A DNA stretch of 64,000 bases from Effusibacillus pohliae DSM 22757 (GTDB lineage Bacteria; Bacillota; Bacilli; Tumebacillales; Effusibacillaceae). The position numbers were made by a program, and so were the translations under genes. The notes under the pieces were generated by a model, which saw nothing but the letters and a program-made list of their open reading frames with translations, did not search any database and was not told the DNA's origin. Numbering within the stretch: position 1 is the first letter of the stretch; every line of letters starts with the position of its first letter. Below are positions 1-64,000 of the stretch, piece by piece. The DNA lies in the NCBI RefSeq assembly GCF_000376225.1, contig NZ_AQXL01000126.1:1-64000 (forward strand). The letters run 5' to 3'.

Positions 1-119
1 GGAACATTCGAGTCTACTTGATTGCCATGTGCCAACATGCCGACGCATGGTTGGAAGAAGCAAGAAAAGCGAACCTTCCTTCACTGGACGAATGGTTTGC
101 AAGCCAATTAGCTGCATAG
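1..119 (+). CDS. C-terminal end of an unidentified protein (cut by window edge)
   Basis: An open frame enters the window and stops at TAG 117-119. The visible 38 residues run from NIRVYLIAMC to FASQLAA and look alpha-helical and charged. I do not recognise the family with confidence. The pattern of a Tyr-Leu-Ile-Ala-Met stretch followed by a charged helix resembles the ends of some replication-initiator or mobile-element proteins, but this is only an impression. It lies next to a truncated aldehyde dehydrogenase stub at 263-352, which would fit a mobile element having inserted there. A hairpin follows the stop. Confidence 0.5.
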   Translation, partial: NIRVYLIAMCQHADAWLEEARKANLPSLDEWFASQLAA

Positions 120-146
120 TCACAGGCCTTTTCCATATTTTTTAAA

Positions 147-165
147 AACCCGATATTGTCGGGTT
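147..165 (+). terminator. short hairpin after the first partial gene
   Basis: AACCCGA and TCGGGTT form a perfect 7-bp stem with a 5-nt loop, followed by ATTT. It is placed 28 bp after the stop of the partial gene and could be a weak intrinsic terminator. The stretch 166-262 is AT-rich and I see nothing else in it. Confidence 0.5.
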
Positions 166-262
166 ATTTGGCATGCCCATTTTTTGAAAATGGCTTTCCA
201 AGGTTAACAAAATAGACAATTTTTGACCCATTCACCCCTTGTCCAGACTCGGATTCATCTCT

Positions 263-352
263 CTAATTCCGAGCTACTATCAATTTTTTCGGTCCGCCTT
301 TCAGAAAAGCCTGGACGCGGGGATCAAGCGAGACGGTCGTAGTGGTTGCCAT
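263..352 (-). pseudogene. 5' stub of an aldehyde dehydrogenase gene (29 codons left)
   Basis: On the minus strand, ATG 352-350 follows a strong AAGGAGGAG site. The frame reads MATTTTVSLDPRVQAFL, then KGGPKKLI, then VARN and a stop. The start is typical of NAD-dependent aldehyde dehydrogenases of the Bacillales, which open with a 'PRVQ.FL' helix followed by 'KKL.INGEW'. Homology breaks right after KKLI, so the rest of the enzyme was lost by a deletion or insertion near position 275-280. Its promoter is intact (see 399-414), so a useless peptide may still be made. Family assignment is from memory of such N-termini, not from a search. Confidence 0.65.
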
Positions 353-398
353 GGTAACTCCTCCTTGTTTTTTTGATGATGTGACGCAAAACAGTATT

Positions 399-414
399 TG
401 CAATATTCATGCCA
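399..414 (-). promoter_or_regulatory. sigma-54 (-24/-12) promoter facing the aldehyde dehydrogenase stub
   Basis: Read on the minus strand the site is TGGCATGAATATTGCA. The consensus is TGGCAC-R-N4-TTGCW, so only one conserved base differs and the GG/GC spacing is exact. It lies 47 bp upstream of the stub's ATG. It fits control by the sigma-54 activator encoded divergently at 593-2449. Confidence 0.8.
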
Positions 415-487
415 GCATGAAAACGCTATCTTTTCCAGACGTTTTGCGTGTTCCAAAGTCCCTTGAACTGTACCATAACGGCGCACT

Positions 488-504
488 TGTTCCATTTCGG
501 AACA
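488..504. promoter_or_regulatory. inverted repeat, probable upstream activator site
   Basis: TGTTCC-N5-GGAACA is a perfect 6-bp dyad, 74 bp upstream of the -24 element. This is the usual place for an enhancer-binding protein site. A further TGTTCC half-site occurs at 449-454. The activator of 593-2449 is the obvious candidate to bind it; that link is inference. Confidence 0.55.
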
Positions 505-592
505 CTCGGGTTTTCTTTGGCTAACCTTGTCTAACGAAGGCGGGTAAGGGTATGATTATGGAAAGCGGGAATTTTCAGAAAGGGTGATTGAC

Positions 593-2449
593 GTGCGAAA
601 GTTGATCAATCCTTGTTTGAACAACTCGTGGGAAAGAAGTCGCAAGTACGGCGTGGATCCTTTGCAAGCGAAGGATGCCATATTGGAATCGAACGAATTC
701 AAACAGTTACGGGAACAGAAAGAACCTTTCTTGCGGGAAATCAATCCTACGATCGAACGTTTATACGCTTGGGTCAAATCGTTTTCCTCGACAGCCATCA
801 TTTCGGATACATCTGGGTATATATTGGAGAGGATCGGTGATCCTGCCTTTATGAAGGACACCGACAAAATTCATTTGTTTCAAGGAGCCTGTTGGTCGGA
901 AACGGTCAGGGGCACCAATGCGGTAGGAACGGTCATTATTGAAAAAAAGCCATTGGCCGTAGTTGGGCAAGACCATTACCTGGAAGCGAACCGATATATT
1001 TATTGTGCAGCGTCACCAATATTTGATCCATTGGGGGAACAGGTCGCCGTCTTGGACATCAGCGGCTATTACAACATCTATCATCCTTCTATCCTGGCGA
1101 TGGTGGATGTGATTGCACGAAAAGTTGAAGATTGGATCCTGATTCATGATTCCAACAAACAATTGGTGATCTCCCTCCACCCGCAGCAAAAAAGAGGCCA
1201 GGGGGCTTTATTGCGAGTCAATGAAGAGGGCGTAATCACCGGCGCCAATCGGGAAGCACGCGATTTGTTCGAGCTGGATCAATTGCTGCTTAACGCAGTC
1301 AAGCTTTCAGAGTTTCTGACAGGTGTCGAGTCGCTGCTGCAACGACCGGGCAATCACCCGAATTCTGATGTTTCCGCCGTATATAACAGGAAAGATGACA
1401 ACAACAAATGGTTTGCGTCCGTTCTTGTAGACAAGCGCCCCCTATCGGTTGCATTCACTCAGGATCGAAAAACATCGCTTCCATCGGTCCGGCGCAGTTC
1501 CGTGAAATATACCTTTGCCGATATTTACGGGAATGATCCTGATTTTCTCTCGGTTCTTGAGCTTGCCAAACGGGCGGCGAAAACAGACTACAATATCCTG
1601 GTTACCGGCGAAAGCGGAACAGGAAAAGAGATGGTGAGCCAGGCGATCCATCACGTGAGCAACCGATCCGACAAACCTTTTGTTGCGCTGAACTGTGGGG
1701 CTATAGCAAGAACCTTGATGGAAAGTGAATTGTTCGGATATGAAGCCGGCGCATTCACCGGAGCAAAACAATCCGGCCATCCCGGAAAGATTGAACTTGC
1801 CCACGGAGGAACATTGTTTTTGGATGAAATAGCAGAAATGCCGCTCGAGATGCAAGTGTCCCTGTTACGGGTGCTCCAGGAAAAAACGGTGATTCGGGTC
1901 GGCGGAATCAAACCGATACAGGTGGATGTGCGTATTATTGCGGCAACTCACAAGGACTTATGGGAGGAAGTACAGGCGGGGCGTTTTCGTGCCGATTTGT
2001 TTTACCGGCTGCAGGGGATCCATCTCGTCTTGCCTCCTCTGCGGGATCGCAAAGACCGCCTTGACCTGGCCGCTCACTTGCTTCGGGCTGTAGTGAAGGA
2101 ACTGGGCAGCCCCATGTTATCTTTCTCTGAGGAAGCAACAAAGCTGATCAACCAATATTCATGGCCGGGAAACGTACGAGAGTTGCTGGGATCCTTACGC
2201 CAAGCCGCTTTTCTGGCAACCGACGGGATCATTGACATCCGCCATTTTCCTGCTTATATTCTTAAAAACCGCGCGCCATATGCCGAAACAGCCAGTGCTT
2301 CGCTTGAACAACTGGAACACGAGACGATCCTCCGCATATTGAATACCACCGACGGGAATATCTCGCAGGCGGCACGGATGCTTGGAATCGGTCGCAATAC
2401 CCTGTACCGAAAATTGAAAAAACTAAACCGTACCTACACGACCCAGTGA
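593..2449 (+). CDS. sigma-54-dependent transcriptional activator, AcoR-like
   Basis: About 618 residues. N-terminal GAF-like sensor (about residues 60-170), a PAS-like middle, then an AAA+ domain. Counting from the upstream GTG at 584, it has Walker A GESGTGKE (342-349), the sigma-54 contact loop GAFTGA (389-394) and Walker B TLFLDEI (about 410-416). A Fis-type helix-turn-helix ends the protein (NISQAARMLGIGRNTLYRKL). This is the order of AcoR-type bacterial enhancer-binding proteins that activate acetoin or aldehyde metabolism genes. GTG 593 is chosen because AAAGGGTG lies 7-8 bp upstream; GTG 584 has no ribosome site. Its likely target, a sigma-54-promoted aldehyde dehydrogenase gene divergent from it, is truncated, so the regulator may be orphaned locally. 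Confidence 0.9.
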   Translation: MRKLINPCLNNSWERSRKYGVDPLQAKDAILESNEFKQLREQKEPFLREINPTIERLYAWVKSFSSTAIISDTSGYILERIGDPAFMKDTDKIHLFQGACWSETVRGTNAVGTVIIEKKPLAVVGQDHYLEANRYIYCAASPIFDPLGEQVAVLDISGYYNIYHPSILAMVDVIARKVEDWILIHDSNKQLVISLHPQQKRGQGALLRVNEEGVITGANREARDLFELDQLLLNAVKLSEFLTGVESLLQRPGNHPNSDVSAVYNRKDDNNKWFASVLVDKRPLSVAFTQDRKTSLPSVRRSSVKYTFADIYGNDPDFLSVLELAKRAAKTDYNILVTGESGTGKEMVSQAIHHVSNRSDKPFVALNCGAIARTLMESELFGYEAGAFTGAKQSGHPGKIELAHGGTLFLDEIAEMPLEMQVSLLRVLQEKTVIRVGGIKPIQVDVRIIAATHKDLWEEVQAGRFRADLFYRLQGIHLVLPPLRDRKDRLDLAAHLLRAVVKELGSPMLSFSEEATKLINQYSWPGNVRELLGSLRQAAFLATDGIIDIRHFPAYILKNRAPYAETASASLEQLEHETILRILNTTDGNISQAARMLGIGRNTLYRKLKKLNRTYTTQ

Positions 2450-2592
2450 TCCCGCATTTCTTGCAGCTAACGGAGATTTACGAACCGATCCGGCGGTGAG
2501 GTGTAGAAGCCGCGCCTATCAGCGGCGTCGTCCGCGACTTGCTGAAAAATGCGGATGCAAACTGGCGGTTCACACAAATTGGCGGTTCCCGT

Positions 2593-2620
2593 TTGCGCCA
2601 GCGGCGAAATATGTTATGAT
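2593..2620 (+). promoter_or_regulatory. possible promoter of the lipoprotein gene
   Basis: TTGCGC and TATGAT are separated by 16 bp, about 80 bp before the lipoprotein start. A second TATAAT lies at 2633-2638 but lacks a matching -35. The rest of 2450-2700 has a small GC hairpin near 2503-2526 and no gene I can support. Confidence 0.4.
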
Positions 2621-2701
2621 GTGAATGGCCATATAATAGAGCAATGTAGTAGGGCAAGTTGAGAAAAATGACGCTCCTTGCGAGCAATGGGGGCCCGATT
2701 A

Positions 2702-3187
2702 ATGAAAACAAGGGTCATGACTTGGTTGATCAGTTTTCTTCTTATTAGTGCAATTTCCGCCTGCAGCCCGAAAGAGAGCAATGAACCGCACCCTTCCTCC
2801 TCTCCGAAAGCAGAGCAATCAAACAAGAAAAAATGGGAACCGGTCTCGAGAGCATATAGAATACAAGGGAAAATAGCAAACGTTGTGGTACAAGACGGTC
2901 AATTGAGATCAATCTCGCTTCATGTAACAAAAAACTTGGTGAACAGCAATCCTGTGGATTATGATTTTGTAGGTCAGACGATAGAAGTTCAATTTGAGGA
3001 TGCTCCACTAGATGCGAACCGTTTGAACCGATTGAAGAAAGAAACGGAAATTGCCATCTCCATCGCTCAATATGCTTTACCAGACGGCAAAGTGGTTTGG
3101 GGTGCATTGCCGGAATGGGTATATTTGGTGGTCGATGGCTCTTATGAGGATCTGCAAGGCCAACCTGTGAAGGAATTGCGACCATAA
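2702..3187 (+). CDS. predicted lipoprotein of unknown function
   Basis: About 161 residues. It starts MKTRVMTWLISFLLIS and has a lipobox ending in SAC-S, so it should be lipidated and held on the outer face of the membrane. A Ser/Pro/Lys linker follows, then a compact beta-rich domain containing DYDFVGQTIEVQFEDAP. I do not recognise the domain. ATG 2702 is preferred over a TTG at 2678 because it places a normal signal peptide at the terminus and has a GGGGG tract about 9 bp upstream. It is monocistronic. Confidence 0.75.
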   Translation: MKTRVMTWLISFLLISAISACSPKESNEPHPSSSPKAEQSNKKKWEPVSRAYRIQGKIANVVVQDGQLRSISLHVTKNLVNSNPVDYDFVGQTIEVQFEDAPLDANRLNRLKKETEIAISIAQYALPDGKVVWGALPEWVYLVVDGSYEDLQGQPVKELRP

Positions 3188-3272
3188 AAATGGATTGCAG
3201 ATGAAAGATTCCACTTCAGTAAGTGAAAAATGCGAAGCGGTCGCCAGCCACTTCGCATGTTACTTGAACCAC

Positions 3273-4037
3273 TTAGACGAACTGCTTTTTGTTGGGGTCA
3301 ATGTCCCTTGACACGTTCAGGTCCACAGCAAGACATTCGCCATTATACTTGACGTACACATCCCCGGCGTATTGTCGCATATAAGCGCCAGAGAATGAAG
3401 TGTTATCCAAATTCAAATTATTGATAGAGGCAGTATTTGTGCAGGAAGTTGTAAAGCAATAATTACTGCTTGTATTATAGGATTTTCCTGGGCTGCATTG
3501 ATATTGAGCAACCCACATGTTGGCTCTTCCACCAACCGCATCGTACAATTGTTGTGCAACTGACCCGTTGCTTCCGGCACTACAATAAATTCCTGCCCAA
3601 TATGCTGTCGCTCTGTTGATGTAGCTCACCCAAGCTTTGACGTAATCCACCATGGCTGTCGTATGGAGGTTCCCTCCTTCTACATCCAAGTAAATGACGC
3701 TCAGAGCAGGTGCACCGATTTCGCTAGCAAATTGTGCAGCTTGTTGAGCGTCTTGTTCACCCAAAGTAGTTGCGTTTGAGGTGGTGGGGGCATTGCAGGG
3801 ATATGGTTGATCCTGGCGACCTACATAAATATAGGCCAAATTGTATCCAATATTCTTATATTCGCTGTGCAACGAAGCTGTAAAGCTTATTGCTCTGTTA
3901 TTCGAATCGCGGTCGCCACTCAGATAACAAGGGCCACCAAGGTAAAATCCGTACCAGTAAAAAGGTGTGCCCGTCCACATATTCTGAGCAGTTGTTTTCG
4001 AAATGGCTGGCGCTTTATCAAAACCTTGCCAGGACAT
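3273..4037 (-). CDS. DUF1906 glycoside-hydrolase-like protein (Rv2525c family)
   Basis: 254 residues. The N-terminal WQGFDKAP and the pattern of YGFYLGG, VIYLDVEG and AYWAGIYCS match the DUF1906 TIM-barrel family, related to GH25-type lysozymes and typified by Rv2525c. LDVEG holds acidic residues where such barrels carry the catalytic Asp/Glu. No signal peptide is visible, so export, if any, is by another route or by lysis. It is the last gene of a reverse operon headed by a two-part sigma factor, with 2 bp between it and the 49-residue gene. That points to regulated production of a cell-wall-active or surface protein. The role is inferred; the fold call is fairly firm. Confidence 0.75.
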   Translation of the reverse strand: MSWQGFDKAPAISKTTAQNMWTGTPFYWYGFYLGGPCYLSGDRDSNNRAISFTASLHSEYKNIGYNLAYIYVGRQDQPYPCNAPTTSNATTLGEQDAQQAAQFASEIGAPALSVIYLDVEGGNLHTTAMVDYVKAWVSYINRATAYWAGIYCSAGSNGSVAQQLYDAVGGRANMWVAQYQCSPGKSYNTSSNYCFTTSCTNTASINNLNLDNTSFSGAYMRQYAGDVYVKYNGECLAVDLNVSRDIDPNKKQFV

Positions 4038-4039
4038 AG

Positions 4040-4189
4040 TTACTTTTCTCCCCCTTGCTTTGTCGCTGGATGTTCTTGTTCACGTAATTCCTGCAGCAAG
4101 TCTTCATACTTTTTTGCTTTTTCTTTCCATTCAAGCAAGAGATCCTCCGAAACGATCACCTTTCCCGGTGAATGAGGTTCAAAAATCAT
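4040..4189 (-). CDS. 49-residue protein between sigma gene and DUF1906 gene
   Basis: The frame starts MIFEPHSPGKVIVSEDLL and ends KQGGEK. The middle is a charged heptad-like helix with WKEKAKKYEDLLQEL, likely a short coiled coil. Its start overlaps the last 11 bases of the upstream sigma-region-4 gene, and its stop is 2 bp from the DUF1906 ATG, so the three are probably translationally coupled. I do not recognise it. It could be a partner or chaperone for the DUF1906 protein, or a regulator of the sigma factor. The tight packing and codon pattern argue that it is real. Confidence 0.65.
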   Translation of the reverse strand: MIFEPHSPGKVIVSEDLLLEWKEKAKKYEDLLQELREQEHPATKQGGEK

Positions 4190-4595
4190 AATTATTAACC
4201 TCCTCGAAATATTTTCTGAGTCTTCTTAATGCTCTCCCTTTCATTCTGTTTACTGCTTGTTTGGTTGTTCCCATTTGGAGTGCCACTTCCTGTTCCGGTG
4301 TTCCCTCTAAAATCGTTGCTTTAATCACCGCTTGTTGAGGGAATGTCAATAATTTGAAGACTTCTTCAAGGGAAATCAGATCCTCCATCTCAGCAGGTGT
4401 GTCATTTGCCGCAGCAATTTGATCGATCATCTCCGTCTCTTCCGAATCGGCGTGAAGACGTTGATTCAAAATCAACAGTTCATGTTGTCTGACTCGATTT
4501 TGTCGGCGAGCCAACCTGGCAGTTTCACGGCGCAATCCTGTTAGAAACCATGCGGCGATTCTGGCCTCTTCCAAAGAGAGTTCATAAGCGTTCAT
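4179..4595 (-). CDS. sigma region-4 subunit of a split sigma factor (SigO/YvrI-like)
   Basis: 138 residues from an ATG with GGAGGTGATTAGA upstream. The C-terminal half carries a sigma region 4 signature: LLTFPQQAVIKATILEG, then the helix-turn-helix EQEVALQMGTTKQAVNRMKGRALRRLRKYF, which should bind a -35 element. There is no region 2 in this protein; that part seems to be supplied by the gene upstream (4692-4901). In B. subtilis, SigO (YvrI) and RsoA (YvrHa) form a two-subunit sigma of this kind. Here the pair heads an operon with a DUF1906 gene. The UviA/Xpf type of phage sigma is the alternative. Confidence 0.7.
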   Translation of the reverse strand: MNAYELSLEEARIAAWFLTGLRRETARLARRQNRVRQHELLILNQRLHADSEETEMIDQIAAANDTPAEMEDLISLEEVFKLLTFPQQAVIKATILEGTPEQEVALQMGTTKQAVNRMKGRALRRLRKYFEEVNNYDF

Positions 4596-4691
4596 TCTAA
4601 TCACCTCCAATCCTCTTTTGTTTGGTGTTCTATAGAATAAAGAGAAAATAGGAGTTGTTTTGACAACTTCCTATTTGTAAAAATGGTGAGC

Positions 4692-4901
4692 CTAATTCTT
4701 TGTTTTATTTTCCTTCTCTAATATGTGAAGTGGAAAACGATTAACGGTTTTGATCATCCATTCCACTAAATCCGAATAGGCTTCTTCGTAGCCCAGGCGG
4801 CGGCTGTATTTTCTGATTGCAGGCATGAATCGTTGGATGATTGCGGCTAGCGCATCCTTATCCCCATTTTTTGCTCTGACCACCATTTCCCGAAGAGTCA
4901 C
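4692..4901 (-). CDS. sigma region-2-like subunit of a split sigma factor (RsoA-like)
   Basis: 69 residues, GTG start. VVRAKNGDKDALAAIIQRF followed by MPAIRKYSRRLGYEEAYSDL and a WMIKTV helix matches the helix-turn-helix/sigma region-2-like family found as RsoA and in small conjugative-element regulators. It should bind the core RNA polymerase clamp and the -10 element when paired with the region-4 protein encoded 96 bp downstream. No clear ribosome site precedes the GTG. An internal ATG five codons later is possible. Confidence 0.65.
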   Translation of the reverse strand: MTLREMVVRAKNGDKDALAAIIQRFMPAIRKYSRRLGYEEAYSDLVEWMIKTVNRFPLHILEKENKTKN

Positions 4902-5088
4902 GTTCCGATTTATATGATTTTTTGGACACCCTTTCTGAGGTTGGAGTATGGCGTTTCACAAAACAGAATTGTAAATTACTTATAATATACAATTTATTAT
5001 TTTATAATGTTCGGGATGTTGATCTGGTTTGTTTGACGATTCCAAAGCGGTCGCTTGGGAGAGAATTTTGAAGCGAGCAATTTTCGTA
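4902..5088. other. AT-rich intergenic region
   Basis: Holds an AT-rich block near 4970-5010 (TATAATATACAATTTATTATTTTATAATG) that could supply promoters for the reverse sigma operon. I see no gene here. Confidence 0.4.
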
Positions 5089-5117
5089 TTTACTGAAAAC
5101 AGAGAATATGCTATGAT
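5089..5117 (+). promoter_or_regulatory. promoter of the fadNAE operon
   Basis: TTTACT (5089-5094) and TATGAT (5112-5117) are 17 bp apart. The -10 directly abuts the FadR-like dyad, so a bound repressor would block initiation. Confidence 0.55.
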
Positions 5118-5118
5118 A

Positions 5119-5136
5119 TGAATGACCATTCAGTCA
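5119..5136. promoter_or_regulatory. FadR-type operator
   Basis: TGAATG-AC-CATTCA is a perfect dyad, with a flanking GTCA that also mirrors the inner TGAC. It closely follows the Bacillus FadR box (TGAATGA...TCATTCA), a TetR-family repressor site released by long-chain acyl-CoA. Its position just after the -10 of a fadNAE operon supports the assignment. No FadR gene is in this window; the TetR at 19901 has a different nearby operator. Confidence 0.75.
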
Positions 5137-5299
5137 AAGATTTTCCTTCCAACCGTTCGGTTGCGCGGGGGGTGTTAATGACTGGATCTGGTCCATAGAC
5201 ATGTAGCAATGAGGTCTATCAGAAGCACTGGACACAGAATTGTTACAATTCGGGTGCCCGCCATAACGTGACCTGGCGCAATCGAGCTTCTCGACAATA

Positions 5300-5313
5300 T
5301 GTAAGCGCTTTGC
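5300..5313 (+). promoter_or_regulatory. cre-like catabolite repression site in the fadN leader
   Basis: TGTAAGCGCTTTGC matches 12 of 14 positions of the CcpA consensus TGTAANCGNTTNCA. It lies about 125 bp upstream of fadN, inside the long leader (5137-5417), fitting roadblock repression. The leader holds no gene I can support. Confidence 0.55.
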
Positions 5314-5423
5314 TTGCGGTTCCGGCAGCATGGCGAGCCTGCTGTTTTGGGATTGTCGGCGCAGCGGGTCAGTTGCGGGTAAGGCCGTCGCGTTGGCGGG
5401 TGGATCGATGAGGAGGTATGGGG

Positions 5424-7814
5424 ATGGATTTTGCGGTGAAAAAAGTGGCCGTGATCGGTTCCGGCGTAATGGGATCGGGAATCGCGGCACATCTTGCGAA
5501 TGTGGGAATCCCATCGTATTTGCTGGATATCGTTCCGAAGGAACTGACGGAACAGGAAGTGCGAAAAGGGCTGACGATTGACCATCCGCAGGTGCGCAAC
5601 CGGTTTGCGCTGGCCGCCAAGGAACGGCTGCTCAAGTCAAAACCGGCACTGCTGTACACGCCGGAAAACGTTGACCTGATCACTCCAGGCAACCTGGAAG
5701 ATGATCTGGCGGTGCTGTCGGAAGTCGACTGGATCATCGAAGTGGTCGTCGAAAATCTGGAAGTCAAGCAGCAATTGTTCGAAAAAATCGAGCAAGTATG
5801 GAAACCGGGCACGATCGTTTCCTCCAACACGTCCGGCATTTCCATCAATCGGATGTCGGAACGGTGCAGCAAGCCATTCCGGGAACATTTCCTCGGCACC
5901 CATTTCTTCAATCCCGTCCGCTATATGAAACTGTTAGAGGTGATCCCCTGCACCGAAACGAAACCGGAACTGGTCGAGTTCATGGTCAACTTCGGAGAAC
6001 GGGTGCTCGGCAAAGGAGTCGTCGTCTGCAAAGACACCGTCAACTTTATCGCGAACCGCATCGGTACCTATGGACTGATGGTCACCGTTCAAGAGATGGT
6101 GAAAAACGGCCTCGGCATCGACGATGTGGACGCAATTACAGGACCGGTTATGGGCCGTCCCAAGTCGGCCACCTTCCGAACGCTCGATCTGGTTGGGCTT
6201 GACACGTTTGTCCACGTTGCTAATAACGTGCACGCAAATGTGGCCGACCGGGATGAAAAAGCTGCGTTTGTAGTGCCGGAATTTATGCAACAGATGGTGC
6301 AGCGCGGCTGGCTGGGCGAGAAAACGAAACAGGGTTTTTACAAAAAAGAAGGCAAGGACATCCTGGCCCTCGATTACAACACGCTGGAATACCGGCCGAA
6401 GCAAAAGCCGCAGTTCGCATCGCTGGAAGCGGCCAAGCTGCAAAAAGACACGAAGGAGAAACTGCGCGCTCTCGTCTACGGACAGGACGCTGCCAGCTTA
6501 TTCGCTTGGGGCGTGTTAAAGCGGGTGCTGTTGTACACCGCAGAACGGGTGGATGAAATCGCCGATGACATCGTCAGCATCGACAAGGCGATGAAGTGGG
6601 GGTTCAACTGGCAACTCGGTCCGTTCGAAACATGGGATGCGATCGGTCTGGATAAATCGCTCGCACGCATGAAGCAAGAAGGTGAAACGATTCCGGACTG
6701 GGTGGAAGAGATGGTCGCATCCGGTAAAACTTCCTTCTATACGAAGGAGGGGGGAGTCAAATCTTTCTACATGCCGAAAGGCGAATACAAGGAAATCGAG
6801 GAGCAGAAAGAGATCATTGATCTGCAGGTGTTGAAAGAGCAGGGCAAGACGATCAGGTCGAACAGTGGGGCGTCGCTGATCGATATCGGCGACGGCATCG
6901 CCTGTCTCGAATTCCACTCCCCGAACCAGGCGATCGGCGCTGACATCACGCTGATGATCAATCAGGCGTGTGAGGAAGTGTCGAAGAACTGGCGGGGCCT
7001 GGTGATCGGCAACCAGGCGAAAAACTTTTGCGTCGGCGCCAACCTGATGCTGCTCCTGATGGAAGCGCAGGACGAGAACTGGGACGACATCAACTGGACG
7101 GTCAAGCAGTTCCAGGATACGCTGATGCGCCTGAAATATCTTGACAAGCCGGTCGTGGCTGCTCCGTTTGCGATGACGCTCGGTGGCGGGATCGAAGTCT
7201 GCTTCCCGGCGGACCGCATTCAGGCGGCGGCGGAAAGCTACATCGGGCTGGTCGAAGTGGGAGTCGGCCTGATCCCGGGCGGTGGTGGCAACAAAGAACT
7301 GTTGATTCGCCACACCGAGTCGGTGCAGGATCAGAAAGACGCCGATCTGCAACCGCTGGTCAACAAGACGTTTGAAACGATCGCGATGGCGAAAGTGTCC
7401 ACCTCCGGGTACGACGCAAAAAAATTGGGCTATCTGCGGCGGGAAGACGGCATCACCGTCAACAACGACTATCTGCTGCACGACGCGAAACAAACGGCGC
7501 TCGCGCTGGCCAACGCAGGCTACAAGCCGCCTCAGAAGAAAAAGATTCGGGTGGTCGGGGAACCCGGATACGCGGTCATGAAAATCGCCGCTTATACGAT
7601 GAAACAGTCCGGCTACATCTCCGATCACGATCTGAAGATCGCCGACAAACTGGCGTTTGTGTTGGCTGGCGGCCGGGTCCCGGCAAACACCTGGGTGACG
7701 GAAGAATACCTGCTCGATCTCGAACGGGAAGCGTTCCTGAGCCTGTGCGGCGAACCGAAGTCGCAGGAACGGATGCAGCACATGCTGACCAAAGGCAAAC
7801 CTTTGCGCAACTAG
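5424..7814 (+). CDS. fadN: 3-hydroxyacyl-CoA dehydrogenase / enoyl-CoA hydratase
   Basis: 796 residues. The N-terminal NAD-binding Rossmann motif is VIGSGVMGSGIAAHLANVG, followed by the 3HCDH C-terminal domains (about 180-400). An enoyl-CoA hydratase/crotonase-type domain fills the C-terminal half, with NFCVGANLMLL (oxyanion loop) and GLVEVGVGLIPGGGG. This dehydrogenase-first order is that of Bacillus FadN, not E. coli FadB. It catalyses two central steps of beta-oxidation in the cytosol. ATG 5424 is preferred: GAGGAGGT lies about 7 bp upstream, while ATG 5418 touches the ribosome site. It heads fadN-fadA-fadE. Confidence 0.95.
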   Translation: MDFAVKKVAVIGSGVMGSGIAAHLANVGIPSYLLDIVPKELTEQEVRKGLTIDHPQVRNRFALAAKERLLKSKPALLYTPENVDLITPGNLEDDLAVLSEVDWIIEVVVENLEVKQQLFEKIEQVWKPGTIVSSNTSGISINRMSERCSKPFREHFLGTHFFNPVRYMKLLEVIPCTETKPELVEFMVNFGERVLGKGVVVCKDTVNFIANRIGTYGLMVTVQEMVKNGLGIDDVDAITGPVMGRPKSATFRTLDLVGLDTFVHVANNVHANVADRDEKAAFVVPEFMQQMVQRGWLGEKTKQGFYKKEGKDILALDYNTLEYRPKQKPQFASLEAAKLQKDTKEKLRALVYGQDAASLFAWGVLKRVLLYTAERVDEIADDIVSIDKAMKWGFNWQLGPFETWDAIGLDKSLARMKQEGETIPDWVEEMVASGKTSFYTKEGGVKSFYMPKGEYKEIEEQKEIIDLQVLKEQGKTIRSNSGASLIDIGDGIACLEFHSPNQAIGADITLMINQACEEVSKNWRGLVIGNQAKNFCVGANLMLLLMEAQDENWDDINWTVKQFQDTLMRLKYLDKPVVAAPFAMTLGGGIEVCFPADRIQAAAESYIGLVEVGVGLIPGGGGNKELLIRHTESVQDQKDADLQPLVNKTFETIAMAKVSTSGYDAKKLGYLRREDGITVNNDYLLHDAKQTALALANAGYKPPQKKKIRVVGEPGYAVMKIAAYTMKQSGYISDHDLKIADKLAFVLAGGRVPANTWVTEEYLLDLEREAFLSLCGEPKSQERMQHMLTKGKPLRN

Positions 7815-7837
7815 GAAAAATGAACTGGAACCTCTAT

Positions 7838-8029
7838 GGGTCCCGGCAAGTCAGCCGGAAGACGGATGATTTTCGGGACCCCGCGGAACCGGGCGGGGAA
7901 GTGATTGGGGTCCCCGCAAAGTACTCGGAATTGGCTTCAAAGCTTCGCTTCACTTTACGGGGCATAATTAGGGGGCCCCACGAAAGTAATCGGAATACGC
8001 TTCGTAGCTTTACGTCACTTTCGTGGGGT
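7838..8029. repeat. block of three related hairpin repeats between fadN and fadA
   Basis: Three degenerate copies lie in tandem: 7838-7881, 7907-7964 and 7971-8029. Each has G/C arms, then an AAGT(A), then CGGA, and ends with a complementary arm. The best copy pairs CCCCACGAAAGT (7976-7987) with ACTTTCGTGGGG (8017-8028), 12 bp perfect, around a 29-nt loop that contains CGCTTCGTAGC. The first copy pairs GGGTCCCG with CGGGACCC. A fourth copy lies between tRNA genes at 37704-37755. The block widens the fadN-fadA gap to 235 bp and could form mRNA-processing or attenuating stems. Confidence 0.8.
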
Positions 8030-8049
8030 ATTTTTAGGGAGGGAACGGA

Positions 8050-9225
<1,176 letters not shown>

Positions 9226-9237
9226 GGAGGGCTTTTT

Positions 9238-11010
9238 ATGGAAACGAAACGCAAAGTCAAAGGCGGTAGCTTCATTCTCGAATCGATCGATGCGAATGAC
9301 GTCTTTACACCGGAAGATTTTACGGATGAACAGAAGATGATCGCGCAAACGACGGCCGATTTTATCGAAGGGGAAGTGGCACCCCACCGCGAACAGCTGG
9401 AAAAATTGGATCTCGACCTGTCCGTCAAACTTCTGAAAAAAGCGGGGGAACTCGGACTGTTGGGAGCTGACGTGCCGGAAGAGTATGACGGTCTCGGCCT
9501 TGATAAAGTTTCTTCCAGCCTGATTACCGAGTACTTCACCCGCGCCGGTTCGTTTGCCCTGTCGCACGGGGCACACGTCGGGATCGGAACGCTGCCGATC
9601 GTCTTTTTCGGCAGCAAGGAGCAGAAAGCGAAATACCTACCGAAACTGGCAACCGGTGAATGGATCGCCGCTTACGCTTTGACCGAACCGGGATCCGGAT
9701 CCGACGCGCTGGGGGCAAAAGCCACCGCCAGATTGTCGGAGGACGGCAAGTATTACATTCTCAACGGAACCAAGCAATTCATTACCAATGCCGGCTTCGC
9801 CGACGTGTTTGTCGTCTATGCGAAAATCGACGGTGAAAAATTCTCCGCGTTCATCGTGGAACGCACCTTCCCCGGCGTGTCGGTCGGACCGGAAGAAAAG
9901 AAGATGGGGATCAAAGGCTCTTCCACCCGTCCGCTGATTCTCGAAGATGTCAAAGTGCCGGTGGAAAATCTGCTTGGCGAGGAAGGCCGCGGCCATGTCA
10001 TCGCGTTCAATATCCTGAACATCGGCCGTTACAAGCTTGGGGTCGGCTGCGTCGGTTCCTCCAAATGGGCGATCGAATTGGCCGCCAAATATGCGAACGA
10101 ACGCAAGCAGTTCGGCCGTCCGATCTCGTCCTTTCCGCTGATCGGGGCAAAATTGGCCGACATGAACATCAAGACCTATGTACTCGAGTCGCTGATCTAC
10201 CGGATCGGCGGACTGTATGACGAGCAGTTTGCCGATTTTACCGACCCGAACGATCTGGGACGGACCGCCGCCAAGCTGATCGAAGAGTATGCGATTGAAT
10301 GCTCGATTGCGAAAGTGTTCGGTTCCGAAGTGTTTGATTTCGTTGCCGATGAAGCTGTTCAGATCCATGGCGGGTACGGGTTTATCCAGGAGTATCCGGT
10401 CGAGCAGATGTATCGCGATTCGCGGATCAACCGGATTTTTGAGGGAACGAATGAGATCAACCGCCTGTTGATCCCTGGCACGCTGTTGCGCAAGGCGCTG
10501 AAAGGCGAGTTACCGCTGATGCAAGCGGCTCAGCAGCTGCAATCGGAGCTGATGGGCATGGCGCCGCAAATGCCGGACGGCTCACCGCTTGGCGAGGAAC
10601 AACTGCTGCTGGAGCAGGCGCGCAAAGCGTTCCTGATGGTCGGCGGACTGGCCGTCCAGAAGTACCAGCAGAACATCCAGAACGAGCAGGAAGTGCTGGC
10701 CAACCTGGCGGATATCATGATTGAAATCTTTGCGATGGAATCCGCTTTGCTGCGGGCCAAAAAGGCGCTGGCGAAAGACGCCGACAAGGCGCAACTGAAG
10801 GTGGCCATGACGAAAGCGTATGTCCACGAAGCGTTTGCCCGGATCGAGGCGCTCGGCCGCGACACGCTGGCCGCAATGGAAAGCGGTGACATGCTGCGGA
10901 CGCAGTTGTCGATTTTCAAGAAATTGGTTCGCTTCCAGCCGATCAACACGGTCGCTCTGAAACGGGAAATCGCCGCGAAAGTGATCGAAGCGGAAAAGTA
11001 TGTGTGCTAA
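9238..11010 (+). CDS. fadE: acyl-CoA dehydrogenase (FadE-type, long form)
   Basis: 590 residues, the long Bacillus FadE form with a C-terminal helical extension of about 180 residues beyond the normal 380-400 residue core. Visible motifs are ALTEPGSGSDA (FAD/substrate loop), GIKGSSTRPLILEDVKVP, QIHGGYGFIQEYPVEQMYRDSRI and RIFEGTNEINR with the conserved catalytic-region Glu. It oxidises acyl-CoA to enoyl-CoA, passing electrons to ETF. ATG 9238 has GTGAGGAGGGC upstream and follows fadA by 12 bp. A hairpin terminator closes the operon. Confidence 0.95.
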   Translation: METKRKVKGGSFILESIDANDVFTPEDFTDEQKMIAQTTADFIEGEVAPHREQLEKLDLDLSVKLLKKAGELGLLGADVPEEYDGLGLDKVSSSLITEYFTRAGSFALSHGAHVGIGTLPIVFFGSKEQKAKYLPKLATGEWIAAYALTEPGSGSDALGAKATARLSEDGKYYILNGTKQFITNAGFADVFVVYAKIDGEKFSAFIVERTFPGVSVGPEEKKMGIKGSSTRPLILEDVKVPVENLLGEEGRGHVIAFNILNIGRYKLGVGCVGSSKWAIELAAKYANERKQFGRPISSFPLIGAKLADMNIKTYVLESLIYRIGGLYDEQFADFTDPNDLGRTAAKLIEEYAIECSIAKVFGSEVFDFVADEAVQIHGGYGFIQEYPVEQMYRDSRINRIFEGTNEINRLLIPGTLLRKALKGELPLMQAAQQLQSELMGMAPQMPDGSPLGEEQLLLEQARKAFLMVGGLAVQKYQQNIQNEQEVLANLADIMIEIFAMESALLRAKKALAKDADKAQLKVAMTKAYVHEAFARIEALGRDTLAAMESGDMLRTQLSIFKKLVRFQPINTVALKREIAAKVIEAEKYVC

Positions 11011-11045
11011 CCCGGCAGGAATCCAACAGAATACCGACGAACAAT

Positions 11046-11078
11046 AAGGTACTGGCATTCGCCGGTACCTTTTCTATT
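11046..11078 (+). terminator. terminator of the fadNAE operon
   Basis: AAGGTACTGGC pairs with GCCGGTACCTT (11 bp, one G-T) around ATTC, then TTCTATTTT. Just after it, CCACGAAAGTAAT at 11081-11093 equals the left arm of the hairpin repeat at 7971-8029. Confidence 0.85.
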
Positions 11079-11138
11079 TTCCACGAAAGTAATGCGTCGC
11101 CTGGCCTGGATCGAAGCAACCGGTCGCGGGGCGCAAAG

Positions 11139-12050
11139 TTATTGCAGAAACAACACCGAGCCAAACAGACCCAGTGCATAGGCCGTTCCGTAGACCAGAT
11201 GCAGCAAAACGGTCAGCCCGACCACCAGGTTCATTTCGAGCGGGGTGGCGCTTGTCCATGCCTTGCGGATCACCTGCACCGCGACCGGCAGGGACAACAG
11301 GGTGATCAGCGACAACTTCGGCAGTGTGCCGGCGGACACGAGCAAAATCTGGATCGCATAGGCAGCAAAGACGAGCACGGTCAGTTCCTGTTTGGCCCCT
11401 TTTTCCGACAGCAGGTTGGCCAATGTGATCTTGCCGACCAGCCGATCGTGTTCCCTGTCCCGCAAATTGTTCGCGTGCAGCATGGCGGCCGCCACCAGCC
11501 CAATCGGGATCGATCCCCCAAAAACGGTCCAGCGCATCATACCCATTTGCGCGTAATAGGTGGCCAGCACCAGCAGCGGGCCCATTCCCACAAATGCGGC
11601 CAGCTCTCCCAGTCCCCGATAGGCAAGCGGAAACGGTCCGCCCGTGTAGCAATAGCCAACGAGCAGCCCGATCAATCCGAACCAGAGCATGCCGCTGCCC
11701 ACCCTTGTGACCAGATAGGCGCCCAGCAGACTGGCCAGTACAAAACAAACAACGCCCCCTTGGTACACTTGTTGGGGGGTGAGCCATCCCTTTTGGATAA
11801 CGCCGCTGGCACACAGGGAATCGGCCGCGTCGGCACCCGTTTTAGAATCGAAATAGTCGTTAAACAGGTTGGCTCCGGCATGCAGCAGATTGCTCGCCAG
11901 CAACGCCAGCAAGAACGGAACGGTTTGAAACGCGCGGTCCATCACGGCAAACGCCCCGCCCAACATGACCGGGATCAGGCTTGCCGTAAGCGACGGAAAG
12001 CGGATCGCCTGAAACCAGACCTGAAACAGACTGACCTGCCGTTTCTCCAA
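11139..12050 (-). CDS. UbiA-family prenyltransferase, MenA-like
   Basis: 303 residues with 8-9 predicted membrane segments. The first Asp-rich motif is NLFNDYFDSKTG (about residue 62-73) and the second is NNLRDREHD (about 195-203); both bind Mg-prenyl diphosphate. This matches 1,4-dihydroxy-2-naphthoate prenyltransferase (MenA), which attaches the isoprenoid tail in menaquinone synthesis at the membrane. The futalosine-pathway enzyme MqnP is the alternative, because no men or mqn genes are adjacent. It is monocistronic and convergent with fadE. Confidence 0.8.
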   Translation of the reverse strand: MEKRQVSLFQVWFQAIRFPSLTASLIPVMLGGAFAVMDRAFQTVPFLLALLASNLLHAGANLFNDYFDSKTGADAADSLCASGVIQKGWLTPQQVYQGGVVCFVLASLLGAYLVTRVGSGMLWFGLIGLLVGYCYTGGPFPLAYRGLGELAAFVGMGPLLVLATYYAQMGMMRWTVFGGSIPIGLVAAAMLHANNLRDREHDRLVGKITLANLLSEKGAKQELTVLVFAAYAIQILLVSAGTLPKLSLITLLSLPVAVQVIRKAWTSATPLEMNLVVGLTVLLHLVYGTAYALGLFGSVLFLQ

Positions 12051-12240
12051 TTCAGGACATCCTTTCCAACTCTTCCTAACCCCATAATACTATGTCCAAC
12101 CTTCTCATACAATTGTTTCATAGGCCGCAACAGACATTCCGGAAAGCCGCCCGGCTGCTCACCCACCGCATGAGAATGACATTTCATCCCTGCCGGGGTA
12201 ACGCGAAGCAGACAATTGCGGCAAAATGGGGAGGTTGCAT

Positions 12241-12375
12241 ATGACGGACACAAGCTTCTGGTTTGCAGTGCTGGCCGCTTTGTCGTGGGGAATCGCGCCT
12301 CTGTTTGAAAAATGGGGAGGCATGAAGGTGATCGGCACAATTTTGATTTTGATTGGAATTTTCTTGATTCGGTAA
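12241..12375 (+). pseudogene. EamA/DMT transporter gene collapsed by an internal deletion
   Basis: A GGGAGGTTGCAT site precedes ATG 12241. The 44 codons read MTDTSFWFAVLAALSWGIAPLFEK, the first membrane helix of a short EamA-family transporter, then jump directly to KVIGTILILIGIFLIR, a typical last helix. About 90-100 codons are missing and the frame is kept. A two-helix protein could be made but cannot be a transporter. The following 12376-12599 holds no supported gene. Confidence 0.6.
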
Positions 12376-12599
12376 TTTTGCAAATAATTGATAACATAAC
12401 CAAAACTAAAAGTATTAAATTTTGATCAAGTATGTATTTTCTCGAAATCGGTAGGTAGAGCTTGATATTGAATCCTGGTTTCTTACAATGTCGAAAAATA
12501 AAAGGTGATAGTTTCTCTTCGTTCATGTACTATCAATGCTGGGATTATTCAGATAGTTGCCAGTAATAGAACCACAGGAAAACACAGCAGAAGCGGTGA

Positions 12600-13084
12600 A
12601 TGTCATGTGGTCACGATCGTCGATGCGCCGCCTCCGGTGACACGGTGGCGATGATCCCGGTTGTGACCGGGCAAAAGACGCCGCTCATTACGCCGTCCGG
12701 GACAGCGGCGAAAGTGACGGTTGACGAGCGAAGCGGCAAGGTAAACGAGTGGGTGTTCCGCGCCTGCTTCATCGACCCGTTCCAGGGGACGGTGACGGGC
12801 AAGTTTGCCGTTAACGGTCTGATGGCGAAAACGGTTGTAATTTATACGGATGCTTCTAACGACTATTCGAAAGGTTTCGCCAAGTCGTTGCAAGAAGAAT
12901 TCACGAAACGTGGCTACCGGTACCGGTACGGCTAAAATCAAGGGAGCGTTGGCAAGCATTAAGGATTACAAAGTGGCGACAGGGGGTGATTTCGTTCGAC
13001 GACAAGCACAATCCGATCAAATCGGCCGTTTTGATCGAGCTGAAAGACGGAAAGCCAACGTTCAAAACGAAGGTCAATCCGTAG
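12600..13084 (+). pseudogene. relic of a branched-chain amino-acid binding protein gene
   Basis: Residues PLITPS to SKGFAKSL match the middle of the intact LivJ at 16762-17958; both share VTVDER, GKVNEWVFRACFIDPFQG and VVIYTD. After about 12925 the frame breaks. A second piece reads AKIKGALASIKDYKVATGG, then in another frame SFDDKHNPIKSAVLIELKDG and a C-terminal KVNP stop, matching the last 50 residues of LivJ. The signal peptide, N-terminal lobe and about 150 central codons are gone. It lies directly before livH, where livJ is normally found. Confidence 0.85.
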
Positions 13085-13137
13085 TCATCCTGGGACCGCA
13101 GCGTCCCCCTCTTTATCCAAAGGAAAGGAGTGCCCGT

Positions 13138-14043
13138 ATGGACTATATCATCCAACAATTGATCAACGGGATCTCGGTCGGAAGCATCTACGCGCTCATC
13201 GCGTTGGGCTATACGATGGTGTACGGAATTATCAAGCTTATCAATTTCGCCCACGGCGATGTGTTTATGGTAGGCGCTTTTGTCGGTTTGTTCACCGTGA
13301 AAGCGCTGGAAGCGCAAGGCATGCAAAACAAAATCCTGGTGTTCGTGATCGCCCTGCTGGTGGCGATGGCGGCCAGCGCTGTGCTGGGGGTGCTGATTGA
13401 ACGGACAGCGTACAAGCCGTTGCGCAACGCTTCCCGGATTGCGGTTTTGATCACGGCGATCGGTGTATCCTTTTTGCTGGAAAATGGCGGAATATTCTTG
13501 TTGGGACCGCAAGCAAAAGGATTCCCCGAAATCGTCCAGAAAACGCAGTACAACCTGTTTGGTTCTGTACAGATCGACTCGAACCAGATCATGATTCTGA
13601 TCGTCACGGTCATCCTGATGGTCGTGCTGGAATTGATTGTGCACAAGACAAAAATCGGCAAGGCGATGCGCGCCGTTTCATTTGACAAGGATGCGGCCCG
13701 CCTGATGGGCATCAACGTCGACACGACGATCTCCGCTACGTTCGCCATCGGTTCCGCGCTGGCAGCGGCGGCGGGCGTGATTTTCGGCATGACGTACAAC
13801 TCGATCGACCCGCTTATGGGCATTATTCCGGGGCTGAAAGCGTTCGTTGCGGCGGTGCTCGGCGGCATCGGGATTATTCCGGGGGCGCTGGTCGGCGGCT
13901 TGCTGCTCGGGGTGATCGAAACCGGCGTCTCGTCGGTCGGTTTTTCGCTCTGGCGGGACGGAGTGGCGTTTGCGATCCTGATTCTGATCCTGATCTTCAA
14001 ACCGTCTGGCCTGTTTGGCAAGAACGTTCGCGAGAAAGTGTAG
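13138..14043 (+). CDS. livH: branched-chain amino-acid ABC transporter permease
   Basis: 301 residues, eight or so membrane helices. The opening YIIQQLINGISVGSIYALIALGYTMVYGIIKLINFAHGDVFM is the LivH signature. The cytoplasmic EAA-like loop (KTKIGKAMRAVSFDKDAARLMGI) contacts the ATPases. ATG 13138 has AAAGGAAAGGAG upstream; frames further 5' only overlap the livJ relic. It heads livH-livM-livG-livF. Confidence 0.93.
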   Translation: MDYIIQQLINGISVGSIYALIALGYTMVYGIIKLINFAHGDVFMVGAFVGLFTVKALEAQGMQNKILVFVIALLVAMAASAVLGVLIERTAYKPLRNASRIAVLITAIGVSFLLENGGIFLLGPQAKGFPEIVQKTQYNLFGSVQIDSNQIMILIVTVILMVVLELIVHKTKIGKAMRAVSFDKDAARLMGINVDTTISATFAIGSALAAAAGVIFGMTYNSIDPLMGIIPGLKAFVAAVLGGIGIIPGALVGGLLLGVIETGVSSVGFSLWRDGVAFAILILILIFKPSGLFGKNVREKV

Positions 14044-14053
14044 GTGACAGCGG

Positions 14054-15013
14054 ATGCGCGTGCAAAACAAAAGTTTTTGGACCGGAATCGTCGTCAGTCT
14101 CCTGATTTATGCGGTGTGCGAAGTGTTGATCGATACGGGCGTGCTGAACGATTTTGCGGAATCGACGCTGATCTTGATCTGCATCAACATCATTCTTGGC
14201 GTTTCCCTCAATCTGATCAACGGGTTCACCGGACAATTTTCGATCGGTCACGCCGGCTTCATGTCGATCGGCGCCTATCTGTCGGCGATTATGACGATCG
14301 ATTTCAACATGCCGTTTGTGGTGGCCCTGGTGATCGGCGGATTGGCGGCGGCCGTCGCAGGTCTCATCATCGGCATTCCGTCCCTGCGGCTGAAAGGGGA
14401 CTATCTGGCGATCGCCACGCTCGGATTCGGCGAGATCATCCGGATCGTGTGGCTGAATACCGAGTATGTAGGGGGTGCCTCCGGCCTCAGCGGCATCCCG
14501 ACGGAGACGAACTGGACCTGGGTTTTCCTCTGGACCTTGATTACGGTGGTTGTGATCAACAACTTCGTCAATTCGACGCACGGGCGGGCCTGCATTTCCG
14601 TCCGCGAAAATGAGATCGCGGCCGAAGCGATGGGGGTCAACACGACCAAGTACAAAGTGATGGCGTTCGTGATCGGCGCCTTTTTCGCAGGGATTGCGGG
14701 CGGGCTGTCTGCACACATGTTCTACATCATCAATCCGAACAACTACAACTTCATGAAATCGTTCGAGATTCTCGTGATCGTGGTACTCGGCGGTCTTGGT
14801 AGCACGTCCGGCTCAATCGTCGGGGCGATCGTTCTGACGATGATCTTCACCCTGCTGCAGGATTACCCGGATATCCGCATGATCATCTATTCGGTGCTGC
14901 TGATTTTGATGATGATTTTCCGTCCGAGCGGACTGATGGGGACTCGCGAATTTCGGTTCAACTTCCTGAACAAGAAGGAGGAGCAGCATGGCGCAACCAA
15001 CACTTCTGCTTGA
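14054..15013 (+). CDS. livM: branched-chain amino-acid ABC transporter permease
   Basis: 319 residues, about nine membrane helices. [23 protein letters not shown] is the LivM N-terminal signature and [15 protein letters not shown]-like text is its ATPase-contact loop ([20 protein letters not shown]). It partners LivH to form the membrane channel. It starts 10 bp after livH and its end overlaps livG by 26 bp. Confidence 0.93.
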
Positions 15014-15764
15014 TGTGCAAAAGGTCAGCCGCTCTTTCGGTGGTCTGAAGGCGGTATCCGACGTATCGATGCATCTGCGCAAGGGCGAACTGGTCGGTCT
15101 GATCGGTCCGAACGGCGCAGGAAAGACGACTTTGTTCAACCTGCTGACCGGGGTCTATGAACCTTCCGAGGGGAAGATCCTGTTGAACGGGGAGTCGATC
15201 GGCGGCCTGAAACCTTACCAGATCACGCAAAAAGGCGCCGCCCGCACATTCCAGAACATCCGCCTGTTCAGCGATCTGTCCGTCCTGGACAACGTGAAAA
15301 TCGCCTATCACCAGCACGCGAAACATTCGGTGTTCTCGTCGATTTTGCGGCTGCCGTCCCATTTTAAAGGCGAGGCGGAGATCACGGAGAAAGCGATCGA
15401 GTTTCTGAAAATCTTCAAACTGGACGGCAAGAAGGACGAACTTGCGAAAAATCTGCCATACGGCGAACAGCGCCGGTTGGAGATCGCCCGTGCGCTGGCG
15501 GCACGGCCGAAGCTGCTGCTGCTCGACGAGCCGGCGGCCGGCATGAACCCGCAGGAAACGCAGGATCTGATGCATCTGATCCAATGGATTCGCCGTGAGT
15601 TCGATTTGACGATTCTCCTGATCGAGCACGACATGTCGTTGGTGATGGGCGTTTGCGAACGGATTTACGTGCTGGATCGCGGCCTGCTGATCGCTGAGGG
15701 AACACCGAGCGAGATCAAGTCGAACCCGAAAGTGATCGAAGCCTATCTGGGGCAGGAGGTGTGA
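14988..15764 (+). CDS. livG: branched-chain amino-acid ABC transporter ATP-binding protein
   Basis: 258 residues. Walker [11 protein letters not shown]-loop region, signature [16 protein letters not shown] (the LivG variant of LSGGQ) and Walker [13 protein letters not shown] are all present, with the extra helical insert typical of LivG. GGAGGAGCAGC precedes the ATG, inside the 3' end of livM. With LivF it drives uptake of Leu, Ile and Val, or related amides. Confidence 0.93.
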
Positions 15765-15768
15765 ACGG

Positions 15769-16470
15769 GTGTTAAAGGTCGATAACATCAACGTGTACTA
15801 CGGTGCCATCCACGCGCTGAAAGGGGTAAGCCTGACGGTCAATCAAGGCGAAATCGTGACTTTGATCGGCGCCAACGGAGCCGGCAAATCGACACTGCTG
15901 AAGACATTGTCGGGACTTTTGAAGCCGAAAACGGGCGGGATCGAATTTTTGGGCCAATCGATCGCCGGCCAGCCCGCCCAGTCGATCGTCAAACAGGGCC
16001 TGATCCACTGCCCGGAAGGTCGGCGTGTGTTTGCCAACATGACGGTCGAGGAAAATCTGGAATTGGGCGCTTTTTCCCGTACCGACAAGGAAATCAAGGC
16101 GGATATGGAAAAAGTGTTCGACCGTTTCCCACGTTTGCTGGAGCGGCGCAAGCAGCAGGCCGGCACATTGTCCGGCGGCGAGCAGCAGATGTTGGCGATT
16201 GGCCGTGCTTTAATGGCGCGCCCCAAGCTGCTGCTGCTCGATGAACCGTCAATGGGCCTGGCGCCGCTTCTGGTGCAGGAGATCTTCCGCATCATCCAGG
16301 AAATCAACCAAGCGGGGACAACCGTCTTGCTGGTGGAGCAAAACGCCAACCAGGCGCTGCGGATCGCCCACCGGGCGTATGTGCTGGAAACCGGCAAAAT
16401 CGTGCTGTCCGGAGACGCCGCCGAACTGGCCGCTTCCGAGGAAATCAAAAAAGCGTATCTGGGCGCATAG
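15769..16470 (+). CDS. livF: branched-chain amino-acid ABC transporter ATP-binding protein
   Basis: 233 residues, GTG start with GGAGGTGTGAACG upstream. Walker A GANGAGKST, signature LSGGEQQMLAIGRALM and Walker B LLLLDEPSMGLAP match LivF. It forms the second ATPase of the Liv transporter and lies 4 bp after livG. Confidence 0.93.
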   Translation: MLKVDNINVYYGAIHALKGVSLTVNQGEIVTLIGANGAGKSTLLKTLSGLLKPKTGGIEFLGQSIAGQPAQSIVKQGLIHCPEGRRVFANMTVEENLELGAFSRTDKEIKADMEKVFDRFPRLLERRKQQAGTLSGGEQQMLAIGRALMARPKLLLLDEPSMGLAPLLVQEIFRIIQEINQAGTTVLLVEQNANQALRIAHRAYVLETGKIVLSGDAAELAASEEIKKAYLGA

Positions 16471-16498
16471 ACGGCCCGGAGTTCGGCAAGTTGGAAAC

Positions 16499-16531
16499 GG
16501 AAAAGCTCTCCCACTCTGGCGGAGCTTTTCC
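16499..16531 (+). terminator. hairpin after livF
   Basis: GGAAAAGCTC and GAGCTTTTCC form a perfect 10-bp stem with a 13-nt loop. The T-run lies inside the 3' arm, so termination may be partial and allow read-through to livJ. The gap 16532-16761 holds no supported gene; an own promoter for livJ is likely but not identified. Confidence 0.6.
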
Positions 16532-16761
16532 CAAACTTCTATACTTTTAGCACTTTTTTATAGAAAAGTAGAAAAAGATTACATCTGTGTAGGGGGTGAT
16601 GAAAACGAAAGATTGAGCGTGATTGTGCGAGCTGTTTTGCAAAAAACGTCATCCACGGCAGGTGATTGTTTTCCACCGATATTGTAGTATGAGTTCGTGC
16701 ATTATTCAGATTTTTACCGGAAATCGAAAGAGAGGAAAAAAGTAGAAAGGGGTCAAGTGGG

Positions 16762-17958
16762 ATGAAGAAAAAACTGATAACCGCAACCGCCATCGCGGCA
16801 CTGGCGCTTGGCGCATTGGCAGGCTGCGGCGGTAAGCAGCAGGCAAACGGCAACGCCGGGGGAGGCAGCAGCTCCGGGGACACGATCAAGATTGGCACCG
16901 ACTTTGAGATGACCGGCGGTCAAGCGGCGTTCGGTACATCGGCGTTGAAAGGCGTCAAACTGGCCGTCAAGGAGATTAACGCAGCAGGCGGGGTGCTCGG
17001 CAAGCAAATTCAGATTATCGACGCCGACAACGCGTCCAAAAACGACGAATCCGCCCGCGCGGCGCAAAAACTGATTTCGAACGATAAAGTGGTCGCTTTG
17101 ATCGGGGCCACCACTTCCACCAACACACTGGCGGCAGTGCCGGTAGCGATGGAGAAGAAGATTCCGTTGATCACTTCTTCCGCCACCAACCCGAAAGTAA
17201 CGGTTGACGAGCGGACCGGCAAGGTCAATGAGTGGGTGTTCCGGGCTTGCTTCATCGACCCGTTCCAGGGCAAGGTGATGGCCGATTTCGCAACGAAAGA
17301 GCTGAAGGCGAAGACGGCGGTGATCTACACCGATACGTCGAGTGACTATTCAAAAGGCCTGACCAAGTTCTTTGAAGAAACCTTTACCAAGAACGGCGGC
17401 CAGATTTTGGCGAAAGAATCCTATCAGCAGAAAGACACCGACTTCAAGGCGGTGCTCACCCGCATCAAGGAAAAGAAACCGGATGTGATCTACGTCCCTG
17501 GCTACTATGAAGAGGTCGGCAAAATCATCAAACAGGGCCGTGAACTGGGAATCACCGCTCCGTTTATGGGCGGCGACGGTTGGGACGCTCCGCAGCTGAT
17601 CGACATCGCCGGCAAGGAGAACCTGAACAACACTTACATCTCCAACCACTATGCGCCGGATGACAACTCGCCGGAAGTCCAGCAGTTCGTCCAGTCGTTC
17701 AAGAAAGAATACAACGGCGAAACACCGGATGCGATGGCGGTTCTCGGTTACGATGCAATGAAGATGCTGGCGGACGCGATCAAGCGGGCCGGCAGCACCG
17801 ATCCGGCGAAAATCAAAGACGCGCTTGCAGCGACCAAAGATTTCAAAGCGGCGACCGGTTCCATCACGCTCAATGAGAACCACGACCCTGTGAAATCGGC
17901 CGTTGTACTGGAGTACAAAGACGGCAAACAAGTATTCAAAGGAAAGGTAAATCCGTAA
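16762..17958 (+). CDS. livJ: branched-chain amino-acid substrate-binding lipoprotein
   Basis: 398 residues. The signal ends in a lipobox, ALAGC, followed by a Gly/Asn/Ser linker; it is anchored outside the membrane. The Peripla_BP_6 fold is clear: GTDFEMTGGQAAFGTSALKGVKLAV, ALIGATTSTNTLAAVPV and AVLGYDAMKMLADAI. It delivers ligand to LivHM. A decayed paralogue lies before livH (12600-13084), so this copy after livF probably took over. A terminator follows. Confidence 0.92.
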   Translation: MKKKLITATAIAALALGALAGCGGKQQANGNAGGGSSSGDTIKIGTDFEMTGGQAAFGTSALKGVKLAVKEINAAGGVLGKQIQIIDADNASKNDESARAAQKLISNDKVVALIGATTSTNTLAAVPVAMEKKIPLITSSATNPKVTVDERTGKVNEWVFRACFIDPFQGKVMADFATKELKAKTAVIYTDTSSDYSKGLTKFFEETFTKNGGQILAKESYQQKDTDFKAVLTRIKEKKPDVIYVPGYYEEVGKIIKQGRELGITAPFMGGDGWDAPQLIDIAGKENLNNTYISNHYAPDDNSPEVQQFVQSFKKEYNGETPDAMAVLGYDAMKMLADAIKRAGSTDPAKIKDALAATKDFKAATGSITLNENHDPVKSAVVLEYKDGKQVFKGKVNP

Positions 17959-17966
17959 CTCTGACG

Positions 17967-18009
17967 AACGGGGGGCTGACACCCGAAAGGGCGAAAGCCT
18001 CCCGTTTTT
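17967..18009 (+). terminator. terminator of livJ
   Basis: ACGGGGGGCT and AGCCTCCCGT pair around a short spacer and are followed by TTTTTG. Confidence 0.8.
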
Positions 18010-18230
18010 GTTGACTTTATTGACTTTCCGCCGAGAGCCGCCTGGGGAACTTCCCGTTTGCCTCCGGAAGGGACGGCAGGATACGCGGAATCGCCGGAAG
18101 ACTGGTGGCATGTGTCCCGCGATCTCCCGCTTGCTGCAGAGGGAGCGGCGGGCGATGGAAAGCTGTATCCTGTTGCACTATAATGGGAGGAAAATGGGAG
18201 GGAATTTTGATAGCGGGTGGGTGGAATCGG

Positions 18231-18434
18231 ATGCGGAAGTCTCTGTACGAAGTACGGCAGTTGCTGAAGCGGTTTCAGATTTTTGTCTATACGGGAAACG
18301 AGTTGGACGATGCGGTGCTGATGGAGGCGGAACTGGAAGACTTGTACGAAATGAAGCTGATCGAAGAGGAAGAATACCTCAAGGCGCGGCTGATGATTAA
18401 GCAAGTATTGGCAAACCAGCATCATAATACTTGA
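18231..18434 (+). CDS. yqgQ: YqgQ family protein (DUF910)
   Basis: 67 residues. EVRQLLKRFQIFVYTGNELD and MEAELEDLYEMKLIEEEEYLKARLMIKQ match the small helical YqgQ protein of Bacillales (about 70 residues), which binds single-stranded nucleic acid in structural studies, with no established role. ATG 18231 gives the family length; upstream in-frame ATGs would add unrelated residues. In Bacillus the gene sits before glcK; here it is followed by a YhfC-type protease. Confidence 0.8.
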   Translation: MRKSLYEVRQLLKRFQIFVYTGNELDDAVLMEAELEDLYEMKLIEEEEYLKARLMIKQVLANQHHNT

Positions 18435-18480
18435 TGGAAGAAAGCGCAAGAAGCAAACCGAGAGCTGAGGTGGCGCGAAA

Positions 18481-19278
18481 ATGAGTGTGTTCCAATTGGC
18501 CTGTCTGCTTGCGGCGGGACTGTTCTGCATTGTGTTGCCGTTTCTTTCGTTTCTGGTGGTGAAACGAAAACTTCCCTCCCGCTGGCGGATTTTCTGGATC
18601 GGTGCGCTGACGTTTTTCATCTTTCAGATCCTGCTGCGGCTGCCGTGGCAAATCCCGCTTGCTGCTTGGATGCGCGAACATGCAGCAGAGGGGTGGATGT
18701 TGGTCTGGTTCACCTTGTTGTCCGGGCTAACAGCAGGTCTGTTTGAGGAGACGGGGCGCTACCTGGCGTACCGATTTTTCGTGAAAAAACCGACTGTAGG
18801 CGACGGCGTCGCATTGGGGATGGGCCACGGCGGAATCGAGAGCGCGCTGCTGGTGGGTGTCAGCATCATTTCGGCCAGTATCGTGACCTATCTGGCTACA
18901 CATCAACAGATTGCCATCCCGCCCGATCAGATGGCTGCATTGGCGGCGCAAACCAACCTGAACGGACCGTGGTATCTGAATTTTGCCGGAGCTTATGAAC
19001 GGGTGATGGCGCTGATCGCTCATGTGACGATGAGTTTGCTGGTGTATGTGGCGTATACGCGGAAACGGTTCTCGTATTTTTTGATCGCGGTGGTCGTCCA
19101 TATGGCGATCGATGCGGGCGTTGTCCTGTTTGCAAAATTCACCGGCAGCACGCTGCTGGCGGAGGTGCTGCTGACGGCGGTGGCGGTTGCCGGATGGTTG
19201 TGGATGTCACGTTTGATTGCAAAAGAACGCGTTCAAATGGATATAATTAGGACGGATCGTTCGCTGCATGTCCACTGA
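18481..19278 (+). CDS. YhfC-family intramembrane protease-like protein
   Basis: 265 residues with about seven membrane helices. The conserved pair FEETGRY (Glu-Glu, about residue 86-92) and GMGHGGIES (about 117-125) is the YhfC/glutamic-type intramembrane protease signature, related to Rce1/CPBP enzymes. Substrate unknown. GAGCTGAGGTGGCGCGAA lies upstream of ATG 18481. It follows yqgQ by 46 bp and may be cotranscribed. Confidence 0.8.
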   Translation: MSVFQLACLLAAGLFCIVLPFLSFLVVKRKLPSRWRIFWIGALTFFIFQILLRLPWQIPLAAWMREHAAEGWMLVWFTLLSGLTAGLFEETGRYLAYRFFVKKPTVGDGVALGMGHGGIESALLVGVSIISASIVTYLATHQQIAIPPDQMAALAAQTNLNGPWYLNFAGAYERVMALIAHVTMSLLVYVAYTRKRFSYFLIAVVVHMAIDAGVVLFAKFTGSTLLAEVLLTAVAVAGWLWMSRLIAKERVQMDIIRTDRSLHVH

Positions 19279-19294
19279 TGGACGATTTTGCTGC

Positions 19295-19447
19295 TTGATT
19301 TCATCCAGCAAAGAGTGTATGATAAAATTACGTGCCGCTGTCGGCGTGTTAGGCAATATTCTGACGGCGAGCCATCAATAGGCAAGGCAACAAAGAGTGG
19401 TTGTCACGGGCCGAAGCGTTGAACGGGGCTTCGGCCTTTCTTTTTTT
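19295..19447 (+). ncRNA. candidate small RNA with its own promoter and terminator
   Basis: TTGATT (19295-19300) and TATGAT (19318-19323) are 17 bp apart. A transcript from about 19330 would end at a strong terminator: GGCCGAAGC / GCTTCGGCC (19409-19436) followed by TTTCTTTTTTT. The roughly 110-nt body can fold CGCTGTC with GACGGCG and GGCAAC with GTTGTC. No convincing gene lies within it; a 20-codon frame from ATG 19319 overlaps the -10 and has no ribosome site. It does not match any RNA family I can name. Confidence 0.55.
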
Positions 19448-19486
19448 ACAAATTCGCTACAAACTGTCAACCGAACCGCAATATTT

Positions 19487-19690
19487 CCGTTGTACGATGA
19501 AATTGTGAAGCGGCTGGCAGTTTCACATCCCGATCACTGGCACTCCCCATGAGTGCCCCCCCTACCGGATACCGCTGCCGGGACGCAAGGATCGTGCGGA
19601 CCGGTGGTGTTGTTCCATACAGGAAAGATGACAGAGGTGGTCATCATGGCCGTCAGCGAAGGTGGGGCTGGCGGTTTTTCTATTCAACCG
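19487..19690 (+). ncRNA. candidate structured RNA ending in an intrinsic terminator
   Basis: Successive stems can be read: GGCACTC/GAGTGCC (7 bp), CTACCGG/CCGGTGG enclosing CCGC/GCGG, TTCC/GGAA, GATGAC/GTCATC (6 bp), then GCCGTCAGC/GCTGGCGGT followed by TTTTTC. No good gene is present. I could not assign a promoter or a known riboswitch class. It could be a leader for the tetR-icmF unit that starts 210 bp further on, or an independent RNA. Confidence 0.4.
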
Positions 19691-19777
19691 CTTCCCCCAA
19701 ACATGCATTGATCGAATTTTGCTGCATCACTTATTGACGAATCTTGTGAAAACCGGGTAGTATAAAAGTAACATTCC

Positions 19778-19795
19778 TGAACGAGCGCTCGGTCG
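19778..19795. promoter_or_regulatory. probable operator of the TetR regulator
   Basis: CGAGCGCTCG (19782-19791) is a perfect 10-bp dyad with partly symmetric flanks (TGAA...GTCG). It lies about 105 bp before the tetR start. TetR-family repressors commonly bind such dyads at their own promoter. Confidence 0.55.
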
Positions 19796-19900
19796 AGGGG
19801 GGTTCGTGACGGTGTCCGCCATCGCTGCCACTGGCTGCTGCGGTTCCGAAAGCGAGACCGTCCGACCGCGCGTTCGGCGGCTGGAAAAGAGGGGCTGTGC

Positions 19901-20545
19901 GTGGCAAACAAAAGCAAACCGATTCCTTCTTTGGTAAAGGATCAAGAACTGGTGAAAATCCGCCGGGGGCAGATCATCCGGGCTGCCGTCGATCTGTTCG
20001 TGGAGAAAGGGTTTCACAAGACGACCACTCGCGAGATTGCCCGCAAAAGCGGACTCGGGATCGGGACGCTGTATGAATACATCCAGTCAAAAGAAGACGT
20101 TCTCTATCTGGTCTGCGACTTTATCCACACCGATGTTCTGCAGCAGTTGGATGAGGAGATGACACACGGGCATACGGGCCGGGATACGCTGGTCAACGCG
20201 ATTCGCGACTTTTTCCGTGTGATGGATCGCATGCAGGACTATGTGCTGCTGATCTACCAGGAGTTGAAGTCGCTTCCCGGCGAGATGCTCCGCTATGTGC
20301 TTGCGAAGGAAGAGGAGATCACCAGCCGCTTTGAGCGAATCCTGGAACGGGGGATTGCGGACGGCTCACTGTTGCTGGAACCCGGTTCCGTCAAGCTGAT
20401 GGCGCACAACATCGTGGTGCTGGGCCAGATGTGGGCGTTCCGCCGCTGGGCGCTCGGCCGCCATTACACGCTGGATGAGTATACGCAGCATCAGACCAGC
20501 CTGATTTTGCAAGGGATGCAGCCAAAAGACCAGGTGGCCACCTGA
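19901..20545 (+). CDS. TetR-family transcriptional regulator next to icmF
   Basis: 214 residues, GTG start with AAAAGAGGGG about 8 bp upstream. The N-terminal helix-turn-helix is clear: FHKTTTREIARKSGLGIGTLYEYIQSKEDVL (about residues 38-68). The C-terminal ligand domain is helical. It directly precedes icmF (185 bp gap), so it probably senses an acyl-CoA and controls icmF and itself via the CGAGCGCTCG dyad. Its recognition helix and operator differ from FadR, so it is not assigned as FadR. The gap 20546-20729 holds no supported feature. Confidence 0.85.
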   Translation: MANKSKPIPSLVKDQELVKIRRGQIIRAAVDLFVEKGFHKTTTREIARKSGLGIGTLYEYIQSKEDVLYLVCDFIHTDVLQQLDEEMTHGHTGRDTLVNAIRDFFRVMDRMQDYVLLIYQELKSLPGEMLRYVLAKEEEITSRFERILERGIADGSLLLEPGSVKLMAHNIVVLGQMWAFRRWALGRHYTLDEYTQHQTSLILQGMQPKDQVAT

Positions 20546-20729
20546 GGCGATTGAGTCAGGACTCCGCTTGGACGAACCGGAGCTGCTCCTGAACGCGGCG
20601 GGGTTGCGACGGAGGGCTTGCGAATGTACATGCGTCGCCGATCCATTCGGCGAACTGTGGACCGCGATTTTGTACGCGCGTTGCCGACCGGTTGTTTGGT
20701 AGAAACAAGGGGAGAAGGAGGAGCATTTG

Positions 20730-23700
20730 ATGGAAACCACCGTGTATCGTCCGAAACATAAAATCCGTTTTGTCACAGCGTCCAGTCTGTTTGACGGGCA
20801 TGATGCGTCGATCAACATTTTCCGGCGGATTCTGCAGGCGTCCGGCGCGGAAGTGATTCACCTGGGGCACAACCGTTCGGTTGAGGAAGTGGTGAACGCC
20901 GCCATCCAGGAGGATGTGCAGGGAATTGCCGTCAGTTCCTACCAGGGCGGGCACATGGAATATTTCAAGTACATGTACGACCTGCTGCAGGAAAAAGGGG
21001 CCGGCCACATCAAGATTTTCGGCGGCGGCGGCGGCGTGATCGTGCCGGAGGAAATCCGGGAACTGGAAGCGTATGGCATTACCAAGATCTATTCGCCGGA
21101 AGACGGGCGGCGGATGGGACTGCAGGGGATCATCAACCACATGCTGCAGGAGACCGATTTTCCGACCGTCCGCGATCTGCAGAACGAAGTGGAGCAGCTG
21201 CACGAGAAAAATTCGCTGGCGATCGCCCGCCTGATCACGTTGGCGGAAGAGGCGGTGAGAACGAAGGAGGCTGCCGCTTCCGCGGGGGCGGCCGGCAACG
21301 GCCCGGGTGCCGGACAGGCGGCTGCAGCCGGGAGCGCGGCAAACCATGGTGCGGCGGAGATCGCCCCGGCGGCGGAAGCGATTTTGGCAACGGTCAAGGA
21401 GAAGGCGGCTGATGTGCCGGTCGTCGGCATTACCGGGACGGGCGGAGCCGGCAAATCCTCGCTGACGGATGAATTGGTACGCCGGTTTTTGAACGATTTT
21501 GCCGATAAGACGGTGGCGATCCTGTCGGTCGACCCGTCCAAGCAAAAAACGGGCGGTGCGCTGCTTGGCGACCGCATCCGCATGAACTCGATCCACAACC
21601 CGCGTGTGTACATGCGTTCGCTGGCGACCCGCAAGTCCAGGTCGGAGCTGTCGGCGGCCATCACCGATGCGATCAACGTGGTGAAAGCAGCCGGATTCGA
21701 TTTGATCATCGTCGAAACATCCGGAATCGGCCAAGGTGACGCTGGAATTACCGAGATCGCCGATGTGTCGCTGTATGTGATGACATCCGAGTTCGGGGCG
21801 CCGTCCCAGCTTGAAAAAATCGACATGCTCGACTACGCCGACCTGATTGCGATCAACAAGTTTGAGCGGAAAGGGTCGGAAGACGCGCTGCGCGACGTGC
21901 GCAAACAGTATCAGCGCAACCACAATCTGTTCCATGTGAAAGAGGAGGAACTCCCGGTCTACGGCACGATCGCCAGCCAGTTTAACGATCCGGGGACGAA
22001 TGTTTTGTACCGGGCGCTGATCGATACGATCAACCGGAAATGCGGCACCGATTGGCAATCGTCGCTGGAAATCCGCGAGACGAGAAGCCGCAAAAATTAT
22101 ATCGTGCCGCCTGACCGCACGATGTATCTGGCGGAGATCGTCAACACGGTGCGCAACTACAAGAAATTCACCGACGAGCAGGTGGCGATCGCCCGCAAGC
22201 TGTACCAGCTGCATGGGGCGAAGGAGACGCTGGCGGCGGCCGGTGCGGACGCGAAGCTTCTGCAGTCGCTCGATCAGCAGATCGCCCATTTTGACGGCAT
22301 GCTGCATCCCGAATGCAAACGCATCTTGGAAAATTGGCCGAAGCTGAAGGAAACCTACCGCCAGGACGAGTTTGTGACCAAAGTGCGGGATAAGGAAGTT
22401 CGCACAAAACTGTTCCACACTTCGCTGTCCGGCTTGCGGATTCCGAAGATCGCGCTGCCCGATTTTGCGGATTGGGGCGAAATCCTGAAATGGAGCTTGA
22501 AGGAAAACGTGCCAGGCGAGTTTCCCTACACGGCAGGCGTGTTCCCGTTCAAACGGGAAGGGGAGGACCCGAAACGCCAGTTCGCCGGTGAAGGGACGCC
22601 GGAGCGGACGAACCTCCGCTTCCATTACCTGTGCAAAAACGATCCGGCCAAGCGGCTGTCGACCGCGTTTGATTCGGTCACGCTGTACGGCCACGACCCG
22701 GATACCCGCCCGGACATCTACGGGAAAATCGGCGAATCGGGCGTGTCGGTCTGCACGCTGGACGACATGAAGAAGCTGTACGCCGGTTTCGACCTGTGCG
22801 ACCCGTCCACTTCGGTGTCGATGACGATCAACGGCCCGGCGCCGATTTTGCTGGCGATGTTTATGAACACGGCGATCGACCAGCAGGTGCAGAAGTTTGT
22901 CGAGAAAAATGGCCGCCAGCCGAATGCGGAGGAGTATGAACAGATTAAGGCCTACACCCTGTCGACCGTACGGGGAACCGTGCAGGCGGATATCCTGAAA
23001 GAGGACCAGGGGCAGAACACCTGTATTTTCTCGACCGAGTTTGCGCTGCGGATGATGGGGGATATCCAGCAATACTTCATCGATCACAAAGTGCGCAATT
23101 ACTATTCGGTCTCGATTTCCGGCTACCATATCGCGGAGGCGGGGGCGAATCCGATCTCGCAGCTGGCGTTTACGCTGGCGAACGCGTTCACCTACGTCGA
23201 ATACTACCTGAGCCGCGGCATGCACATTGACGATTTTGCGCCGAACCTGTCGTTCTTCTTCTCGAACGGCATGGATCCGGAATACAGTGTAATGGGCCGG
23301 GTGGCGCGGCGGATCTGGGCGACTGTCATCAAGCACAAGTACGGCGGCAACGAGCGTTCGCAGAAGCTGAAGTACCACATTCAGACGTCGGGCCGTTCGC
23401 TGCATGCGATGGAGATCGATTTCAACGACATCCGGACGACGCTGCAGGCGCTGATCGCGATCTACGACAACTGCAACAGCTTGCACACGAACGCGTATGA
23501 CGAAGCGATCACGACGCCGACGGAAGAGTCGGTGCGGCGCGCGATGGCGATCCAGATGATCATCACGAAGGAATTTGGCCTGGCGAAAAACGAGAATCCG
23601 CTGCAAGGCTCGTTTATCATCGAGGAGTTGACCGATCTGGTGGAAGAGGCGGTGCTGGCCGAATTCATGCGGATCAACGACCGCGGCGGCGTGCTCGGGG

Positions 23701-24080
23701 CGATGGAAACGCAGTACCAGCGCGGCAAAATCCAGGAAGAATCGATGTATTACGAACAGTTGAAACACAGCGGCGAACTGCCGATCATCGGCGTCAACAC
23801 GTTCCTCAATCCGAAGGCGCTGGCAGGCGAGGCGGAGGCGCCGAAGGTGGAACTCGCCCGCGCCACAAGGGAAGAGAAGGAACTGCAAATTGCGAATCTG
23901 CGCGAGTTCCAGGAGCGGAACAAAGACAAGGCGCCGGAAATGCTGCAGCGGCTGAAGCAGGTGGCACAAAGCGGCGGCAACATTTTTGCGGAGTTGATGG
24001 AAACGGTCAAATACTGCTCGCTCGGCCAGATCACGCAAGCGCTGTATGAGGTCGGCGGCCAATACCGGCGGAATATGTAA
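20730..24080 (+). CDS. icmF: fused isobutyryl-CoA mutase (IcmF)
   Basis: 1116 residues. Order: B12-binding domain (residues 10-145) with the DGHDAS motif whose His ligates cobalt; an Ala/Gly-rich linker (about 180-215); a MeaI-type G-protein chaperone domain with P-loop GTGGAGKSS (about 236-244); then the large mutase barrel with [19 protein letters not shown] and [21 protein letters not shown]. It interconverts isobutyryl-CoA and n-butyryl-CoA using adenosylcobalamin, and GTPase action protects the cofactor. ATG 20730 has GGAGAAGGAGGAGC upstream. It links valine catabolism (isobutyryl-CoA) to the beta-oxidation enzymes at 5-11 kb; cobQ and pduO at 51-53 kb serve its cofactor. Confidence 0.95.
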
Positions 24081-24111
24081 AAGATGAAAGTACGTCGCTT
24101 CGGAGAAAGTC

Positions 24112-24151
24112 CGTCAACCCGGCAACATGCCGGCGGTGGCGGGCTTTTTTT
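24112..24151 (+). terminator. terminator of icmF
   Basis: CCGGCA-ACA-TGCCGG with outer CCCG/CGGG pairing is followed by CTTTTTTT. Confidence 0.8.
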
Positions 24152-24306
24152 AAATTATACATAAAAATAATTTAACAAATAAAAATAAAGAATGCAGAGT
24201 GATGGAAAGAAAAAATTTTTTGAAATAGACATGAAATAGGCAGGAATACCATGAGTTTACGTAGAATATAGTCAATACATCGCAAAAAAGATTGGAGTAG
24301 TTACAA

Positions 24307-25048
24307 ATGTTGAAGAAAATGGTAGTGGCTGTCCTGTCTGCTGTAATACTGCTGACCAGCATGGAGTCTCTGTCGTTTGCTCAACCAAAAAACTCTGCCG
24401 ATCAGATTAGTACCCCGGTAGATTTCACAACTACGAATTCTAGCCAGTTTGAAATCGAACCTGCGGCAATTTTAATCCCTGACAAGTTTTCACTGACATC
24501 TTCAAGACGAACAGAGAGTAATCAAAAACATGAAGGAGTCAGGTGTTGACGAGGCAATTTAAAAGAAACTGATTAATAAACTAAAAAGAGGCGAAAAGTG
24601 GGATTCCATGAAACCGGAAATGTTGCCACTGGCCAAAAAAGAAGTGAAGACCACTCCCACGAGTCGTGAAACAAGATACACTTTTCCTGATGGCTCCATG
24701 ATTATTCAGAGCGTAGATGGTGGAACGACTAGCTGTGGAACAGGATATTGCAACTTTACAAACATGACCGTAAAAGAAACACGGTGGTATTGTGAAGGTA
24801 GATTTCAAGCTGATTTTACGCTGGTTAACGGCGGGGACGACTACATCTCACGCGTTTATGATGCCCAGGTTTGGTCAGCCGGATCGATCAGTGATGTTTC
24901 ATTAAATCTCACCAAAGCATGGGAAGATCTTAACGGTCCAGCAGAAGCCGTGTTGCGGTGGGTGGCGTACAATGGTGTTACATCCACCACATATATACTA
25001 AAACTCAAAGTTGGCGGGAATAATTATTGGGATGAATGTAACTATTAA
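24307..25048 (+). pseudogene. secreted protein gene broken by a frameshift and a stop
   Basis: The first frame (24307-24549) gives a signal peptide (MLKKMVVAVLSAVILLTS, ending SFA) and about 60 residues. Another frame then continues from about 24520: IKNMKESGVDEA, an in-frame TAA, then KKLINKLKRGEKWDSM, joining the long frame from ATG 24608 to 25048. That frame has FPDGSMIIQSVDGGTTSCGTGYCNF and ends YWDECNY. The continuity of sense across the breaks argues for one decayed gene. The GEKWDSM-then-FPDGS pattern recurs in uncharacterised secreted proteins of Bacillales. Base composition is lower in GC than around it. Separate expression of the 146-residue piece cannot be excluded, but it would lack a signal peptide. 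Confidence 0.65.
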
Positions 25049-25091
25049 CGGGGGACATTCCATCGTTAATTCTGTAAGAGGGGGAATGTAG

Positions 25092-25196
25092 ATGGAGATG
25101 TATCCGGGAACGATCTTTTTCCAGATTGTGCTTTTGATCATGGTTGTCGCGATATTGGGTGTCGGAATTTTACTCTACAGATCCCGCAAAAAGTAA
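25092..25196 (+). CDS. 34-residue single-span membrane protein
   Basis: ATG 25092 has AGAGGGGGAATGTAG upstream. The product is MEMYPGTIFF, a hydrophobic helix (QIVLLIMVVAILGVGILL), then YRSRKK. The positive C-terminus suggests N-out topology. It lies 43 bp after the broken secreted-protein gene and may have been its partner. Function unknown. A similar arrangement occurs at 47339-47485. Confidence 0.65.
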   Translation: MEMYPGTIFFQIVLLIMVVAILGVGILLYRSRKK

Positions 25197-25216
25197 CTTT
25201 CATAGCGTAAATATGT

Positions 25217-25258
25217 AAGGGACCCTGATGGGAATCGGGGTCCTCTTAGTTGTTTTTG
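25217..25258. terminator. bidirectional terminator
   Basis: AGGGACCC and GGGGTCCT form the stem around TGATGGGAATC. TTGTTTTTG follows on the plus strand. It separates the small membrane gene from the convergent EamA gene. Confidence 0.65.
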
Positions 25259-26157
25259 TAAGTTTGGTTCAGGCTTGTCTCGCTCAGAACTTTCTTTTGC
25301 ATCCACACCACGAGCACGGTGCCTACCAATACCATGCACCCCCCGACTGACTGAAGCCAGGTCAACCGCTCCTCGAACAACAAGGAAGAGCAGACGATCG
25401 TCACCACCGGTTCCAGCGAACTAAGGATAGACGCCTTGGTCGAGCCGATCACACGGACGCCGGCAAAAAAGGCCAGGATCGACAGAACGGTCGACACCAA
25501 TGCGATGCCCACCACAGATACCCAAGCCTGGCGGCTCATTTCGAGGTTCAGGCTGCCGGTGGCGATACCAAGCACCAACAGGGCGAAAGCGGCGAAGAAA
25601 GAGATAAACGCACTGGTGGTAACCGGCGGAATTTGCGCCACCACCCGGTTGCCGAACACAATATAGCACGAGTACGTGAGTGCCGCGCCGACCGCGCACA
25701 ACACGCCCACGATGTTGATTCTGTCGATCGGGGCACCGAGAACGATGGCGACGCCGGTAATCGTCAGGCAAATCGACAGAATCGTTTGCCTGGACAGCTT
25801 TTCATGTTCGACAAAAAATGCGAGCGCCGCGACAAACACCGGATACATATACAGAAGCAAAGCGGCCAGTGAGGTCGGGATATATTTTACGGATAAAAAA
25901 TACAGGCTCGACTGGATGGTGTAGAAGATTCCCCCCAGCAGAAACAGCGACATGAATTGGCGAGCTGTCAGGCGGTATCCTTTCGTTTTCGCAAACAGGT
26001 ATGTAAAGAAAAACAGGCTGGCGATGGAAAATCGCAAAAACAGCAGAGTGGTAACACTGGCTCCCCCCTGGTACGCATACAATGCAAAAATCGGCAACAG
26101 CCCGAATCCTGCCGCCGACAGAATTACGTAGACAGCACCCAAATAAAACGGATTCAT
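25246..26157 (-). CDS. EamA-family (DMT) transporter
   Basis: 303 residues with ten membrane helices in two EamA repeats; GFGLLPIFALYAYQGG opens the first, and LSILAFFAGVRVIGSTKASILSSLEPVV is the repeat-2 signature. It probably exports an amino acid or metabolite; the substrate cannot be told. ATG 26157 has CTGGAGGAATTTGT upstream. The open frame extends far upstream without further homology, so the longer form is rejected. Confidence 0.9.
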   Translation of the reverse strand: MNPFYLGAVYVILSAAGFGLLPIFALYAYQGGASVTTLLFLRFSIASLFFFTYLFAKTKGYRLTARQFMSLFLLGGIFYTIQSSLYFLSVKYIPTSLAALLLYMYPVFVAALAFFVEHEKLSRQTILSICLTITGVAIVLGAPIDRINIVGVLCAVGAALTYSCYIVFGNRVVAQIPPVTTSAFISFFAAFALLVLGIATGSLNLEMSRQAWVSVVGIALVSTVLSILAFFAGVRVIGSTKASILSSLEPVVTIVCSSLLFEERLTWLQSVGGCMVLVGTVLVVWMQKKVLSETSLNQTYKNN

Positions 26158-26313
26158 ACAAATTCCTCCAGGTGTGCGGATCGATGCGGGTTGCAATTCT
26201 GAACTTATTATAAATTTCATCCAAAGATCGCGCCATACTTCATTTTCGCATATTTCCCCGGGAATGGGGCATATAGATACAAGATGTGAAACACGATAGG
26301 ACGGTGAGTGCGG

Positions 26314-26598
26314 ATGTGGATCGTCAAACAGCAACATAAGCGGGACGACGGCGAGAGCGTCGCGATCGAGCTGGAACATTCGGACGGGTGGATGGACGCG
26401 AACGTGCGTTGGGACGGCTGCATGGAAATCCATTTGCGCACAAAGACCGAGGAAGGGCATGGGATGACCGGTACTGTGCATACATGCGACATCGACGGAC
26501 TGATCGAAAAGCTGCAACAGGTAAAGCAAATCAGCCAGGAATACTTCGATTTTAAAGGCTATTGGCAGCGGCATACCACGGATGAGGCGGAGATTTGA
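26314..26598 (+). CDS. conserved hypothetical protein, 94 residues
   Basis: Starts MWIVKQQHKRDDGESVAIEL. It looks like a small alpha/beta protein with a C-terminal helix (DIDGLIEKLQQVKQISQEYFDFKGYW). No family recognised. ATG 26314 is preceded by GGACGGTGAG at suitable distance. A GTG two codons upstream is an alternative. It is divergent from the EamA gene. Confidence 0.6.
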   Translation: MWIVKQQHKRDDGESVAIELEHSDGWMDANVRWDGCMEIHLRTKTEEGHGMTGTVHTCDIDGLIEKLQQVKQISQEYFDFKGYWQRHTTDEAEI

Positions 26599-26710
26599 AG
26601 CAAACCTGTCGGCAACGAGCGGGGTTGCTTTTTTCGTTTGGGTGTGATAAATGTTTTGTATACGAATTTTTTTTTGTGAAACTATTTCTGTGCGATCAAA
26701 GGAGGATCCG

Positions 26711-27151
26711 ATGGATGTCTTCAACCACGAGCTGATTCGTTCCTTCTGGAAAATCACGCGCGCGTTCAAGCGCATCTTCCGTGAAAGCGCCGAAGCGGCC
26801 GGTTTGACGGGCGTCCAGTTGTGGTGTCTGTTCATCATCTCGAAACATCCCAACATCGGATTGGGAGAATTGGCAGACCGGGTGCATTTGACCAACAGCA
26901 CGATAAGCGGTGTGGTGGACCGGCTGGTGAAGGCCGGCCTGATCGTGCGGGAGACGCCGCCGCACGACCGACGGGCGATTTCGCTTGTGATCACCGACAA
27001 AGGACGGGAGAAACTGCAACAGTTCGTCGCGCCAGACTCCGTCTTGGTGAAACGCCTGTCGGTACTGCTGGAGCTGCCCGATGAGGATGTGCAGACGCTG
27101 TTGCGGATTCATCGGCAAATTTTGCGGAAAATCGAGATCGAGGAGGACTGA
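26711..27151 (+). CDS. MarR-family transcriptional regulator
   Basis: 146 residues. The winged helix is clear: GELADRVHLTNSTISGVVDRLVKAGLIVRETPPHDRRAISLVITDKGRE. AAAGGAGGATCCG precedes the ATG. It heads an operon with an EmrA-like adaptor (9 bp gap) and an EmrB-like pump, the standard layout of a drug-responsive efflux repressor. A TTGTATACGAA sequence near 26656, close to the likely promoter, could be its operator. Confidence 0.9.
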   Translation: MDVFNHELIRSFWKITRAFKRIFRESAEAAGLTGVQLWCLFIISKHPNIGLGELADRVHLTNSTISGVVDRLVKAGLIVRETPPHDRRAISLVITDKGREKLQQFVAPDSVLVKRLSVLLELPDEDVQTLLRIHRQILRKIEIEED

Positions 27152-27160
27152 TTTTTTGTT

Positions 27161-27835
27161 ATGAACAATTTTCGCCGTTTGCTCGCAGTCAACATCATCA
27201 TTCTCGTTTTGCTGGTGGGGGGCGGCTTCGCCGGTTGGTACTTCCTGAACCAGTCGGCCACCTATCTGACAACCGATAACGCAAAAATCGACGGGCAGCC
27301 GATCACGATCGCCGCGACAGCAGCCGGGCAGCTGGTCGATTGGAACGGGGAAGTCGGCAAGACCTATCAGGCGGGCGAACGGGTCGGCACCATCCAGGTG
27401 GCTGGCGGAGCGCCGACAGCGGCAGCGGCGGCCGGACCGGTACGGACAGATATTACGTTTCCGATGAGCGCTACGATCGTCGAACAAACGGCTGTCAAAA
27501 ATTCGTTTGTGACGCCCGGCACACCGCTTGCGCATGCGTTCGACCTCGATCACCTGTGGGTGACCGCAAACATCAAGGAAACCGACATCAATGATGTGAA
27601 AGTTGGGCAAGACGTGGATGTGTATGTCGATGCTTATCTCGGCACGACGCTGAAAGGGAAAGTCAACCGAATCGGCCTGGCCACCGCGAACACATTTTCC
27701 CTGCTGCCCAGTTCCAACAACACCGCCAACTACACAAAAGTGACCCAGGTGATACCCGTTACGATCACGTTTGACGGATACAAAGGATTGAAACTGATGC
27801 CGGGCATGAACGTCACCGTCCGAATCCACAAGTAG
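27161..27835 (+). CDS. short HlyD/EmrA-like efflux adaptor
   Basis: 224 residues. One N-terminal membrane helix (VNIIILVLLVGGGFAGWYFL), then a biotinyl-lipoyl-like half (TDNAKIDGQPITIAATAAGQLV) and the beta-barrel (HLWVTANIKETDINDVKVGQDVDVYVDAY). The long coiled-coil hairpin of EmrA (normally about 390 residues) is missing and replaced by a short Ala-rich turn near residues 80-95. This fits a Gram-positive cell with no outer membrane to span. It lies between marR and the MFS pump. Confidence 0.85.
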   Translation: MNNFRRLLAVNIIILVLLVGGGFAGWYFLNQSATYLTTDNAKIDGQPITIAATAAGQLVDWNGEVGKTYQAGERVGTIQVAGGAPTAAAAAGPVRTDITFPMSATIVEQTAVKNSFVTPGTPLAHAFDLDHLWVTANIKETDINDVKVGQDVDVYVDAYLGTTLKGKVNRIGLATANTFSLLPSSNNTANYTKVTQVIPVTITFDGYKGLKLMPGMNVTVRIHK

Positions 27836-27851
27836 AGAGGCGGATGCTGGG

Positions 27852-29699
27852 ATGTCCGGATACTTCATTGGATATATCCTGTTTTCGTTGTTGGTGCTGG
27901 CGGGGGTGAACAGACTGCTGCGGCGCCAGCCGTCCGCACGAACAGAACCGGTTGGCCAAATGGCCAAACCGCTGGAGCCGGAGAAACCTTCCGCGGCGAG
28001 GAAACTGTATGAGCCCGGAAAACAGCAGCAGGCAGGGGAGGCGAAGCCGGATCTGCAAACGGCTGCTCAGACGGGTGACTCAAAAGCCACGCCGGGGCAG
28101 CCGGTGCTGTCCCCGAGTGCGCCGGCAACAGAGCCGCATCTTAGCAAGGCGGCAGTGGAGCCGCAGCCGGACGAAGCGATCAAGCCCGGTCCGATTGTTG
28201 CCGTCCTGATGGCCGGCGCGTTTGTGGCGATCCTCAATCAGACGCTGATCAATGTGGCGATTCCGCATCTGATGAGCGATTTCAATGTCTCGGCCAACAC
28301 GGTCCAATGGTTGATCACCGGCTTTATGCTGGTCAACGGGGTGCTGATTCCCCTGACCGCGTTTCTGATTGAAAAATTCGGCACGCGCAAGCTGTTCATG
28401 GCGGCGATGATTTTCTTCACGGTCGGCGCGGTGCTGTGCGCAGTGGCGCCGACGTTCGGTGTGCTGCTGGCGGGACGGCTGATCCAGGCGGTCGGCGCCG
28501 GCATCATCATGCCGTTGATGATGACCGTGTTCCTGATGATCTTTCCGCCGGAAAAAAGGGGCCGGGCGATGGGGGCGATGGGAATACCTTTGATGTTCGC
28601 GCCGGCGATCGGCCCGACGCTGTCCGGCTGGATCGTACAAAATTACAGTTGGCGTGTGCTATTTTACATTGTGATTCCGATCGCACTGATCGATTTGCTG
28701 CTGGCTGCTGCCTGGATGAAAAATGTGGCGAAACTGTCCAACCCGAAGCTGGATGTGTTGGGAGTTGTCTTCTCCACATTGGGGTTCGGCGGTCTGCTGT
28801 ACGGGTTCAGCGAGGCGGGCAACAACGGGTGGAGCAGCAGGGAAGTGGTGATCTCGCTGGGGATTGGGCTGATCGGGCTCGCGCTGTTCGTTTGGCGGGA
28901 ACTGACCGTGGAAAAGCCGATGCTCGAGCTGCGGGTTTTCAAATATGATGTGTTCCTTTTGACGACCATCATCAGTTCGATTCTCAACATGGCACTGTTT
29001 GCCGCGATGATCCTGCTGCCGATCTATCTGCAAAACATCCGCGGCTTCACGCCGCTGGAATCCGGTTTGCTGCTGCTGCCGGGCGCCCTGATCATGGGGA
29101 TTATGACGCCGATTGCCGGCGCGATTTTTGACCGGATCGGCGCCCGCTGGCTGGCGGTCGCCGGGTTGCTGATCACGACGATTACGACGTGGGAGTTCAG
29201 CAAATTGACGGCCGATACGAGCTACAGCCATATTTTGTTGCTGTATATCATGCGAATGTTTGGCATGTCGTTTTTGATGATGACGATCATGACGGCCGGC
29301 CTCAATCAGTTGCCGCGCCGATTGAGCGCCCACGGAACGGCCATGTCAAACACGCTGCGGCAGGTGGCAGCGTCGCTTGGCACCGCGTTTTTGGTGACCG
29401 TGATGTCGACGCGGGCGAACGTTCACCTGGCCGATTATTCGAATGTGGTGACGGCGGACAACCCGATTCTGTATCAAAAAATCAGCGGTTTCGGGGCGCA
29501 GCTGGCGGCTGCAACCGGTTTGCCGCAGCAGGCGGGCGCGGGTCTGGCTGCGCAAGTTCTGCACGGCCTTGCGATGAAACAGTCGGTGATCGATGGCATC
29601 AACGATGCGTTCCTCGTCGCGACCGGCATTACGGCGGTTGCATTGGTGCTGGCTTTCTTCATCAAACGAACGAAGCCCGCTGGGCAGGAAAATCGATAG
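27852..29699 (+). CDS. DHA2-type MFS drug efflux pump with an N-terminal extension
   Basis: 615 residues. The 14-helix DHA2 (EmrB/QacA) core starts near residue 113: VAVLMAGAFVAILNQTLINVAIPHLMSDF, then GFMLVNGVLIPLTAFLIEKFGTRK (motif A region) and GRLIQAVGAGIIMPL (motif C-like). Ahead of it is an unusual 110-residue extension with one hydrophobic helix (residues 4-22) and a Pro/Ala/Gln/Glu-rich linker. The start follows the adaptor gene by 16 bp with GAGGCGGATGCTGGG upstream. It should export drugs or organic compounds using the proton gradient. Confidence 0.88.
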   Translation: MSGYFIGYILFSLLVLAGVNRLLRRQPSARTEPVGQMAKPLEPEKPSAARKLYEPGKQQQAGEAKPDLQTAAQTGDSKATPGQPVLSPSAPATEPHLSKAAVEPQPDEAIKPGPIVAVLMAGAFVAILNQTLINVAIPHLMSDFNVSANTVQWLITGFMLVNGVLIPLTAFLIEKFGTRKLFMAAMIFFTVGAVLCAVAPTFGVLLAGRLIQAVGAGIIMPLMMTVFLMIFPPEKRGRAMGAMGIPLMFAPAIGPTLSGWIVQNYSWRVLFYIVIPIALIDLLLAAAWMKNVAKLSNPKLDVLGVVFSTLGFGGLLYGFSEAGNNGWSSREVVISLGIGLIGLALFVWRELTVEKPMLELRVFKYDVFLLTTIISSILNMALFAAMILLPIYLQNIRGFTPLESGLLLLPGALIMGIMTPIAGAIFDRIGARWLAVAGLLITTITTWEFSKLTADTSYSHILLLYIMRMFGMSFLMMTIMTAGLNQLPRRLSAHGTAMSNTLRQVAASLGTAFLVTVMSTRANVHLADYSNVVTADNPILYQKISGFGAQLAAATGLPQQAGAGLAAQVLHGLAMKQSVIDGINDAFLVATGITAVALVLAFFIKRTKPAGQENR

Positions 29700-29717
29700 C
29701 AGCAGCACCTCAAACAA

Positions 29718-29742
29718 CGCAGTCCAAAATCTTTGGGCTGCA
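29718..29742 (+). terminator. terminator of the efflux operon
   Basis: GCAGTCCAAA pairs with TTTGGGCTGC (one G-T) around ATC, followed by ATTGTTCTATT. The gap to 29945 is AT-rich with repeated TTTAAAC words and no gene. Confidence 0.65.
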
Positions 29743-29945
29743 TTGTTCTATTGAAAGAGCGAATTTTTGTGCGGTACGATTTAAACGTTTGTTTTAAACA
29801 TTTGATTAAAAGATTGTTTCAAAAAGGGGGGCTGTGCAGCTGGTGGCTTTCATGCGGACGGATCAGGGTTACGACCGGTTGAATACCCGGCCGGATTCCG
29901 GCACACTGGTTTAGAGAGAATTCGATACGGAAAGGATCCGATCAG

Positions 29946-30887
29946 ATGGCAGGCAAAAGGCGTTACGAAAATCTGGACCAGGCGAAAACAACGGGATCGT
30001 TTCGGGAGTTTGTCAAGTGGCAGCAGGAGCGCCGGCGGAAAGTCAAGGATCTGTCCTATGTGGTTCCGCAAGCCGACCGGGTGGACATCGAATTTCTCCG
30101 GGCCAATCGGACGGAGACGACGATCACCTGGATCGGCCATGCGACGTTTCTGATTCAATTGTCGGGCCTCAACATCCTGACAGACCCTGTGTGGGCGAAC
30201 CGGATGGGATTCGAAAAACGGCTTGCCCCGCCCGGCCTTGCTTTGACGGAGCTGCCTGCGATCGACGCGGTGCTGATCTCCCACAGCCATTACGACCACC
30301 TGCACTTCCGCTCCCTGCGGCGGCTGAAAGGCAGTCCGCTGCATATGGTGCCGGCCGGTTTGCGTTCCCTGTTCCGGAAAAAGAGGCTGCCCCGGACGGA
30401 GGAATTCGGCTGGTGGGAGTCGAGGAAAATCGGCCGGGTGGAGTTTCATTTTGTCCCCGCCCAGCACTGGTCGAAACGGACGTTGTGGGATACCAACCGC
30501 TCGCACTGGGGCGGCTGGGTGGTCACAAACGGGCGGGAAACGGTCTATTTTGCCGGTGACAGCGGGTATTTCCGGGGCTTTCACGAGATCGGCCGGCGGT
30601 TTGCCGTTGATGCGGCGCTGCTGCCAATCGGCGCCTACGAGCCGGAATGGTTCATGTCGCCGCAGCATGTGACGCCGGAGGAGGCGGTGCAAGCCTATTT
30701 GGACGTGGGGGCGGATACGTTTGTGCCGATGCATTACGGCGCTTTTCGGCTGGCGGATGATACGCCGAGAGAAGCGCTCGACCGCCTGCAGGCCGAGTGG
30801 GCAAGGCGCGGGTTGCCCTCTTCCAGATTGCGAATCCTCAAGCATGGCGAAACCATTCGATTGAGCACAGGAGCGGATGGACAATAA
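29946..30887 (+). CDS. metallo-beta-lactamase-fold hydrolase, NAPE-PLD-like
   Basis: 313 residues. The metal motif HSHYDH is at residues 113-118, preceded by WIGHATFLIQLSGLNILTDPVW and followed by VPAQHWSKR and GDSGYF, all typical of the beta-lactamase_2 family that includes NAPE-phospholipase D and UlaG-type enzymes. Likely a cytosolic zinc or iron phosphodiesterase/lactonase; the substrate is unknown. ATG 29946 has GAAAGGATCCGATC upstream. Confidence 0.85.
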   Translation: MAGKRRYENLDQAKTTGSFREFVKWQQERRRKVKDLSYVVPQADRVDIEFLRANRTETTITWIGHATFLIQLSGLNILTDPVWANRMGFEKRLAPPGLALTELPAIDAVLISHSHYDHLHFRSLRRLKGSPLHMVPAGLRSLFRKKRLPRTEEFGWWESRKIGRVEFHFVPAQHWSKRTLWDTNRSHWGGWVVTNGRETVYFAGDSGYFRGFHEIGRRFAVDAALLPIGAYEPEWFMSPQHVTPEEAVQAYLDVGADTFVPMHYGAFRLADDTPREALDRLQAEWARRGLPSSRLRILKHGETIRLSTGADGQ

Positions 30888-31187
30888 AAAATGCGCTGCT
30901 GGCGTTTCTGAAAACACCGACGACGATCGTCGGGATTGTGATCGCGCTGATGTTCCAGGTGGTTTTCGGTGTCGTCTGGATGACCGGTTATGACGGTGTC
31001 AGCGACAATGTGAAGAAGCTGAAAATCGCCGTCGTCAACCGCGATCTTTCCCAACAGCGTCTCGTTTCATCAGCAAATCATGCCTGCCGGTGAAGAGCCG
31101 GCGCTTGACGAGCGGATCGAGGAAACGATCCGGTTTGTTTTAGGCGGCCTTGGATATCAAGCAGATATGGAGGGATCGAGAGCATGA
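30875..31187 (+). pseudogene. deletion scar joining a yhgE 5' end to a tetR 3' end
   Basis: From about 30875 one frame reads TIKNALLAFLKTPTTIVGIV, then FQVVFGVVWMTGYDGVSDNVKKLKIAVVN, the N-terminus of YhgE/Pip-type membrane proteins. Homology stops at about 31040. Another frame from about 31066 reads FHQQIMPAGEEPALDERIEE, then TIRFVLGGLGYQ to a stop at 31185-31187, which looks like the C-terminal helix of a TetR regulator. In B. subtilis yhgD (tetR) and yhgE are neighbours, so one deletion could have fused them. The tetR stop overlaps the nitroreductase ATG. Confidence 0.6.
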
Positions 31188-31921
31188 ACCGCACGATTGA
31201 AATTTTGCAAAACCACAGGTCGATACGGAAGTACAAGCCGACTCCGTTGACGGAAGAGCAGGTGGAAGCGATCGTACGCTCCGCCCAGATGGCGTCCAGT
31301 TCCAGCAATGTACAAGCTTACAGCGTGATCGGCGTCACCGATCCGAACATGAAAAAAGAGCTGGCGGCGCTCGCCGGCAACCAGGCCTACATTGAACAGT
31401 GCCCGCTCTTTCTCGTGTGGTGTGCCGACCTGTACCGCTTACGGGAAGCGTGCGCCATGCAAAATACGGAGATGGTGCACGGCACGATGGAAAATTTTAT
31501 CGTAGCGACCGTTGACACCGCGCTGGCTGCGCAAAACGCCGCCGTTGCCGCCGAGTCGATGGGGCTTGGCATTGTATACATCGGCGGCATCCGCAACAAT
31601 CCGCGGGAAGTGACAAAACTGCTGCGGCTGCCCGAGTTGGTGTATCCGATTTTCGGGATGTGCGTCGGCGTGCCGGATCATGATCCGGGGATTCGGCCGC
31701 GGCTTGGCAGCGAGGCGATTTTTCACCAGAATACATATGACGCCGGCAAGTTCAAACGGGAAATCGAATCATACGACCGGGTGATGCGCGATTATTACCT
31801 GAGACGGACAAATGGCAAACGGGACACGGTTTGGTCAAAAGAAATGTCTGACAAATTCCGCCAGCCGGTGCGCACTCATATGCGGTCGTTTCTGGAGGAG
31901 CAGGGATTTCGCTTCGACTGA
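31184..31921 (+). CDS. NADPH-dependent nitro/flavin reductase, NfsA-type
   Basis: 245 residues. HRSIRKYKPTPLTEEQVEAIV and AQMASSSSNVQAYSVI are the FMN-binding start of the NfsA/FRP nitroreductase group; VAAESMGLGIVYIGGIRNNP and FGMCVGVPD complete it. It reduces nitroaromatics, quinones or flavins in the cytosol. ATG 31184 overlaps the stop of the tetR remnant (ATGA), so it was once translationally coupled to that regulator. GGAGGGATCGAG lies upstream. Confidence 0.9.
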   Translation: MNRTIEILQNHRSIRKYKPTPLTEEQVEAIVRSAQMASSSSNVQAYSVIGVTDPNMKKELAALAGNQAYIEQCPLFLVWCADLYRLREACAMQNTEMVHGTMENFIVATVDTALAAQNAAVAAESMGLGIVYIGGIRNNPREVTKLLRLPELVYPIFGMCVGVPDHDPGIRPRLGSEAIFHQNTYDAGKFKREIESYDRVMRDYYLRRTNGKRDTVWSKEMSDKFRQPVRTHMRSFLEEQGFRFD

Positions 31922-32572
31922 TCAGCCGAGCAAGCCAAACGCCAACTTGCCCAGCAAGCCGACTGTAATCCCGAGAATGCCCGCCAGGACAGCAAACAGC
32001 AGATAGGCGAACAGCGGACCCCAAAACGCCAGCGCGGCTGACACATGATACACCCGTTTGACGATGTGCACCATCACGATCAGTTGCAATACAAACGTGC
32101 CGCAGCCGAGCAGCAGGACTCCGATCATCAGCACCAGCTTGGCCAGCAGGTGGGGGGAATCGTGCGCAGTCGGGGCGACTGCCAGCGGCAGCAGGATCGC
32201 CGGCACCACGAGCGGCAGAACGTGGTACGGATAGAGCAGGTACAGATAGCGGGCCCGCTCCCTCCGTTCCGCCGGGTCGCTCGGCAAGTTGTGCCGGTTG
32301 ACCATCCGCAGTGCCAGTTGCACCAACATCCGAAACAAAAAGCGGGAAAACAGAAGCCCCCCGATCGGCCCGATCGCGACCAGTACGATCAGCCACGGAC
32401 GAACGGCGGAAACTCCCGTCTGCAGCAAATAGAGGGACAAAACGGCCGACAGGCTGACGACCACCATCGTCAGAAAAAAAATTTGGTTCGATCGCATATA
32501 ATTTTTCTCGGCGAGCAGCCGGTCGATCGTTTTTCCGGGATATGTAAACAGGTCGAGAATGGTTTGCCACAT
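31922..32572 (-). CDS. Yip1-family membrane protein
   Basis: 216 residues, five or so membrane helices. MWQTILDLFTYPGKTIDRLLAEKNY is the usual cytosolic start of bacterial Yip1-domain proteins, and the rest is a run of hydrophobic helices. Function unknown. ATG 32572 has CGAGGAGGGTCCAAGC upstream. It is convergent with the nitroreductase with no spacer. Confidence 0.75.
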   Translation of the reverse strand: MWQTILDLFTYPGKTIDRLLAEKNYMRSNQIFFLTMVVVSLSAVLSLYLLQTGVSAVRPWLIVLVAIGPIGGLLFSRFLFRMLVQLALRMVNRHNLPSDPAERRERARYLYLLYPYHVLPLVVPAILLPLAVAPTAHDSPHLLAKLVLMIGVLLLGCGTFVLQLIVMVHIVKRVYHVSAALAFWGPLFAYLLFAVLAGILGITVGLLGKLAFGLLG

Positions 32573-32613
32573 GCTTGGACCCTCCTCGAACCCATGATAC
32601 GGGAAGCGTATGT

Positions 32614-32832
32614 TTATTTCAACGTAAGAATGCAGGGAACGCCGTAGCCGATCGCACCCGGCCGGTTCATCTGCCCGATATAGCGGATGCCCCGCTGGCA
32701 TTGGGTCGGACATGCGATGCAGGTGTCGACTGTGACGATTTTCATCTGTGGTTGGTGATGCTGCGGATCGGACTTTTTTTTCTTTTTTGCCCCCGGTTTG
32801 GAACTTGGTTTTGCCTGCGACTTTCCGGCCAT
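32614..32832 (-). CDS. small Cys-containing conserved protein
   Basis: 72 residues. A Lys-rich N-terminus (KPGAKKKKKS) is followed by KIVTVDTCIACPTQCQRGIRYI and PGAIGYGVPCILTLK. The CxxCxxxC pattern plus a distal Cys suggests a bound metal. I recall similar unnamed proteins in Paenibacillus and Bacillus relatives but know of no function. ATG 32832 has GAAGGG upstream; two codons earlier is another ATG. It may be cotranscribed with the Yip1 gene. Confidence 0.65.
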   Translation of the reverse strand: MAGKSQAKPSSKPGAKKKKKSDPQHHQPQMKIVTVDTCIACPTQCQRGIRYIGQMNRPGAIGYGVPCILTLK

Positions 32833-32977
32833 TTCCATCCCTTCCCTTGCGAAATTTTTGGTTATCCATATGTCGAATCCGTCCAACGTGTGCCTGTACG
32901 TTTGCAGGTCAAGCGGGAGCGGGTGACGAATCACTAAAAGGGACATGTTGTATCTCTCAACCAAAGGTGAACCGCAA

Positions 32978-34063
32978 ATGCATATCATTCAAACGTCTGC
33001 TTTAAAGCCGGGAGATAAACTGGGCAAGCCGGTGTACACGGAAACGGGGCAAATTCTTATCAACACGAATGTGGAATTGACCGCGAGCATGATCAAACGC
33101 TTGCGGGAGTTGGGTGTGCAGACGGTGTATGTGGCAGATCCGCGGACAGACGACCTCGTCGTGGATGAAACGGTATCCCATGAAACCCGGCAGCGGGCGA
33201 CGCAAATCGTCTTCCACACGTTTTCGCGGATGATCGAGGCGAGAAAATGGAACCGGACGCTCACCCTGTCCAAACCGGGGACGGAGTTTCGCAAAATGTT
33301 TGAGGACATTTTGCATGAGCTGCAGGGCAAAAAGCAACTGATGCTGCACCTGTCAGGCATCTATTCCTCGAGCAATCACTTGTACGTTCATTCGGTCAAT
33401 GTCGGGATCTATGCAACCGTGCTCGGCATGGTTATCGGGCTGAACCGCAACCAGTTGATCGAACTGGGCGTCGGCGCCATGCTGCATGACATCGGCAAGA
33501 CACAGATCCCGCCGGAAATTATTGAAAAACCCGGCAAGCTGACGGATGCGGAATTTGAGCAAATGAAAAAGCATACCACTTACGGCTATGAAATTTTGCG
33601 CGAACAGCCTGACATTCCGCTGTTGGCCGCGCACTGCGCCCTGCAGCACCACGAGCGGCTCGACGGCTCCGGCTACCCGCGCGGGCTGCAGGAAAACGAA
33701 ATTCACCTATACGGCAAAATCGTCGGTCTGGTTGACACTTACGACGCTCTGATCACGAACCGTCCGTACCGGAAAGCATACTTGCCGCATGAAGCACTGG
33801 ATATCATTTTCGCTTCCGTCGGCAAGTATGATATCGGCTTGATGACTGCGTTCCGCAATCATATCGTGGTGTATCCGGTCGGCATGATGGTGTCGCTGAA
33901 CACCGGGGAATCGGGCGTTGTGGTAGATGTCAACACCAAATACCCGCATCGGCCGATCGTCCGCGTTTTGAAAAATCCGCAGGGAGAACCGATAGAACCT
34001 TACGAAATCGACCTTTCCTCCCGGCTGTCGGTGATGATCGCAGGTTGTGAAAACCCGTTTTGA
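32978..34063 (+). CDS. HD-GYP domain c-di-GMP phosphodiesterase-like protein
   Basis: 361 residues. The N-terminal domain of about 120 residues (GDKLGKPVYTETGQILINTN) is the common partner of Gram-positive HD-GYP proteins. The HD pair is H170-D171 in AMLHDIGK, and the GYP motif HHERLDGSGYP is at about 224-234. A C-terminal PilZ-like or beta domain follows (YPVGMMVSLNTGESGVVVDVN). It should hydrolyse cyclic di-GMP in the cytosol. ATG 32978 has CCAAAGGTGAACC upstream. A terminator follows. Confidence 0.88.
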   Translation: MHIIQTSALKPGDKLGKPVYTETGQILINTNVELTASMIKRLRELGVQTVYVADPRTDDLVVDETVSHETRQRATQIVFHTFSRMIEARKWNRTLTLSKPGTEFRKMFEDILHELQGKKQLMLHLSGIYSSSNHLYVHSVNVGIYATVLGMVIGLNRNQLIELGVGAMLHDIGKTQIPPEIIEKPGKLTDAEFEQMKKHTTYGYEILREQPDIPLLAAHCALQHHERLDGSGYPRGLQENEIHLYGKIVGLVDTYDALITNRPYRKAYLPHEALDIIFASVGKYDIGLMTAFRNHIVVYPVGMMVSLNTGESGVVVDVNTKYPHRPIVRVLKNPQGEPIEPYEIDLSSRLSVMIAGCENPF

Positions 34064-34148
34064 AAAGGGATTTGAACAGGATATTTTTACTCTGCCGAAT
34101 GCATTTGACTAAAAAAGCGGGAGGGACGGCAGTTATCACGCTCCTGAA

Positions 34149-34175
34149 CAAACGGCTTTTCCGGCCGTTTTTTGT
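34149..34175 (+). terminator. terminator after the HD-GYP gene
   Basis: AAACGGC pairs with GCCGTTT, followed by TTTGTTTTGTT. Confidence 0.8.
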
Positions 34176-34304
34176 TTTGTTAATATTTTATTATTTTTTT
34201 ATGTAAAATTCCTGTAGAAAATTGTCGAAATGGTTGCTATAATGAAAAAGGCTTTTTTCCAGAAAAGCAAATAACAAGAGAATACGCAAAGTGGGGAGTT
34301 GAGT

Positions 34305-35696
34305 ATGAGCTTATTTCGCAAAAAAGACATTTCCAAATTACTGGAAGAAAAGGAAAAAGGGAACCAACTGAAACGGGCGCTCGGTGCGTTTGACCTGACC
34401 ATGCTGGGCATCGGAGCCATCATCGGCACGGGGATTTTCGTTCTGACGGGAACGGCAGCGGCGACGAAAGCCGGCCCTGCGCTGATCTTGTCGTTTATCA
34501 TCGCCGGTTTGGCTTGTGCTTTTGCGGCACTTTGCTATGCGGAGTTCGCATCAACGGTGCCGGTCTCGGGCAGTGTGTACACATACAGTTATGCGACTTT
34601 GGGTGAATTGGTCGCCTGGGTGATCGGTTGGGACCTGATTCTTGAATATTTGCTCGCGGTCAGCACCGTTTCCGTCGGCTGGTCCGGCTATTTTCAGAAA
34701 CTGTTGAGCGGTTTTGGGATCCATCTGCCGCCTGCCCTGGCGTCGGTTGACCAACCCGGCGGCGTGTTTAATCTGCCGGCGTTTCTGATCGTGCTCCTGA
34801 TCACCTGGCTGCTCAGCCGCGGCGTCAAAGAATCGGCCCGCCTGAACAATATCATGGTGGTCATCAAGGTGACAGTGGTTCTGCTGTTTATCGCCGTTTC
34901 CATCTGGTATGTGAAGCCGGCCAACTGGACGCCGTTCATGCCGTTTGGCTGGAGCGGGGTGTTTGGCGGAGCCGCGTTCGTGTTCTTCGCTTACATCGGA
35001 TTTGACGCGGTCGCAACTGCGGCGGAAGAGGTGCGCAATCCGAAACGGGATCTGCCGATCGGCATCATCGCGTCGCTCGCCATCTGCACCCTGTTGTATA
35101 TCGTGGTGGCCGCATTGATGACAGGGATCGTGCCGTATCCGAAGCTGAACGATCCGGCTCCGATTTCACTCGTGCTGCAGGCGGCGGGGCAAAACTGGGT
35201 AGCAGGGTTTGTGTCGCTTGGCGCGATCCTGGGGATCACCACCGTGCTGTTGGTGATGATGTACGGCCAGACCCGGATTTTCTTCGCAATGTCGCGGGAC
35301 GGGCTACTGCCGAAGGTGTTCTCGACCGTGCATCCGAAGTATCGGACGCCCTACGTCTGCACGTGGCTGGTCGGCGTTGTGGCCGCTGTACTGGGGGGAT
35401 TTTTCCCTCTCAACAAATTGGCGGAACTGGTGAACATCGGAACGCTCGCCGCTTTTACGCTGATTTCGATCGGCGTGATCGTGCTGCGGTACAAGCAGCC
35501 GGATCTGCCGCGTGCTTTCCGGGTTCCGTTCGTTCCGGTTGTACCGCTGTTGTCCGCCGGTTTTTGCCTGTTCCTGATGACGCAATTGCCGTTTGACACC
35601 TGGGCGGCGTTCCTGATCTGGCTGGTGATTGGCTGCATCATATATTTTGGCTACAGCCGCCAGCACAGCACATTGAACCAACCGACCAACAACTGA
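34305..35696 (+). CDS. APC-family amino-acid permease
   Basis: 463 residues, twelve membrane helices. GAFDLTMLGIGAIIGTGIFVLTG is the APC motif that binds the substrate amino and carboxyl groups; FFAYIGFDAVATAAEEVRNPKRDLPIGI is the second hallmark. The closest named type is the cationic amino-acid transporter group (YfnA/CtrA). Proton-coupled uptake is expected. ATG 34305 has GTGGGGAGTTGAGT upstream. Confidence 0.9.
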   Translation: MSLFRKKDISKLLEEKEKGNQLKRALGAFDLTMLGIGAIIGTGIFVLTGTAAATKAGPALILSFIIAGLACAFAALCYAEFASTVPVSGSVYTYSYATLGELVAWVIGWDLILEYLLAVSTVSVGWSGYFQKLLSGFGIHLPPALASVDQPGGVFNLPAFLIVLLITWLLSRGVKESARLNNIMVVIKVTVVLLFIAVSIWYVKPANWTPFMPFGWSGVFGGAAFVFFAYIGFDAVATAAEEVRNPKRDLPIGIIASLAICTLLYIVVAALMTGIVPYPKLNDPAPISLVLQAAGQNWVAGFVSLGAILGITTVLLVMMYGQTRIFFAMSRDGLLPKVFSTVHPKYRTPYVCTWLVGVVAAVLGGFFPLNKLAELVNIGTLAAFTLISIGVIVLRYKQPDLPRAFRVPFVPVVPLLSAGFCLFLMTQLPFDTWAAFLIWLVIGCIIYFGYSRQHSTLNQPTNN

Positions 35697-35704
35697 TAAC
35701 AAAC

Positions 35705-35740
35705 TGGGGACCCGGCTGTTGTGTGCCGGGTCCCCGATTT
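35705..35740 (+). terminator. terminator of the permease gene
   Basis: GGGGACCCGGC and GCCGGGTCCCC form a perfect 11-bp stem, followed by GATTTTTG. Confidence 0.9.
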
Positions 35741-35784
35741 TTGCCGGAATGTTGTGGCGGGGTTTTTAGCCGAGTTTTTCTTGA

Positions 35785-35979
35785 TCAAAATTCGGTGCTC
35801 TGCGTGTACGGATAGGAAATCGTTCCTGACGGGTTCAGGTTGCGCAGCGCGCGATCGGCCAACGACACGGGAATCCCCAGCCGCGATGCCACATCGTACG
35901 CTGTCGGAAAGCTCTCGCCGACCGCCAGTCGCTGCCGGACAAATTCCTGCACGTTGCGTTCCATCGCATGGATATCCAT
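35785..35979 (-). CDS. small HTH-like protein downstream of the acyl-ACP-reductase-like gene
   Basis: 64 residues from ATG 35979, which has GAGGGGGAAGCAAAC upstream. An alternative ATG at 36024 overlaps the stop of the upstream gene (ATGA) and would add 15 residues. The body (QEFVRQRLAVGESFPTAYDVASRLGIPVSLADRALRNL) looks like a helix-turn-helix. No family recognised. Its tight coupling to the reductase-like gene suggests a shared function or regulation. Confidence 0.65.
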   Translation of the reverse strand: MDIHAMERNVQEFVRQRLAVGESFPTAYDVASRLGIPVSLADRALRNLNPSGTISYPYTQSTEF

Positions 35980-36020
35980 GTTTGCTTCCCCCTCGTCTGA
36001 CGGTTTATCTGCATGCCGAT

Positions 36021-37121
36021 TCATACGATGCTGATCGCCACTTCACCTGCAAACAACGGTTCCGGCCGACCTGCCCGGCGGCGGATTTGCTCGAGTTCCT
36101 GCTCGCTGATCGCTTTTTCGAAACGGCGAAAGCCGGCGATCTGAAACCCGTGTTTGTGAGCCAGCCCATGAATCGTTTGCACCTGGTGCACATCGATGTG
36201 GTCGCCCAGCGTAAAGCATTCATAGCGCCGTTCGAGTGCCAACATCATCGTTTCTGCGATGCATGCTTCGGCTGTTTTCGGAGGAAAGCCAAAATTCAGG
36301 CCGAAGTCAAGATGCTCTCCCGGGACGGAAATCACGCCGCCATCGATCACCAGCACGTCTGGACGTTTCGTATAGACATGTTCCGACACGTTGCGGGGAC
36401 GGGCCACATCGCAAATCACCGCCCCCGGTTTTAGCAGATCGGGATCGATCAGCGTGTCGATCGCCGAACTGACGGTCATGATCATATCGGCGCCGCGCAC
36501 GGCACGGTTAACATCAGTTTCGATCCGGACGTTGTTTTGCAACGAATCGGCCAATGCTTCAAGCCGTGTGACATCACGCGCTACAAGCGTCAGTTCGCCG
36601 ACATGCGGGCTCAGCAAGCGGCTGCAGACGGAACCGATGTTGCCGGTCGCTCCAATGACGACCGCCCGTGCCCGTTTCGGCTCGATGCCCATCCGCAAGG
36701 CTGCCTTGATCGTCCCTTCGATCGCCGACGCCGCCGTGTAGCTGTTGCCCGTTGTCACCGGGATGCCTACACGCTTGGCGACCTCGGTGCCGTGGCCGCT
36801 GGCGATTTTTAAAAAGGCGCCGAGGCCGACGATGCCCGCCCCCAATTGCTCCGCCAATTCGCACGCGTGGACGATCCGGTCGATCACGAATGACCGCTTG
36901 CTTTGCAAAATCATGCGGGGAGTCAACGGCACCACAATAAACCAGCCTTCCGCCTGTGTGCCGGTGATCGACTGGAGGCCCCGGATGTGCGATACACACC
37001 AGGGTTTCAGGTGTTTGCACCCGTGTTCCAGAACCACGCCGGGGATGCAGCGCAGCAGCCGGCTTTTGCGGGCGAAGTCCTGATAGCGTAACGGGTGAAG
37101 TATGAATGCAAAGCGCTCCAT
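36021..37121 (-). CDS. acyl-ACP-reductase-like oxidoreductase (shikimate-dehydrogenase-like fold)
   Basis: 366 residues. A Rossmann motif VVIGATGNIGSVCSRLLSP starts near residue 154, preceded by GLGAFLKIASGHG and PVTTGNSYTAASA, and followed by ADMIMTVSSAIDTLIDPDLLKPGAVICDVARP and VIDGGVISVPG. This order and wording closely follow cyanobacterial long-chain acyl-ACP reductase (AAR). Cys287 in EACIAETMMLALE aligns by eye with the AAR active-site Cys (ACFAEAMLLEFE). Such an enzyme would reduce an acyl thioester to an aldehyde with NADPH. No aldehyde decarbonylase gene is nearby. Generic annotation would probably be 'shikimate/quinate dehydrogenase'. The comparison is from memory. Confidence 0.7.
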   Translation of the reverse strand: MERFAFILHPLRYQDFARKSRLLRCIPGVVLEHGCKHLKPWCVSHIRGLQSITGTQAEGWFIVVPLTPRMILQSKRSFVIDRIVHACELAEQLGAGIVGLGAFLKIASGHGTEVAKRVGIPVTTGNSYTAASAIEGTIKAALRMGIEPKRARAVVIGATGNIGSVCSRLLSPHVGELTLVARDVTRLEALADSLQNNVRIETDVNRAVRGADMIMTVSSAIDTLIDPDLLKPGAVICDVARPRNVSEHVYTKRPDVLVIDGGVISVPGEHLDFGLNFGFPPKTAEACIAETMMLALERRYECFTLGDHIDVHQVQTIHGLAHKHGFQIAGFRRFEKAISEQELEQIRRRAGRPEPLFAGEVAISIV

Positions 37122-37197
37122 CTTGATCCTTCCTCTCGCTTGGCTGCGGTCTGTTTGGCACGGTTATTTTTGGTTATTGCAACACTGATTATGCACA

Positions 37198-37236
37198 CAG
37201 AAAAAGAGGCGCTTTGGGGAAGCGCCTCTTTTTCTG
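37198..37236. terminator. strong bidirectional-looking hairpin
   Basis: CAGAAAAAGAGGCGCTT and AAGCGCCTCTTTTTCTG form a perfect 17-bp stem around TGGGG. It lies upstream of the reverse reductase-like gene, so it more likely ends transcription arriving from outside that gene. The stretch 37237-37420 holds no gene. Confidence 0.8.
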
Positions 37237-37423
37237 AACCAAACGAAGGTGGGTCACCTAAGAAATCTTAGGTTACTTGTATTTTAGTTTGAATATTTAT
37301 TCATGTCAACGGTATTTTATTCCGAGTTGCACGGGATCTGCTGCAAACCCTAGAGAAACCGGCCATGAGCCAGAAAAAATCAGAAAAACAATCGATTCGA
37401 CCGGTTTTGTTCAAGCGTCACAC

Positions 37424-37452
37424 TTGCGCTTGCCGGAAGCCGGCAGTATGAT
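37424..37452 (+). promoter_or_regulatory. promoter of the tRNA cluster
   Basis: TTGCGC (37424-37429) and TATGAT (37447-37452) are 17 bp apart, and the tRNA-Leu starts 21 bp after the -10. Confidence 0.65.
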
Positions 37453-37472
37453 ATAACTTGTCACAAGTTTAT

Positions 37473-37559
37473 GCGGTCGTGGCGGAATTGGCAGACGCGC
37501 AAGATTCAGGTTCTTGTGGGCGCAAGCTCGTGGAGGTTCAAGTCCTCTCGACCGCACCA
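37473..37559 (+). tRNA. tRNA-Leu (anticodon CAG)
   Basis: Acceptor GCGGTCG pairs with CGACCGC, discriminator A, encoded CCA. The anticodon stem CAAGA/TCTTG encloses TTCAGGT with CAG. A long class II variable arm and TTCAAGTCC T-loop are present. Decodes CUG. Confidence 0.95.
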
Positions 37560-37595
37560 TCGACGATGCATGAAGGTCCCGACTGACAAGAATAT

Positions 37596-37670
37596 GCGGC
37601 TATAGCTCAGAGGGAGAGCACCACCTTGACACGGTGGGGGCCATAGGTTCGATTCCTATTAGCCGCACCA
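37596..37670 (+). tRNA. tRNA-Val (anticodon GAC)
   Basis: Acceptor GCGGCTA pairs with TAGCCGC, encoded CCA. CCACC/GGTGG encloses TTGACAC, giving anticodon GAC. T-loop GGTTCGATTCC. Decodes GUC/GUU. Confidence 0.95.
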
Positions 37671-37703
37671 AACATAACATGCCTCCGATTTTTTTCGGAG
37701 TTC

Positions 37704-37755
37704 CCAGAAAGTACCCGGAGTGAAATCCAGTAGCATTTCTGTCACTTTCTGGGGT
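37704..37755. repeat. hairpin repeat copy between tRNA-Val and tRNA-Ser
   Basis: CCCAGAAAGT (37704-37713) pairs with ACTTTCTGGG (37745-37754). The order AAAGTA-CCCGGA...GTCACTTTCTGGGG follows the copies at 7907-8029, with the same AAAGTA and CGGA words but changed, compensating arms. Confidence 0.75.
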
Positions 37756-37762
37756 GGTTCTG

Positions 37763-37853
37763 GAGAGGTGTCCGAGCTGGTCGAAGGAGCACGACTCGAA
37801 ATCGTGTAGGCGGGAAACCGTCTCGTGGGTTCGAATCCCACCCTCTCCGCCAG
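37763..37853 (+). tRNA. tRNA-Ser (anticodon CGA)
   Basis: Acceptor GGAGAGG pairs with CCTCTCC, discriminator G, encoded CCA. CACGA/TCGTG encloses CTCGAAA with anticodon CGA. Long variable arm and GGTTCGAATCC T-loop. Decodes UCG. Confidence 0.95.
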
Positions 37854-37858
37854 CTGTA

Positions 37859-37894
37859 AAAAGGCCTTGCCTGATTGGGTAAGGCTTTTTTTGA
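37859..37894 (+). terminator. terminator of the tRNA cluster
   Basis: GCCTTGCC pairs with GGGTAAGGC around TGATT, followed by TTTTTTT. Confidence 0.8.
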
Positions 37895-37906
37895 TGGTCC
37901 GGACCC

Positions 37907-38821
37907 TCATGCAGAGGGCGTTGCCACTTCCAGAGACGAATGAAAATTGGAAGACAGGGTGAGATTGACGAATTCTTTCATTGCTCGCGACTGAAACTGC
38001 CCTTTTTTCCAGATCACCGAAAACTCCCTGGTAAACGAATGACCGCGTACTCGCACGACGGACAAAGTCCCCAGCCTTAACTCCTTTTGGATACTCCATT
38101 TCGAGATGAATGAGACGCCGAGTCCGGCTTCCACCGCTTCCTTGATCGCTTGCGTCGAACCAAACTGAATTTCCCGCTTCGGTTGAAACTCCAGTTTGCG
38201 GAACACTTCCTCAACGACAAACCGGGTGCCCGAGCCGGCTTCCCGAATAATAAACGTTTCATCGGCCAATTCGGCCGTTTCGATCTCTTTGCCCGACGCG
38301 AGTCGGTGGGAAGCGGGCACGATCAGCACCATTTCATCCTGCAAAAATGGGGTGATGATCAGATTCGCCGGGTTGACCGGTCCTTCCACCAGTCCCACAT
38401 CGATCCGGTTGTTCAGCGTGTTGTCGGCAATCACTTCCGTGTTGCCGATCGACACTGCGACTTCCACATTCGAAAACTGCCGCGTAAACACGGACAGCAG
38501 CCGCGGAAGCACATACTCGCCGATCGTCAGCGACGCCCCGATGATCAGTTTGCCTGTCACAAGTCCCATCAGATTGTTGATCGCCTGCCGGGCTTCCTGG
38601 TGCAATTGCAGGATCTGCACCGCATAGTCATAGAGGATTTCTCCCGCTTGTGTCATTTCCACTTTTTTGCTGCTGCGTTCGAACAATTTCACGCCGTAAT
38701 ATTCTTCCAGTGAATGGATCTGTTGCGAAACGGCCGGCTGCGTCAGATTAAGCGCTTCCGCCGCGCGCGAGAAATTTTTTTTCTCGACGACGGTGACAAA
38801 CACCAACAGTTGAAACTGCAA
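37907..38821 (-). CDS. LysR-family transcriptional regulator (CysL/YwfK-like)
   Basis: 304 residues. The N-terminal winged helix (FVTVVEKKNFSRAAEALNLTQPAVSQQIHSLEEYYGVKLFERSSKKVEMTQAGE) is standard LysR, followed by a type 2 periplasmic-binding-like effector domain. TTG 38821 gives the classical LysR start (QFQLLVFVTVVE) with GGGGTG 6 bp upstream. An ATG about 13 codons further upstream is possible. The CysL resemblance is an impression; no obvious target gene is adjacent, the divergent neighbour being a LysM-CAP protein. Confidence 0.85.
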   Translation of the reverse strand: MQFQLLVFVTVVEKKNFSRAAEALNLTQPAVSQQIHSLEEYYGVKLFERSSKKVEMTQAGEILYDYAVQILQLHQEARQAINNLMGLVTGKLIIGASLTIGEYVLPRLLSVFTRQFSNVEVAVSIGNTEVIADNTLNNRIDVGLVEGPVNPANLIITPFLQDEMVLIVPASHRLASGKEIETAELADETFIIREAGSGTRFVVEEVFRKLEFQPKREIQFGSTQAIKEAVEAGLGVSFISKWSIQKELRLGTLSVVRVRGHSFTREFSVIWKKGQFQSRAMKEFVNLTLSSNFHSSLEVATPSA

Positions 38822-38994
38822 GGGAACACCCCGATTCCTCCGAGTACTTGCTTCCATTGTACCCGATTGGGATACGCTTTTTTTGCAAAGTTTGTTGCTG
38901 TTCCTTGACCTAAATTTACCATAGTTTTCGGGCATATGTCAGTACAACAATATGTACGAAAAGAGTCTTCAACAAAATTGGAGGAGGTCATTCG

Positions 38995-39615
38995 ATGAAG
39001 CGATGGATCGCGGCTGTGCTGGTCGTCCTGTCCGCGCTGTTCACCGGACAACCGGTGTTCGCCGAACAGGCGCCCTTTCCGTACACCGTCCAACCGGGGG
39101 ACACTGTCTGGCGGATCGCTCAGCGGTTTGAGGTTGGCATGGACGACATAATCGGACAAAACAGGCTGAAAAATCCGGATCTGATCTATCCCGGCCAGCG
39201 GTTGCTGATCCCGCGGCTCGATCCGAAAGTGAAAAGTTTTGAACAGCGCGTCATCCAGCTGACCAACCAGGCGCGGACGGCGCAAGGGTTGAAACCGCTG
39301 AGGTCGAATTGGGAGCTGTCGCGAATGGCCCGCCACAAATCGGAGGATATGCGGGATCGCGGATACTTTTCCCATCAAAGCCCCACGTACGGGTCGCCGT
39401 TTGATATGATGCGCGCATACGGAATTCCGTACCGGGCGGCCGGAGAAAATATTGCTGCGGGACAGCCAACGCCGGAAGAAGTGGTGAAAGCGTGGCTCGC
39501 TTCGCCGGGGCATCGGCGCAACATTATGAACCCCGCCTACACCGAAATCGGTTGCGGCGTCGCATTCGGCGGCAGCATGCGTATCTACTGGTCGCAGGAG
39601 TTCATCATGCGCTAA
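38995..39615 (+). CDS. secreted LysM plus CAP/SCP-domain protein (YkwD-like)
   Basis: 206 residues. Signal peptide (MKRWIAAVLVVLSALFTGQPVFA), one LysM (YTVQPGDTVWRIAQRFEVGMDDIIGQNRL, about 30-74), then a CAP domain with ELSRMARHKSEDMRDRGYFSH, GENIAAGQPTPEEVVKAWLASPGHRRNIMNPAYTEIGCG. It should bind the cell wall through LysM. CAP proteins of this type are common in sporeformers (SafA/YkwD-type), with no settled activity. TTGGAGGAGGTC precedes the ATG. Confidence 0.9.
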   Translation: MKRWIAAVLVVLSALFTGQPVFAEQAPFPYTVQPGDTVWRIAQRFEVGMDDIIGQNRLKNPDLIYPGQRLLIPRLDPKVKSFEQRVIQLTNQARTAQGLKPLRSNWELSRMARHKSEDMRDRGYFSHQSPTYGSPFDMMRAYGIPYRAAGENIAAGQPTPEEVVKAWLASPGHRRNIMNPAYTEIGCGVAFGGSMRIYWSQEFIMR

Positions 39616-39710
39616 GCGGAAAAATCCGCGAATGCCTATCGAACATTCCTCCCTTCCTTCATAAATTGATACCAAACGATGCTTGTATCAAACAAGGGGA
39701 GGAACAAACG

Positions 39711-39998
39711 ATGGTATCCGGACTCTTGCTGTACGCTCTTTGGCTGGTGTTGGCGGCGATCGGTCTGAATGTGTTGCTGGGCGTCATCCGGGCATTCATA
39801 GGGGGATCGTTTGATCTGGGCACATTCACCAATTTCCTCAAATCGGGCATCCTGTACAGCGTACTGCCGCTGTTGGTGATTGCCTACATGATGCCGATGG
39901 ATCCGACCGGCTGGCTACTGCAGATCGCTTATTACGCCGGGGCGCTGGGCATCTTCCTGAAATATCTGGTCGATCTGCTGCAAAAACTGAAAAAATGA
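39711..39998 (+). CDS. small membrane protein, 95 residues
   Basis: Three predicted helices (LLLYALWLVLAAIGLNVLLGVI; SGILYSVLPLLVIAYMM; AYYAGALGIFLKYL) and a Lys-rich end. AAGGGGAGGAAC precedes ATG 39711. No family recognised; size and layout resemble small holin-like proteins but nothing in the context supports that. Confidence 0.7.
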   Translation: MVSGLLLYALWLVLAAIGLNVLLGVIRAFIGGSFDLGTFTNFLKSGILYSVLPLLVIAYMMPMDPTGWLLQIAYYAGALGIFLKYLVDLLQKLKK

Positions 39999-40011
39999 GC
40001 GTCTGCCAGGA

Positions 40012-40063
40012 CGAACATTGCGCGCAGGGGTGCACTCCCCTTCCCTCGCAATGTTCGTTCTTT
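40012..40063 (+). terminator. terminator after the small membrane gene
   Basis: ACGAACATTGCG and CGCAATGTTCGT form a perfect 12-bp stem around a 21-nt loop, followed by TCTTTTTG. Confidence 0.8.
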
Positions 40064-40130
40064 TTGTTTCATTTTCTGCGGTACGGGTTATGAATGAATC
40101 AAACGGCAGCGGCATAGCGTACTACCAAAG

Positions 40131-40225
40131 GGAAGGGACTCCGGATGCGTGTCCAAAGGCCTACAAAGCGGAGGGGGGAAACGAACATTGGCTGTAAATT
40201 CCATCCAGAGTCCCTTGCAGTTTTT
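40131..40225 (+). other. candidate structured leader or small RNA
   Basis: AAGGGACTC (near 40132-40140) pairs perfectly with GAGTCCCTT (near 40208-40216) and encloses about 67 nt with a GGGGGGAAACG segment. GCAGTTTTTC follows directly. The pattern is that of a closed multi-branch RNA ending in a terminator-like T run. It lies 110 bp upstream of a small zinc-finger-like gene. I cannot match it to a known riboswitch. Confidence 0.4.
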
Positions 40226-40333
40226 CACTTTTAAAAGTAGACTGAAAAAAGGAAAACTCTATATGGAGATACTGGCGGGACTACCTTTTATTTCAGGCCG
40301 CTTGTCACGGAAGGCCGTTAGGAGGAATGAACG

Positions 40334-40567
40334 ATGTTTCAGTGTCCGGTATGTGGCGAACTGATGGAGATCCTCACCAACTATCATTGCATGGCAAAGC
40401 ATCACCTGACCAAAAAGGAACTGGTGGAAAAATACGGCGCTCCGAAATATGTATCTCCAACGATGAGTCGGGAAGTGCAAAATTGGATTCGTGAATCGAC
40501 GATAATCACCCGCATGGATTTCGATATTGCGCAAGCGGCTGTGAGAAGCCAGCTGCGCCGCGGATAA
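40334..40567 (+). CDS. small zinc-finger-like protein, 77 residues
   Basis: Starts MFQCPVCGELMEILTNYHCMAKHHLTKKELVEKYGAP. CPVC with a later C-x3-H-H could bind zinc, and the 'H..KKELVEKYGAP' stretch recalls MucR/Ros-type fingers and homing-endonuclease-associated fingers. A DNA- or RNA-binding role is possible but not shown. TTAGGAGGAATGAACG precedes the ATG. Confidence 0.7.
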   Translation: MFQCPVCGELMEILTNYHCMAKHHLTKKELVEKYGAPKYVSPTMSREVQNWIRESTIITRMDFDIAQAAVRSQLRRG

Positions 40568-40693
40568 AGGCAAACAACCGGGCCCTGTCTCCAGTTTGAG
40601 CAGGGTCTTTCAAATTTTGGCGTGTGGATTGATTTTCCTGCATACATATGACCATACTAAAATTGTGCTGGTTCGATCACCTTTAAGGGGACG

Positions 40694-41989
40694 GTGTGCA
40701 AGTTGCTGAATTTTGTTTCAGAACTGCAGAACGGTATTCATGTACATGTGCTGCCGACTTCCAAATTCAAGCTGAATACAATCGTTGTCACATTTCATAC
40801 CGATCTGGAGGCAGCGAAAGTGACCTCACAGGCGATGCTGCCGCATGTATTGCTACGCGGTTCGCAGCAGCATCCGACCGCCGAGTCGATCCAGTTGGCG
40901 CTGTCCGATCTGTACGGGGCGACGCTGGCCGGAACGGTCTCGAAGAAAGGAGAACGGCAGATCGTCGAATTCCTGTTCAAGATCGCCAACGAAACGTACC
41001 TCAAGCAAGCGGAGCCGCTGTTGGAAAATGGATTTTCCCTGCTGGCGGAAGTCCTGTTTCAGCCGGTGCAGGAAGCGGGCGGTTTCAAGCCTGATTTTGT
41101 GGAAAAGGAAAAAGAGCAGCACGCGAAACGGATCGACTCGCTGCTCGACGACAAAATCGTCTATGCGGCCGAACGCTGTCTTGAGGAAATGACAAAAGGC
41201 GAACGGTTTTCGATCCCGAAACTCGGCCGCAAGTCGGACCTGGCTGGGATCGACGGGAAAAATCTGTTTTCCGTTTACCAGGAGCTTGTGCAGACGGCGC
41301 CGATGCACGTGTATGTGGTGGGAAATGTGCAGCCGGAACAGGTGATCGCTCTCGTGCAGAAGTATTTTCCGCAGACCCGGACGCCCAGAACCGAACTGTT
41401 GCCGACGCAAACGGACGTGCGGCCGCAGCAGGTGAAAGAGATCGTGGAGCGGCTGGATGTCAACCAGGGAAAATTGAACATCGGCCTGCGCACGAAAGTC
41501 ACCCATGCGGACGATACATATCCCGCTTTGTTGATGTACAACGGAGTTCTCGGCGGTTTTCCGCACTCGAAGCTGTTCGTCAATGTACGGGAAAAAGCGT
41601 CGCTCGCCTATTACGCGTCCAGCCGACTTGAATCCTACAAAGGAATCCTCTACATCCAATCGGGCATCCAGATCGAAAACTATGAGAAAGCGCTGGAGAT
41701 CATCAAAAAGCAGCTGGAAGAGATGAAAAACGGAAACATCACCGACACGGAACTGGAGTTCACGAAAAACGGCCTGATCAACTCGTTCCGTACCATTCTC
41801 GATTCACCGGAGAATTTGGTCGACATCCACACCGGCGGTCTCGTGTCCGGCCGGCAGCGGACGGTCGAGGAACTGATCCGGCTTGTCCAACAGGTGACAA
41901 AACAAGAGGTTGTGCAGATCGCAAACCAGGTGCAGTTGGATACGGTGTATTTTTTGCGCGACAAGAAAGAGGTGGCGGCCCATGCGTGA
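40694..41989 (+). CDS. ymfF: M16-family inactive subunit YmfF
   Basis: 431 residues, GTG start with TTAAGGGGAC upstream. It has the double M16 fold (N-terminal LNTIVVTFHTDLEAAKVTSQAMLPHVLLRGSQ; C-terminal NVREKASLAYYASSRLESYKGILYIQSGI) but no HxxEH zinc motif. This is the YmfF half of the YmfF/YmfH pair. Such pairs form a heteromeric peptidase; in Bacillus the neighbourhood is linked to EF-P modification (5-aminopentanol). Its stop overlaps the ymfH start. Confidence 0.88.
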   Translation: MCKLLNFVSELQNGIHVHVLPTSKFKLNTIVVTFHTDLEAAKVTSQAMLPHVLLRGSQQHPTAESIQLALSDLYGATLAGTVSKKGERQIVEFLFKIANETYLKQAEPLLENGFSLLAEVLFQPVQEAGGFKPDFVEKEKEQHAKRIDSLLDDKIVYAAERCLEEMTKGERFSIPKLGRKSDLAGIDGKNLFSVYQELVQTAPMHVYVVGNVQPEQVIALVQKYFPQTRTPRTELLPTQTDVRPQQVKEIVERLDVNQGKLNIGLRTKVTHADDTYPALLMYNGVLGGFPHSKLFVNVREKASLAYYASSRLESYKGILYIQSGIQIENYEKALEIIKKQLEEMKNGNITDTELEFTKNGLINSFRTILDSPENLVDIHTGGLVSGRQRTVEELIRLVQQVTKQEVVQIANQVQLDTVYFLRDKKEVAAHA

Positions 41990-43271
41990 AATTCGATACG
42001 ACCAATTGCAGGAAACATTGTATTACGAGCAGTTGGACAACGGACTAGAGGTCTACATCCTGCCGAAACCGGAGTTTCAACAGGCGTTTGCCACATTTTC
42101 CACCAAATACGGATCGATCGATCGCGAGTTTGTGGTGCCGGGCCAAAATCAGCAGATCGTTGTGCCGGACGGGATTGCCCATTTTCTCGAACACAAAATG
42201 TTTGAGGAGGAAGACGGCGATGTCTTTCGCGATTTTGCAAAATATGGCGCATCCGCCAACGCGTTCACCACGTTTGACATGACCACCTACCTGTTTTCTG
42301 CCACCGATCACCTGAAAGAGAATCTGGAGATCCTGCTTGATTTTGTCCAGCGGCCATACCTGACGGACGAGAACGTGGAGAAGGAAAAGGGCATCATCGG
42401 CCAGGAAATCCGTATGTATGACGACAATCCGGACTGGCGTTCCTATTTTGGCGTGTTGCAGGGGCTGTTCCAGGAACATCCGATCCGCATCGACATCGCC
42501 GGGACGGTCGAAAGCATCGGAAAAATCACGAAGGAATTGTTGATGGACTGCTACAGGACATTTTACCACCCGAGCAACATGCTGCTGTTTGCGGTGGGGC
42601 CTTTCAATCCGCAGGAAGTCATCCGGCTGGTGGCCGACAATCAGGCACGCAAACAGTTTTCGCCGCAAGGCGAGATTATCCGCAAATACCCGCAGGAGCC
42701 GGCGGAAGCGGCGAAGCCAAGGGTGGAAACCCGCTTGTCCGTGTCAATCCCGCGCTGCCTGTTCGGTTTTAAGGAAGTGAATCCCGGGGTGTCCGGCCGG
42801 GCGCTGCTGGAGCGGGAGATGGCGACAGCTGTCGGGTTCGATGCACTGTTTTCGCGCAGCGCCGAGCTGTTTAACCGTCTGTTTAACGAGGGATTGATCG
42901 ACAAAGGATTCAGTTGGGAGTATGAAGTGACGACCGGATACGGTTTCTCGGTGATCGGGGGCAATACGAAAGACCCTGACCGGATGATGGAGATCATCAA
43001 CGAGGAGTTGGACAAGGTGCGCCGGCAGGGGATTCCGGCGGACGCGTTTGCGATGAGCCGCAAGAAATTGATCGGCAAGTTTCTCGAAGGAATCGATTCG
43101 CCGCGCTATATCGCCCGCAACTTCACTTCCTACAAGTTCAAGGACGCCGATTTCTTCGATTCGATCACAGTGTTGGAGAAACTGACGCACGAGCAGGTAA
43201 ACCGGCGGATAGCGGAGCATTTTCAACCGGCGGCGCAGACGGTGTCGGTTGTTCTGCCTAGTTCTCGGTAG
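41982..43271 (+). CDS. ymfH: M16-family zinc protease subunit YmfH
   Basis: 429 residues. The zinc motif HFLEH (HFLEHKMFEE, about residue 69) and a downstream Glu-rich helix (EKEKGIIGQEIRMYDDNP) are intact, so this is the catalytic partner of YmfF. ATG 41982 overlaps the ymfF stop by 8 bp. The gap 43272-43475 to murC holds no supported feature. Confidence 0.9.
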   Translation: MREIRYDQLQETLYYEQLDNGLEVYILPKPEFQQAFATFSTKYGSIDREFVVPGQNQQIVVPDGIAHFLEHKMFEEEDGDVFRDFAKYGASANAFTTFDMTTYLFSATDHLKENLEILLDFVQRPYLTDENVEKEKGIIGQEIRMYDDNPDWRSYFGVLQGLFQEHPIRIDIAGTVESIGKITKELLMDCYRTFYHPSNMLLFAVGPFNPQEVIRLVADNQARKQFSPQGEIIRKYPQEPAEAAKPRVETRLSVSIPRCLFGFKEVNPGVSGRALLEREMATAVGFDALFSRSAELFNRLFNEGLIDKGFSWEYEVTTGYGFSVIGGNTKDPDRMMEIINEELDKVRRQGIPADAFAMSRKKLIGKFLEGIDSPRYIARNFTSYKFKDADFFDSITVLEKLTHEQVNRRIAEHFQPAAQTVSVVLPSSR

Positions 43272-43475
43272 CGCTGGGCTGCTGTTCCGTATAGTATAGA
43301 TATGGGTTGGACCTACGGGCGAAAAACGGGAGCCTTGACCGAAATCTGTAGAAGATGGTTTCGCCCTGATAAAAAACAAAAATCATAAGGATATCGGGGA
43401 AATCGCTCTTGTAAATTGGGTTTAAGCAGGGCAAACTATGGACAGATGATTCTAGGATTGGTGGAGGACAACGGA

Positions 43476-44819
43476 ATGCGGATTCATTTTACAGGTGTCA
43501 AAGGTTCGGGCATGAGTTCACTCGCTCAGATTTTCAAACTAAAAGGCCACGAGGTCACGGGAAGCGACGTGACGGAAACCTTTTTTACCGATAAGCTGCT
43601 GGAGCAGGCAGGTATTGAGGTGTTGCCGTTCCACCATGAGAATGTGCGGCAGGCGGACATCGTATGCGCATCCGCCGCATACAGTCTGGCGCACGTGGAA
43701 TTGCAGGAAGCGAGCAGACGGCAGATTCCGATCCTGACTTATCCGATGCTCCTGGGGGCACTGACAAAGGAATACGAAACGATTCTGATCACCGGAACGC
43801 ACGGCAAGACGACCACGACCGGACTGGTGGGGTCGCTCCTGGTGAATGCCGGCTTGGATCCGACGATCGTCGTCGGCTCTTATATTGAAACGCTGAAAAA
43901 CAACGCGCGTTACGGGGCAGGCCGCCAACTGGTCGTGGAAGCCTGCGAATACAAACGGCACTTCCTGCATTACGAGGGCAAGGTGATGGTGGTCACCAAC
44001 ATCGATTTTGACCATCCCGATTACTTCCAGGACATTCAGGACACGTTCAACGCTTTCCAGGAGTGTGCAGCGAAACTGCCGGAGGATGGGGCCCTGATCG
44101 TCTGCGGCGACAACCTGGCACGCAACCTGCAGGCGCCTTGCCGCGTCATCTCGTACGGTCTGTCGGAGGAAAACGACGTGTACGCGGTGAAGAAAGGGCC
44201 CGGCCAGTTCAAGGTATACGTCCACGGTGAACATCTGGGTGACATGACAACGCCGCTCCTGGGCGAACACAACATTCAAAACGCGTTGGCGATGGTCGCG
44301 GTCGGTTTGTATTACAACGTGCCGTTTTCCGTGATGCAGCGGACGCTGACCGGATATGTCGGGGTGAAACGGCGGCTGGAGCTGAAGGGGCAGCTCAACC
44401 AGCATCTGGTGTTTGATGACTATGCCCACCATCCGACGGAAATTCGCGTGACGCTGCATGCCGTCAAAGAAAGTTATCCGCACGCGAACGTCGTGTCGAT
44501 TTTCCAGCCGCACACCTACACCCGCACGAAAAAGCTGCTGAGCGAATTCGCGCAATCGTTCCAGGCGGCCGACTGGGTGGTGCTGACCGACATTTTCGCG
44601 TCCGAACGGGAGAAAGAAAAACTGATCGACATCTCCGATCTGGTGGAAGAAACGAAAAAACACCATCCGCGCGTCACGTACGTGCCGAAGGCGAAGCTGA
44701 TCGACTGGCTGGAAGAGATGAGCCGGGTGGACGATGACCACGTGTTCCTCACGATGGGGGCCGGGGACATCTACAAAGAAGGGGAAAAAGTGCTGGAAAA
44801 ACTGAAAATGTCTTCCTGA
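43476..44819 (+). CDS. murC: UDP-N-acetylmuramate-L-alanine ligase (MurC)
   Basis: 447 residues. IHFTGVKGSGMSSLAQIF (UMAG-binding Rossmann start), P-loop ITGTHGKTTTTG at 105-116, central NIDFDHPDYF and C-terminal DYAHHPTEIRVTLHAV, FQPHTYTRTK match MurC. It adds L-Ala to UDP-MurNAc in the cytosol. The N-terminal 'GVKGSGMS' in place of the usual 'GIGGSGMS' is a small deviation. ATG 43476 has TGGTGGAGGACAACGG upstream; the longer frame upstream has no homology. Confidence 0.88.
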   Translation: MRIHFTGVKGSGMSSLAQIFKLKGHEVTGSDVTETFFTDKLLEQAGIEVLPFHHENVRQADIVCASAAYSLAHVELQEASRRQIPILTYPMLLGALTKEYETILITGTHGKTTTTGLVGSLLVNAGLDPTIVVGSYIETLKNNARYGAGRQLVVEACEYKRHFLHYEGKVMVVTNIDFDHPDYFQDIQDTFNAFQECAAKLPEDGALIVCGDNLARNLQAPCRVISYGLSEENDVYAVKKGPGQFKVYVHGEHLGDMTTPLLGEHNIQNALAMVAVGLYYNVPFSVMQRTLTGYVGVKRRLELKGQLNQHLVFDDYAHHPTEIRVTLHAVKESYPHANVVSIFQPHTYTRTKKLLSEFAQSFQAADWVVLTDIFASEREKEKLIDISDLVEETKKHHPRVTYVPKAKLIDWLEEMSRVDDDHVFLTMGAGDIYKEGEKVLEKLKMSS

Positions 44820-44828
44820 ATCCCGACG

Positions 44829-44858
44829 CCGATCCTGGCGGATCGGTTTTTTGTTTTT
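44829..44858 (+). terminator. terminator of murC
   Basis: CCGATCC pairs with GGATCGG around TGGC, followed by TTTTTTGTTTTT. Confidence 0.85.
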
Positions 44859-44876
44859 GGCAGGGGAGATGAAACG

Positions 44877-45797
44877 ATGAAGCAGTGGTTCAAACGTCTG
44901 TCCGGCGCTGTTCTGGCGGTGGTGGTGGTGCTGGCCATCAGCGCTCCGACGCCGCAGACTTTCGCCGCCCAGTCGGATCAGTCGGCGCTTCTGTCGCCTG
45001 CGGACAAGATTCTCAACATCGCCCACCGCGGCGCCTCCGGTCATGCGCCTGAGCATACACTGGCGGCTTACGAGAAGGCTGTCCAGATGAAGGCAGATTA
45101 CATTGAAATCGATCTGCAGATGACAAAAGACGGCGTCCTGGTCGCGATGCACGATGAAACGCTGGACCGTACCACCAACGGAACGGGGTACGTGAAAGAC
45201 CATACGCTGGCGGAGATCAAACGGCTGGACGCGGGGTCCTGGTTCAATCGGAAACATCCGGACAAGGCCAACCCCACTTATGTCGGGTTGCAGGTTCCCA
45301 CCCTGGAAGAGATTTTGCAGACATTCGGACCTGAGGGGCACTATTATATCGAGACAAAGGAACCGGGGTTGTATCCCGGCATGGAGGAGGAACTGCTGCG
45401 GATTCTGGCCAAATACAAACTGACTGGACAAGATGGCCGTCCGCCGGACGTCATCATCCAGTCGTTCAGCCCGCACAGCCTGCAAAAAATTCATCGGCTG
45501 AATCCGGCGATTCCGCTGATCCAGTTGATGTGGTACGATCCGGCAACACCGGGCAAAGCAACGATCACCGATGCGGAGTTGAACCGGATCAAGCAATATG
45601 CGGTCGGCGTCGGGCCCAACTACCGCAAAATCGATCAGGCCTACGTGGTAAAAGTGCGCCGCCACGGATTGCTGATCCATCCGTACACGGTGGACGACGC
45701 AAAAGACATGAAGCGGCTTCTCGATTGGGGCGTGACCGGCCTGTTCACCGGCTATCCGGACGTGTTGCGAGACGTGTTGAAAAGCGGGAAAGTATAA
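44877..45797 (+). CDS. secreted glycerophosphodiester phosphodiesterase
   Basis: 306 residues. Signal peptide (AVLAVVVVLAISAPTPQTFAA). The GDPD catalytic text is intact: NIAHRGASGHAPEHT, YIEIDLQMTKDGVLVAMHDETLDRTTNG and YIETKEPG. It hydrolyses glycerophosphodiesters outside the membrane, releasing glycerol-3-phosphate; in Bacillus the GlpQ homologue also acts on teichoic acid. GGCAGGGGAGATG lies upstream of the ATG. Confidence 0.9.
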   Translation: MKQWFKRLSGAVLAVVVVLAISAPTPQTFAAQSDQSALLSPADKILNIAHRGASGHAPEHTLAAYEKAVQMKADYIEIDLQMTKDGVLVAMHDETLDRTTNGTGYVKDHTLAEIKRLDAGSWFNRKHPDKANPTYVGLQVPTLEEILQTFGPEGHYYIETKEPGLYPGMEEELLRILAKYKLTGQDGRPPDVIIQSFSPHSLQKIHRLNPAIPLIQLMWYDPATPGKATITDAELNRIKQYAVGVGPNYRKIDQAYVVKVRRHGLLIHPYTVDDAKDMKRLLDWGVTGLFTGYPDVLRDVLKSGKV

Positions 45798-45834
45798 GGA
45801 AGCAAATTTTTTTAAGCTAAGTTAGAATTTTTTA

Positions 45835-45864
45835 TTGACTGACGGATGTTATATACAATATTAT
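45835..45864 (+). promoter_or_regulatory. strong-looking promoter entering the AT-rich island
   Basis: TTGACT (45835-45840) and TATTAT (45859-45864) are 18 bp apart. No intact gene follows for 200 bp; transposase debris begins at about 45980. Confidence 0.5.
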
Positions 45865-46059
45865 CTAGTTGTACACAGTAGCTTGAACATGGATTCGGAA
45901 AGTAACAGGCTCGAAAGCTGAAGTAACCGCGTCATATTAAGGTTTATTGGTCATAAAAAGTTGTTAATTTTTTTGCGAAAAAACTGGACACTGCATTCCT
46001 CTTGTCAAATGGTTAAAGCAACCTTACAAATAACCACGAGAGGAAGTGTCCTTAGCAAC

Positions 46060-46408
46060 ATGGTAACACAGACATCGAACCATGCGCCAGAACAAAAAAC
46101 ACGCCGTGAACGCCGAATCGAAATCCTCCAGGAGCGTCGTCGGATCAAGAAGATCGTGAAGAAGCTGCGACCCGTCACCTTAAGCCAACTGTATCTACAG
46201 GGCCGGAACGCTCGTCGATCATCTGCTGGACTGTGCGTTCTCGGTTACACGCGTTTTCAGCACATGAATGCGCTACAGTCGGATCCCGGTTACCAGATCA
46301 TCATCGGTATCCGACCGTTTTCCTGACGAAAGCACCTTCCGCGGCTTCTTGAGCAAGCTCTCCTGGAGCCATCTGATTCAGCTTGTCGCCCTGAATCGGC
46401 CTAAATGA
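46060..46408 (+). pseudogene. probable transposase N-terminal remnant
   Basis: ATG 46060 opens a basic protein with RRERRIEILQERRRIKKI and KLRPVTLSQLYLQGRNARRSSAGLCVLGYTRF, ending IGIRPF. One base of frameshift at about 46321 leads into PDESTFRGFLSKLSWSHLIQLVALNRPK and a stop at 46408. The sense across the shift suggests one broken gene. GGACACT near 45985 and AGTGTCC near 46045 form an inverted repeat at the likely element end. The exact IS family is not known to me. Confidence 0.5.
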
Positions 46409-47324
46409 GATAAGCACCACGGTAACAGACAGCAAAGGCAATAAGCAAAAGATTACACACGGCGGTCAGGACAAGATTGCCAAAGAAAAAGGGAAGCCAA
46501 AACAAAACCCTAACAAAATCCTTACTGAAGATGAAAACAAATATGATATTATTGGTTATACTCTTAACGAGAATTCACCTCATAAGTTGTCTGTTGTGTC
46601 CATTTCCGTAACATCGGAAAATGGCAAATTGGAACCAAATGAAGGTCTTTTCTTACGGGAAATCTTGGATAACCTTTCTTACGTGATTGACAAAGCCAAT
46701 AAAGCGAACAAGCCCACAACCTTTATAAAAAAGAATAGAGTTTTGGCAGGAAATAACGTCATTGTGGCGACGGCTCCTTATAGATTTGAAGCGTCGGCAT
46801 ATTATCAGAGACTTGGCCAAGAAGCTTTATTAGCTGGTAAAACGTTCACCGATTGGGTCTTGGAACAAAACAAAGATGAGACAGTTGCCGACTATGATTT
46901 CTTCCTGATTAAAGATTACACTACCATTCAAGGTTATAATGGTTGGTATGGTAAAAAGCTGAAGACAGACCACGACATCCCTTGGGACACTGATTACATC
47001 CTCGAATGGGGACCCAAAGACAGCAGTACAAGCCCTTATCAAGTTACATTTGGGTATCCGTTTAATGTACAATTGCAGTTCAGCATGAGCTCAAACCCGA
47101 TAGTTGATGAAATGGGTTCTCAGCCTTATGATTACGGGCGTTGGGAGGTATATAAGAATTTTGGATATATTAACGGGGATCAATTTCAACCCGCAACAAC
47201 TTGGAAATCATACGGTACTTGGGCGGATATGGATATCAGAGAATTTGGCAATTTCCAAAGATCCGATAGTGCGTATGGGCCTGCTGACAGCTCGATAAAG
47301 ATAGACGTTAGTCACGATTATTAA
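46395..47324 (+). pseudogene. 5'-truncated gene for an unknown, probably secreted protein
   Basis: The frame is open from 46395 and reads STTVTDSKGNKQKITHGG and KIAKEKGKPKQNPNKILTE before any start codon, then continues through TTG 46587 to 47324. So the N-terminus, and probably a signal peptide, was lost where the transposase remnant adjoins. The rest is Tyr/Asp/Trp-rich, with YDFFLIKDYTTIQGYNGWYG and FGYPFNVQLQFSMSS, suggesting a beta-rich extracellular domain. No family recognised. Composition is far more AT-rich than core genes. A 245-residue product from TTG 46587 remains possible. Confidence 0.6.
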
Positions 47325-47338
47325 TAAAAAGGTGCGTT

Positions 47339-47485
47339 ATGAAACAAATAGATAAGGATTTTTTGGATTGGGTGAAAACAATCAGCCTAGTTGTGATCGC
47401 TATTACGTCAGTGATTTATGTCTTTCAATTTGCTGATATAATTGAAATGTTGAAAAAAATAGTTATTGCTGTGGGAAATAGATAG
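47339..47485 (+). CDS. 48-residue single-span membrane protein
   Basis: ATG 47339 with AAAAAGGTGCGTT upstream, 14 bp after the previous stop. Sequence MKQIDKDFLDWVKTI, hydrophobic LVVIAITSVIYVFQFADII, then EMLKKIVIAVGNR. It may be a partner of the truncated secreted protein, as in the pair at 24307-25196. Function unknown. Confidence 0.6.
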   Translation: MKQIDKDFLDWVKTISLVVIAITSVIYVFQFADIIEMLKKIVIAVGNR

Positions 47486-47489
47486 CCCG

Positions 47490-47754
47490 CTTATCCAGGA
47501 CAACAGAGGTCATTCGAGATACGTTTGGCCTGACAGAATTGGCAATCTGCTCCGGTATAATCAACCTGTTTGACACCGATACGGAGGGGGAGGCATATCA
47601 AAAACGGTATCCGGGGGCCGGTAATTTCCTGCCCCCATTCGTTAAGGATCCGGCTTCTTGGGAACGATTTGAAACCGGTTTCTGGCTCAATAGGAAAACA
47701 CCTGAATCCGTGACGCTGTCCTCAAGTATCAGGCCAGGCTCCATTTTGTTTTGA
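47490..47754 (+). pseudogene. orphan protein fragment
   Basis: An open frame without a good start reads RLSRTTEVIRDTFGLTELAI, CSGIINLFDTDTEGEAYQKR and PPFVKDPASWERFETGFWLN, then less protein-like residues to a stop. It looks like a piece of a real protein, but I cannot name it. The stretch 47755-48015 that follows holds no gene I can support. Confidence 0.35.
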
Positions 47755-48015
47755 ATTTAATCCTTCGGTACTCGAATTTTGGCTCTGGATCACACACATT
47801 TCGTCCTTTGGATGGCGTCATGACCTGCGTGTTCCGTTAATGAAAAGCAGGCGAACTTTACAGCAGTTGTTCCTGCAGTTGAAAATAATTTTGTTATAGA
47901 GCCACCTAGTAAGCCCCCTGTCAGACAATATCATCCTGTGAAAGAAGGAAAGTAGTAGTTATAAATCTAATTATAAACTAGGTTTGCAACTTTTAGTTCC
48001 GTTAAGGGGGTATAT

Positions 48016-48336
48016 ATGCAAAAAGTTCTTATCACATTGCTACTAACGATTAGCGTGACCGGATGTAACCGACAAAATTCTTTGCCCAATGAGATTCTAG
48101 TCACTCTTCCTGCAATTGCGGTGGATGGAACCAAATGGGGTTTTGAAGCGAATAAAATGACAGGAAAAATTGATGAGCTAGTGATAGGCGAAGATGGAAA
48201 AAAGAAAGATTACAAGGTGGGTGATGAGATAAATATTAATGGTCAAAATTATTTAGTAAAAGAATTTCTGTACGATGAACATTATTTAGAGAACAAAAAA
48301 GGGGGAGTTATAGTTAAATTACAATCGAAAAAGTGA
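48016..48336 (+). CDS. small predicted lipoprotein
   Basis: 106 residues. MQKVLITLLLTISVTGC is a lipoprotein signal with lipobox VTGC. The body is Lys/Asp/Glu-rich with KVGDEININGQNYLVKEFLYDEHY. GTTAAGGGGGTATAT precedes the ATG. No family recognised. It is the last gene of the AT-rich island. The gap 48337-48552 holds no supported feature. Confidence 0.65.
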   Translation: MQKVLITLLLTISVTGCNRQNSLPNEILVTLPAIAVDGTKWGFEANKMTGKIDELVIGEDGKKKDYKVGDEININGQNYLVKEFLYDEHYLENKKGGVIVKLQSKK

Positions 48337-48552
48337 TAAACAGGTGCTGATGCAGTTCACTACTTAGATTCCCATGAAAAACTACCCATCTCGTCTAAGG
48401 ATCAACCGTCGGGATGTGTCTAGTTTCGGATGCGGGTAAGGGGGCTACACCAGTGTTTTTGGGTAGACCCCGTTGAACCCGAAGATCGTCAGCCTGCGGG
48501 ATCAGTCACCTTGAACAACGCCTTGCACAACGGGTGCACAACAGAGAGTGGG

Positions 48553-49254
48553 CTACCAATCGATCTCGATCGCATACGCAACCGGGTCTTTCACGCCCGC
48601 TTCCTTGAACCCTTTGATGCGGAGTTGGCAGGAATCGCAGACGCCGCAGGCCGGGTCGGTGCCCTGGTAGCAGGAATGGGTCAGTTCCAAAGGCGCGTTC
48701 AACCGGCTGGCCAGGCGGACGATGTCCGCTTTCGTCAGATGCTGCAGCGGGGCCTCGATGCGGATGCCGTCGCCGTGCGCGCCCGCCACCGTGCCTTTGT
48801 TGATCACTTCCTGAAACGCCTCGATAAATTCCGGCCGGCAATCCGGGTAACCCGAATAATCCAGCGCGTTGACGCCGATGTAAATCGCTTCCGCGCCGAT
48901 CGCTTCCGCGTAGGAAAGCGCCACCGCCAGAAACACGATATTGCGGGCCGGTACGTAGGTGGACGGAATTTCCGCCTGCATCTCGGCTTCCGTGCGGCCG
49001 ACCGGAATGTCCTTGTCCGCGTCCGTCAGGGCCGAACCGCGGATGAGACCGTTCAGATCGGCGATGAAGTGGCGGTTCCCGCAGCCGTAGTGGGCGGCCA
49101 CCCGCTTTGCTGATTCCAGCTCAATCGAATGTTTTTGTCCGTAAAAAAAGGTGAGCGGCCACAGCTCAAGCCCGCCGTCCTGGGCCACCGCCATGCAGGT
49201 GGTGGAATCCAGGCCGCCGGACAGGATGACCACCGCCTTATTTTTTGCTTGCAT
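48553..49254 (-). CDS. queC: 7-cyano-7-deazaguanine synthase
   Basis: 233 residues. The PP-loop AVVILSGGLDSTTCMAVA, GQKHSIELE, and the C-terminal zinc cluster CYQGTDPACGVCDSCQLR identify QueC, which converts CDG to preQ0 with ATP and ammonia. ATG 49254 has GGGGGGTGTGAGC upstream; a GTG two codons earlier is an alternative. Last gene of queD-queE-queC; its start is 2 bp from the queE stop. Confidence 0.95.
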   Translation of the reverse strand: MQAKNKAVVILSGGLDSTTCMAVAQDGGLELWPLTFFYGQKHSIELESAKRVAAHYGCGNRHFIADLNGLIRGSALTDADKDIPVGRTEAEMQAEIPSTYVPARNIVFLAVALSYAEAIGAEAIYIGVNALDYSGYPDCRPEFIEAFQEVINKGTVAGAHGDGIRIEAPLQHLTKADIVRLASRLNAPLELTHSCYQGTDPACGVCDSCQLRIKGFKEAGVKDPVAYAIEIDW

Positions 49255-49256
49255 GC

Positions 49257-49913
49257 TCACACCCCCCGTAGCTGAGGATCCCAAACGATCTTGTGCAATT
49301 GCACCTGGAAGCGGGCGTCCAATCGGTCCTCCAGGACCCATTCAACCAGCTCGCGATACGTCAAACCCCCGAAAATCGGGGAAAAGATCAACCGGTACCC
49401 TTTCGCCGGGTCGAGATCGTAGTTGGCGATCAGCCGTTTCGACCACTCATAATCCTCCCGGTTGCCGACGACAAACTTGATCTCGTCCCGTTCCGGCACG
49501 ATCCGCCGAAGATTGGCAAAATCCATCCGGTCCGACATGCCGGATGACGGCACTTTCATGTCGAGGATGAACCGTTGCCGGTCGTGCAGGCAAATTTTTG
49601 AGATGTCGATCGATCCGTCCGTTTCGATCGACACTTCGTAGTCTTCTGCCGCCAGCAGGTCGAGCAGCCGCTGCATCTCCTCGCGCGGCTGAATTAGCGG
49701 CTCGCCGCCGGTCAGACAGACCCGTTTGACGCCGTAGGAGCGAATCTTTTCCATGATCCCTTCCGGCGTATCCGGTTCTCCCTCATAGTAGGAATATTTG
49801 GTGTCGCAGTAGGTGCAGCGCAGATTGCAGCCGGTAAACCGGACGAACACGGTCGGCAGGCCGATCGAACTGGATTCCCCCTGAATCGAGAAAAAAATCT
49901 CATTCACTTTCAC
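49257..49913 (-). CDS. queE: 7-carboxy-7-deazaguanine synthase (radical SAM)
   Basis: 218 residues. The [4Fe-4S] motif is CNLRCTYC, preceded by NEIFFSIQGESSSIGLPTVFVRFTG and followed by LTGGEPLIQ, as in Bacillus QueE. It turns carboxytetrahydropterin into CDG. GTG 49913 has GGAGGATTTCGACC upstream and overlaps the queD stop by 14 bp. A longer ATG start at 49943 would lie deeper inside queD. Confidence 0.93.
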   Translation of the reverse strand: MKVNEIFFSIQGESSSIGLPTVFVRFTGCNLRCTYCDTKYSYYEGEPDTPEGIMEKIRSYGVKRVCLTGGEPLIQPREEMQRLLDLLAAEDYEVSIETDGSIDISKICLHDRQRFILDMKVPSSGMSDRMDFANLRRIVPERDEIKFVVGNREDYEWSKRLIANYDLDPAKGYRLIFSPIFGGLTYRELVEWVLEDRLDARFQVQLHKIVWDPQLRGV

Positions 49914-50325
49914 GGTCGAAATCCTCCCGCGTGATCTCCGCATAGCAGGTCGGCGTTTCCCACAAGCGGACGCGCTGCAACCGAACTGGCGGAGCCGCTT
50001 CCAGCTGTTTCAGGTAAGTGTCGATGATCCCAAAGAAAAAGACGACCATATTTTCGGCGGTCGTGTGAAACGGCAGCAGGTCGTTGAGAAACTGGTGATC
50101 GTACTTGGAGATGATCTGTTCGTTGACGATTTTCTTCAGATCGGTAAAATCGATCACGATCCCCCGATGATCGGTGCGGCCTTTCACTTCCACTTCCAGT
50201 TTATACGTATGGCCGTGCAGATTGGCGCATTTTCCGATATAATCGTCCAGCCGGTGGGCCGAGTCGAACGTGAAAATCTTGGTCACCGAGACTTGCTTCG
50301 TGTGAAACGGTTGCTTCCGGTCCAC
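49900..50325 (-). CDS. queD: 6-carboxy-tetrahydropterin synthase
   Basis: 141 residues. FDSAHRLDDYIGKCANLHGHTYKLEVEVKG carries the zinc His residues and the active Cys; DFTDLKKIV and a C-terminal Glu follow (WETPTCYAEI). It makes CPH4 from dihydroneopterin triphosphate. GTG 50325 has AAAGGAGGTTCTGC upstream. It heads queD-queE-queC. I see no preQ1 riboswitch upstream; IS21 debris lies there instead. Confidence 0.93.
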   Translation of the reverse strand: MDRKQPFHTKQVSVTKIFTFDSAHRLDDYIGKCANLHGHTYKLEVEVKGRTDHRGIVIDFTDLKKIVNEQIISKYDHQFLNDLLPFHTTAENMVVFFFGIIDTYLKQLEAAPPVRLQRVRLWETPTCYAEITREDFDRESE

Positions 50326-50454
50326 CGCAGAACCTCCTTTCCTCAGCGGCGTGCCGTGTGGTGCAGCGGCACAGTACCACTTGCCCCAGTGTCGGGATCC
50401 ATTTTCCATAATAAACAAAAACAGGTGTGCTGTCGACTTCCGGTTGGTGCAGTG

Positions 50455-50910
50455 TTGTTCATCTGTGGCAAATCACCAACGACCAGATCTTCGAGATATT
50501 TCTTATGCGTAAATTCCGCCAGGCGAATCCGGTTGTACCGTGAAGCTTCCCGCCGGGCGTCACATTCCTTCTGCAGCAGGTGGGCCAGAAATTCCTCGTA
50601 ACTTATATCCTGCTGCATCGCCTCCTGGACATACTCTTCGATATGTTTACGGATCATGGGCAGTTTCAATTCCTTGCTGTATTCGATGACCGCTTCAAGA
50701 GCGGTGGGCATTCTTGTAGGGCATCGTGTCAAACTTGAGATTATGAAAATGTCCTCCAAAGTGATTTACTTTTCGGCGTTCATAAGCGAAATTGAAACCC
50801 AGCAGAACGCCTTGAGCACAAATGATTGTTGCCACGAGCGCATCCATCAAATTTCACTCGGTTGTAAATGGCCACTGAAAAATCGACGGTTGTGGCCATT
50901 TTATTTCGTC
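50455..50910 (-). mobile_element. IS21-type remnant (istB 5' fragment and terminal repeat region)
   Basis: From ATG 50711 on the minus strand, MPTALEAVIEYSKELKLPMI, then RKHIEEYVQEAMQQDISYEE and FLAHLLQKECDARREASRYN, RIRLAEF, match the N-terminus of IS232/IS21-type IstB helper ATPases. Homology stops near 50460 before the Walker motifs. Upstream on that strand, near 50866-50902, TTTTTCAGTGGCCATTTACA and the inverted pair AAATGGCCAC / GTGGCCATTT resemble the repeated end sequences of IS21 elements. IstA is missing, so most of the element was deleted. Confidence 0.6.
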
Positions 50911-50959
50911 AACATGGCCTGGTGAAAAATAAAAAATCCTCCCTGACGTCGAATGTTGT

Positions 50960-51145
50960 GGTGTTCCCACACATTATCAGGTACACTGGATGTAAACCGA
51001 ATCAACCAGGGAACCGGGTGGAACTCCCGGGCGGACGCGCCACTGTGAAAGCCAGACCCCTGTTTCATTCTGGACAGATGACCCTCGCGAGCTGGGGTAT
51101 CGGGTAATGGCGTCCCCTTTTCGCGAGTGAAAGGGGGATTTTCTT

Positions 51146-51147
<2 letters not shown>
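50960..51147 (+). promoter_or_regulatory. cobalamin riboswitch controlling cobQ-pduO
   Basis: Conserved text runs GGGAACCGGGTGGAACTCCCG, GCGGACGCGCCACTGTGAAA and GCCAGACCCC, the core of the B12 element. The final stem pairs CCCCTTTT (51114-51121) with GAAAGGGG (51129-51136). Its 3' arm AAAGGGGG is also the only ribosome site for cobQ, and TTTTCTTTT follows. So B12 binding could both terminate transcription and mask translation. Confidence 0.88.
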
Positions 51148-52681
<1,534 letters not shown>

Positions 52682-52710
52682 TTCGGCCTCGTGCCAAGGA
52701 GGATTGGAAG

Positions 52711-53280
52711 ATGAAAATCTATACCCGAACAGGCGACAAGGGGATGACCGGCCTCATCGGCGGTCGGGTGCGAAAAGATTCCGTGCGCGTGGAAGCGTAC
52801 GGAACCGTCGATGAACTGAACTCATTGGTCGGCCAGGCGATCGCCCTGATGGATCGGTCGAAACACAAAGAGATGATCGACGATTTGACGGAAATCCAGC
52901 ACGAATTGTTTGATGCGGGCAGCGACCTGGCTCTGGTGAAAGCGCCGGAAGGCATGCAGCTCCCGTACAAAATCACCGCCGACATGGTGACCCGCCTTGA
53001 ACAGTGGATCGACCGGTACGATGCGGAATGTCCGCCAATCAAACGGTTTGTCCTGCCGGGAGGTACCCCTGTCTCTGCCGCGTTGCACGTCTGCCGTACG
53101 GTTGCCCGCCGCGCGGAACGTCGGGTGGTGACACTGGCCGAGCAGGAACCGATCAATGAAGAAGTGCGCCGCTATTTGAACCGCCTGTCCGATTTTTTCT
53201 TCGTGGCTGCACGGGCTGCCAACGTCCGGGAAGGTGTCGGCGACGTGGAATACAAACGGGGTGGCGAAGTGTTTCGGTGA
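52711..53280 (+). CDS. pduO: ATP:cob(I)alamin adenosyltransferase, PduO type
   Basis: 189 residues. IYTRTGDKGMTGLIGGRVRKD (ATP-binding), AYGTVDELNSLVG and RRAERRVVTL with a C-terminal NRLSDFFFVAARA are standard PduO/CobO-type (cob(I)yrinic acid adenosyltransferase) features. It makes adenosylcobalamin, the cofactor of IcmF encoded at 20730-24080. ATG 52711 has AAGGAGGATTGGAAG upstream; it lies 29 bp after cobQ in the same riboswitch-controlled unit. Confidence 0.93.
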   Translation: MKIYTRTGDKGMTGLIGGRVRKDSVRVEAYGTVDELNSLVGQAIALMDRSKHKEMIDDLTEIQHELFDAGSDLALVKAPEGMQLPYKITADMVTRLEQWIDRYDAECPPIKRFVLPGGTPVSAALHVCRTVARRAERRVVTLAEQEPINEEVRRYLNRLSDFFFVAARAANVREGVGDVEYKRGGEVFR

Positions 53281-53343
53281 TGGCAAGTTCCAAAGCTGCG
53301 CCTGGGGGAGCCGGCGCCTCGGCAGTGTTCCGGTGATGACGAG

Positions 53344-53400
53344 TCCCCCTCCCTTGCCGCCGATTTGGCGGATGGGGCGGGGGCGATTTTTTTGCCGAAA
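53344..53400 (+). terminator. terminator of cobQ-pduO
   Basis: A GC-rich stem-loop (CCCCCTCCC... and GCCGCC / GGCGG, closing with GGGGCGGGGGC) is followed by GATTTTTTTG. Confidence 0.75.
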
Positions 53401-53532
53401 CAAAATTGGTTTTATGTCTACCCGTCCTCTGAATAGTATGGTAGTGGTTGAATGACTTCCCTATCAAACAAGCGGACGGACTGGCGATTCGCTGAGCGCC
53501 GCTTGGTTGGGGGCCTGTGAGGAGGAGGGGCC

Positions 53533-54825
53533 ATGTTCGTCCACGTCGTCAAGTCGGGGGAAACCCTTTTTTCCATCGCCAACCGGTATGGGGGTACTGC
53601 GGAGCGGATTCGGGCAGCCAATGATTTGCAGGGGGATCAACTGATCCCGGGCATGAGCCTGTTGATTCCGGCCGGGCCGCGGTCGACGCTGGAACCGTAC
53701 AAAATCCGGGAAGGCGACACGCTCGACACAATTTCCGGCCAGTTGGGAGTCCCGCCGCACATCATTCAGGCGGTCAACGAGCGGCTCGATGAACAGAACC
53801 TTGTGGCCGGTGAGACCATCTGGCTGCCGGTGCCGCTTCGTGCCGAGAAAACGATCGATGTGAACGCGTTCATGATTCCGACGGGCGGTGGTATCGATCA
53901 GGAAATTCTGCTGGATGCGGCCGACTGCCTGACGTATCTGTCGGTGTTTCATCGTTCCGTCAATCCGGATGGGACATTGTCCGACATTCCGGACGACAAA
54001 CTGATCGACTGGGTGAAGGCGGAACATGTGGCGCCGCTTTTGACGGTCACCAATTTTGAGGGAGACAGGTTCAGTCCGGATCTGGCGCACGTCATTTTGC
54101 AGGATGCGAACATCCGCCGGCAGACGATCGAAAACATCGTGAATCTGGCCAAAACAAAAGGATATCAAGGCGTCAACATCGATTTTGAACATTTGCATCC
54201 GGAGGAGCGCGATTCGTTTAACTGCTTTGTCCGGGAGCTGGCGGAGGCGTCGGCGTCCGAAGGATTGCCAATCACCGTCACGCTCGGGCCGAAGACGGCG
54301 GATGACCCGAACAATCCTTGGATGGGCGCGTTCGACTACCGAACGCTGGGCGGCCTGGCTGACCGGGTGATCCTGATGACGTTTGAATGGGGCTGGGTGG
54401 GCGGCCCACCGATGGCGGTTGCCCCGCTGAATATGGTTCGCCGTGTGCTTGACTATGCGACCACGGTGATTCCTTCGGATAAAATTTTGATGGGCATTGC
54501 CCTGTACGGGTACAACTGGCCGACACCGTATGAAGAGGGGAACCGGGCGACCGGCATCTCGCCGAAAGCGGCTGTGGAACAGGCGATCCGCGCGAAAGGA
54601 CACATCCATTTTCATGCCGAATCGGCGGCGCCCATGTTTATGTATCGCGGACCGCGCAATGAGATGCGGCAGGTGTGGTTTGAAGACGCCCGTTCCGTGC
54701 TGGCGAAATTTCACCTCGTGCGCGAGCTGGAACTGGGCGGGATCAGCTATTGGATGCTGGGCAATCCGTTCCCGCAAAACTGGACGCTCTTGCACTCGAC
54801 GTTTCAGATTCGGAAACCGGACTAG
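53533..54825 (+). CDS. sleL: spore cortex-lytic glucosaminidase-like protein (two LysM plus GH18)
   Basis: 430 residues. Two LysM domains (VHVVKSGETLFSIANRYGGT, residues 3-46; YKIREGDTLDTISGQLGV, about 56-100) precede a GH18 barrel (about 108-425). The catalytic loop is GYQGVNIDFEHL, holding the DxE residues. The architecture is that of SleL/YaaH, the N-acetylglucosaminidase acting on spore cortex fragments in germination. No signal peptide, as usual for spore proteins made in the mother cell. GTGAGGAGGAGGGGCC precedes the ATG. Confidence 0.88.
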   Translation: MFVHVVKSGETLFSIANRYGGTAERIRAANDLQGDQLIPGMSLLIPAGPRSTLEPYKIREGDTLDTISGQLGVPPHIIQAVNERLDEQNLVAGETIWLPVPLRAEKTIDVNAFMIPTGGGIDQEILLDAADCLTYLSVFHRSVNPDGTLSDIPDDKLIDWVKAEHVAPLLTVTNFEGDRFSPDLAHVILQDANIRRQTIENIVNLAKTKGYQGVNIDFEHLHPEERDSFNCFVRELAEASASEGLPITVTLGPKTADDPNNPWMGAFDYRTLGGLADRVILMTFEWGWVGGPPMAVAPLNMVRRVLDYATTVIPSDKILMGIALYGYNWPTPYEEGNRATGISPKAAVEQAIRAKGHIHFHAESAAPMFMYRGPRNEMRQVWFEDARSVLAKFHLVRELELGGISYWMLGNPFPQNWTLLHSTFQIRKPD

Positions 54826-54892
54826 CGAACCTCGTCCCGATTGGCTGGCAAAATTGGATCGGCCCATTGTGCATATTTTGTGTGCTGACCTG

Positions 54893-54918
54893 AGTGATTG
54901 CGACAAGTGATTGCGACA
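54893..54918 (+). repeat. exact 13-bp tandem duplication
   Basis: AGTGATTGCGACA occurs twice without a gap (54893-54905 and 54906-54918), ending 2 bp before the -35 of the leuS promoter. Confidence 0.9.
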
Positions 54919-54920
54919 GG

Positions 54921-54950
54921 TTGACAAATGGGGAACGAAGTGCGTATACT
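54921..54950 (+). promoter_or_regulatory. promoter of the leuS T-box transcript
   Basis: TTGACA (54921-54926) and TATACT (54945-54950) are 18 bp apart. Confidence 0.85.
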
Positions 54951-54984
54951 AACAATCAAATCTTTCCTTTCGACAAATTGTTAC

Positions 54985-55258
54985 GGAACATGCGCTGACG
55001 AGGAGCAGTATTCGTTCCAATCCTTGCAGAGAGCCAACGGGTGGTGGGAGTTGGCAGGAGCGGGCGAAGAAACTCGCCTCCGAGCTGTTACAGGGAAAGC
55101 CAGTACCTGTAACCGGATTGTCCCCGTTACCGGATCTCGAGTGGACAGGGAAACGTGCGTTCTCTGTCTAGTAGGGTGGTACCGCGGGAAGGCCATATGA
55201 TTCCAACCTCTCGTCCCTAGCGTCAGGCTTTGGGGTGGGAGGTTTTCTTCATTTTTTT
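54985..55258 (+). promoter_or_regulatory. T-box leader of leuS
   Basis: The T-box core AGGGTGGTACCGCGG lies at 55173-55187. Upstream are stem I features, including GACGAGGAGCAGTA and the GCCAAC/GTTGGC arm. A CTC at 55073-55075 in GAAACTCGCC is the likely Leu specifier. A terminator (AACCTC...GGGAGGTT followed by TTCTTCATTTTTTT) follows. Uncharged tRNA-Leu should favour read-through into leuS. Confidence 0.9.
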
Positions 55259-55285
55259 GATGGAACTGACGAGGAGGGAATGTCG

Positions 55286-57748
55286 ATGAGCGAACGGAAG
55301 TACGAACCGGCGGAAATTGAGAGAAAATGGCAGAAATACTGGGAACAGTCGGGACTCCATAAAACGGTCGAAGCGTCCGGCCAACCTTATTACTACTGTC
55401 TGGAAATGTTTCCGTATCCGTCCGGCCGGCTGCATATGGGGCACGTGCGGGTGTATTCGATCGGGGATGTGGTGGCCCGTTTCAAGCGGATGCAGGGATA
55501 CAACGTGCTGCATCCGATGGGCTGGGACGCGTTCGGGATGCCGGCGGAAAATGCGGCGATCAAGAACCAGAGCCATCCGGCGCCGTGGACGTTTGACAAC
55601 ATTGCGTTTATGCGCAACCAGCAGAAAGAATTGGGCGTTTCCTATGATTGGGAGCGGGAAGTGACCACCTGTTTACCCGATTACTACAAATGGACGCAGT
55701 GGTTGTTCCTGCTGTTTTACGAGAGGGGTCTGGCCTACAAGAAAAAAGGAGCGGTCAACTGGTGTCCGGAATGCGCTACGGTGCTCGCCAACGAGCAGGT
55801 GGAAGACGGCGAGTGCTGGCGCTGCGGCAGCGAGGTCGTGAAAAAAGACCTGGAGCAATGGTTCCTGCGCATCACCGATTACGCCGAGCGGCTGCTGAAC
55901 GATCTGGACAAACTGTCCGGGTGGCCAGAACGGGTAAAAACGATGCAGCGCAACTGGATCGGCAAATCGCACGGCACCGAAGTGGTGTTTGCGGTGGACG
56001 GCCACGACGAAACGCTCACAGTGTTCACTACACGTCCCGATACGCTTTACGGCGTAACGTACCTGGTGGTGGCGCCCGAACATCCGGCGGTGGAACGGAT
56101 TACGCAAACTTCACCGAGACGGGACGAGATCCGTGCATTTGTAGAGGAGGTACGGAAAAAATCGGAGATCGAACGGACCTCCGCCGACGCGGAAAAAATC
56201 GGACTGTTCACGGGCGAATACGCGATTCATCCGAAAACGGGCGAGCGGGTGCCGATCTGGATCGCCAACTACGTGCTCCCCGATTACGGGACGGGTGCTG
56301 TGATGGGAGTGCCGGCGCACGACGAACGCGATTTCGAGTTTGCAACGAAGTACAACCTGCCGATCAAAGTGGTCATCCAGCCGCAAGGCGAGCCGCTTGC
56401 ACTGCCGCTGCAAGCCGCTTACACAGAGAAAGGCGTATTGGTCGACTCGCAAGAGTTCAGCGGTCTGCCAACGGTGGAAGCGATCGAAAAGATTTCGGAG
56501 AGTCTTGAACGGGAAGGAAAGGGCAAGCGCACCGTGTCCTACCGCCTGCGCGACTGGCTGATTTCCCGCCAGCGGTACTGGGGCTGCCCGATCCCGATCG
56601 TCTATTGCGAAGCCTGTGGAACGGTTCCCGTGCCCAAAGAACAGTTGCCGGTGCTGCTGCCGGATGAGGTGCAATTTGAAGTGGCCGGCAAATCGCCGCT
56701 GGCGACCAACGAATCGTTTGTCAACACCGCCTGCCCGGCCTGCGGCGGCAAGGCGACCCGCGAAACCGATACGATGGACACGTTTATTGACTCGTCCTGG
56801 TATTACTTGCGCTATACGTCGCCGCAGAAAGCGGACGGCCCGTTCGACTCGGAGGCGGTGAACCGCTGGTTGCCGGTCGACAAATACATTGGCGGCATCG
56901 AACATGCGGTGTTGCATTTGCTGTACTCCCGCTTCTTCACGAAAGTGTTGTACGACGCGGGTCTCGTCAATTTTGAGGAGCCGTTTGAAAGCCTGCTGAC
57001 GCAGGGGATGGTGATCAAGGAAGGGGCCAAAATGTCCAAATCGAAAGGCAATGTCGTGTCGCCGGAAGACATCGTCGCCAAGTACGGAGCGGATACGGCG
57101 CGCACCTTCATTTTGTTTGCTGCACCGCCGGATCGTGACCTGGAATGGAGCGATCAGGGCGTGGAGGGAGCCCATCGCTTCCTCGGCCGCGTCTGGCGAT
57201 TGGTGGAAACCCATGCGGACCGGTTTGCCGCCCGGACGGCCGCCGATCCTTCGCAACCTGCCGCCAGAAAGCTGTGGCAGCAGACCCATTTTGCCATCAA
57301 AAAAGTGACAGAGGACATCGGCGAACGGTACCAGTTTAACACGGCGATTTCTGCCATCATGGAGCTGGTCAACGCGATCCAGGCATACCCGCACAACGCG
57401 GACATGGGAGTGAAGCTGGATGCGATCGAGACGGTGATCCTGCTGCTGGCCCCGGTGGCACCGCATATTACGGAAGAACTGTGGCATCGGATCGGGCACC
57501 CGGAAAGCGTCCATCTGCAAAAATGGCCCGCGTTCGATCCGGCCGCCCTGGTGCAGGATGAGATCGAATACGCGATCCAGGTCAACGGGAAAGTGCGCGA
57601 CCGTGTAGTGGTGGCGAAGGACGCAACGCAGGATGAAATTCGGGAACTGGTGCTGGCGCGGGAGAAGATCAAAGATGAGGTGGCAGGCAAACAGGTGAAG
57701 AAGTTTATCGTCGTCCCCGGCAAACTGGTGAATGTGGTCGTCGGGTAA
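55286..57748 (+). CDS. leuS: leucyl-tRNA synthetase
   Basis: 820 residues. Class I signature [16 protein letters not shown] (HIGH-type) and [16 protein letters not shown] (KMSKS), zinc-like [22 protein letters not shown], and an editing domain with [15 protein letters not shown] and [21 protein letters not shown] 55286 has GAGGAGGGA about 8 bp upstream; ATG 55280 is possible. Expression is governed by the T-box. Confidence 0.97.
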
Positions 57749-57769
57749 ACGCGGAACACGATTTTCTTG

Positions 57770-57808
57770 GAGTGCAAATGGCTAATGCCGGATGCACTCT
57801 TTTTTTCG
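57770..57808 (+). terminator. terminator of leuS
   Basis: GAGTGCA and TGCACTC form the stem around AATGGCTAATGCCGGA, followed by TTTTTTTC. Confidence 0.8.
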
Positions 57809-57943
57809 GTAGTTGGAGATGCTTGCCCAGTCGTAACCGCGACTCCCGTTTTTCCATTCGTTTGGATGATAGCCGTTTCGGCGTTCCCCGGTTGCACATA
57901 GCGTAAAGCATGGTCCATCATGCGAAGAGGGGGAACTGTCCGA

Positions 57944-58339
57944 ATGGAAAAAAAGGAACAACCGGTGTTCGGAATTATGTATCATGCAGGCGATTCCGAT
58001 GCGGAGGGTGAACATTCACATGACATGTACCTGATCACTTGGGACGGACGCCCGTTGCACGTGCACAATTTTGCGGGAGTCACTTCATTTGACGTAGGGC
58101 ATCGGCACCGGTACGCGGGAACCACCCAACCAGCGCCGAGCGGTGTCCCGCATACGCACGGTTATTACACAATCACATCATTTGACGACGGGCACATGCA
58201 TGTGATCCGGGGGGTGACCGGTCCGGCGATTCCCGCACCGGGCGGCGGCCATTACCATTTGTTTGAAGGCGTCACCACGGTGAGCGGCCGCATTCCCCAT
58301 ACCCATTATTACAGCGGCCGGACCACCGCTTCGCTTTGA
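57944..58339 (+). CDS. ymaF: YmaF-family His-rich protein
   Basis: 131 residues with repeated His motifs (HSHD, PLHVHNFAG, GHRHRYAG, VPHTHGYYT, GHMHVIRGVTG, GHYHLFEGVT, IPHTHYYSG) spaced about 20 residues apart. This is the YmaF family of sporeformers, with unknown function; metal binding by the His clusters is likely. ATG 57944 has GAGGGGGAACTG upstream; an ATG at 57920 is an alternative. Confidence 0.85.
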   Translation: MEKKEQPVFGIMYHAGDSDAEGEHSHDMYLITWDGRPLHVHNFAGVTSFDVGHRHRYAGTTQPAPSGVPHTHGYYTITSFDDGHMHVIRGVTGPAIPAPGGGHYHLFEGVTTVSGRIPHTHYYSGRTTASL

Positions 58340-58352
58340 CCGTTCTCAACTC

Positions 58353-58388
58353 ATCCCCTCTGATCGAAACAGAGGGGATTTTTTGTAG
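58353..58388. terminator. bidirectional terminator between ymaF and the threonine-synthase-like gene
   Basis: ATCCCCTCTG and CAGAGGGGAT form a 10-bp stem around ATCGAAA, followed by TTTTTTG on the plus strand. Confidence 0.85.
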
Positions 58389-58430
58389 AAAAAATTGCAT
58401 CCGGCAGCGCGGATGCTCCAATCCCAATCA

Positions 58431-59684
58431 TCAGTTTTTCCCACCGCCCTGGCTCTGCGACGGGGCCGTTCTGTTTTGGAGATCCAGAAAATCCTTGTAG
58501 CTCCGAATCAGCGGCACTGATCGCGAGGGAGTGAAGGGAATGTATTTGAGCGCATGGGAAGTGTTGAACAATACGACACGGTCGGATGGAGAGAGAAATC
58601 CGGTTTCCCGTAGCCGCAGCAGCCCTGCAAGAGTGGCTGCCCCCTCCGGGGAGGAGGAGATGCCGTGAGCGCCGAGCGTTTTTTGCGCGGATGCGATTTC
58701 CTCCGCTGTTACGGCAAGCGCCGTGCCGTTCGTTTCGCGTAGGATCGACACGATCAGATTGCCGTCTGGCGGATGGGAAACGCGCATCCCCGTAGGGTTG
58801 GACGTGATGGGACCGGTGGGCGGCTGCACGAAAGCACGATGCAGGCCGATTGCCTCGACGATCGGCTGGCAGCCCGCTTCCTGCACGCTCACGAGCCGCG
58901 GCAGGTCGCCTTGCACGAACCCCATTTGCCGCATTTCTTGAAACGCTTTCCATAACCCGATGATGCCTGAGCCGCCGCCTGTCGGGTAGACGATTACGTC
59001 AGGCAGGCGCCAATCGAGTTGTTCGGCGATCTCCCATCCCATCGTTTTCTTGCCTTCCACCCGGCCGGGCTCTTTTAACGTACCGACGTTAAACCAGCCT
59101 TGTTCCGCTTTGCCTTCCGCGATGATTTGCGCCGCGTCATGAATCAGTCCTTCCACCAGACAGGTATGTGCACCGTAGTGAATGCATTCCTCCACAATCA
59201 TGCCCGGACAGTCTTGCGGAATCAGTACGTACGCTTCGATTCCCGCACGGGCTGCATAAGCGGCGAGAGCAGCCGCTGCATTTCCGTTTGAGGGGACGGC
59301 CGCTTTGCAAATGCCCCGTTCCTGCAACAGCGAAACGGCGGCGGAAAATCCGCGGGACTTGAAGCTGCCCGTCGGATTTTGTTCTTCCCGTTTGACCCGC
59401 AAGTCTGCAATCGACAGTTGCTGCTCCAGGCGGTTCAGGCGAACCAGCGGAGTGCAGCCTTCCCCCAACGAAACGATCGACTGCAGGTTCCTGACGGGCA
59501 ACACCTCATGATACCGCCACATCGAGCTCGAACGGGTGGCGAGCGACTCTTTTGTCAATGTCCGGCCGGCTTGTTCCAGGTCATATTCGACCAGCAGGGC
59601 ACCGCCGCATTCACATTGTCCCTGCAGGCTGTCGATCGGTTGTTTGCGGGAACAACGGGAGCAAGTTAACCAACAATCCTTCAC
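58431..59684 (-). CDS. threonine synthase-like PLP enzyme
   Basis: 417 residues, GTG start with AAGGAGGTTCATCA upstream. An N-terminal Cys pair (CSRCSRKQ...CECGG) forms a rubredoxin-like zinc knuckle typical of ThrC class II. REEQNPTGSFKSRG holds the PLP Lys, PTGGGSGIIGLWKAF binds the phosphate, and SSSPEGAATLAGLL completes the fold-type II enzyme. It probably makes threonine from phosphohomoserine. Stand-alone copies away from hom-thrB are sometimes mis-specified, so related PLP lyases are possible. Confidence 0.82.
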   Translation of the reverse strand: MKDCWLTCSRCSRKQPIDSLQGQCECGGALLVEYDLEQAGRTLTKESLATRSSSMWRYHEVLPVRNLQSIVSLGEGCTPLVRLNRLEQQLSIADLRVKREEQNPTGSFKSRGFSAAVSLLQERGICKAAVPSNGNAAAALAAYAARAGIEAYVLIPQDCPGMIVEECIHYGAHTCLVEGLIHDAAQIIAEGKAEQGWFNVGTLKEPGRVEGKKTMGWEIAEQLDWRLPDVIVYPTGGGSGIIGLWKAFQEMRQMGFVQGDLPRLVSVQEAGCQPIVEAIGLHRAFVQPPTGPITSNPTGMRVSHPPDGNLIVSILRETNGTALAVTAEEIASAQKTLGAHGISSSPEGAATLAGLLRLRETGFLSPSDRVVLFNTSHALKYIPFTPSRSVPLIRSYKDFLDLQNRTAPSQSQGGGKN

Positions 59685-59933
59685 TGATGAACCTCCTTGC
59701 AGCAGAATCAACAGGCAGTCGCGGTGCATTCTTCTCCAGAATATACAACCATTCCGAAAATGAAACGGCTGCCGTCCAGCTCCTTTTGGCAAACCGGGCG
59801 GTATGCTTGCCGGCACAAGCCCGATTTTTTGGCAGAGAAAGGCGGAACGACAGAAACTGTCATACTGTAAAATGACTGCCGCGAACCGTTTGCAACATCA
59901 TCAAACGGGGGAAGGGGAGCGTGAGCTGAAGCG

Positions 59934-60338
59934 ATGCAACGGCTGATGTGCAAAGCGAAAATCCACCGGGCGACTGTCACCGAGGCTGAACTGCATTATG
60001 TGGGAAGCATCACGATCGATTCGCTTTTAATGCAGGCGGCGGACATCCGTCCCTACGAAATCGTGCAAATCACCAGTCTGCAAAACGCCACCCGCTGGAA
60101 AACGTACGCGCTGCCGGCGCCGGCCGGGTCGGGGAAAATCTGCCTGAACGGTCCGCCCGCCCATCTGTTTCAACCGGGCGATTTGGTGATCATCCTGAGC
60201 ATGGGGGTCTTTGACGAGGCAGAGCTGGCCGCTTTGAAGCCGAAGGTAGTGTTTGTCGACTCGCAGAATGCGATCGTCCGCGTGGAAGAACATACGACCG
60301 GTTTGCCGGAAGACGAAACTACGGGATCCTGCGGCTGA
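59934..60338 (+). CDS. panD: aspartate 1-decarboxylase
   Basis: 134 residues. The self-cleavage site is G24-S25 in LHYVGSITIDSLLM, the same numbering as E. coli PanD, which supports ATG 59934. Y58-type residues follow (ATRWKTYALPAPAGSGKICLNGPPA). It makes beta-alanine for pantothenate and CoA. Not adjacent to panB/panC here. Confidence 0.93.
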   Translation: MQRLMCKAKIHRATVTEAELHYVGSITIDSLLMQAADIRPYEIVQITSLQNATRWKTYALPAPAGSGKICLNGPPAHLFQPGDLVIILSMGVFDEAELAALKPKVVFVDSQNAIVRVEEHTTGLPEDETTGSCG

Positions 60339-60400
60339 GGATCCCGTAATTTTTTCACGCGGTCACGGGCGGCGGTTGATGCGGAAAGGGGCTGGCAACG

Positions 60401-61483
60401 TCAACGTCGGGTGGCAAGATAATGGGCAAATTCGGCGAACGCCCGGTATGATTTTTGCTGCATGGCGGGTGTCAGCAGCGAGCGCGCCGGTTTTGTGTTC
60501 AACTCGATCATCCACACCTTGCCGTTCACGTCAACCCCCATGTCAAATCCCAAAATCGCCAATGTCGGCAGCCGTTTGGACCATACACCGGCGATGCGGA
60601 GCACGGCCGTTTCCAGCCGGTGGAGCGGGATCGTTTTGCCGTGCCGGCTAGCCCATTCAGTCAACCAGTCGAGGCTGGTTTTGCGGCCGCCCGCCACCAG
60701 ATTGGTCACCACGCCGCCGACGGCAGCGATCTTCGGGACGATGCCGATAACCATCCATTCTCCATCGGCTGTCCGCTGGACAACGACGCGGAAGTCCAGC
60801 TGTCCGCCGTCGACCTGCATCAGCCGCAACGCTTGCTGCACGATGTGGCGGGAGCGCAGCCGATGCCGCAACCAGCGGCGCAGCTGCGGTTCGGCCATCG
60901 ATTTTTTGAAGCACACCCGTGTGCCGTGCAGCCGGTCGATTTCCACGTGATACAGGCCGTTTTCCATCTTGGCAATGCGCGTGACACCTTGTCCGCCGTA
61001 GCCGCCTGCCGGTTTCACATAAACGGTCTGGAATCGGTTCAGCAGATCGAATACATCTTGCGGATCACGGGCGTGCCGGGTAACGGGCAGGCAGCTTGCG
61101 GTTTCCGGGATCCGTTGCAGAATCCGGTGGACGATCCATTTGTTCGGTACATAGGGGTTAAACAACGGAATCCGCCGGCGTCGGCAAATCCTGCGCAAGC
61201 GGATTGTTTTTCCGCGATTGACGAGATGTACAAACACGTTGTCATACACGACATCGGGAAGCGGCATGGTTTTTCGCACCCACTTTTCATCCGCCTTGCC
61301 GATTTGCCGGCCGATCCAGCCTTTGATGTGATCGGCATGAAAATCGTCCGGGTGCACGAGGATCGGGACCATCCCCATTTTTTCCGTTTCCAGTGCCATC
61401 ATTCGAAATGAATGCGGCGGCCGCGGCGGGCCGGTTCCTTTCCGGCGGGGAACCAGCGTTGTGACGATTGCAAAGCGAATCAC
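60401..61483 (-). CDS. YheC/YheD-family endospore coat-associated protein
   Basis: 360 residues. An ATP-grasp-like fold with YVKPAGGYGGQGVTRI, LDFRVVVQR and IELNTKPARS, preceded by PLFNPYVPNKWIVHRIL. This is the YheC/D family found in spore coats of Bacillales; enzymatic activity is not established. It is convergent with panD. Confidence 0.85.
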   Translation of the reverse strand: MIRFAIVTTLVPRRKGTGPPRPPHSFRMMALETEKMGMVPILVHPDDFHADHIKGWIGRQIGKADEKWVRKTMPLPDVVYDNVFVHLVNRGKTIRLRRICRRRRIPLFNPYVPNKWIVHRILQRIPETASCLPVTRHARDPQDVFDLLNRFQTVYVKPAGGYGGQGVTRIAKMENGLYHVEIDRLHGTRVCFKKSMAEPQLRRWLRHRLRSRHIVQQALRLMQVDGGQLDFRVVVQRTADGEWMVIGIVPKIAAVGGVVTNLVAGGRKTSLDWLTEWASRHGKTIPLHRLETAVLRIAGVWSKRLPTLAILGFDMGVDVNGKVWMIELNTKPARSLLTPAMQQKSYRAFAEFAHYLATRR

Positions 61484-61627
61484 CTGGTTCAGAGTCCTCC
61501 CTTTCTATTTTGGCAGTCGTCACACTATATGTCGAACTTGGTGAGATGTTCATCGGTAAGGATTGTTGCGGCCCCTTTTTTCCTGTAACCTGTTGGTAGC
61601 AGGATCGGCGGATTCGAGGTGAACGGG

Positions 61628-62212
61628 TTGCGACTGCAAAAATGCGTTCGTTTGTTGCGCAAAATCACGGTTGTGTGCACGATCGGCGGTTTGCTGTACG
61701 GAGCTTGGCAGTATGTCTCGATTGAGCGGTTCGGCGCTGCGATTCAGCCGAGGAAAGCGGATGTGATCATCGTCCTCGGCGCACAGGTTTGGGGGTATGA
61801 GCCAAGTCCCTCGCTCAGGGAAAGGTGTGACTGGGCGTACGATTTGTACAAGCAGGGCTATGCGCTGAAGATGATATTGTCCGGCGGGCACGGATCGGGG
61901 TACGTGTCGGAAGCGGAAGCGATGCGCAGGTATCTGGAGCGGAAAGGCGTGCCGGGTGATGCCATGTTGCTTGAGGACCAATCGAACTCCACCCGCACGA
62001 ACTTGCAGTACTCGCAACGGATCATGCAGCGGGAGGGAATGAAAACGGCGATTCTCGTAACCAACCGGTTTCATCAAAAAAGGGCGCAACTGATCGCCAG
62101 GCAACTGGGGATGGAGACCAGCGGCTATGCCGCCAAAAGCGAGGCGTTGTTCGAGCCGTATTGGGTGCTGCGGGAAGTCGCGGCGATTACAAAAGAAAAG
62201 CTGTGGGAATAA
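61628..62212 (+). CDS. YdcF-family (DUF218) membrane protein
   Basis: About 194 residues. One N-terminal membrane helix (ITVVCTIGGLLYGAW), then the DUF218 domain: ADVIIVLGAQVWG, LRERCDWAYDLYKQG, ILSGGHGSG, SEAEAMRRYLERKGVP, LLEDQSNSTRTNLQYS and VTNRFHQKRA. Members bind nucleotides or act in envelope metabolism; function not settled. TTG 61628 fits GAGGTGAAC upstream; GTG 61619 is an alternative. Confidence 0.85.
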   Translation: MRLQKCVRLLRKITVVCTIGGLLYGAWQYVSIERFGAAIQPRKADVIIVLGAQVWGYEPSPSLRERCDWAYDLYKQGYALKMILSGGHGSGYVSEAEAMRRYLERKGVPGDAMLLEDQSNSTRTNLQYSQRIMQREGMKTAILVTNRFHQKRAQLIARQLGMETSGYAAKSEALFEPYWVLREVAAITKEKLWE

Positions 62213-62271
62213 GTATGAATGAACAAAAAATTTTGGAAGATAAGTCAATAAATGATAAAGGGGAGGAAAAA

Positions 62272-62646
62272 ATGAAACGACTTATCCAAACGAAATGGGT
62301 TGCAATATTTCCTAGTTGTTGTTGTAGGTGCCCTGATTGTATCATTCACTGTTTCGGATAATCAAAATGATGTCCTTGCAAATGGCAATCAAGTCGCTAT
62401 GCAAGCTGGTGACAAATTGGGGACCAAAAAAGTTGAATATATAAAAATGCAGTCGAAAAATGGGGATTATGAGGAGCACTGCGGGACCTCGAAAACTTGC
62501 GTGAACGCCACAATACCTATCGGGCTGATGGTACTTTAGTATCCTCGGTTCTTGTGACAAATGGCGGGAAAACCGTTATTTCGCTCGGCCTGGAAAACGG
62601 GGTGTTGGAAGGAGCCGCTTGGCAGCTTGACGACAAGACCTTTTGA
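62272..62646 (+). pseudogene. small secreted-protein gene with two frameshifts
   Basis: ATG 62272 follows a strong GGGGAGGAAAAA site and begins MKRLIQTKWVAIF. A shift then leads to LVVVVGALIVSFTVSDNQND, continuing to NGDYEE near 62472. A second shift leads to ALRDLENLRERHNTYRADGT, then SSVLVTNGGKTVISLGLENG to a stop at 62644-62646. The three parts make one membrane-anchored or secreted protein of about 124 residues. The family is unknown. Confidence 0.6.
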
Positions 62647-62989
62647 TGAGAAAATAGCGCATCCAGCGATTTTCATTGGTCATATTGTGCCCCGCCAGGG
62701 GCATGGGGGTTTAAGAGAATAAGAGTTTGCTAAAGCGTTCCCTTCATGAACAAATAAAAAACGAATTGAAAGAAGCGAAGTGGAAAAACGATGGAGTAGA
62801 AAATGTAGATGGAAAAACAGCACCGGCTTCCCAATCAAGCGCGAATTCTTTGACCCCGCTGGCAAAAAGTTTCAGAGAAAATTGAACGTTATGAATCATA
62901 CGATTCTATAGACGAATCGGAAAGAGATCGATCCGGTTTCTGGGAAATTCAAAAAATGAGTGTAAGAACGCATGTGCAAATGAAAGTGC
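62647..62989. other. AT-rich stretch with decayed coding traces
   Basis: Short Lys/Glu-rich open runs (for example NELKEAKWKNDGVENVDG near 62760-62815) appear between stops, like a decayed gene continuing the 62272 locus. I cannot support an intact gene. Confidence 0.4.
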
Positions 62990-63016
62990 AAGGGAGCGGC
63001 AAAGCGCCGCTCCCTT
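62990..63016. terminator. perfect hairpin, probable terminator
   Basis: AAGGGAGCGGC and GCCGCTCCCTT form an 11-bp stem around AAAGC. No T run follows on either strand, so termination strength is unclear. Confidence 0.6.
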
Positions 63017-63149
63017 CATGTTTAGTGAACCCTATCGCCAGGCAAAACGGTCAGATCCCTACAAAGTGGTCGATTTCTCGAAGCATGTCGGGTCCAATTT
63101 TTCCTTCCATCCCTTGGCCGGGGTTTTGTTTCGGTTGCGGGAGTGCTCC

Positions 63150-63190
63150 CAAGAATCCCACGGCTTCAGCCGTGCTGAGTGTCAATCCCG
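63150..63190 (+). mobile_element. IS200/IS605-type right-end hairpin (vestige)
   Basis: AATCCCACGGCTTCAGCCGTG forms a perfect CACGGCT/AGCCGTG stem, followed by CTGAGTGTCAA. This resembles the right-end and omega-RNA 3' hairpin of tnpB-type IS605/IS1341 elements of Bacillales (ATCCCACGGCTTCAGCCGTGGGAG...TCAA). No tnpB or tnpA is seen upstream; 63017-63149 has no open gene. Confidence 0.5.
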
Positions 63191-64000
63191 GTTTTTCTCC
63201 TGATGGCGTTCGATCGCCAGCCGGATCAATTCGTCCAGCAGTTGATCATACGGCAGGCCGGTCGCTTCCCACAACTTCGGATACATCGAGTAGATCGTGA
63301 AGCCGGGAAATGTGTTGATCTCGTTGATCAGAAAACGGCCCGTTTTCCGTTCGAGGAAAAAGTCGACGCGCGACAAACCGGATGCGTCGATCGCCTGGTA
63401 TGCCCGGACCGCCATCTGCCGGACTTCCGTCATTTTCTCTTCCGGCAGATCCGCCGGGATGATCAGGTCGGACGTTCCGTCCACGTACTTCGCGTTGTAA
63501 TCGTAAAATTCGGCTTTCGGCACGATTTCGCCGGCGACCGACGCGTGTGGCTCGTCGTTGCCTAAGACGGCTACCTCGATCTCGCGGCCGTCGACCGCTT
63601 CCTCCACCAAAATCTTCCGGTCGTGGCGGGCCGCTTCGTCAATGGCGGCGACCAGGCTGGCACGGTCGCGCGCCTTCGAAATGCCGACCGACGAACCAAG
63701 GTTGGCCGGTTTCACAAAACAGGGGAAGCCGAGCGTCCGCTCAATTTCCCGGAGAATGGGCTCGCGATCCTGTTCCCATTTTTTGCGCAGGTAGACGAGA
63801 TACTTGCATTGTGGCAGTCCGGCCTGCGCGAACACCGTTTTCATCATCGCTTTGTCCATGCCGACGGCCGAAGCGAGCACGCCGGAGCCGACATAGGGGA
63901 TGTTCAGCAGTTCAAACAGGCCTTGTACGGTGCCGTCTTCGCCGTAAGGACCGTGCAACACGGGGATGACCACATCCAACGCTTCACTGATCGGAGCGGG
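63182..64000 (-). CDS. ddl: D-alanine-D-alanine ligase (5' end outside window)
   Basis: The frame is open to the window edge; 272 residues are visible. ATP-grasp features: [98 protein letters not shown]. It joins two D-Ala for peptidoglycan. The N-terminal domain lies beyond 64000. The stop lies at the foot of the IS605-like end hairpin. Confidence 0.93.

What the first reader, a model, noticed from the sequence alone, without database searches (positions are those of the whole stretch)
24307..25196. Decayed secreted protein gene followed by an intact tiny membrane protein, echoed at 46.4-47.5 kb
In two separate AT-rich loci, a damaged gene for a secreted-type protein is directly followed by a 34- or 48-residue single-span protein with good translation signals. 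Loss of the large secreted partner with retention of the small membrane protein is what one expects of toxin/immunity or antimicrobial systems.
Basis: inference. Interest (0 to 1): 0.55.

Follow-up and report, generated by a model that had tools for sequence, protein, structure and literature searches.

The report
Decayed secreted-protein cassettes with membrane partners
The window holds two broken copies of two different bacterial gene pairs, each made of a secreted protein and a tiny membrane protein; relatives show that the pairing is real and spread across many bacteria, which suggests an antibacterial protein with its protector, though that function has not been tested.

Summary
Locus A (24307-25196) is a secreted-protein gene with a frameshift and a TAA, then an intact 34-residue single-span ORF. 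Locus B (46395-47485) has lost its 5' third beside a transposase remnant and is followed by a 48-residue single-span ORF. A and B are unrelated families without a Pfam or NCBIfam model; their small partners are unrelated too.

Intact relatives confirm linkage. By one mechanical rule, 15 of 26 non-redundant A loci have a small single-span ORF with a ribosome-binding site within 200 bp downstream, against 5 of 345 control genes and 1 of 47 secreted-like controls. Two more carry it convergently in an ArsR operon, the sdpABC/sdpRI layout. In 39 Brevibacillales genomes, B and partner b each occur in 5 and coincide in 4.

A predicted A structure matches Listeria Lmo2686/Zea, a secreted hexameric RNA-binding protein (Z 11.0; next entry 4.5). 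The partner resembles DUF4083.

"Large gene lost, small gene kept" is not supported: a 105-bp gene would escape by chance in 75% of cases, and Brevibacillus G346 has a nonsense-mutated b without B. Toxin/immunity is the best single explanation, unproven (about 0.45).

The parts
24307..24546 (+). 5' part of gene A: start codon, signal peptide and beginning of the mature protein, up to the frame's stop after the frameshift
   Evidence: three-frame translation; signal peptide judged by eye
24506..25048 (+). rest of gene A in another frame, one in-frame TAA at 24560-24562; Zea-like C-terminal domain
   Evidence: profile match E 5.9e-67, 1 TAA inside; relatives; fold
25040..25110 (+). stem-loop that pairs the ribosome-binding site and start of small gene a
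   Evidence: z -2.8, 1 of 200 shuffles folds as well; single sequence, covariation not tested
25092..25196 (+). small gene a: 34-aa single-span protein, G-T-x-x-F-Q motif, lysine-rich C terminus
45961..46404 (+). transposase remnant (weak IS1380 match) next to the truncation of gene B
   Evidence: E 0.0033, below cut-off; single copy in this genome; no plasmid match
46395..47324 (+). gene B, 5'-truncated: profile positions 137-431 of 431 remain, no start or signal peptide
47339..47485 (+). small gene b: 48-aa single-span protein; homologues linked to B in other genera

Best explanation
Each locus is a decayed copy of a mobile two-gene cassette: a Sec-secreted protein plus a dedicated single-span membrane protein. 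In A the secreted protein carries a Zea-like beta domain behind a short helical segment; in B it is an unrelated acidic protein of about 430 residues. I think the secreted protein most likely acts against neighbouring or sibling cells at the envelope. The small protein, predicted N-out/C-in in type A from its charges, would sit in the producer's membrane and block it, and in the Niallia/Exiguobacterium arrangement would also signal to an ArsR-type repressor as SdpI does to SdpR. Shown: family membership, linkage, broken large genes, fold similarity of A. Inferred: secretion (signal peptides by eye), topology, antibacterial action, immunity. In this genome neither large gene can make an intact product; the two small genes still can.
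For: Linkage A-a: 15 of 26 non-redundant loci by one rule (one, L051, looks like an unrelated PspC-type protein) against 5 of 345 control genes (Fisher 5e-16) and 1 of 47 secreted-like controls (7e-8). Two further non-redundant loci, three records in all, have the partner convergently behind an ArsR-type gene, the published sdpABC/sdpRI layout (PMC1626106, passages). Linkage B-b: related small proteins tandem in 3 and divergent in 4 of 10 B loci; 4 of 5 B genomes carry b among 39, hypergeometric 3e-4. The N-terminal motif G-[TDNV]-x-x-[FY]-Q stands in 5 of 16 A partners and in 0 of 154 control hydrophobic start-stop combinations. The small ORF is coding in Niallia: 7, 0, 19 differences at codon positions 1, 2, 3. 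Patchy occurrence: A in 12 and B in 10 of 398 class genomes (a few of these weak), neither in the 3 other genomes of the genus. Plasmid relatives. Small cationic hydrophobic immunity proteins are known for circular bacteriocins (PMC6131525, passages).
Against: No activity data. 7 of 19 intact A loci, and a Priestia plasmid locus found after the count, lack a recognised partner. Partners are very divergent and partly only alike in being hydrophobic. The nearest solved fold, Zea, is an RNA-binding protein for which the passages I read claim no antibacterial action. Small a-like proteins of the DUF4083 kind also occur without a secreted neighbour (L111, L114, L118, L119). b decays where B is absent (G346), and G284 has B without b. 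No PADLOC match, but that library covers phage defence.
Confidence: 0.45

Rival explanations
1. The small protein is an accessory of the secreted protein (membrane receptor, anchor, export or assembly helper) and the secreted protein has a non-killing job such as extracellular RNA binding like Zea.
For: A fold matches Zea, Z 11.0, rmsd 2.3 over 98 residues; Zea binds RNA outside the cell and its relatives occur in environmental Bacillus (PMC6907008, passages). b is broken where B is absent, as expected of an accessory.
Against: No conserved basic character: crude net charge of the mature A proteins ranges from -16 to +5 over 12 relatives. Zea itself is not described with such a partner in the passages read. 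About a third of intact A loci lack a partner.
Confidence: 0.33
2. The pair is a signalling device: the secreted protein is a ligand, the small membrane protein its sensor, with the ArsR gene as output; killing is not involved.
For: ArsR-small operon convergent to A in three records of two genera.
Against: Most A loci show no ArsR gene next to the small gene; many small proteins have only a few residues outside the membrane span.
Confidence: 0.12
3. The small ORFs are bystanders: AT-rich foreign DNA often gives short hydrophobic ORFs and the neighbourhood means nothing.
For: AT-rich loci; weak similarity among type-a proteins; controls were not matched for base composition.
Against: Enrichment against controls, homologous b in two different orientations, codon-position pattern.
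Confidence: 0.05
4. Small a belongs to a general DUF4083-like membrane family that rides with many genes, and its link to A is one of several uses, not a dedicated pair.
For: L111 and L114 pass the DUF4083 cut-off and stand away from secreted genes; the partner of L057 scores 22.7 against a cut-off of 25.4. In four B. velezensis-group plasmid records the same 37-aa gene stays behind rep while the secreted gene differs.
Against: The five best hits of an a-profile in 200 genomes all lie next to A, though these five were also in the profile.
Confidence: 0.05

Closest known systems
Lmo2686 / Zea of Listeria monocytogenes (PDB 4K15)
   Same: Signal peptide and beta fold of the C-terminal domain (Foldseek E 4e-4, VIA Z 11.0; next entry 4.5).
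   Different: 13% identity over the aligned part; A proteins are longer (about 220-300 aa against 177) with an N-terminal helical segment and, mostly, a small membrane partner; no sequence-profile match to the PDB entry.
DUF5626 family (NCBI name of the Exiguobacterium relative)
   Same: NCBI names WP_012390448.1, an A relative on plasmid pEspB, a DUF5626 family protein.
   Different: 0 of 13 A proteins match a Pfam DUF5626 model at E up to 10; 0 papers hold the term.
DUF4083 (PF13314), small membrane proteins
   Same: G-[DT]-x-I-F-Q start, one span, basic or coiled tail; L057 partner E 9.7e-5.
   Different: Window a is shorter and gives no DUF4083 match; linked partners stay under the cut-off; 0 papers hold the term.
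SdpC with SdpRI of Bacillus subtilis
   Same: Convergent ArsR-type plus membrane-protein operon after a secreted-protein gene in Niallia and Exiguobacterium (PMC1626106 passages).
   Different: SdpI is described as polytopic, these are single-span; no SdpA/SdpB-like genes were noted in the ORFs listed around these loci; sequence relation to SdpC not tested.
Circular-bacteriocin immunity proteins
   Same: Small, cationic, hydrophobic, in the same cluster as the bacteriocin gene (PMC6131525 passages).
   Different: The partner here is a Sec-secreted protein of 220-450 residues, not a small circular peptide, and no ABC transporter or cyclisation gene was noted.

Membership tests
Zea / Lmo2686 fold | Zea-like beta domain | tested here: met
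   model m934cdaf86830 (10 sequences, mean pLDDT 75; 81-95 per ten-residue block over residues 151-256) against 4K15: Z 11.0, rmsd 2.3, 98 residues
Zea / Lmo2686 fold | basic, RNA-binding surface | tested here: inconclusive
   crude net charges of mature A relatives from -16 to +5; surface and binding not tested
Zea / Lmo2686 fold | homohexameric ring | not testable with these tools
   single-chain prediction only
DUF5626 (Pfam) | match to the family model | tested here: not met
   0 of 13 members at E up to 10
DUF4083 (PF13314) | score at or above the curated cut-off | tested here: not met
   window a: no match; L012 partner E 0.07; L055 E 0.078; L057 22.7 of 25.4 bits
Sdp-type toxin/immunity | convergent ArsR plus membrane immunity operon | tested here: met
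   only in L031, L032, L040, not in the window
Sdp-type toxin/immunity | polytopic SdpI-like protein | tested here: not met
   partners have one hydrophobic span
Toxin/immunity pair in general | toxicity of the large protein, protection by the small one | not testable with these tools
   needs expression experiments
Toxin/immunity pair in general | genetic linkage of the two genes | tested here: met

The most novel reading that the evidence does not exclude
Secreted proteins with the Zea fold are in the main an undescribed class of antibacterial (or RNA-carrying) effectors with a dedicated DUF4083-like single-span partner, and Listeria Zea is an offshoot of that system. That would give an ecological origin for a secreted RNA-binding effector and a role to an uncharacterised small-membrane-protein family.
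Probability: 0.3. Interest if true: 0.75.

Novelty: new variant of a known kind. Interest (0 to 1): 0.5.

Why it matters
It links an orphan family of secreted proteins to a solved fold with a known activity (extracellular RNA binding) and shows that small, mostly unannotated membrane ORFs travel with it. If the pair is toxin and immunity, it is a protein bacteriocin type with a very small protector, spread over Bacillota and plasmids. If not, it still gives a testable membrane partner for Zea-like proteins.

Tried and rejected
Phage origin: no match in phages or viral contigs. Phage defence: no PADLOC match. A and B as one family: rejected, hhalign probability 0.6%; a and b likewise, 0.2%. B fold: single-sequence model useless, pLDDT 35. 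BFVD search: no match at E 0.001 or better. Whether the transposase remnant truncated B by insertion: not shown, single copy in this draft, no plasmid match. Weak hits dropped: L002, L003, L004, L015, L030 (other genes or short weak matches), L063-L065 (B at E 5e-5 to 9e-5), L052 (fragment at a contig end). Near-identical or duplicate loci left out of the 26: L007, L032, L018, L020, L021, L060, L061 and re-fetches of the same places. L138 was found after the count and is not in it; it lacks a recognised partner. L051's ORF (PspC-like by eye) counts as a hit in the mechanical 15. Controls were 19 stretches of 20 kb that I chose by place from 17 genomes plus this window, not matched for base composition.

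Full report
What is there. At 24307 an ATG with a GGAG motif opens a frame with a signal peptide that stops at 24546; homology continues in another frame from about 24506 to the TAA at 25046-25048 and holds one in-frame TAA at 24560-24562. At 25092 a 34-residue ORF with one hydrophobic span and a lysine-rich end follows a GAGGGGG motif. At 46395-47324 an open frame matches positions 137-431 of a 431-position family profile, so the first third is missing; before it lies a transposase-like remnant (weak IS1380 match). At 47339 a 48-residue single-span ORF follows. Both loci are AT-rich (A gene 43% GC, B gene 40%, flanks 53-58%). Neither gene is found in the three other held genomes of the genus.

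Relatives of A. A single-protein search found matches in 12 of 398 class genomes, own included (those of G009 and G106 were weak and dropped); profile searches found it in 3 of 39 Brevibacillales and 7 of 398 phylum genomes, own included. Named relatives: Tepidibacillus decaturensis, Thermoactinomyces sp. DSM 45892, Brevibacillus porteri, Paenibacillus macerans and P. chondroitinus, Niallia taxi, Peribacillus frigoritolerans and two Clostridium MAGs; plasmids of Exiguobacterium arabatum, Niallia sp. Man26 and Priestia megaterium. No Pfam model fits: in 13 members no family was hit by more than one, none near a cut-off.

Relatives of B. Matches in 10 of 398 class genomes, own included (one, L030, a short weak match, dropped), 5 of 39 Brevibacillales, and the Cytobacillus oceanisediminis plasmid pN497-ZHONG. 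In the phylum search 4 of 398 had a match, of which three at E 5e-5 to 9e-5 were dropped and the fourth is the window. Ten B loci were kept.

Linkage of A and a. Rule: 26-80 aa, hydrophobic 19-residue window of at least 2.2, ribosome-binding motif, start within 200 bp downstream on the same strand. It holds for 15 of 26 non-redundant A loci, for 5 of 345 control genes and for 1 of 47 secreted-like control genes. One of the 15 (L051) looks like an unrelated PspC-type protein, leaving 14. In L031, L032 and L040 the partner is convergent, second in an operon behind an ArsR-type gene (HTH_5 E 8.9e-12 for L032). This is the published layout of sdpABC and sdpRI (PMC1626106, passages read). Of 19 A loci that I judged intact by eye, 12 have a partner (10 tandem, 2 convergent); L036 has a frameshifted remnant and L010, L037, L038, L042, L051 and L059 have none recognised. 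L010 is cut by a contig end. Of 6 broken loci, 3 have a partner (window, L012, L013) and 3 do not (L014, L043, L058). L011 lies at a contig end and has one; it is counted apart.

Linkage of B and b. Small proteins sharing a pattern A-I-S-x-x-Y-x-x-x-x-x-D-x-I (loosely, in several of them) with b lie downstream in the window, L027 and L033, and divergently upstream in three Brevibacillus-genus loci (L046, L047, L048) and L045: 7 of 10 B loci. L044, L028 and L029 have none recognised. A search with the b profile in 39 Brevibacillales gave 5 strong hits (E below 1e-20): four in B genomes and one, in G346, with a nonsense codon and no B; G284 has B without b.

An independent check from the small side. 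A profile of six type-a partners searched in 200 class genomes gave its five best hits next to A, but these five were in the profile. The next hits were DUF4083-like proteins away from secreted genes (L111, L114, L118, L119) and one, L112, a 34-aa protein right after a secreted protein of a third family, C. Family C also occurs on Bacillus velezensis and B. amyloliquefaciens plasmids, where a 37-aa single-span ORF sits between rep and C. On the related plasmid pBV454-1 the same ORF stays, identical in DNA, while C is replaced by another secreted protein. This may reflect immunity retained, or a small gene tied to rep.

Fold. A ten-sequence alignment led by the Thermoactinomyces protein gave a model with mean pLDDT 75 (81-95 per ten-residue block over residues 151-256). 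Against the PDB its only clear match is 4K15, Lmo2686: Foldseek E 4e-4, VIA Z 11.0, rmsd 2.3 over 98 residues, next entry Z 4.5. Lmo2686 is Zea, a secreted hexameric protein that binds RNA, with relatives mainly in Bacillus (PMC6907008, passages read). In Listeria it belongs to the lmo2689-lmo2686 operon with ftsW2 and rodA3, induced by some cell-wall antibiotics (PMC6686043, passages read). The A relatives have no common basic charge, so RNA binding cannot be carried over.

How it may work. Best single explanation: a secreted antibacterial protein with a single-span protector; 0.45. The main rival is a non-killing secreted protein, perhaps RNA-binding, with a membrane accessory; 0.33. The retention argument does not help: with 2 lesions in 742 bp, a 105-bp gene escapes with probability 0.75.

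Novelty. No paper in the library holds DUF5626 or DUF4083; of the five papers that hold lmo2686 I read passages of two; two wider searches on small membrane proteins with bacteriocin or immunity terms listed nothing on this pair (listings only). I found no description of the pair in these searches, which is not proof that none exists.

Noticed in passing
window 12600-12935 and 16762-17958: Fragment that reads like a second, damaged copy of the branched-chain amino acid binding-protein gene found intact at 16762-17958 (by eye, from the ORF list).
   Followed up: no
window 48016-48336: Intact small lipoprotein-like ORF (106 aa) in the same AT-rich stretch as B; no family above cut-off.
   Followed up: partly
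window 25040-25110: Stem-loop that could hide the ribosome-binding site of small gene a (z -2.8); some other loci have hairpins after the large gene by eye.
   Followed up: partly
L139 2401-3421: Plasmid pBV454-1: secreted gene behind rep replaced by an unrelated secreted gene beside a 57-aa membrane ORF, while the 37-aa ORF and 40 bases before it are identical in four plasmid records.
   Followed up: partly
L059 (reverse complement 1467-2418): A relative with two tandem copies of the helical K-L-x-x-G-E-x-x-D-S module.
   Followed up: no
L038 3261-3746: In Brevibacillus porteri A is followed not by a tiny protein but by a 161-aa protein with an N-terminal span; no family.
   Followed up: partly
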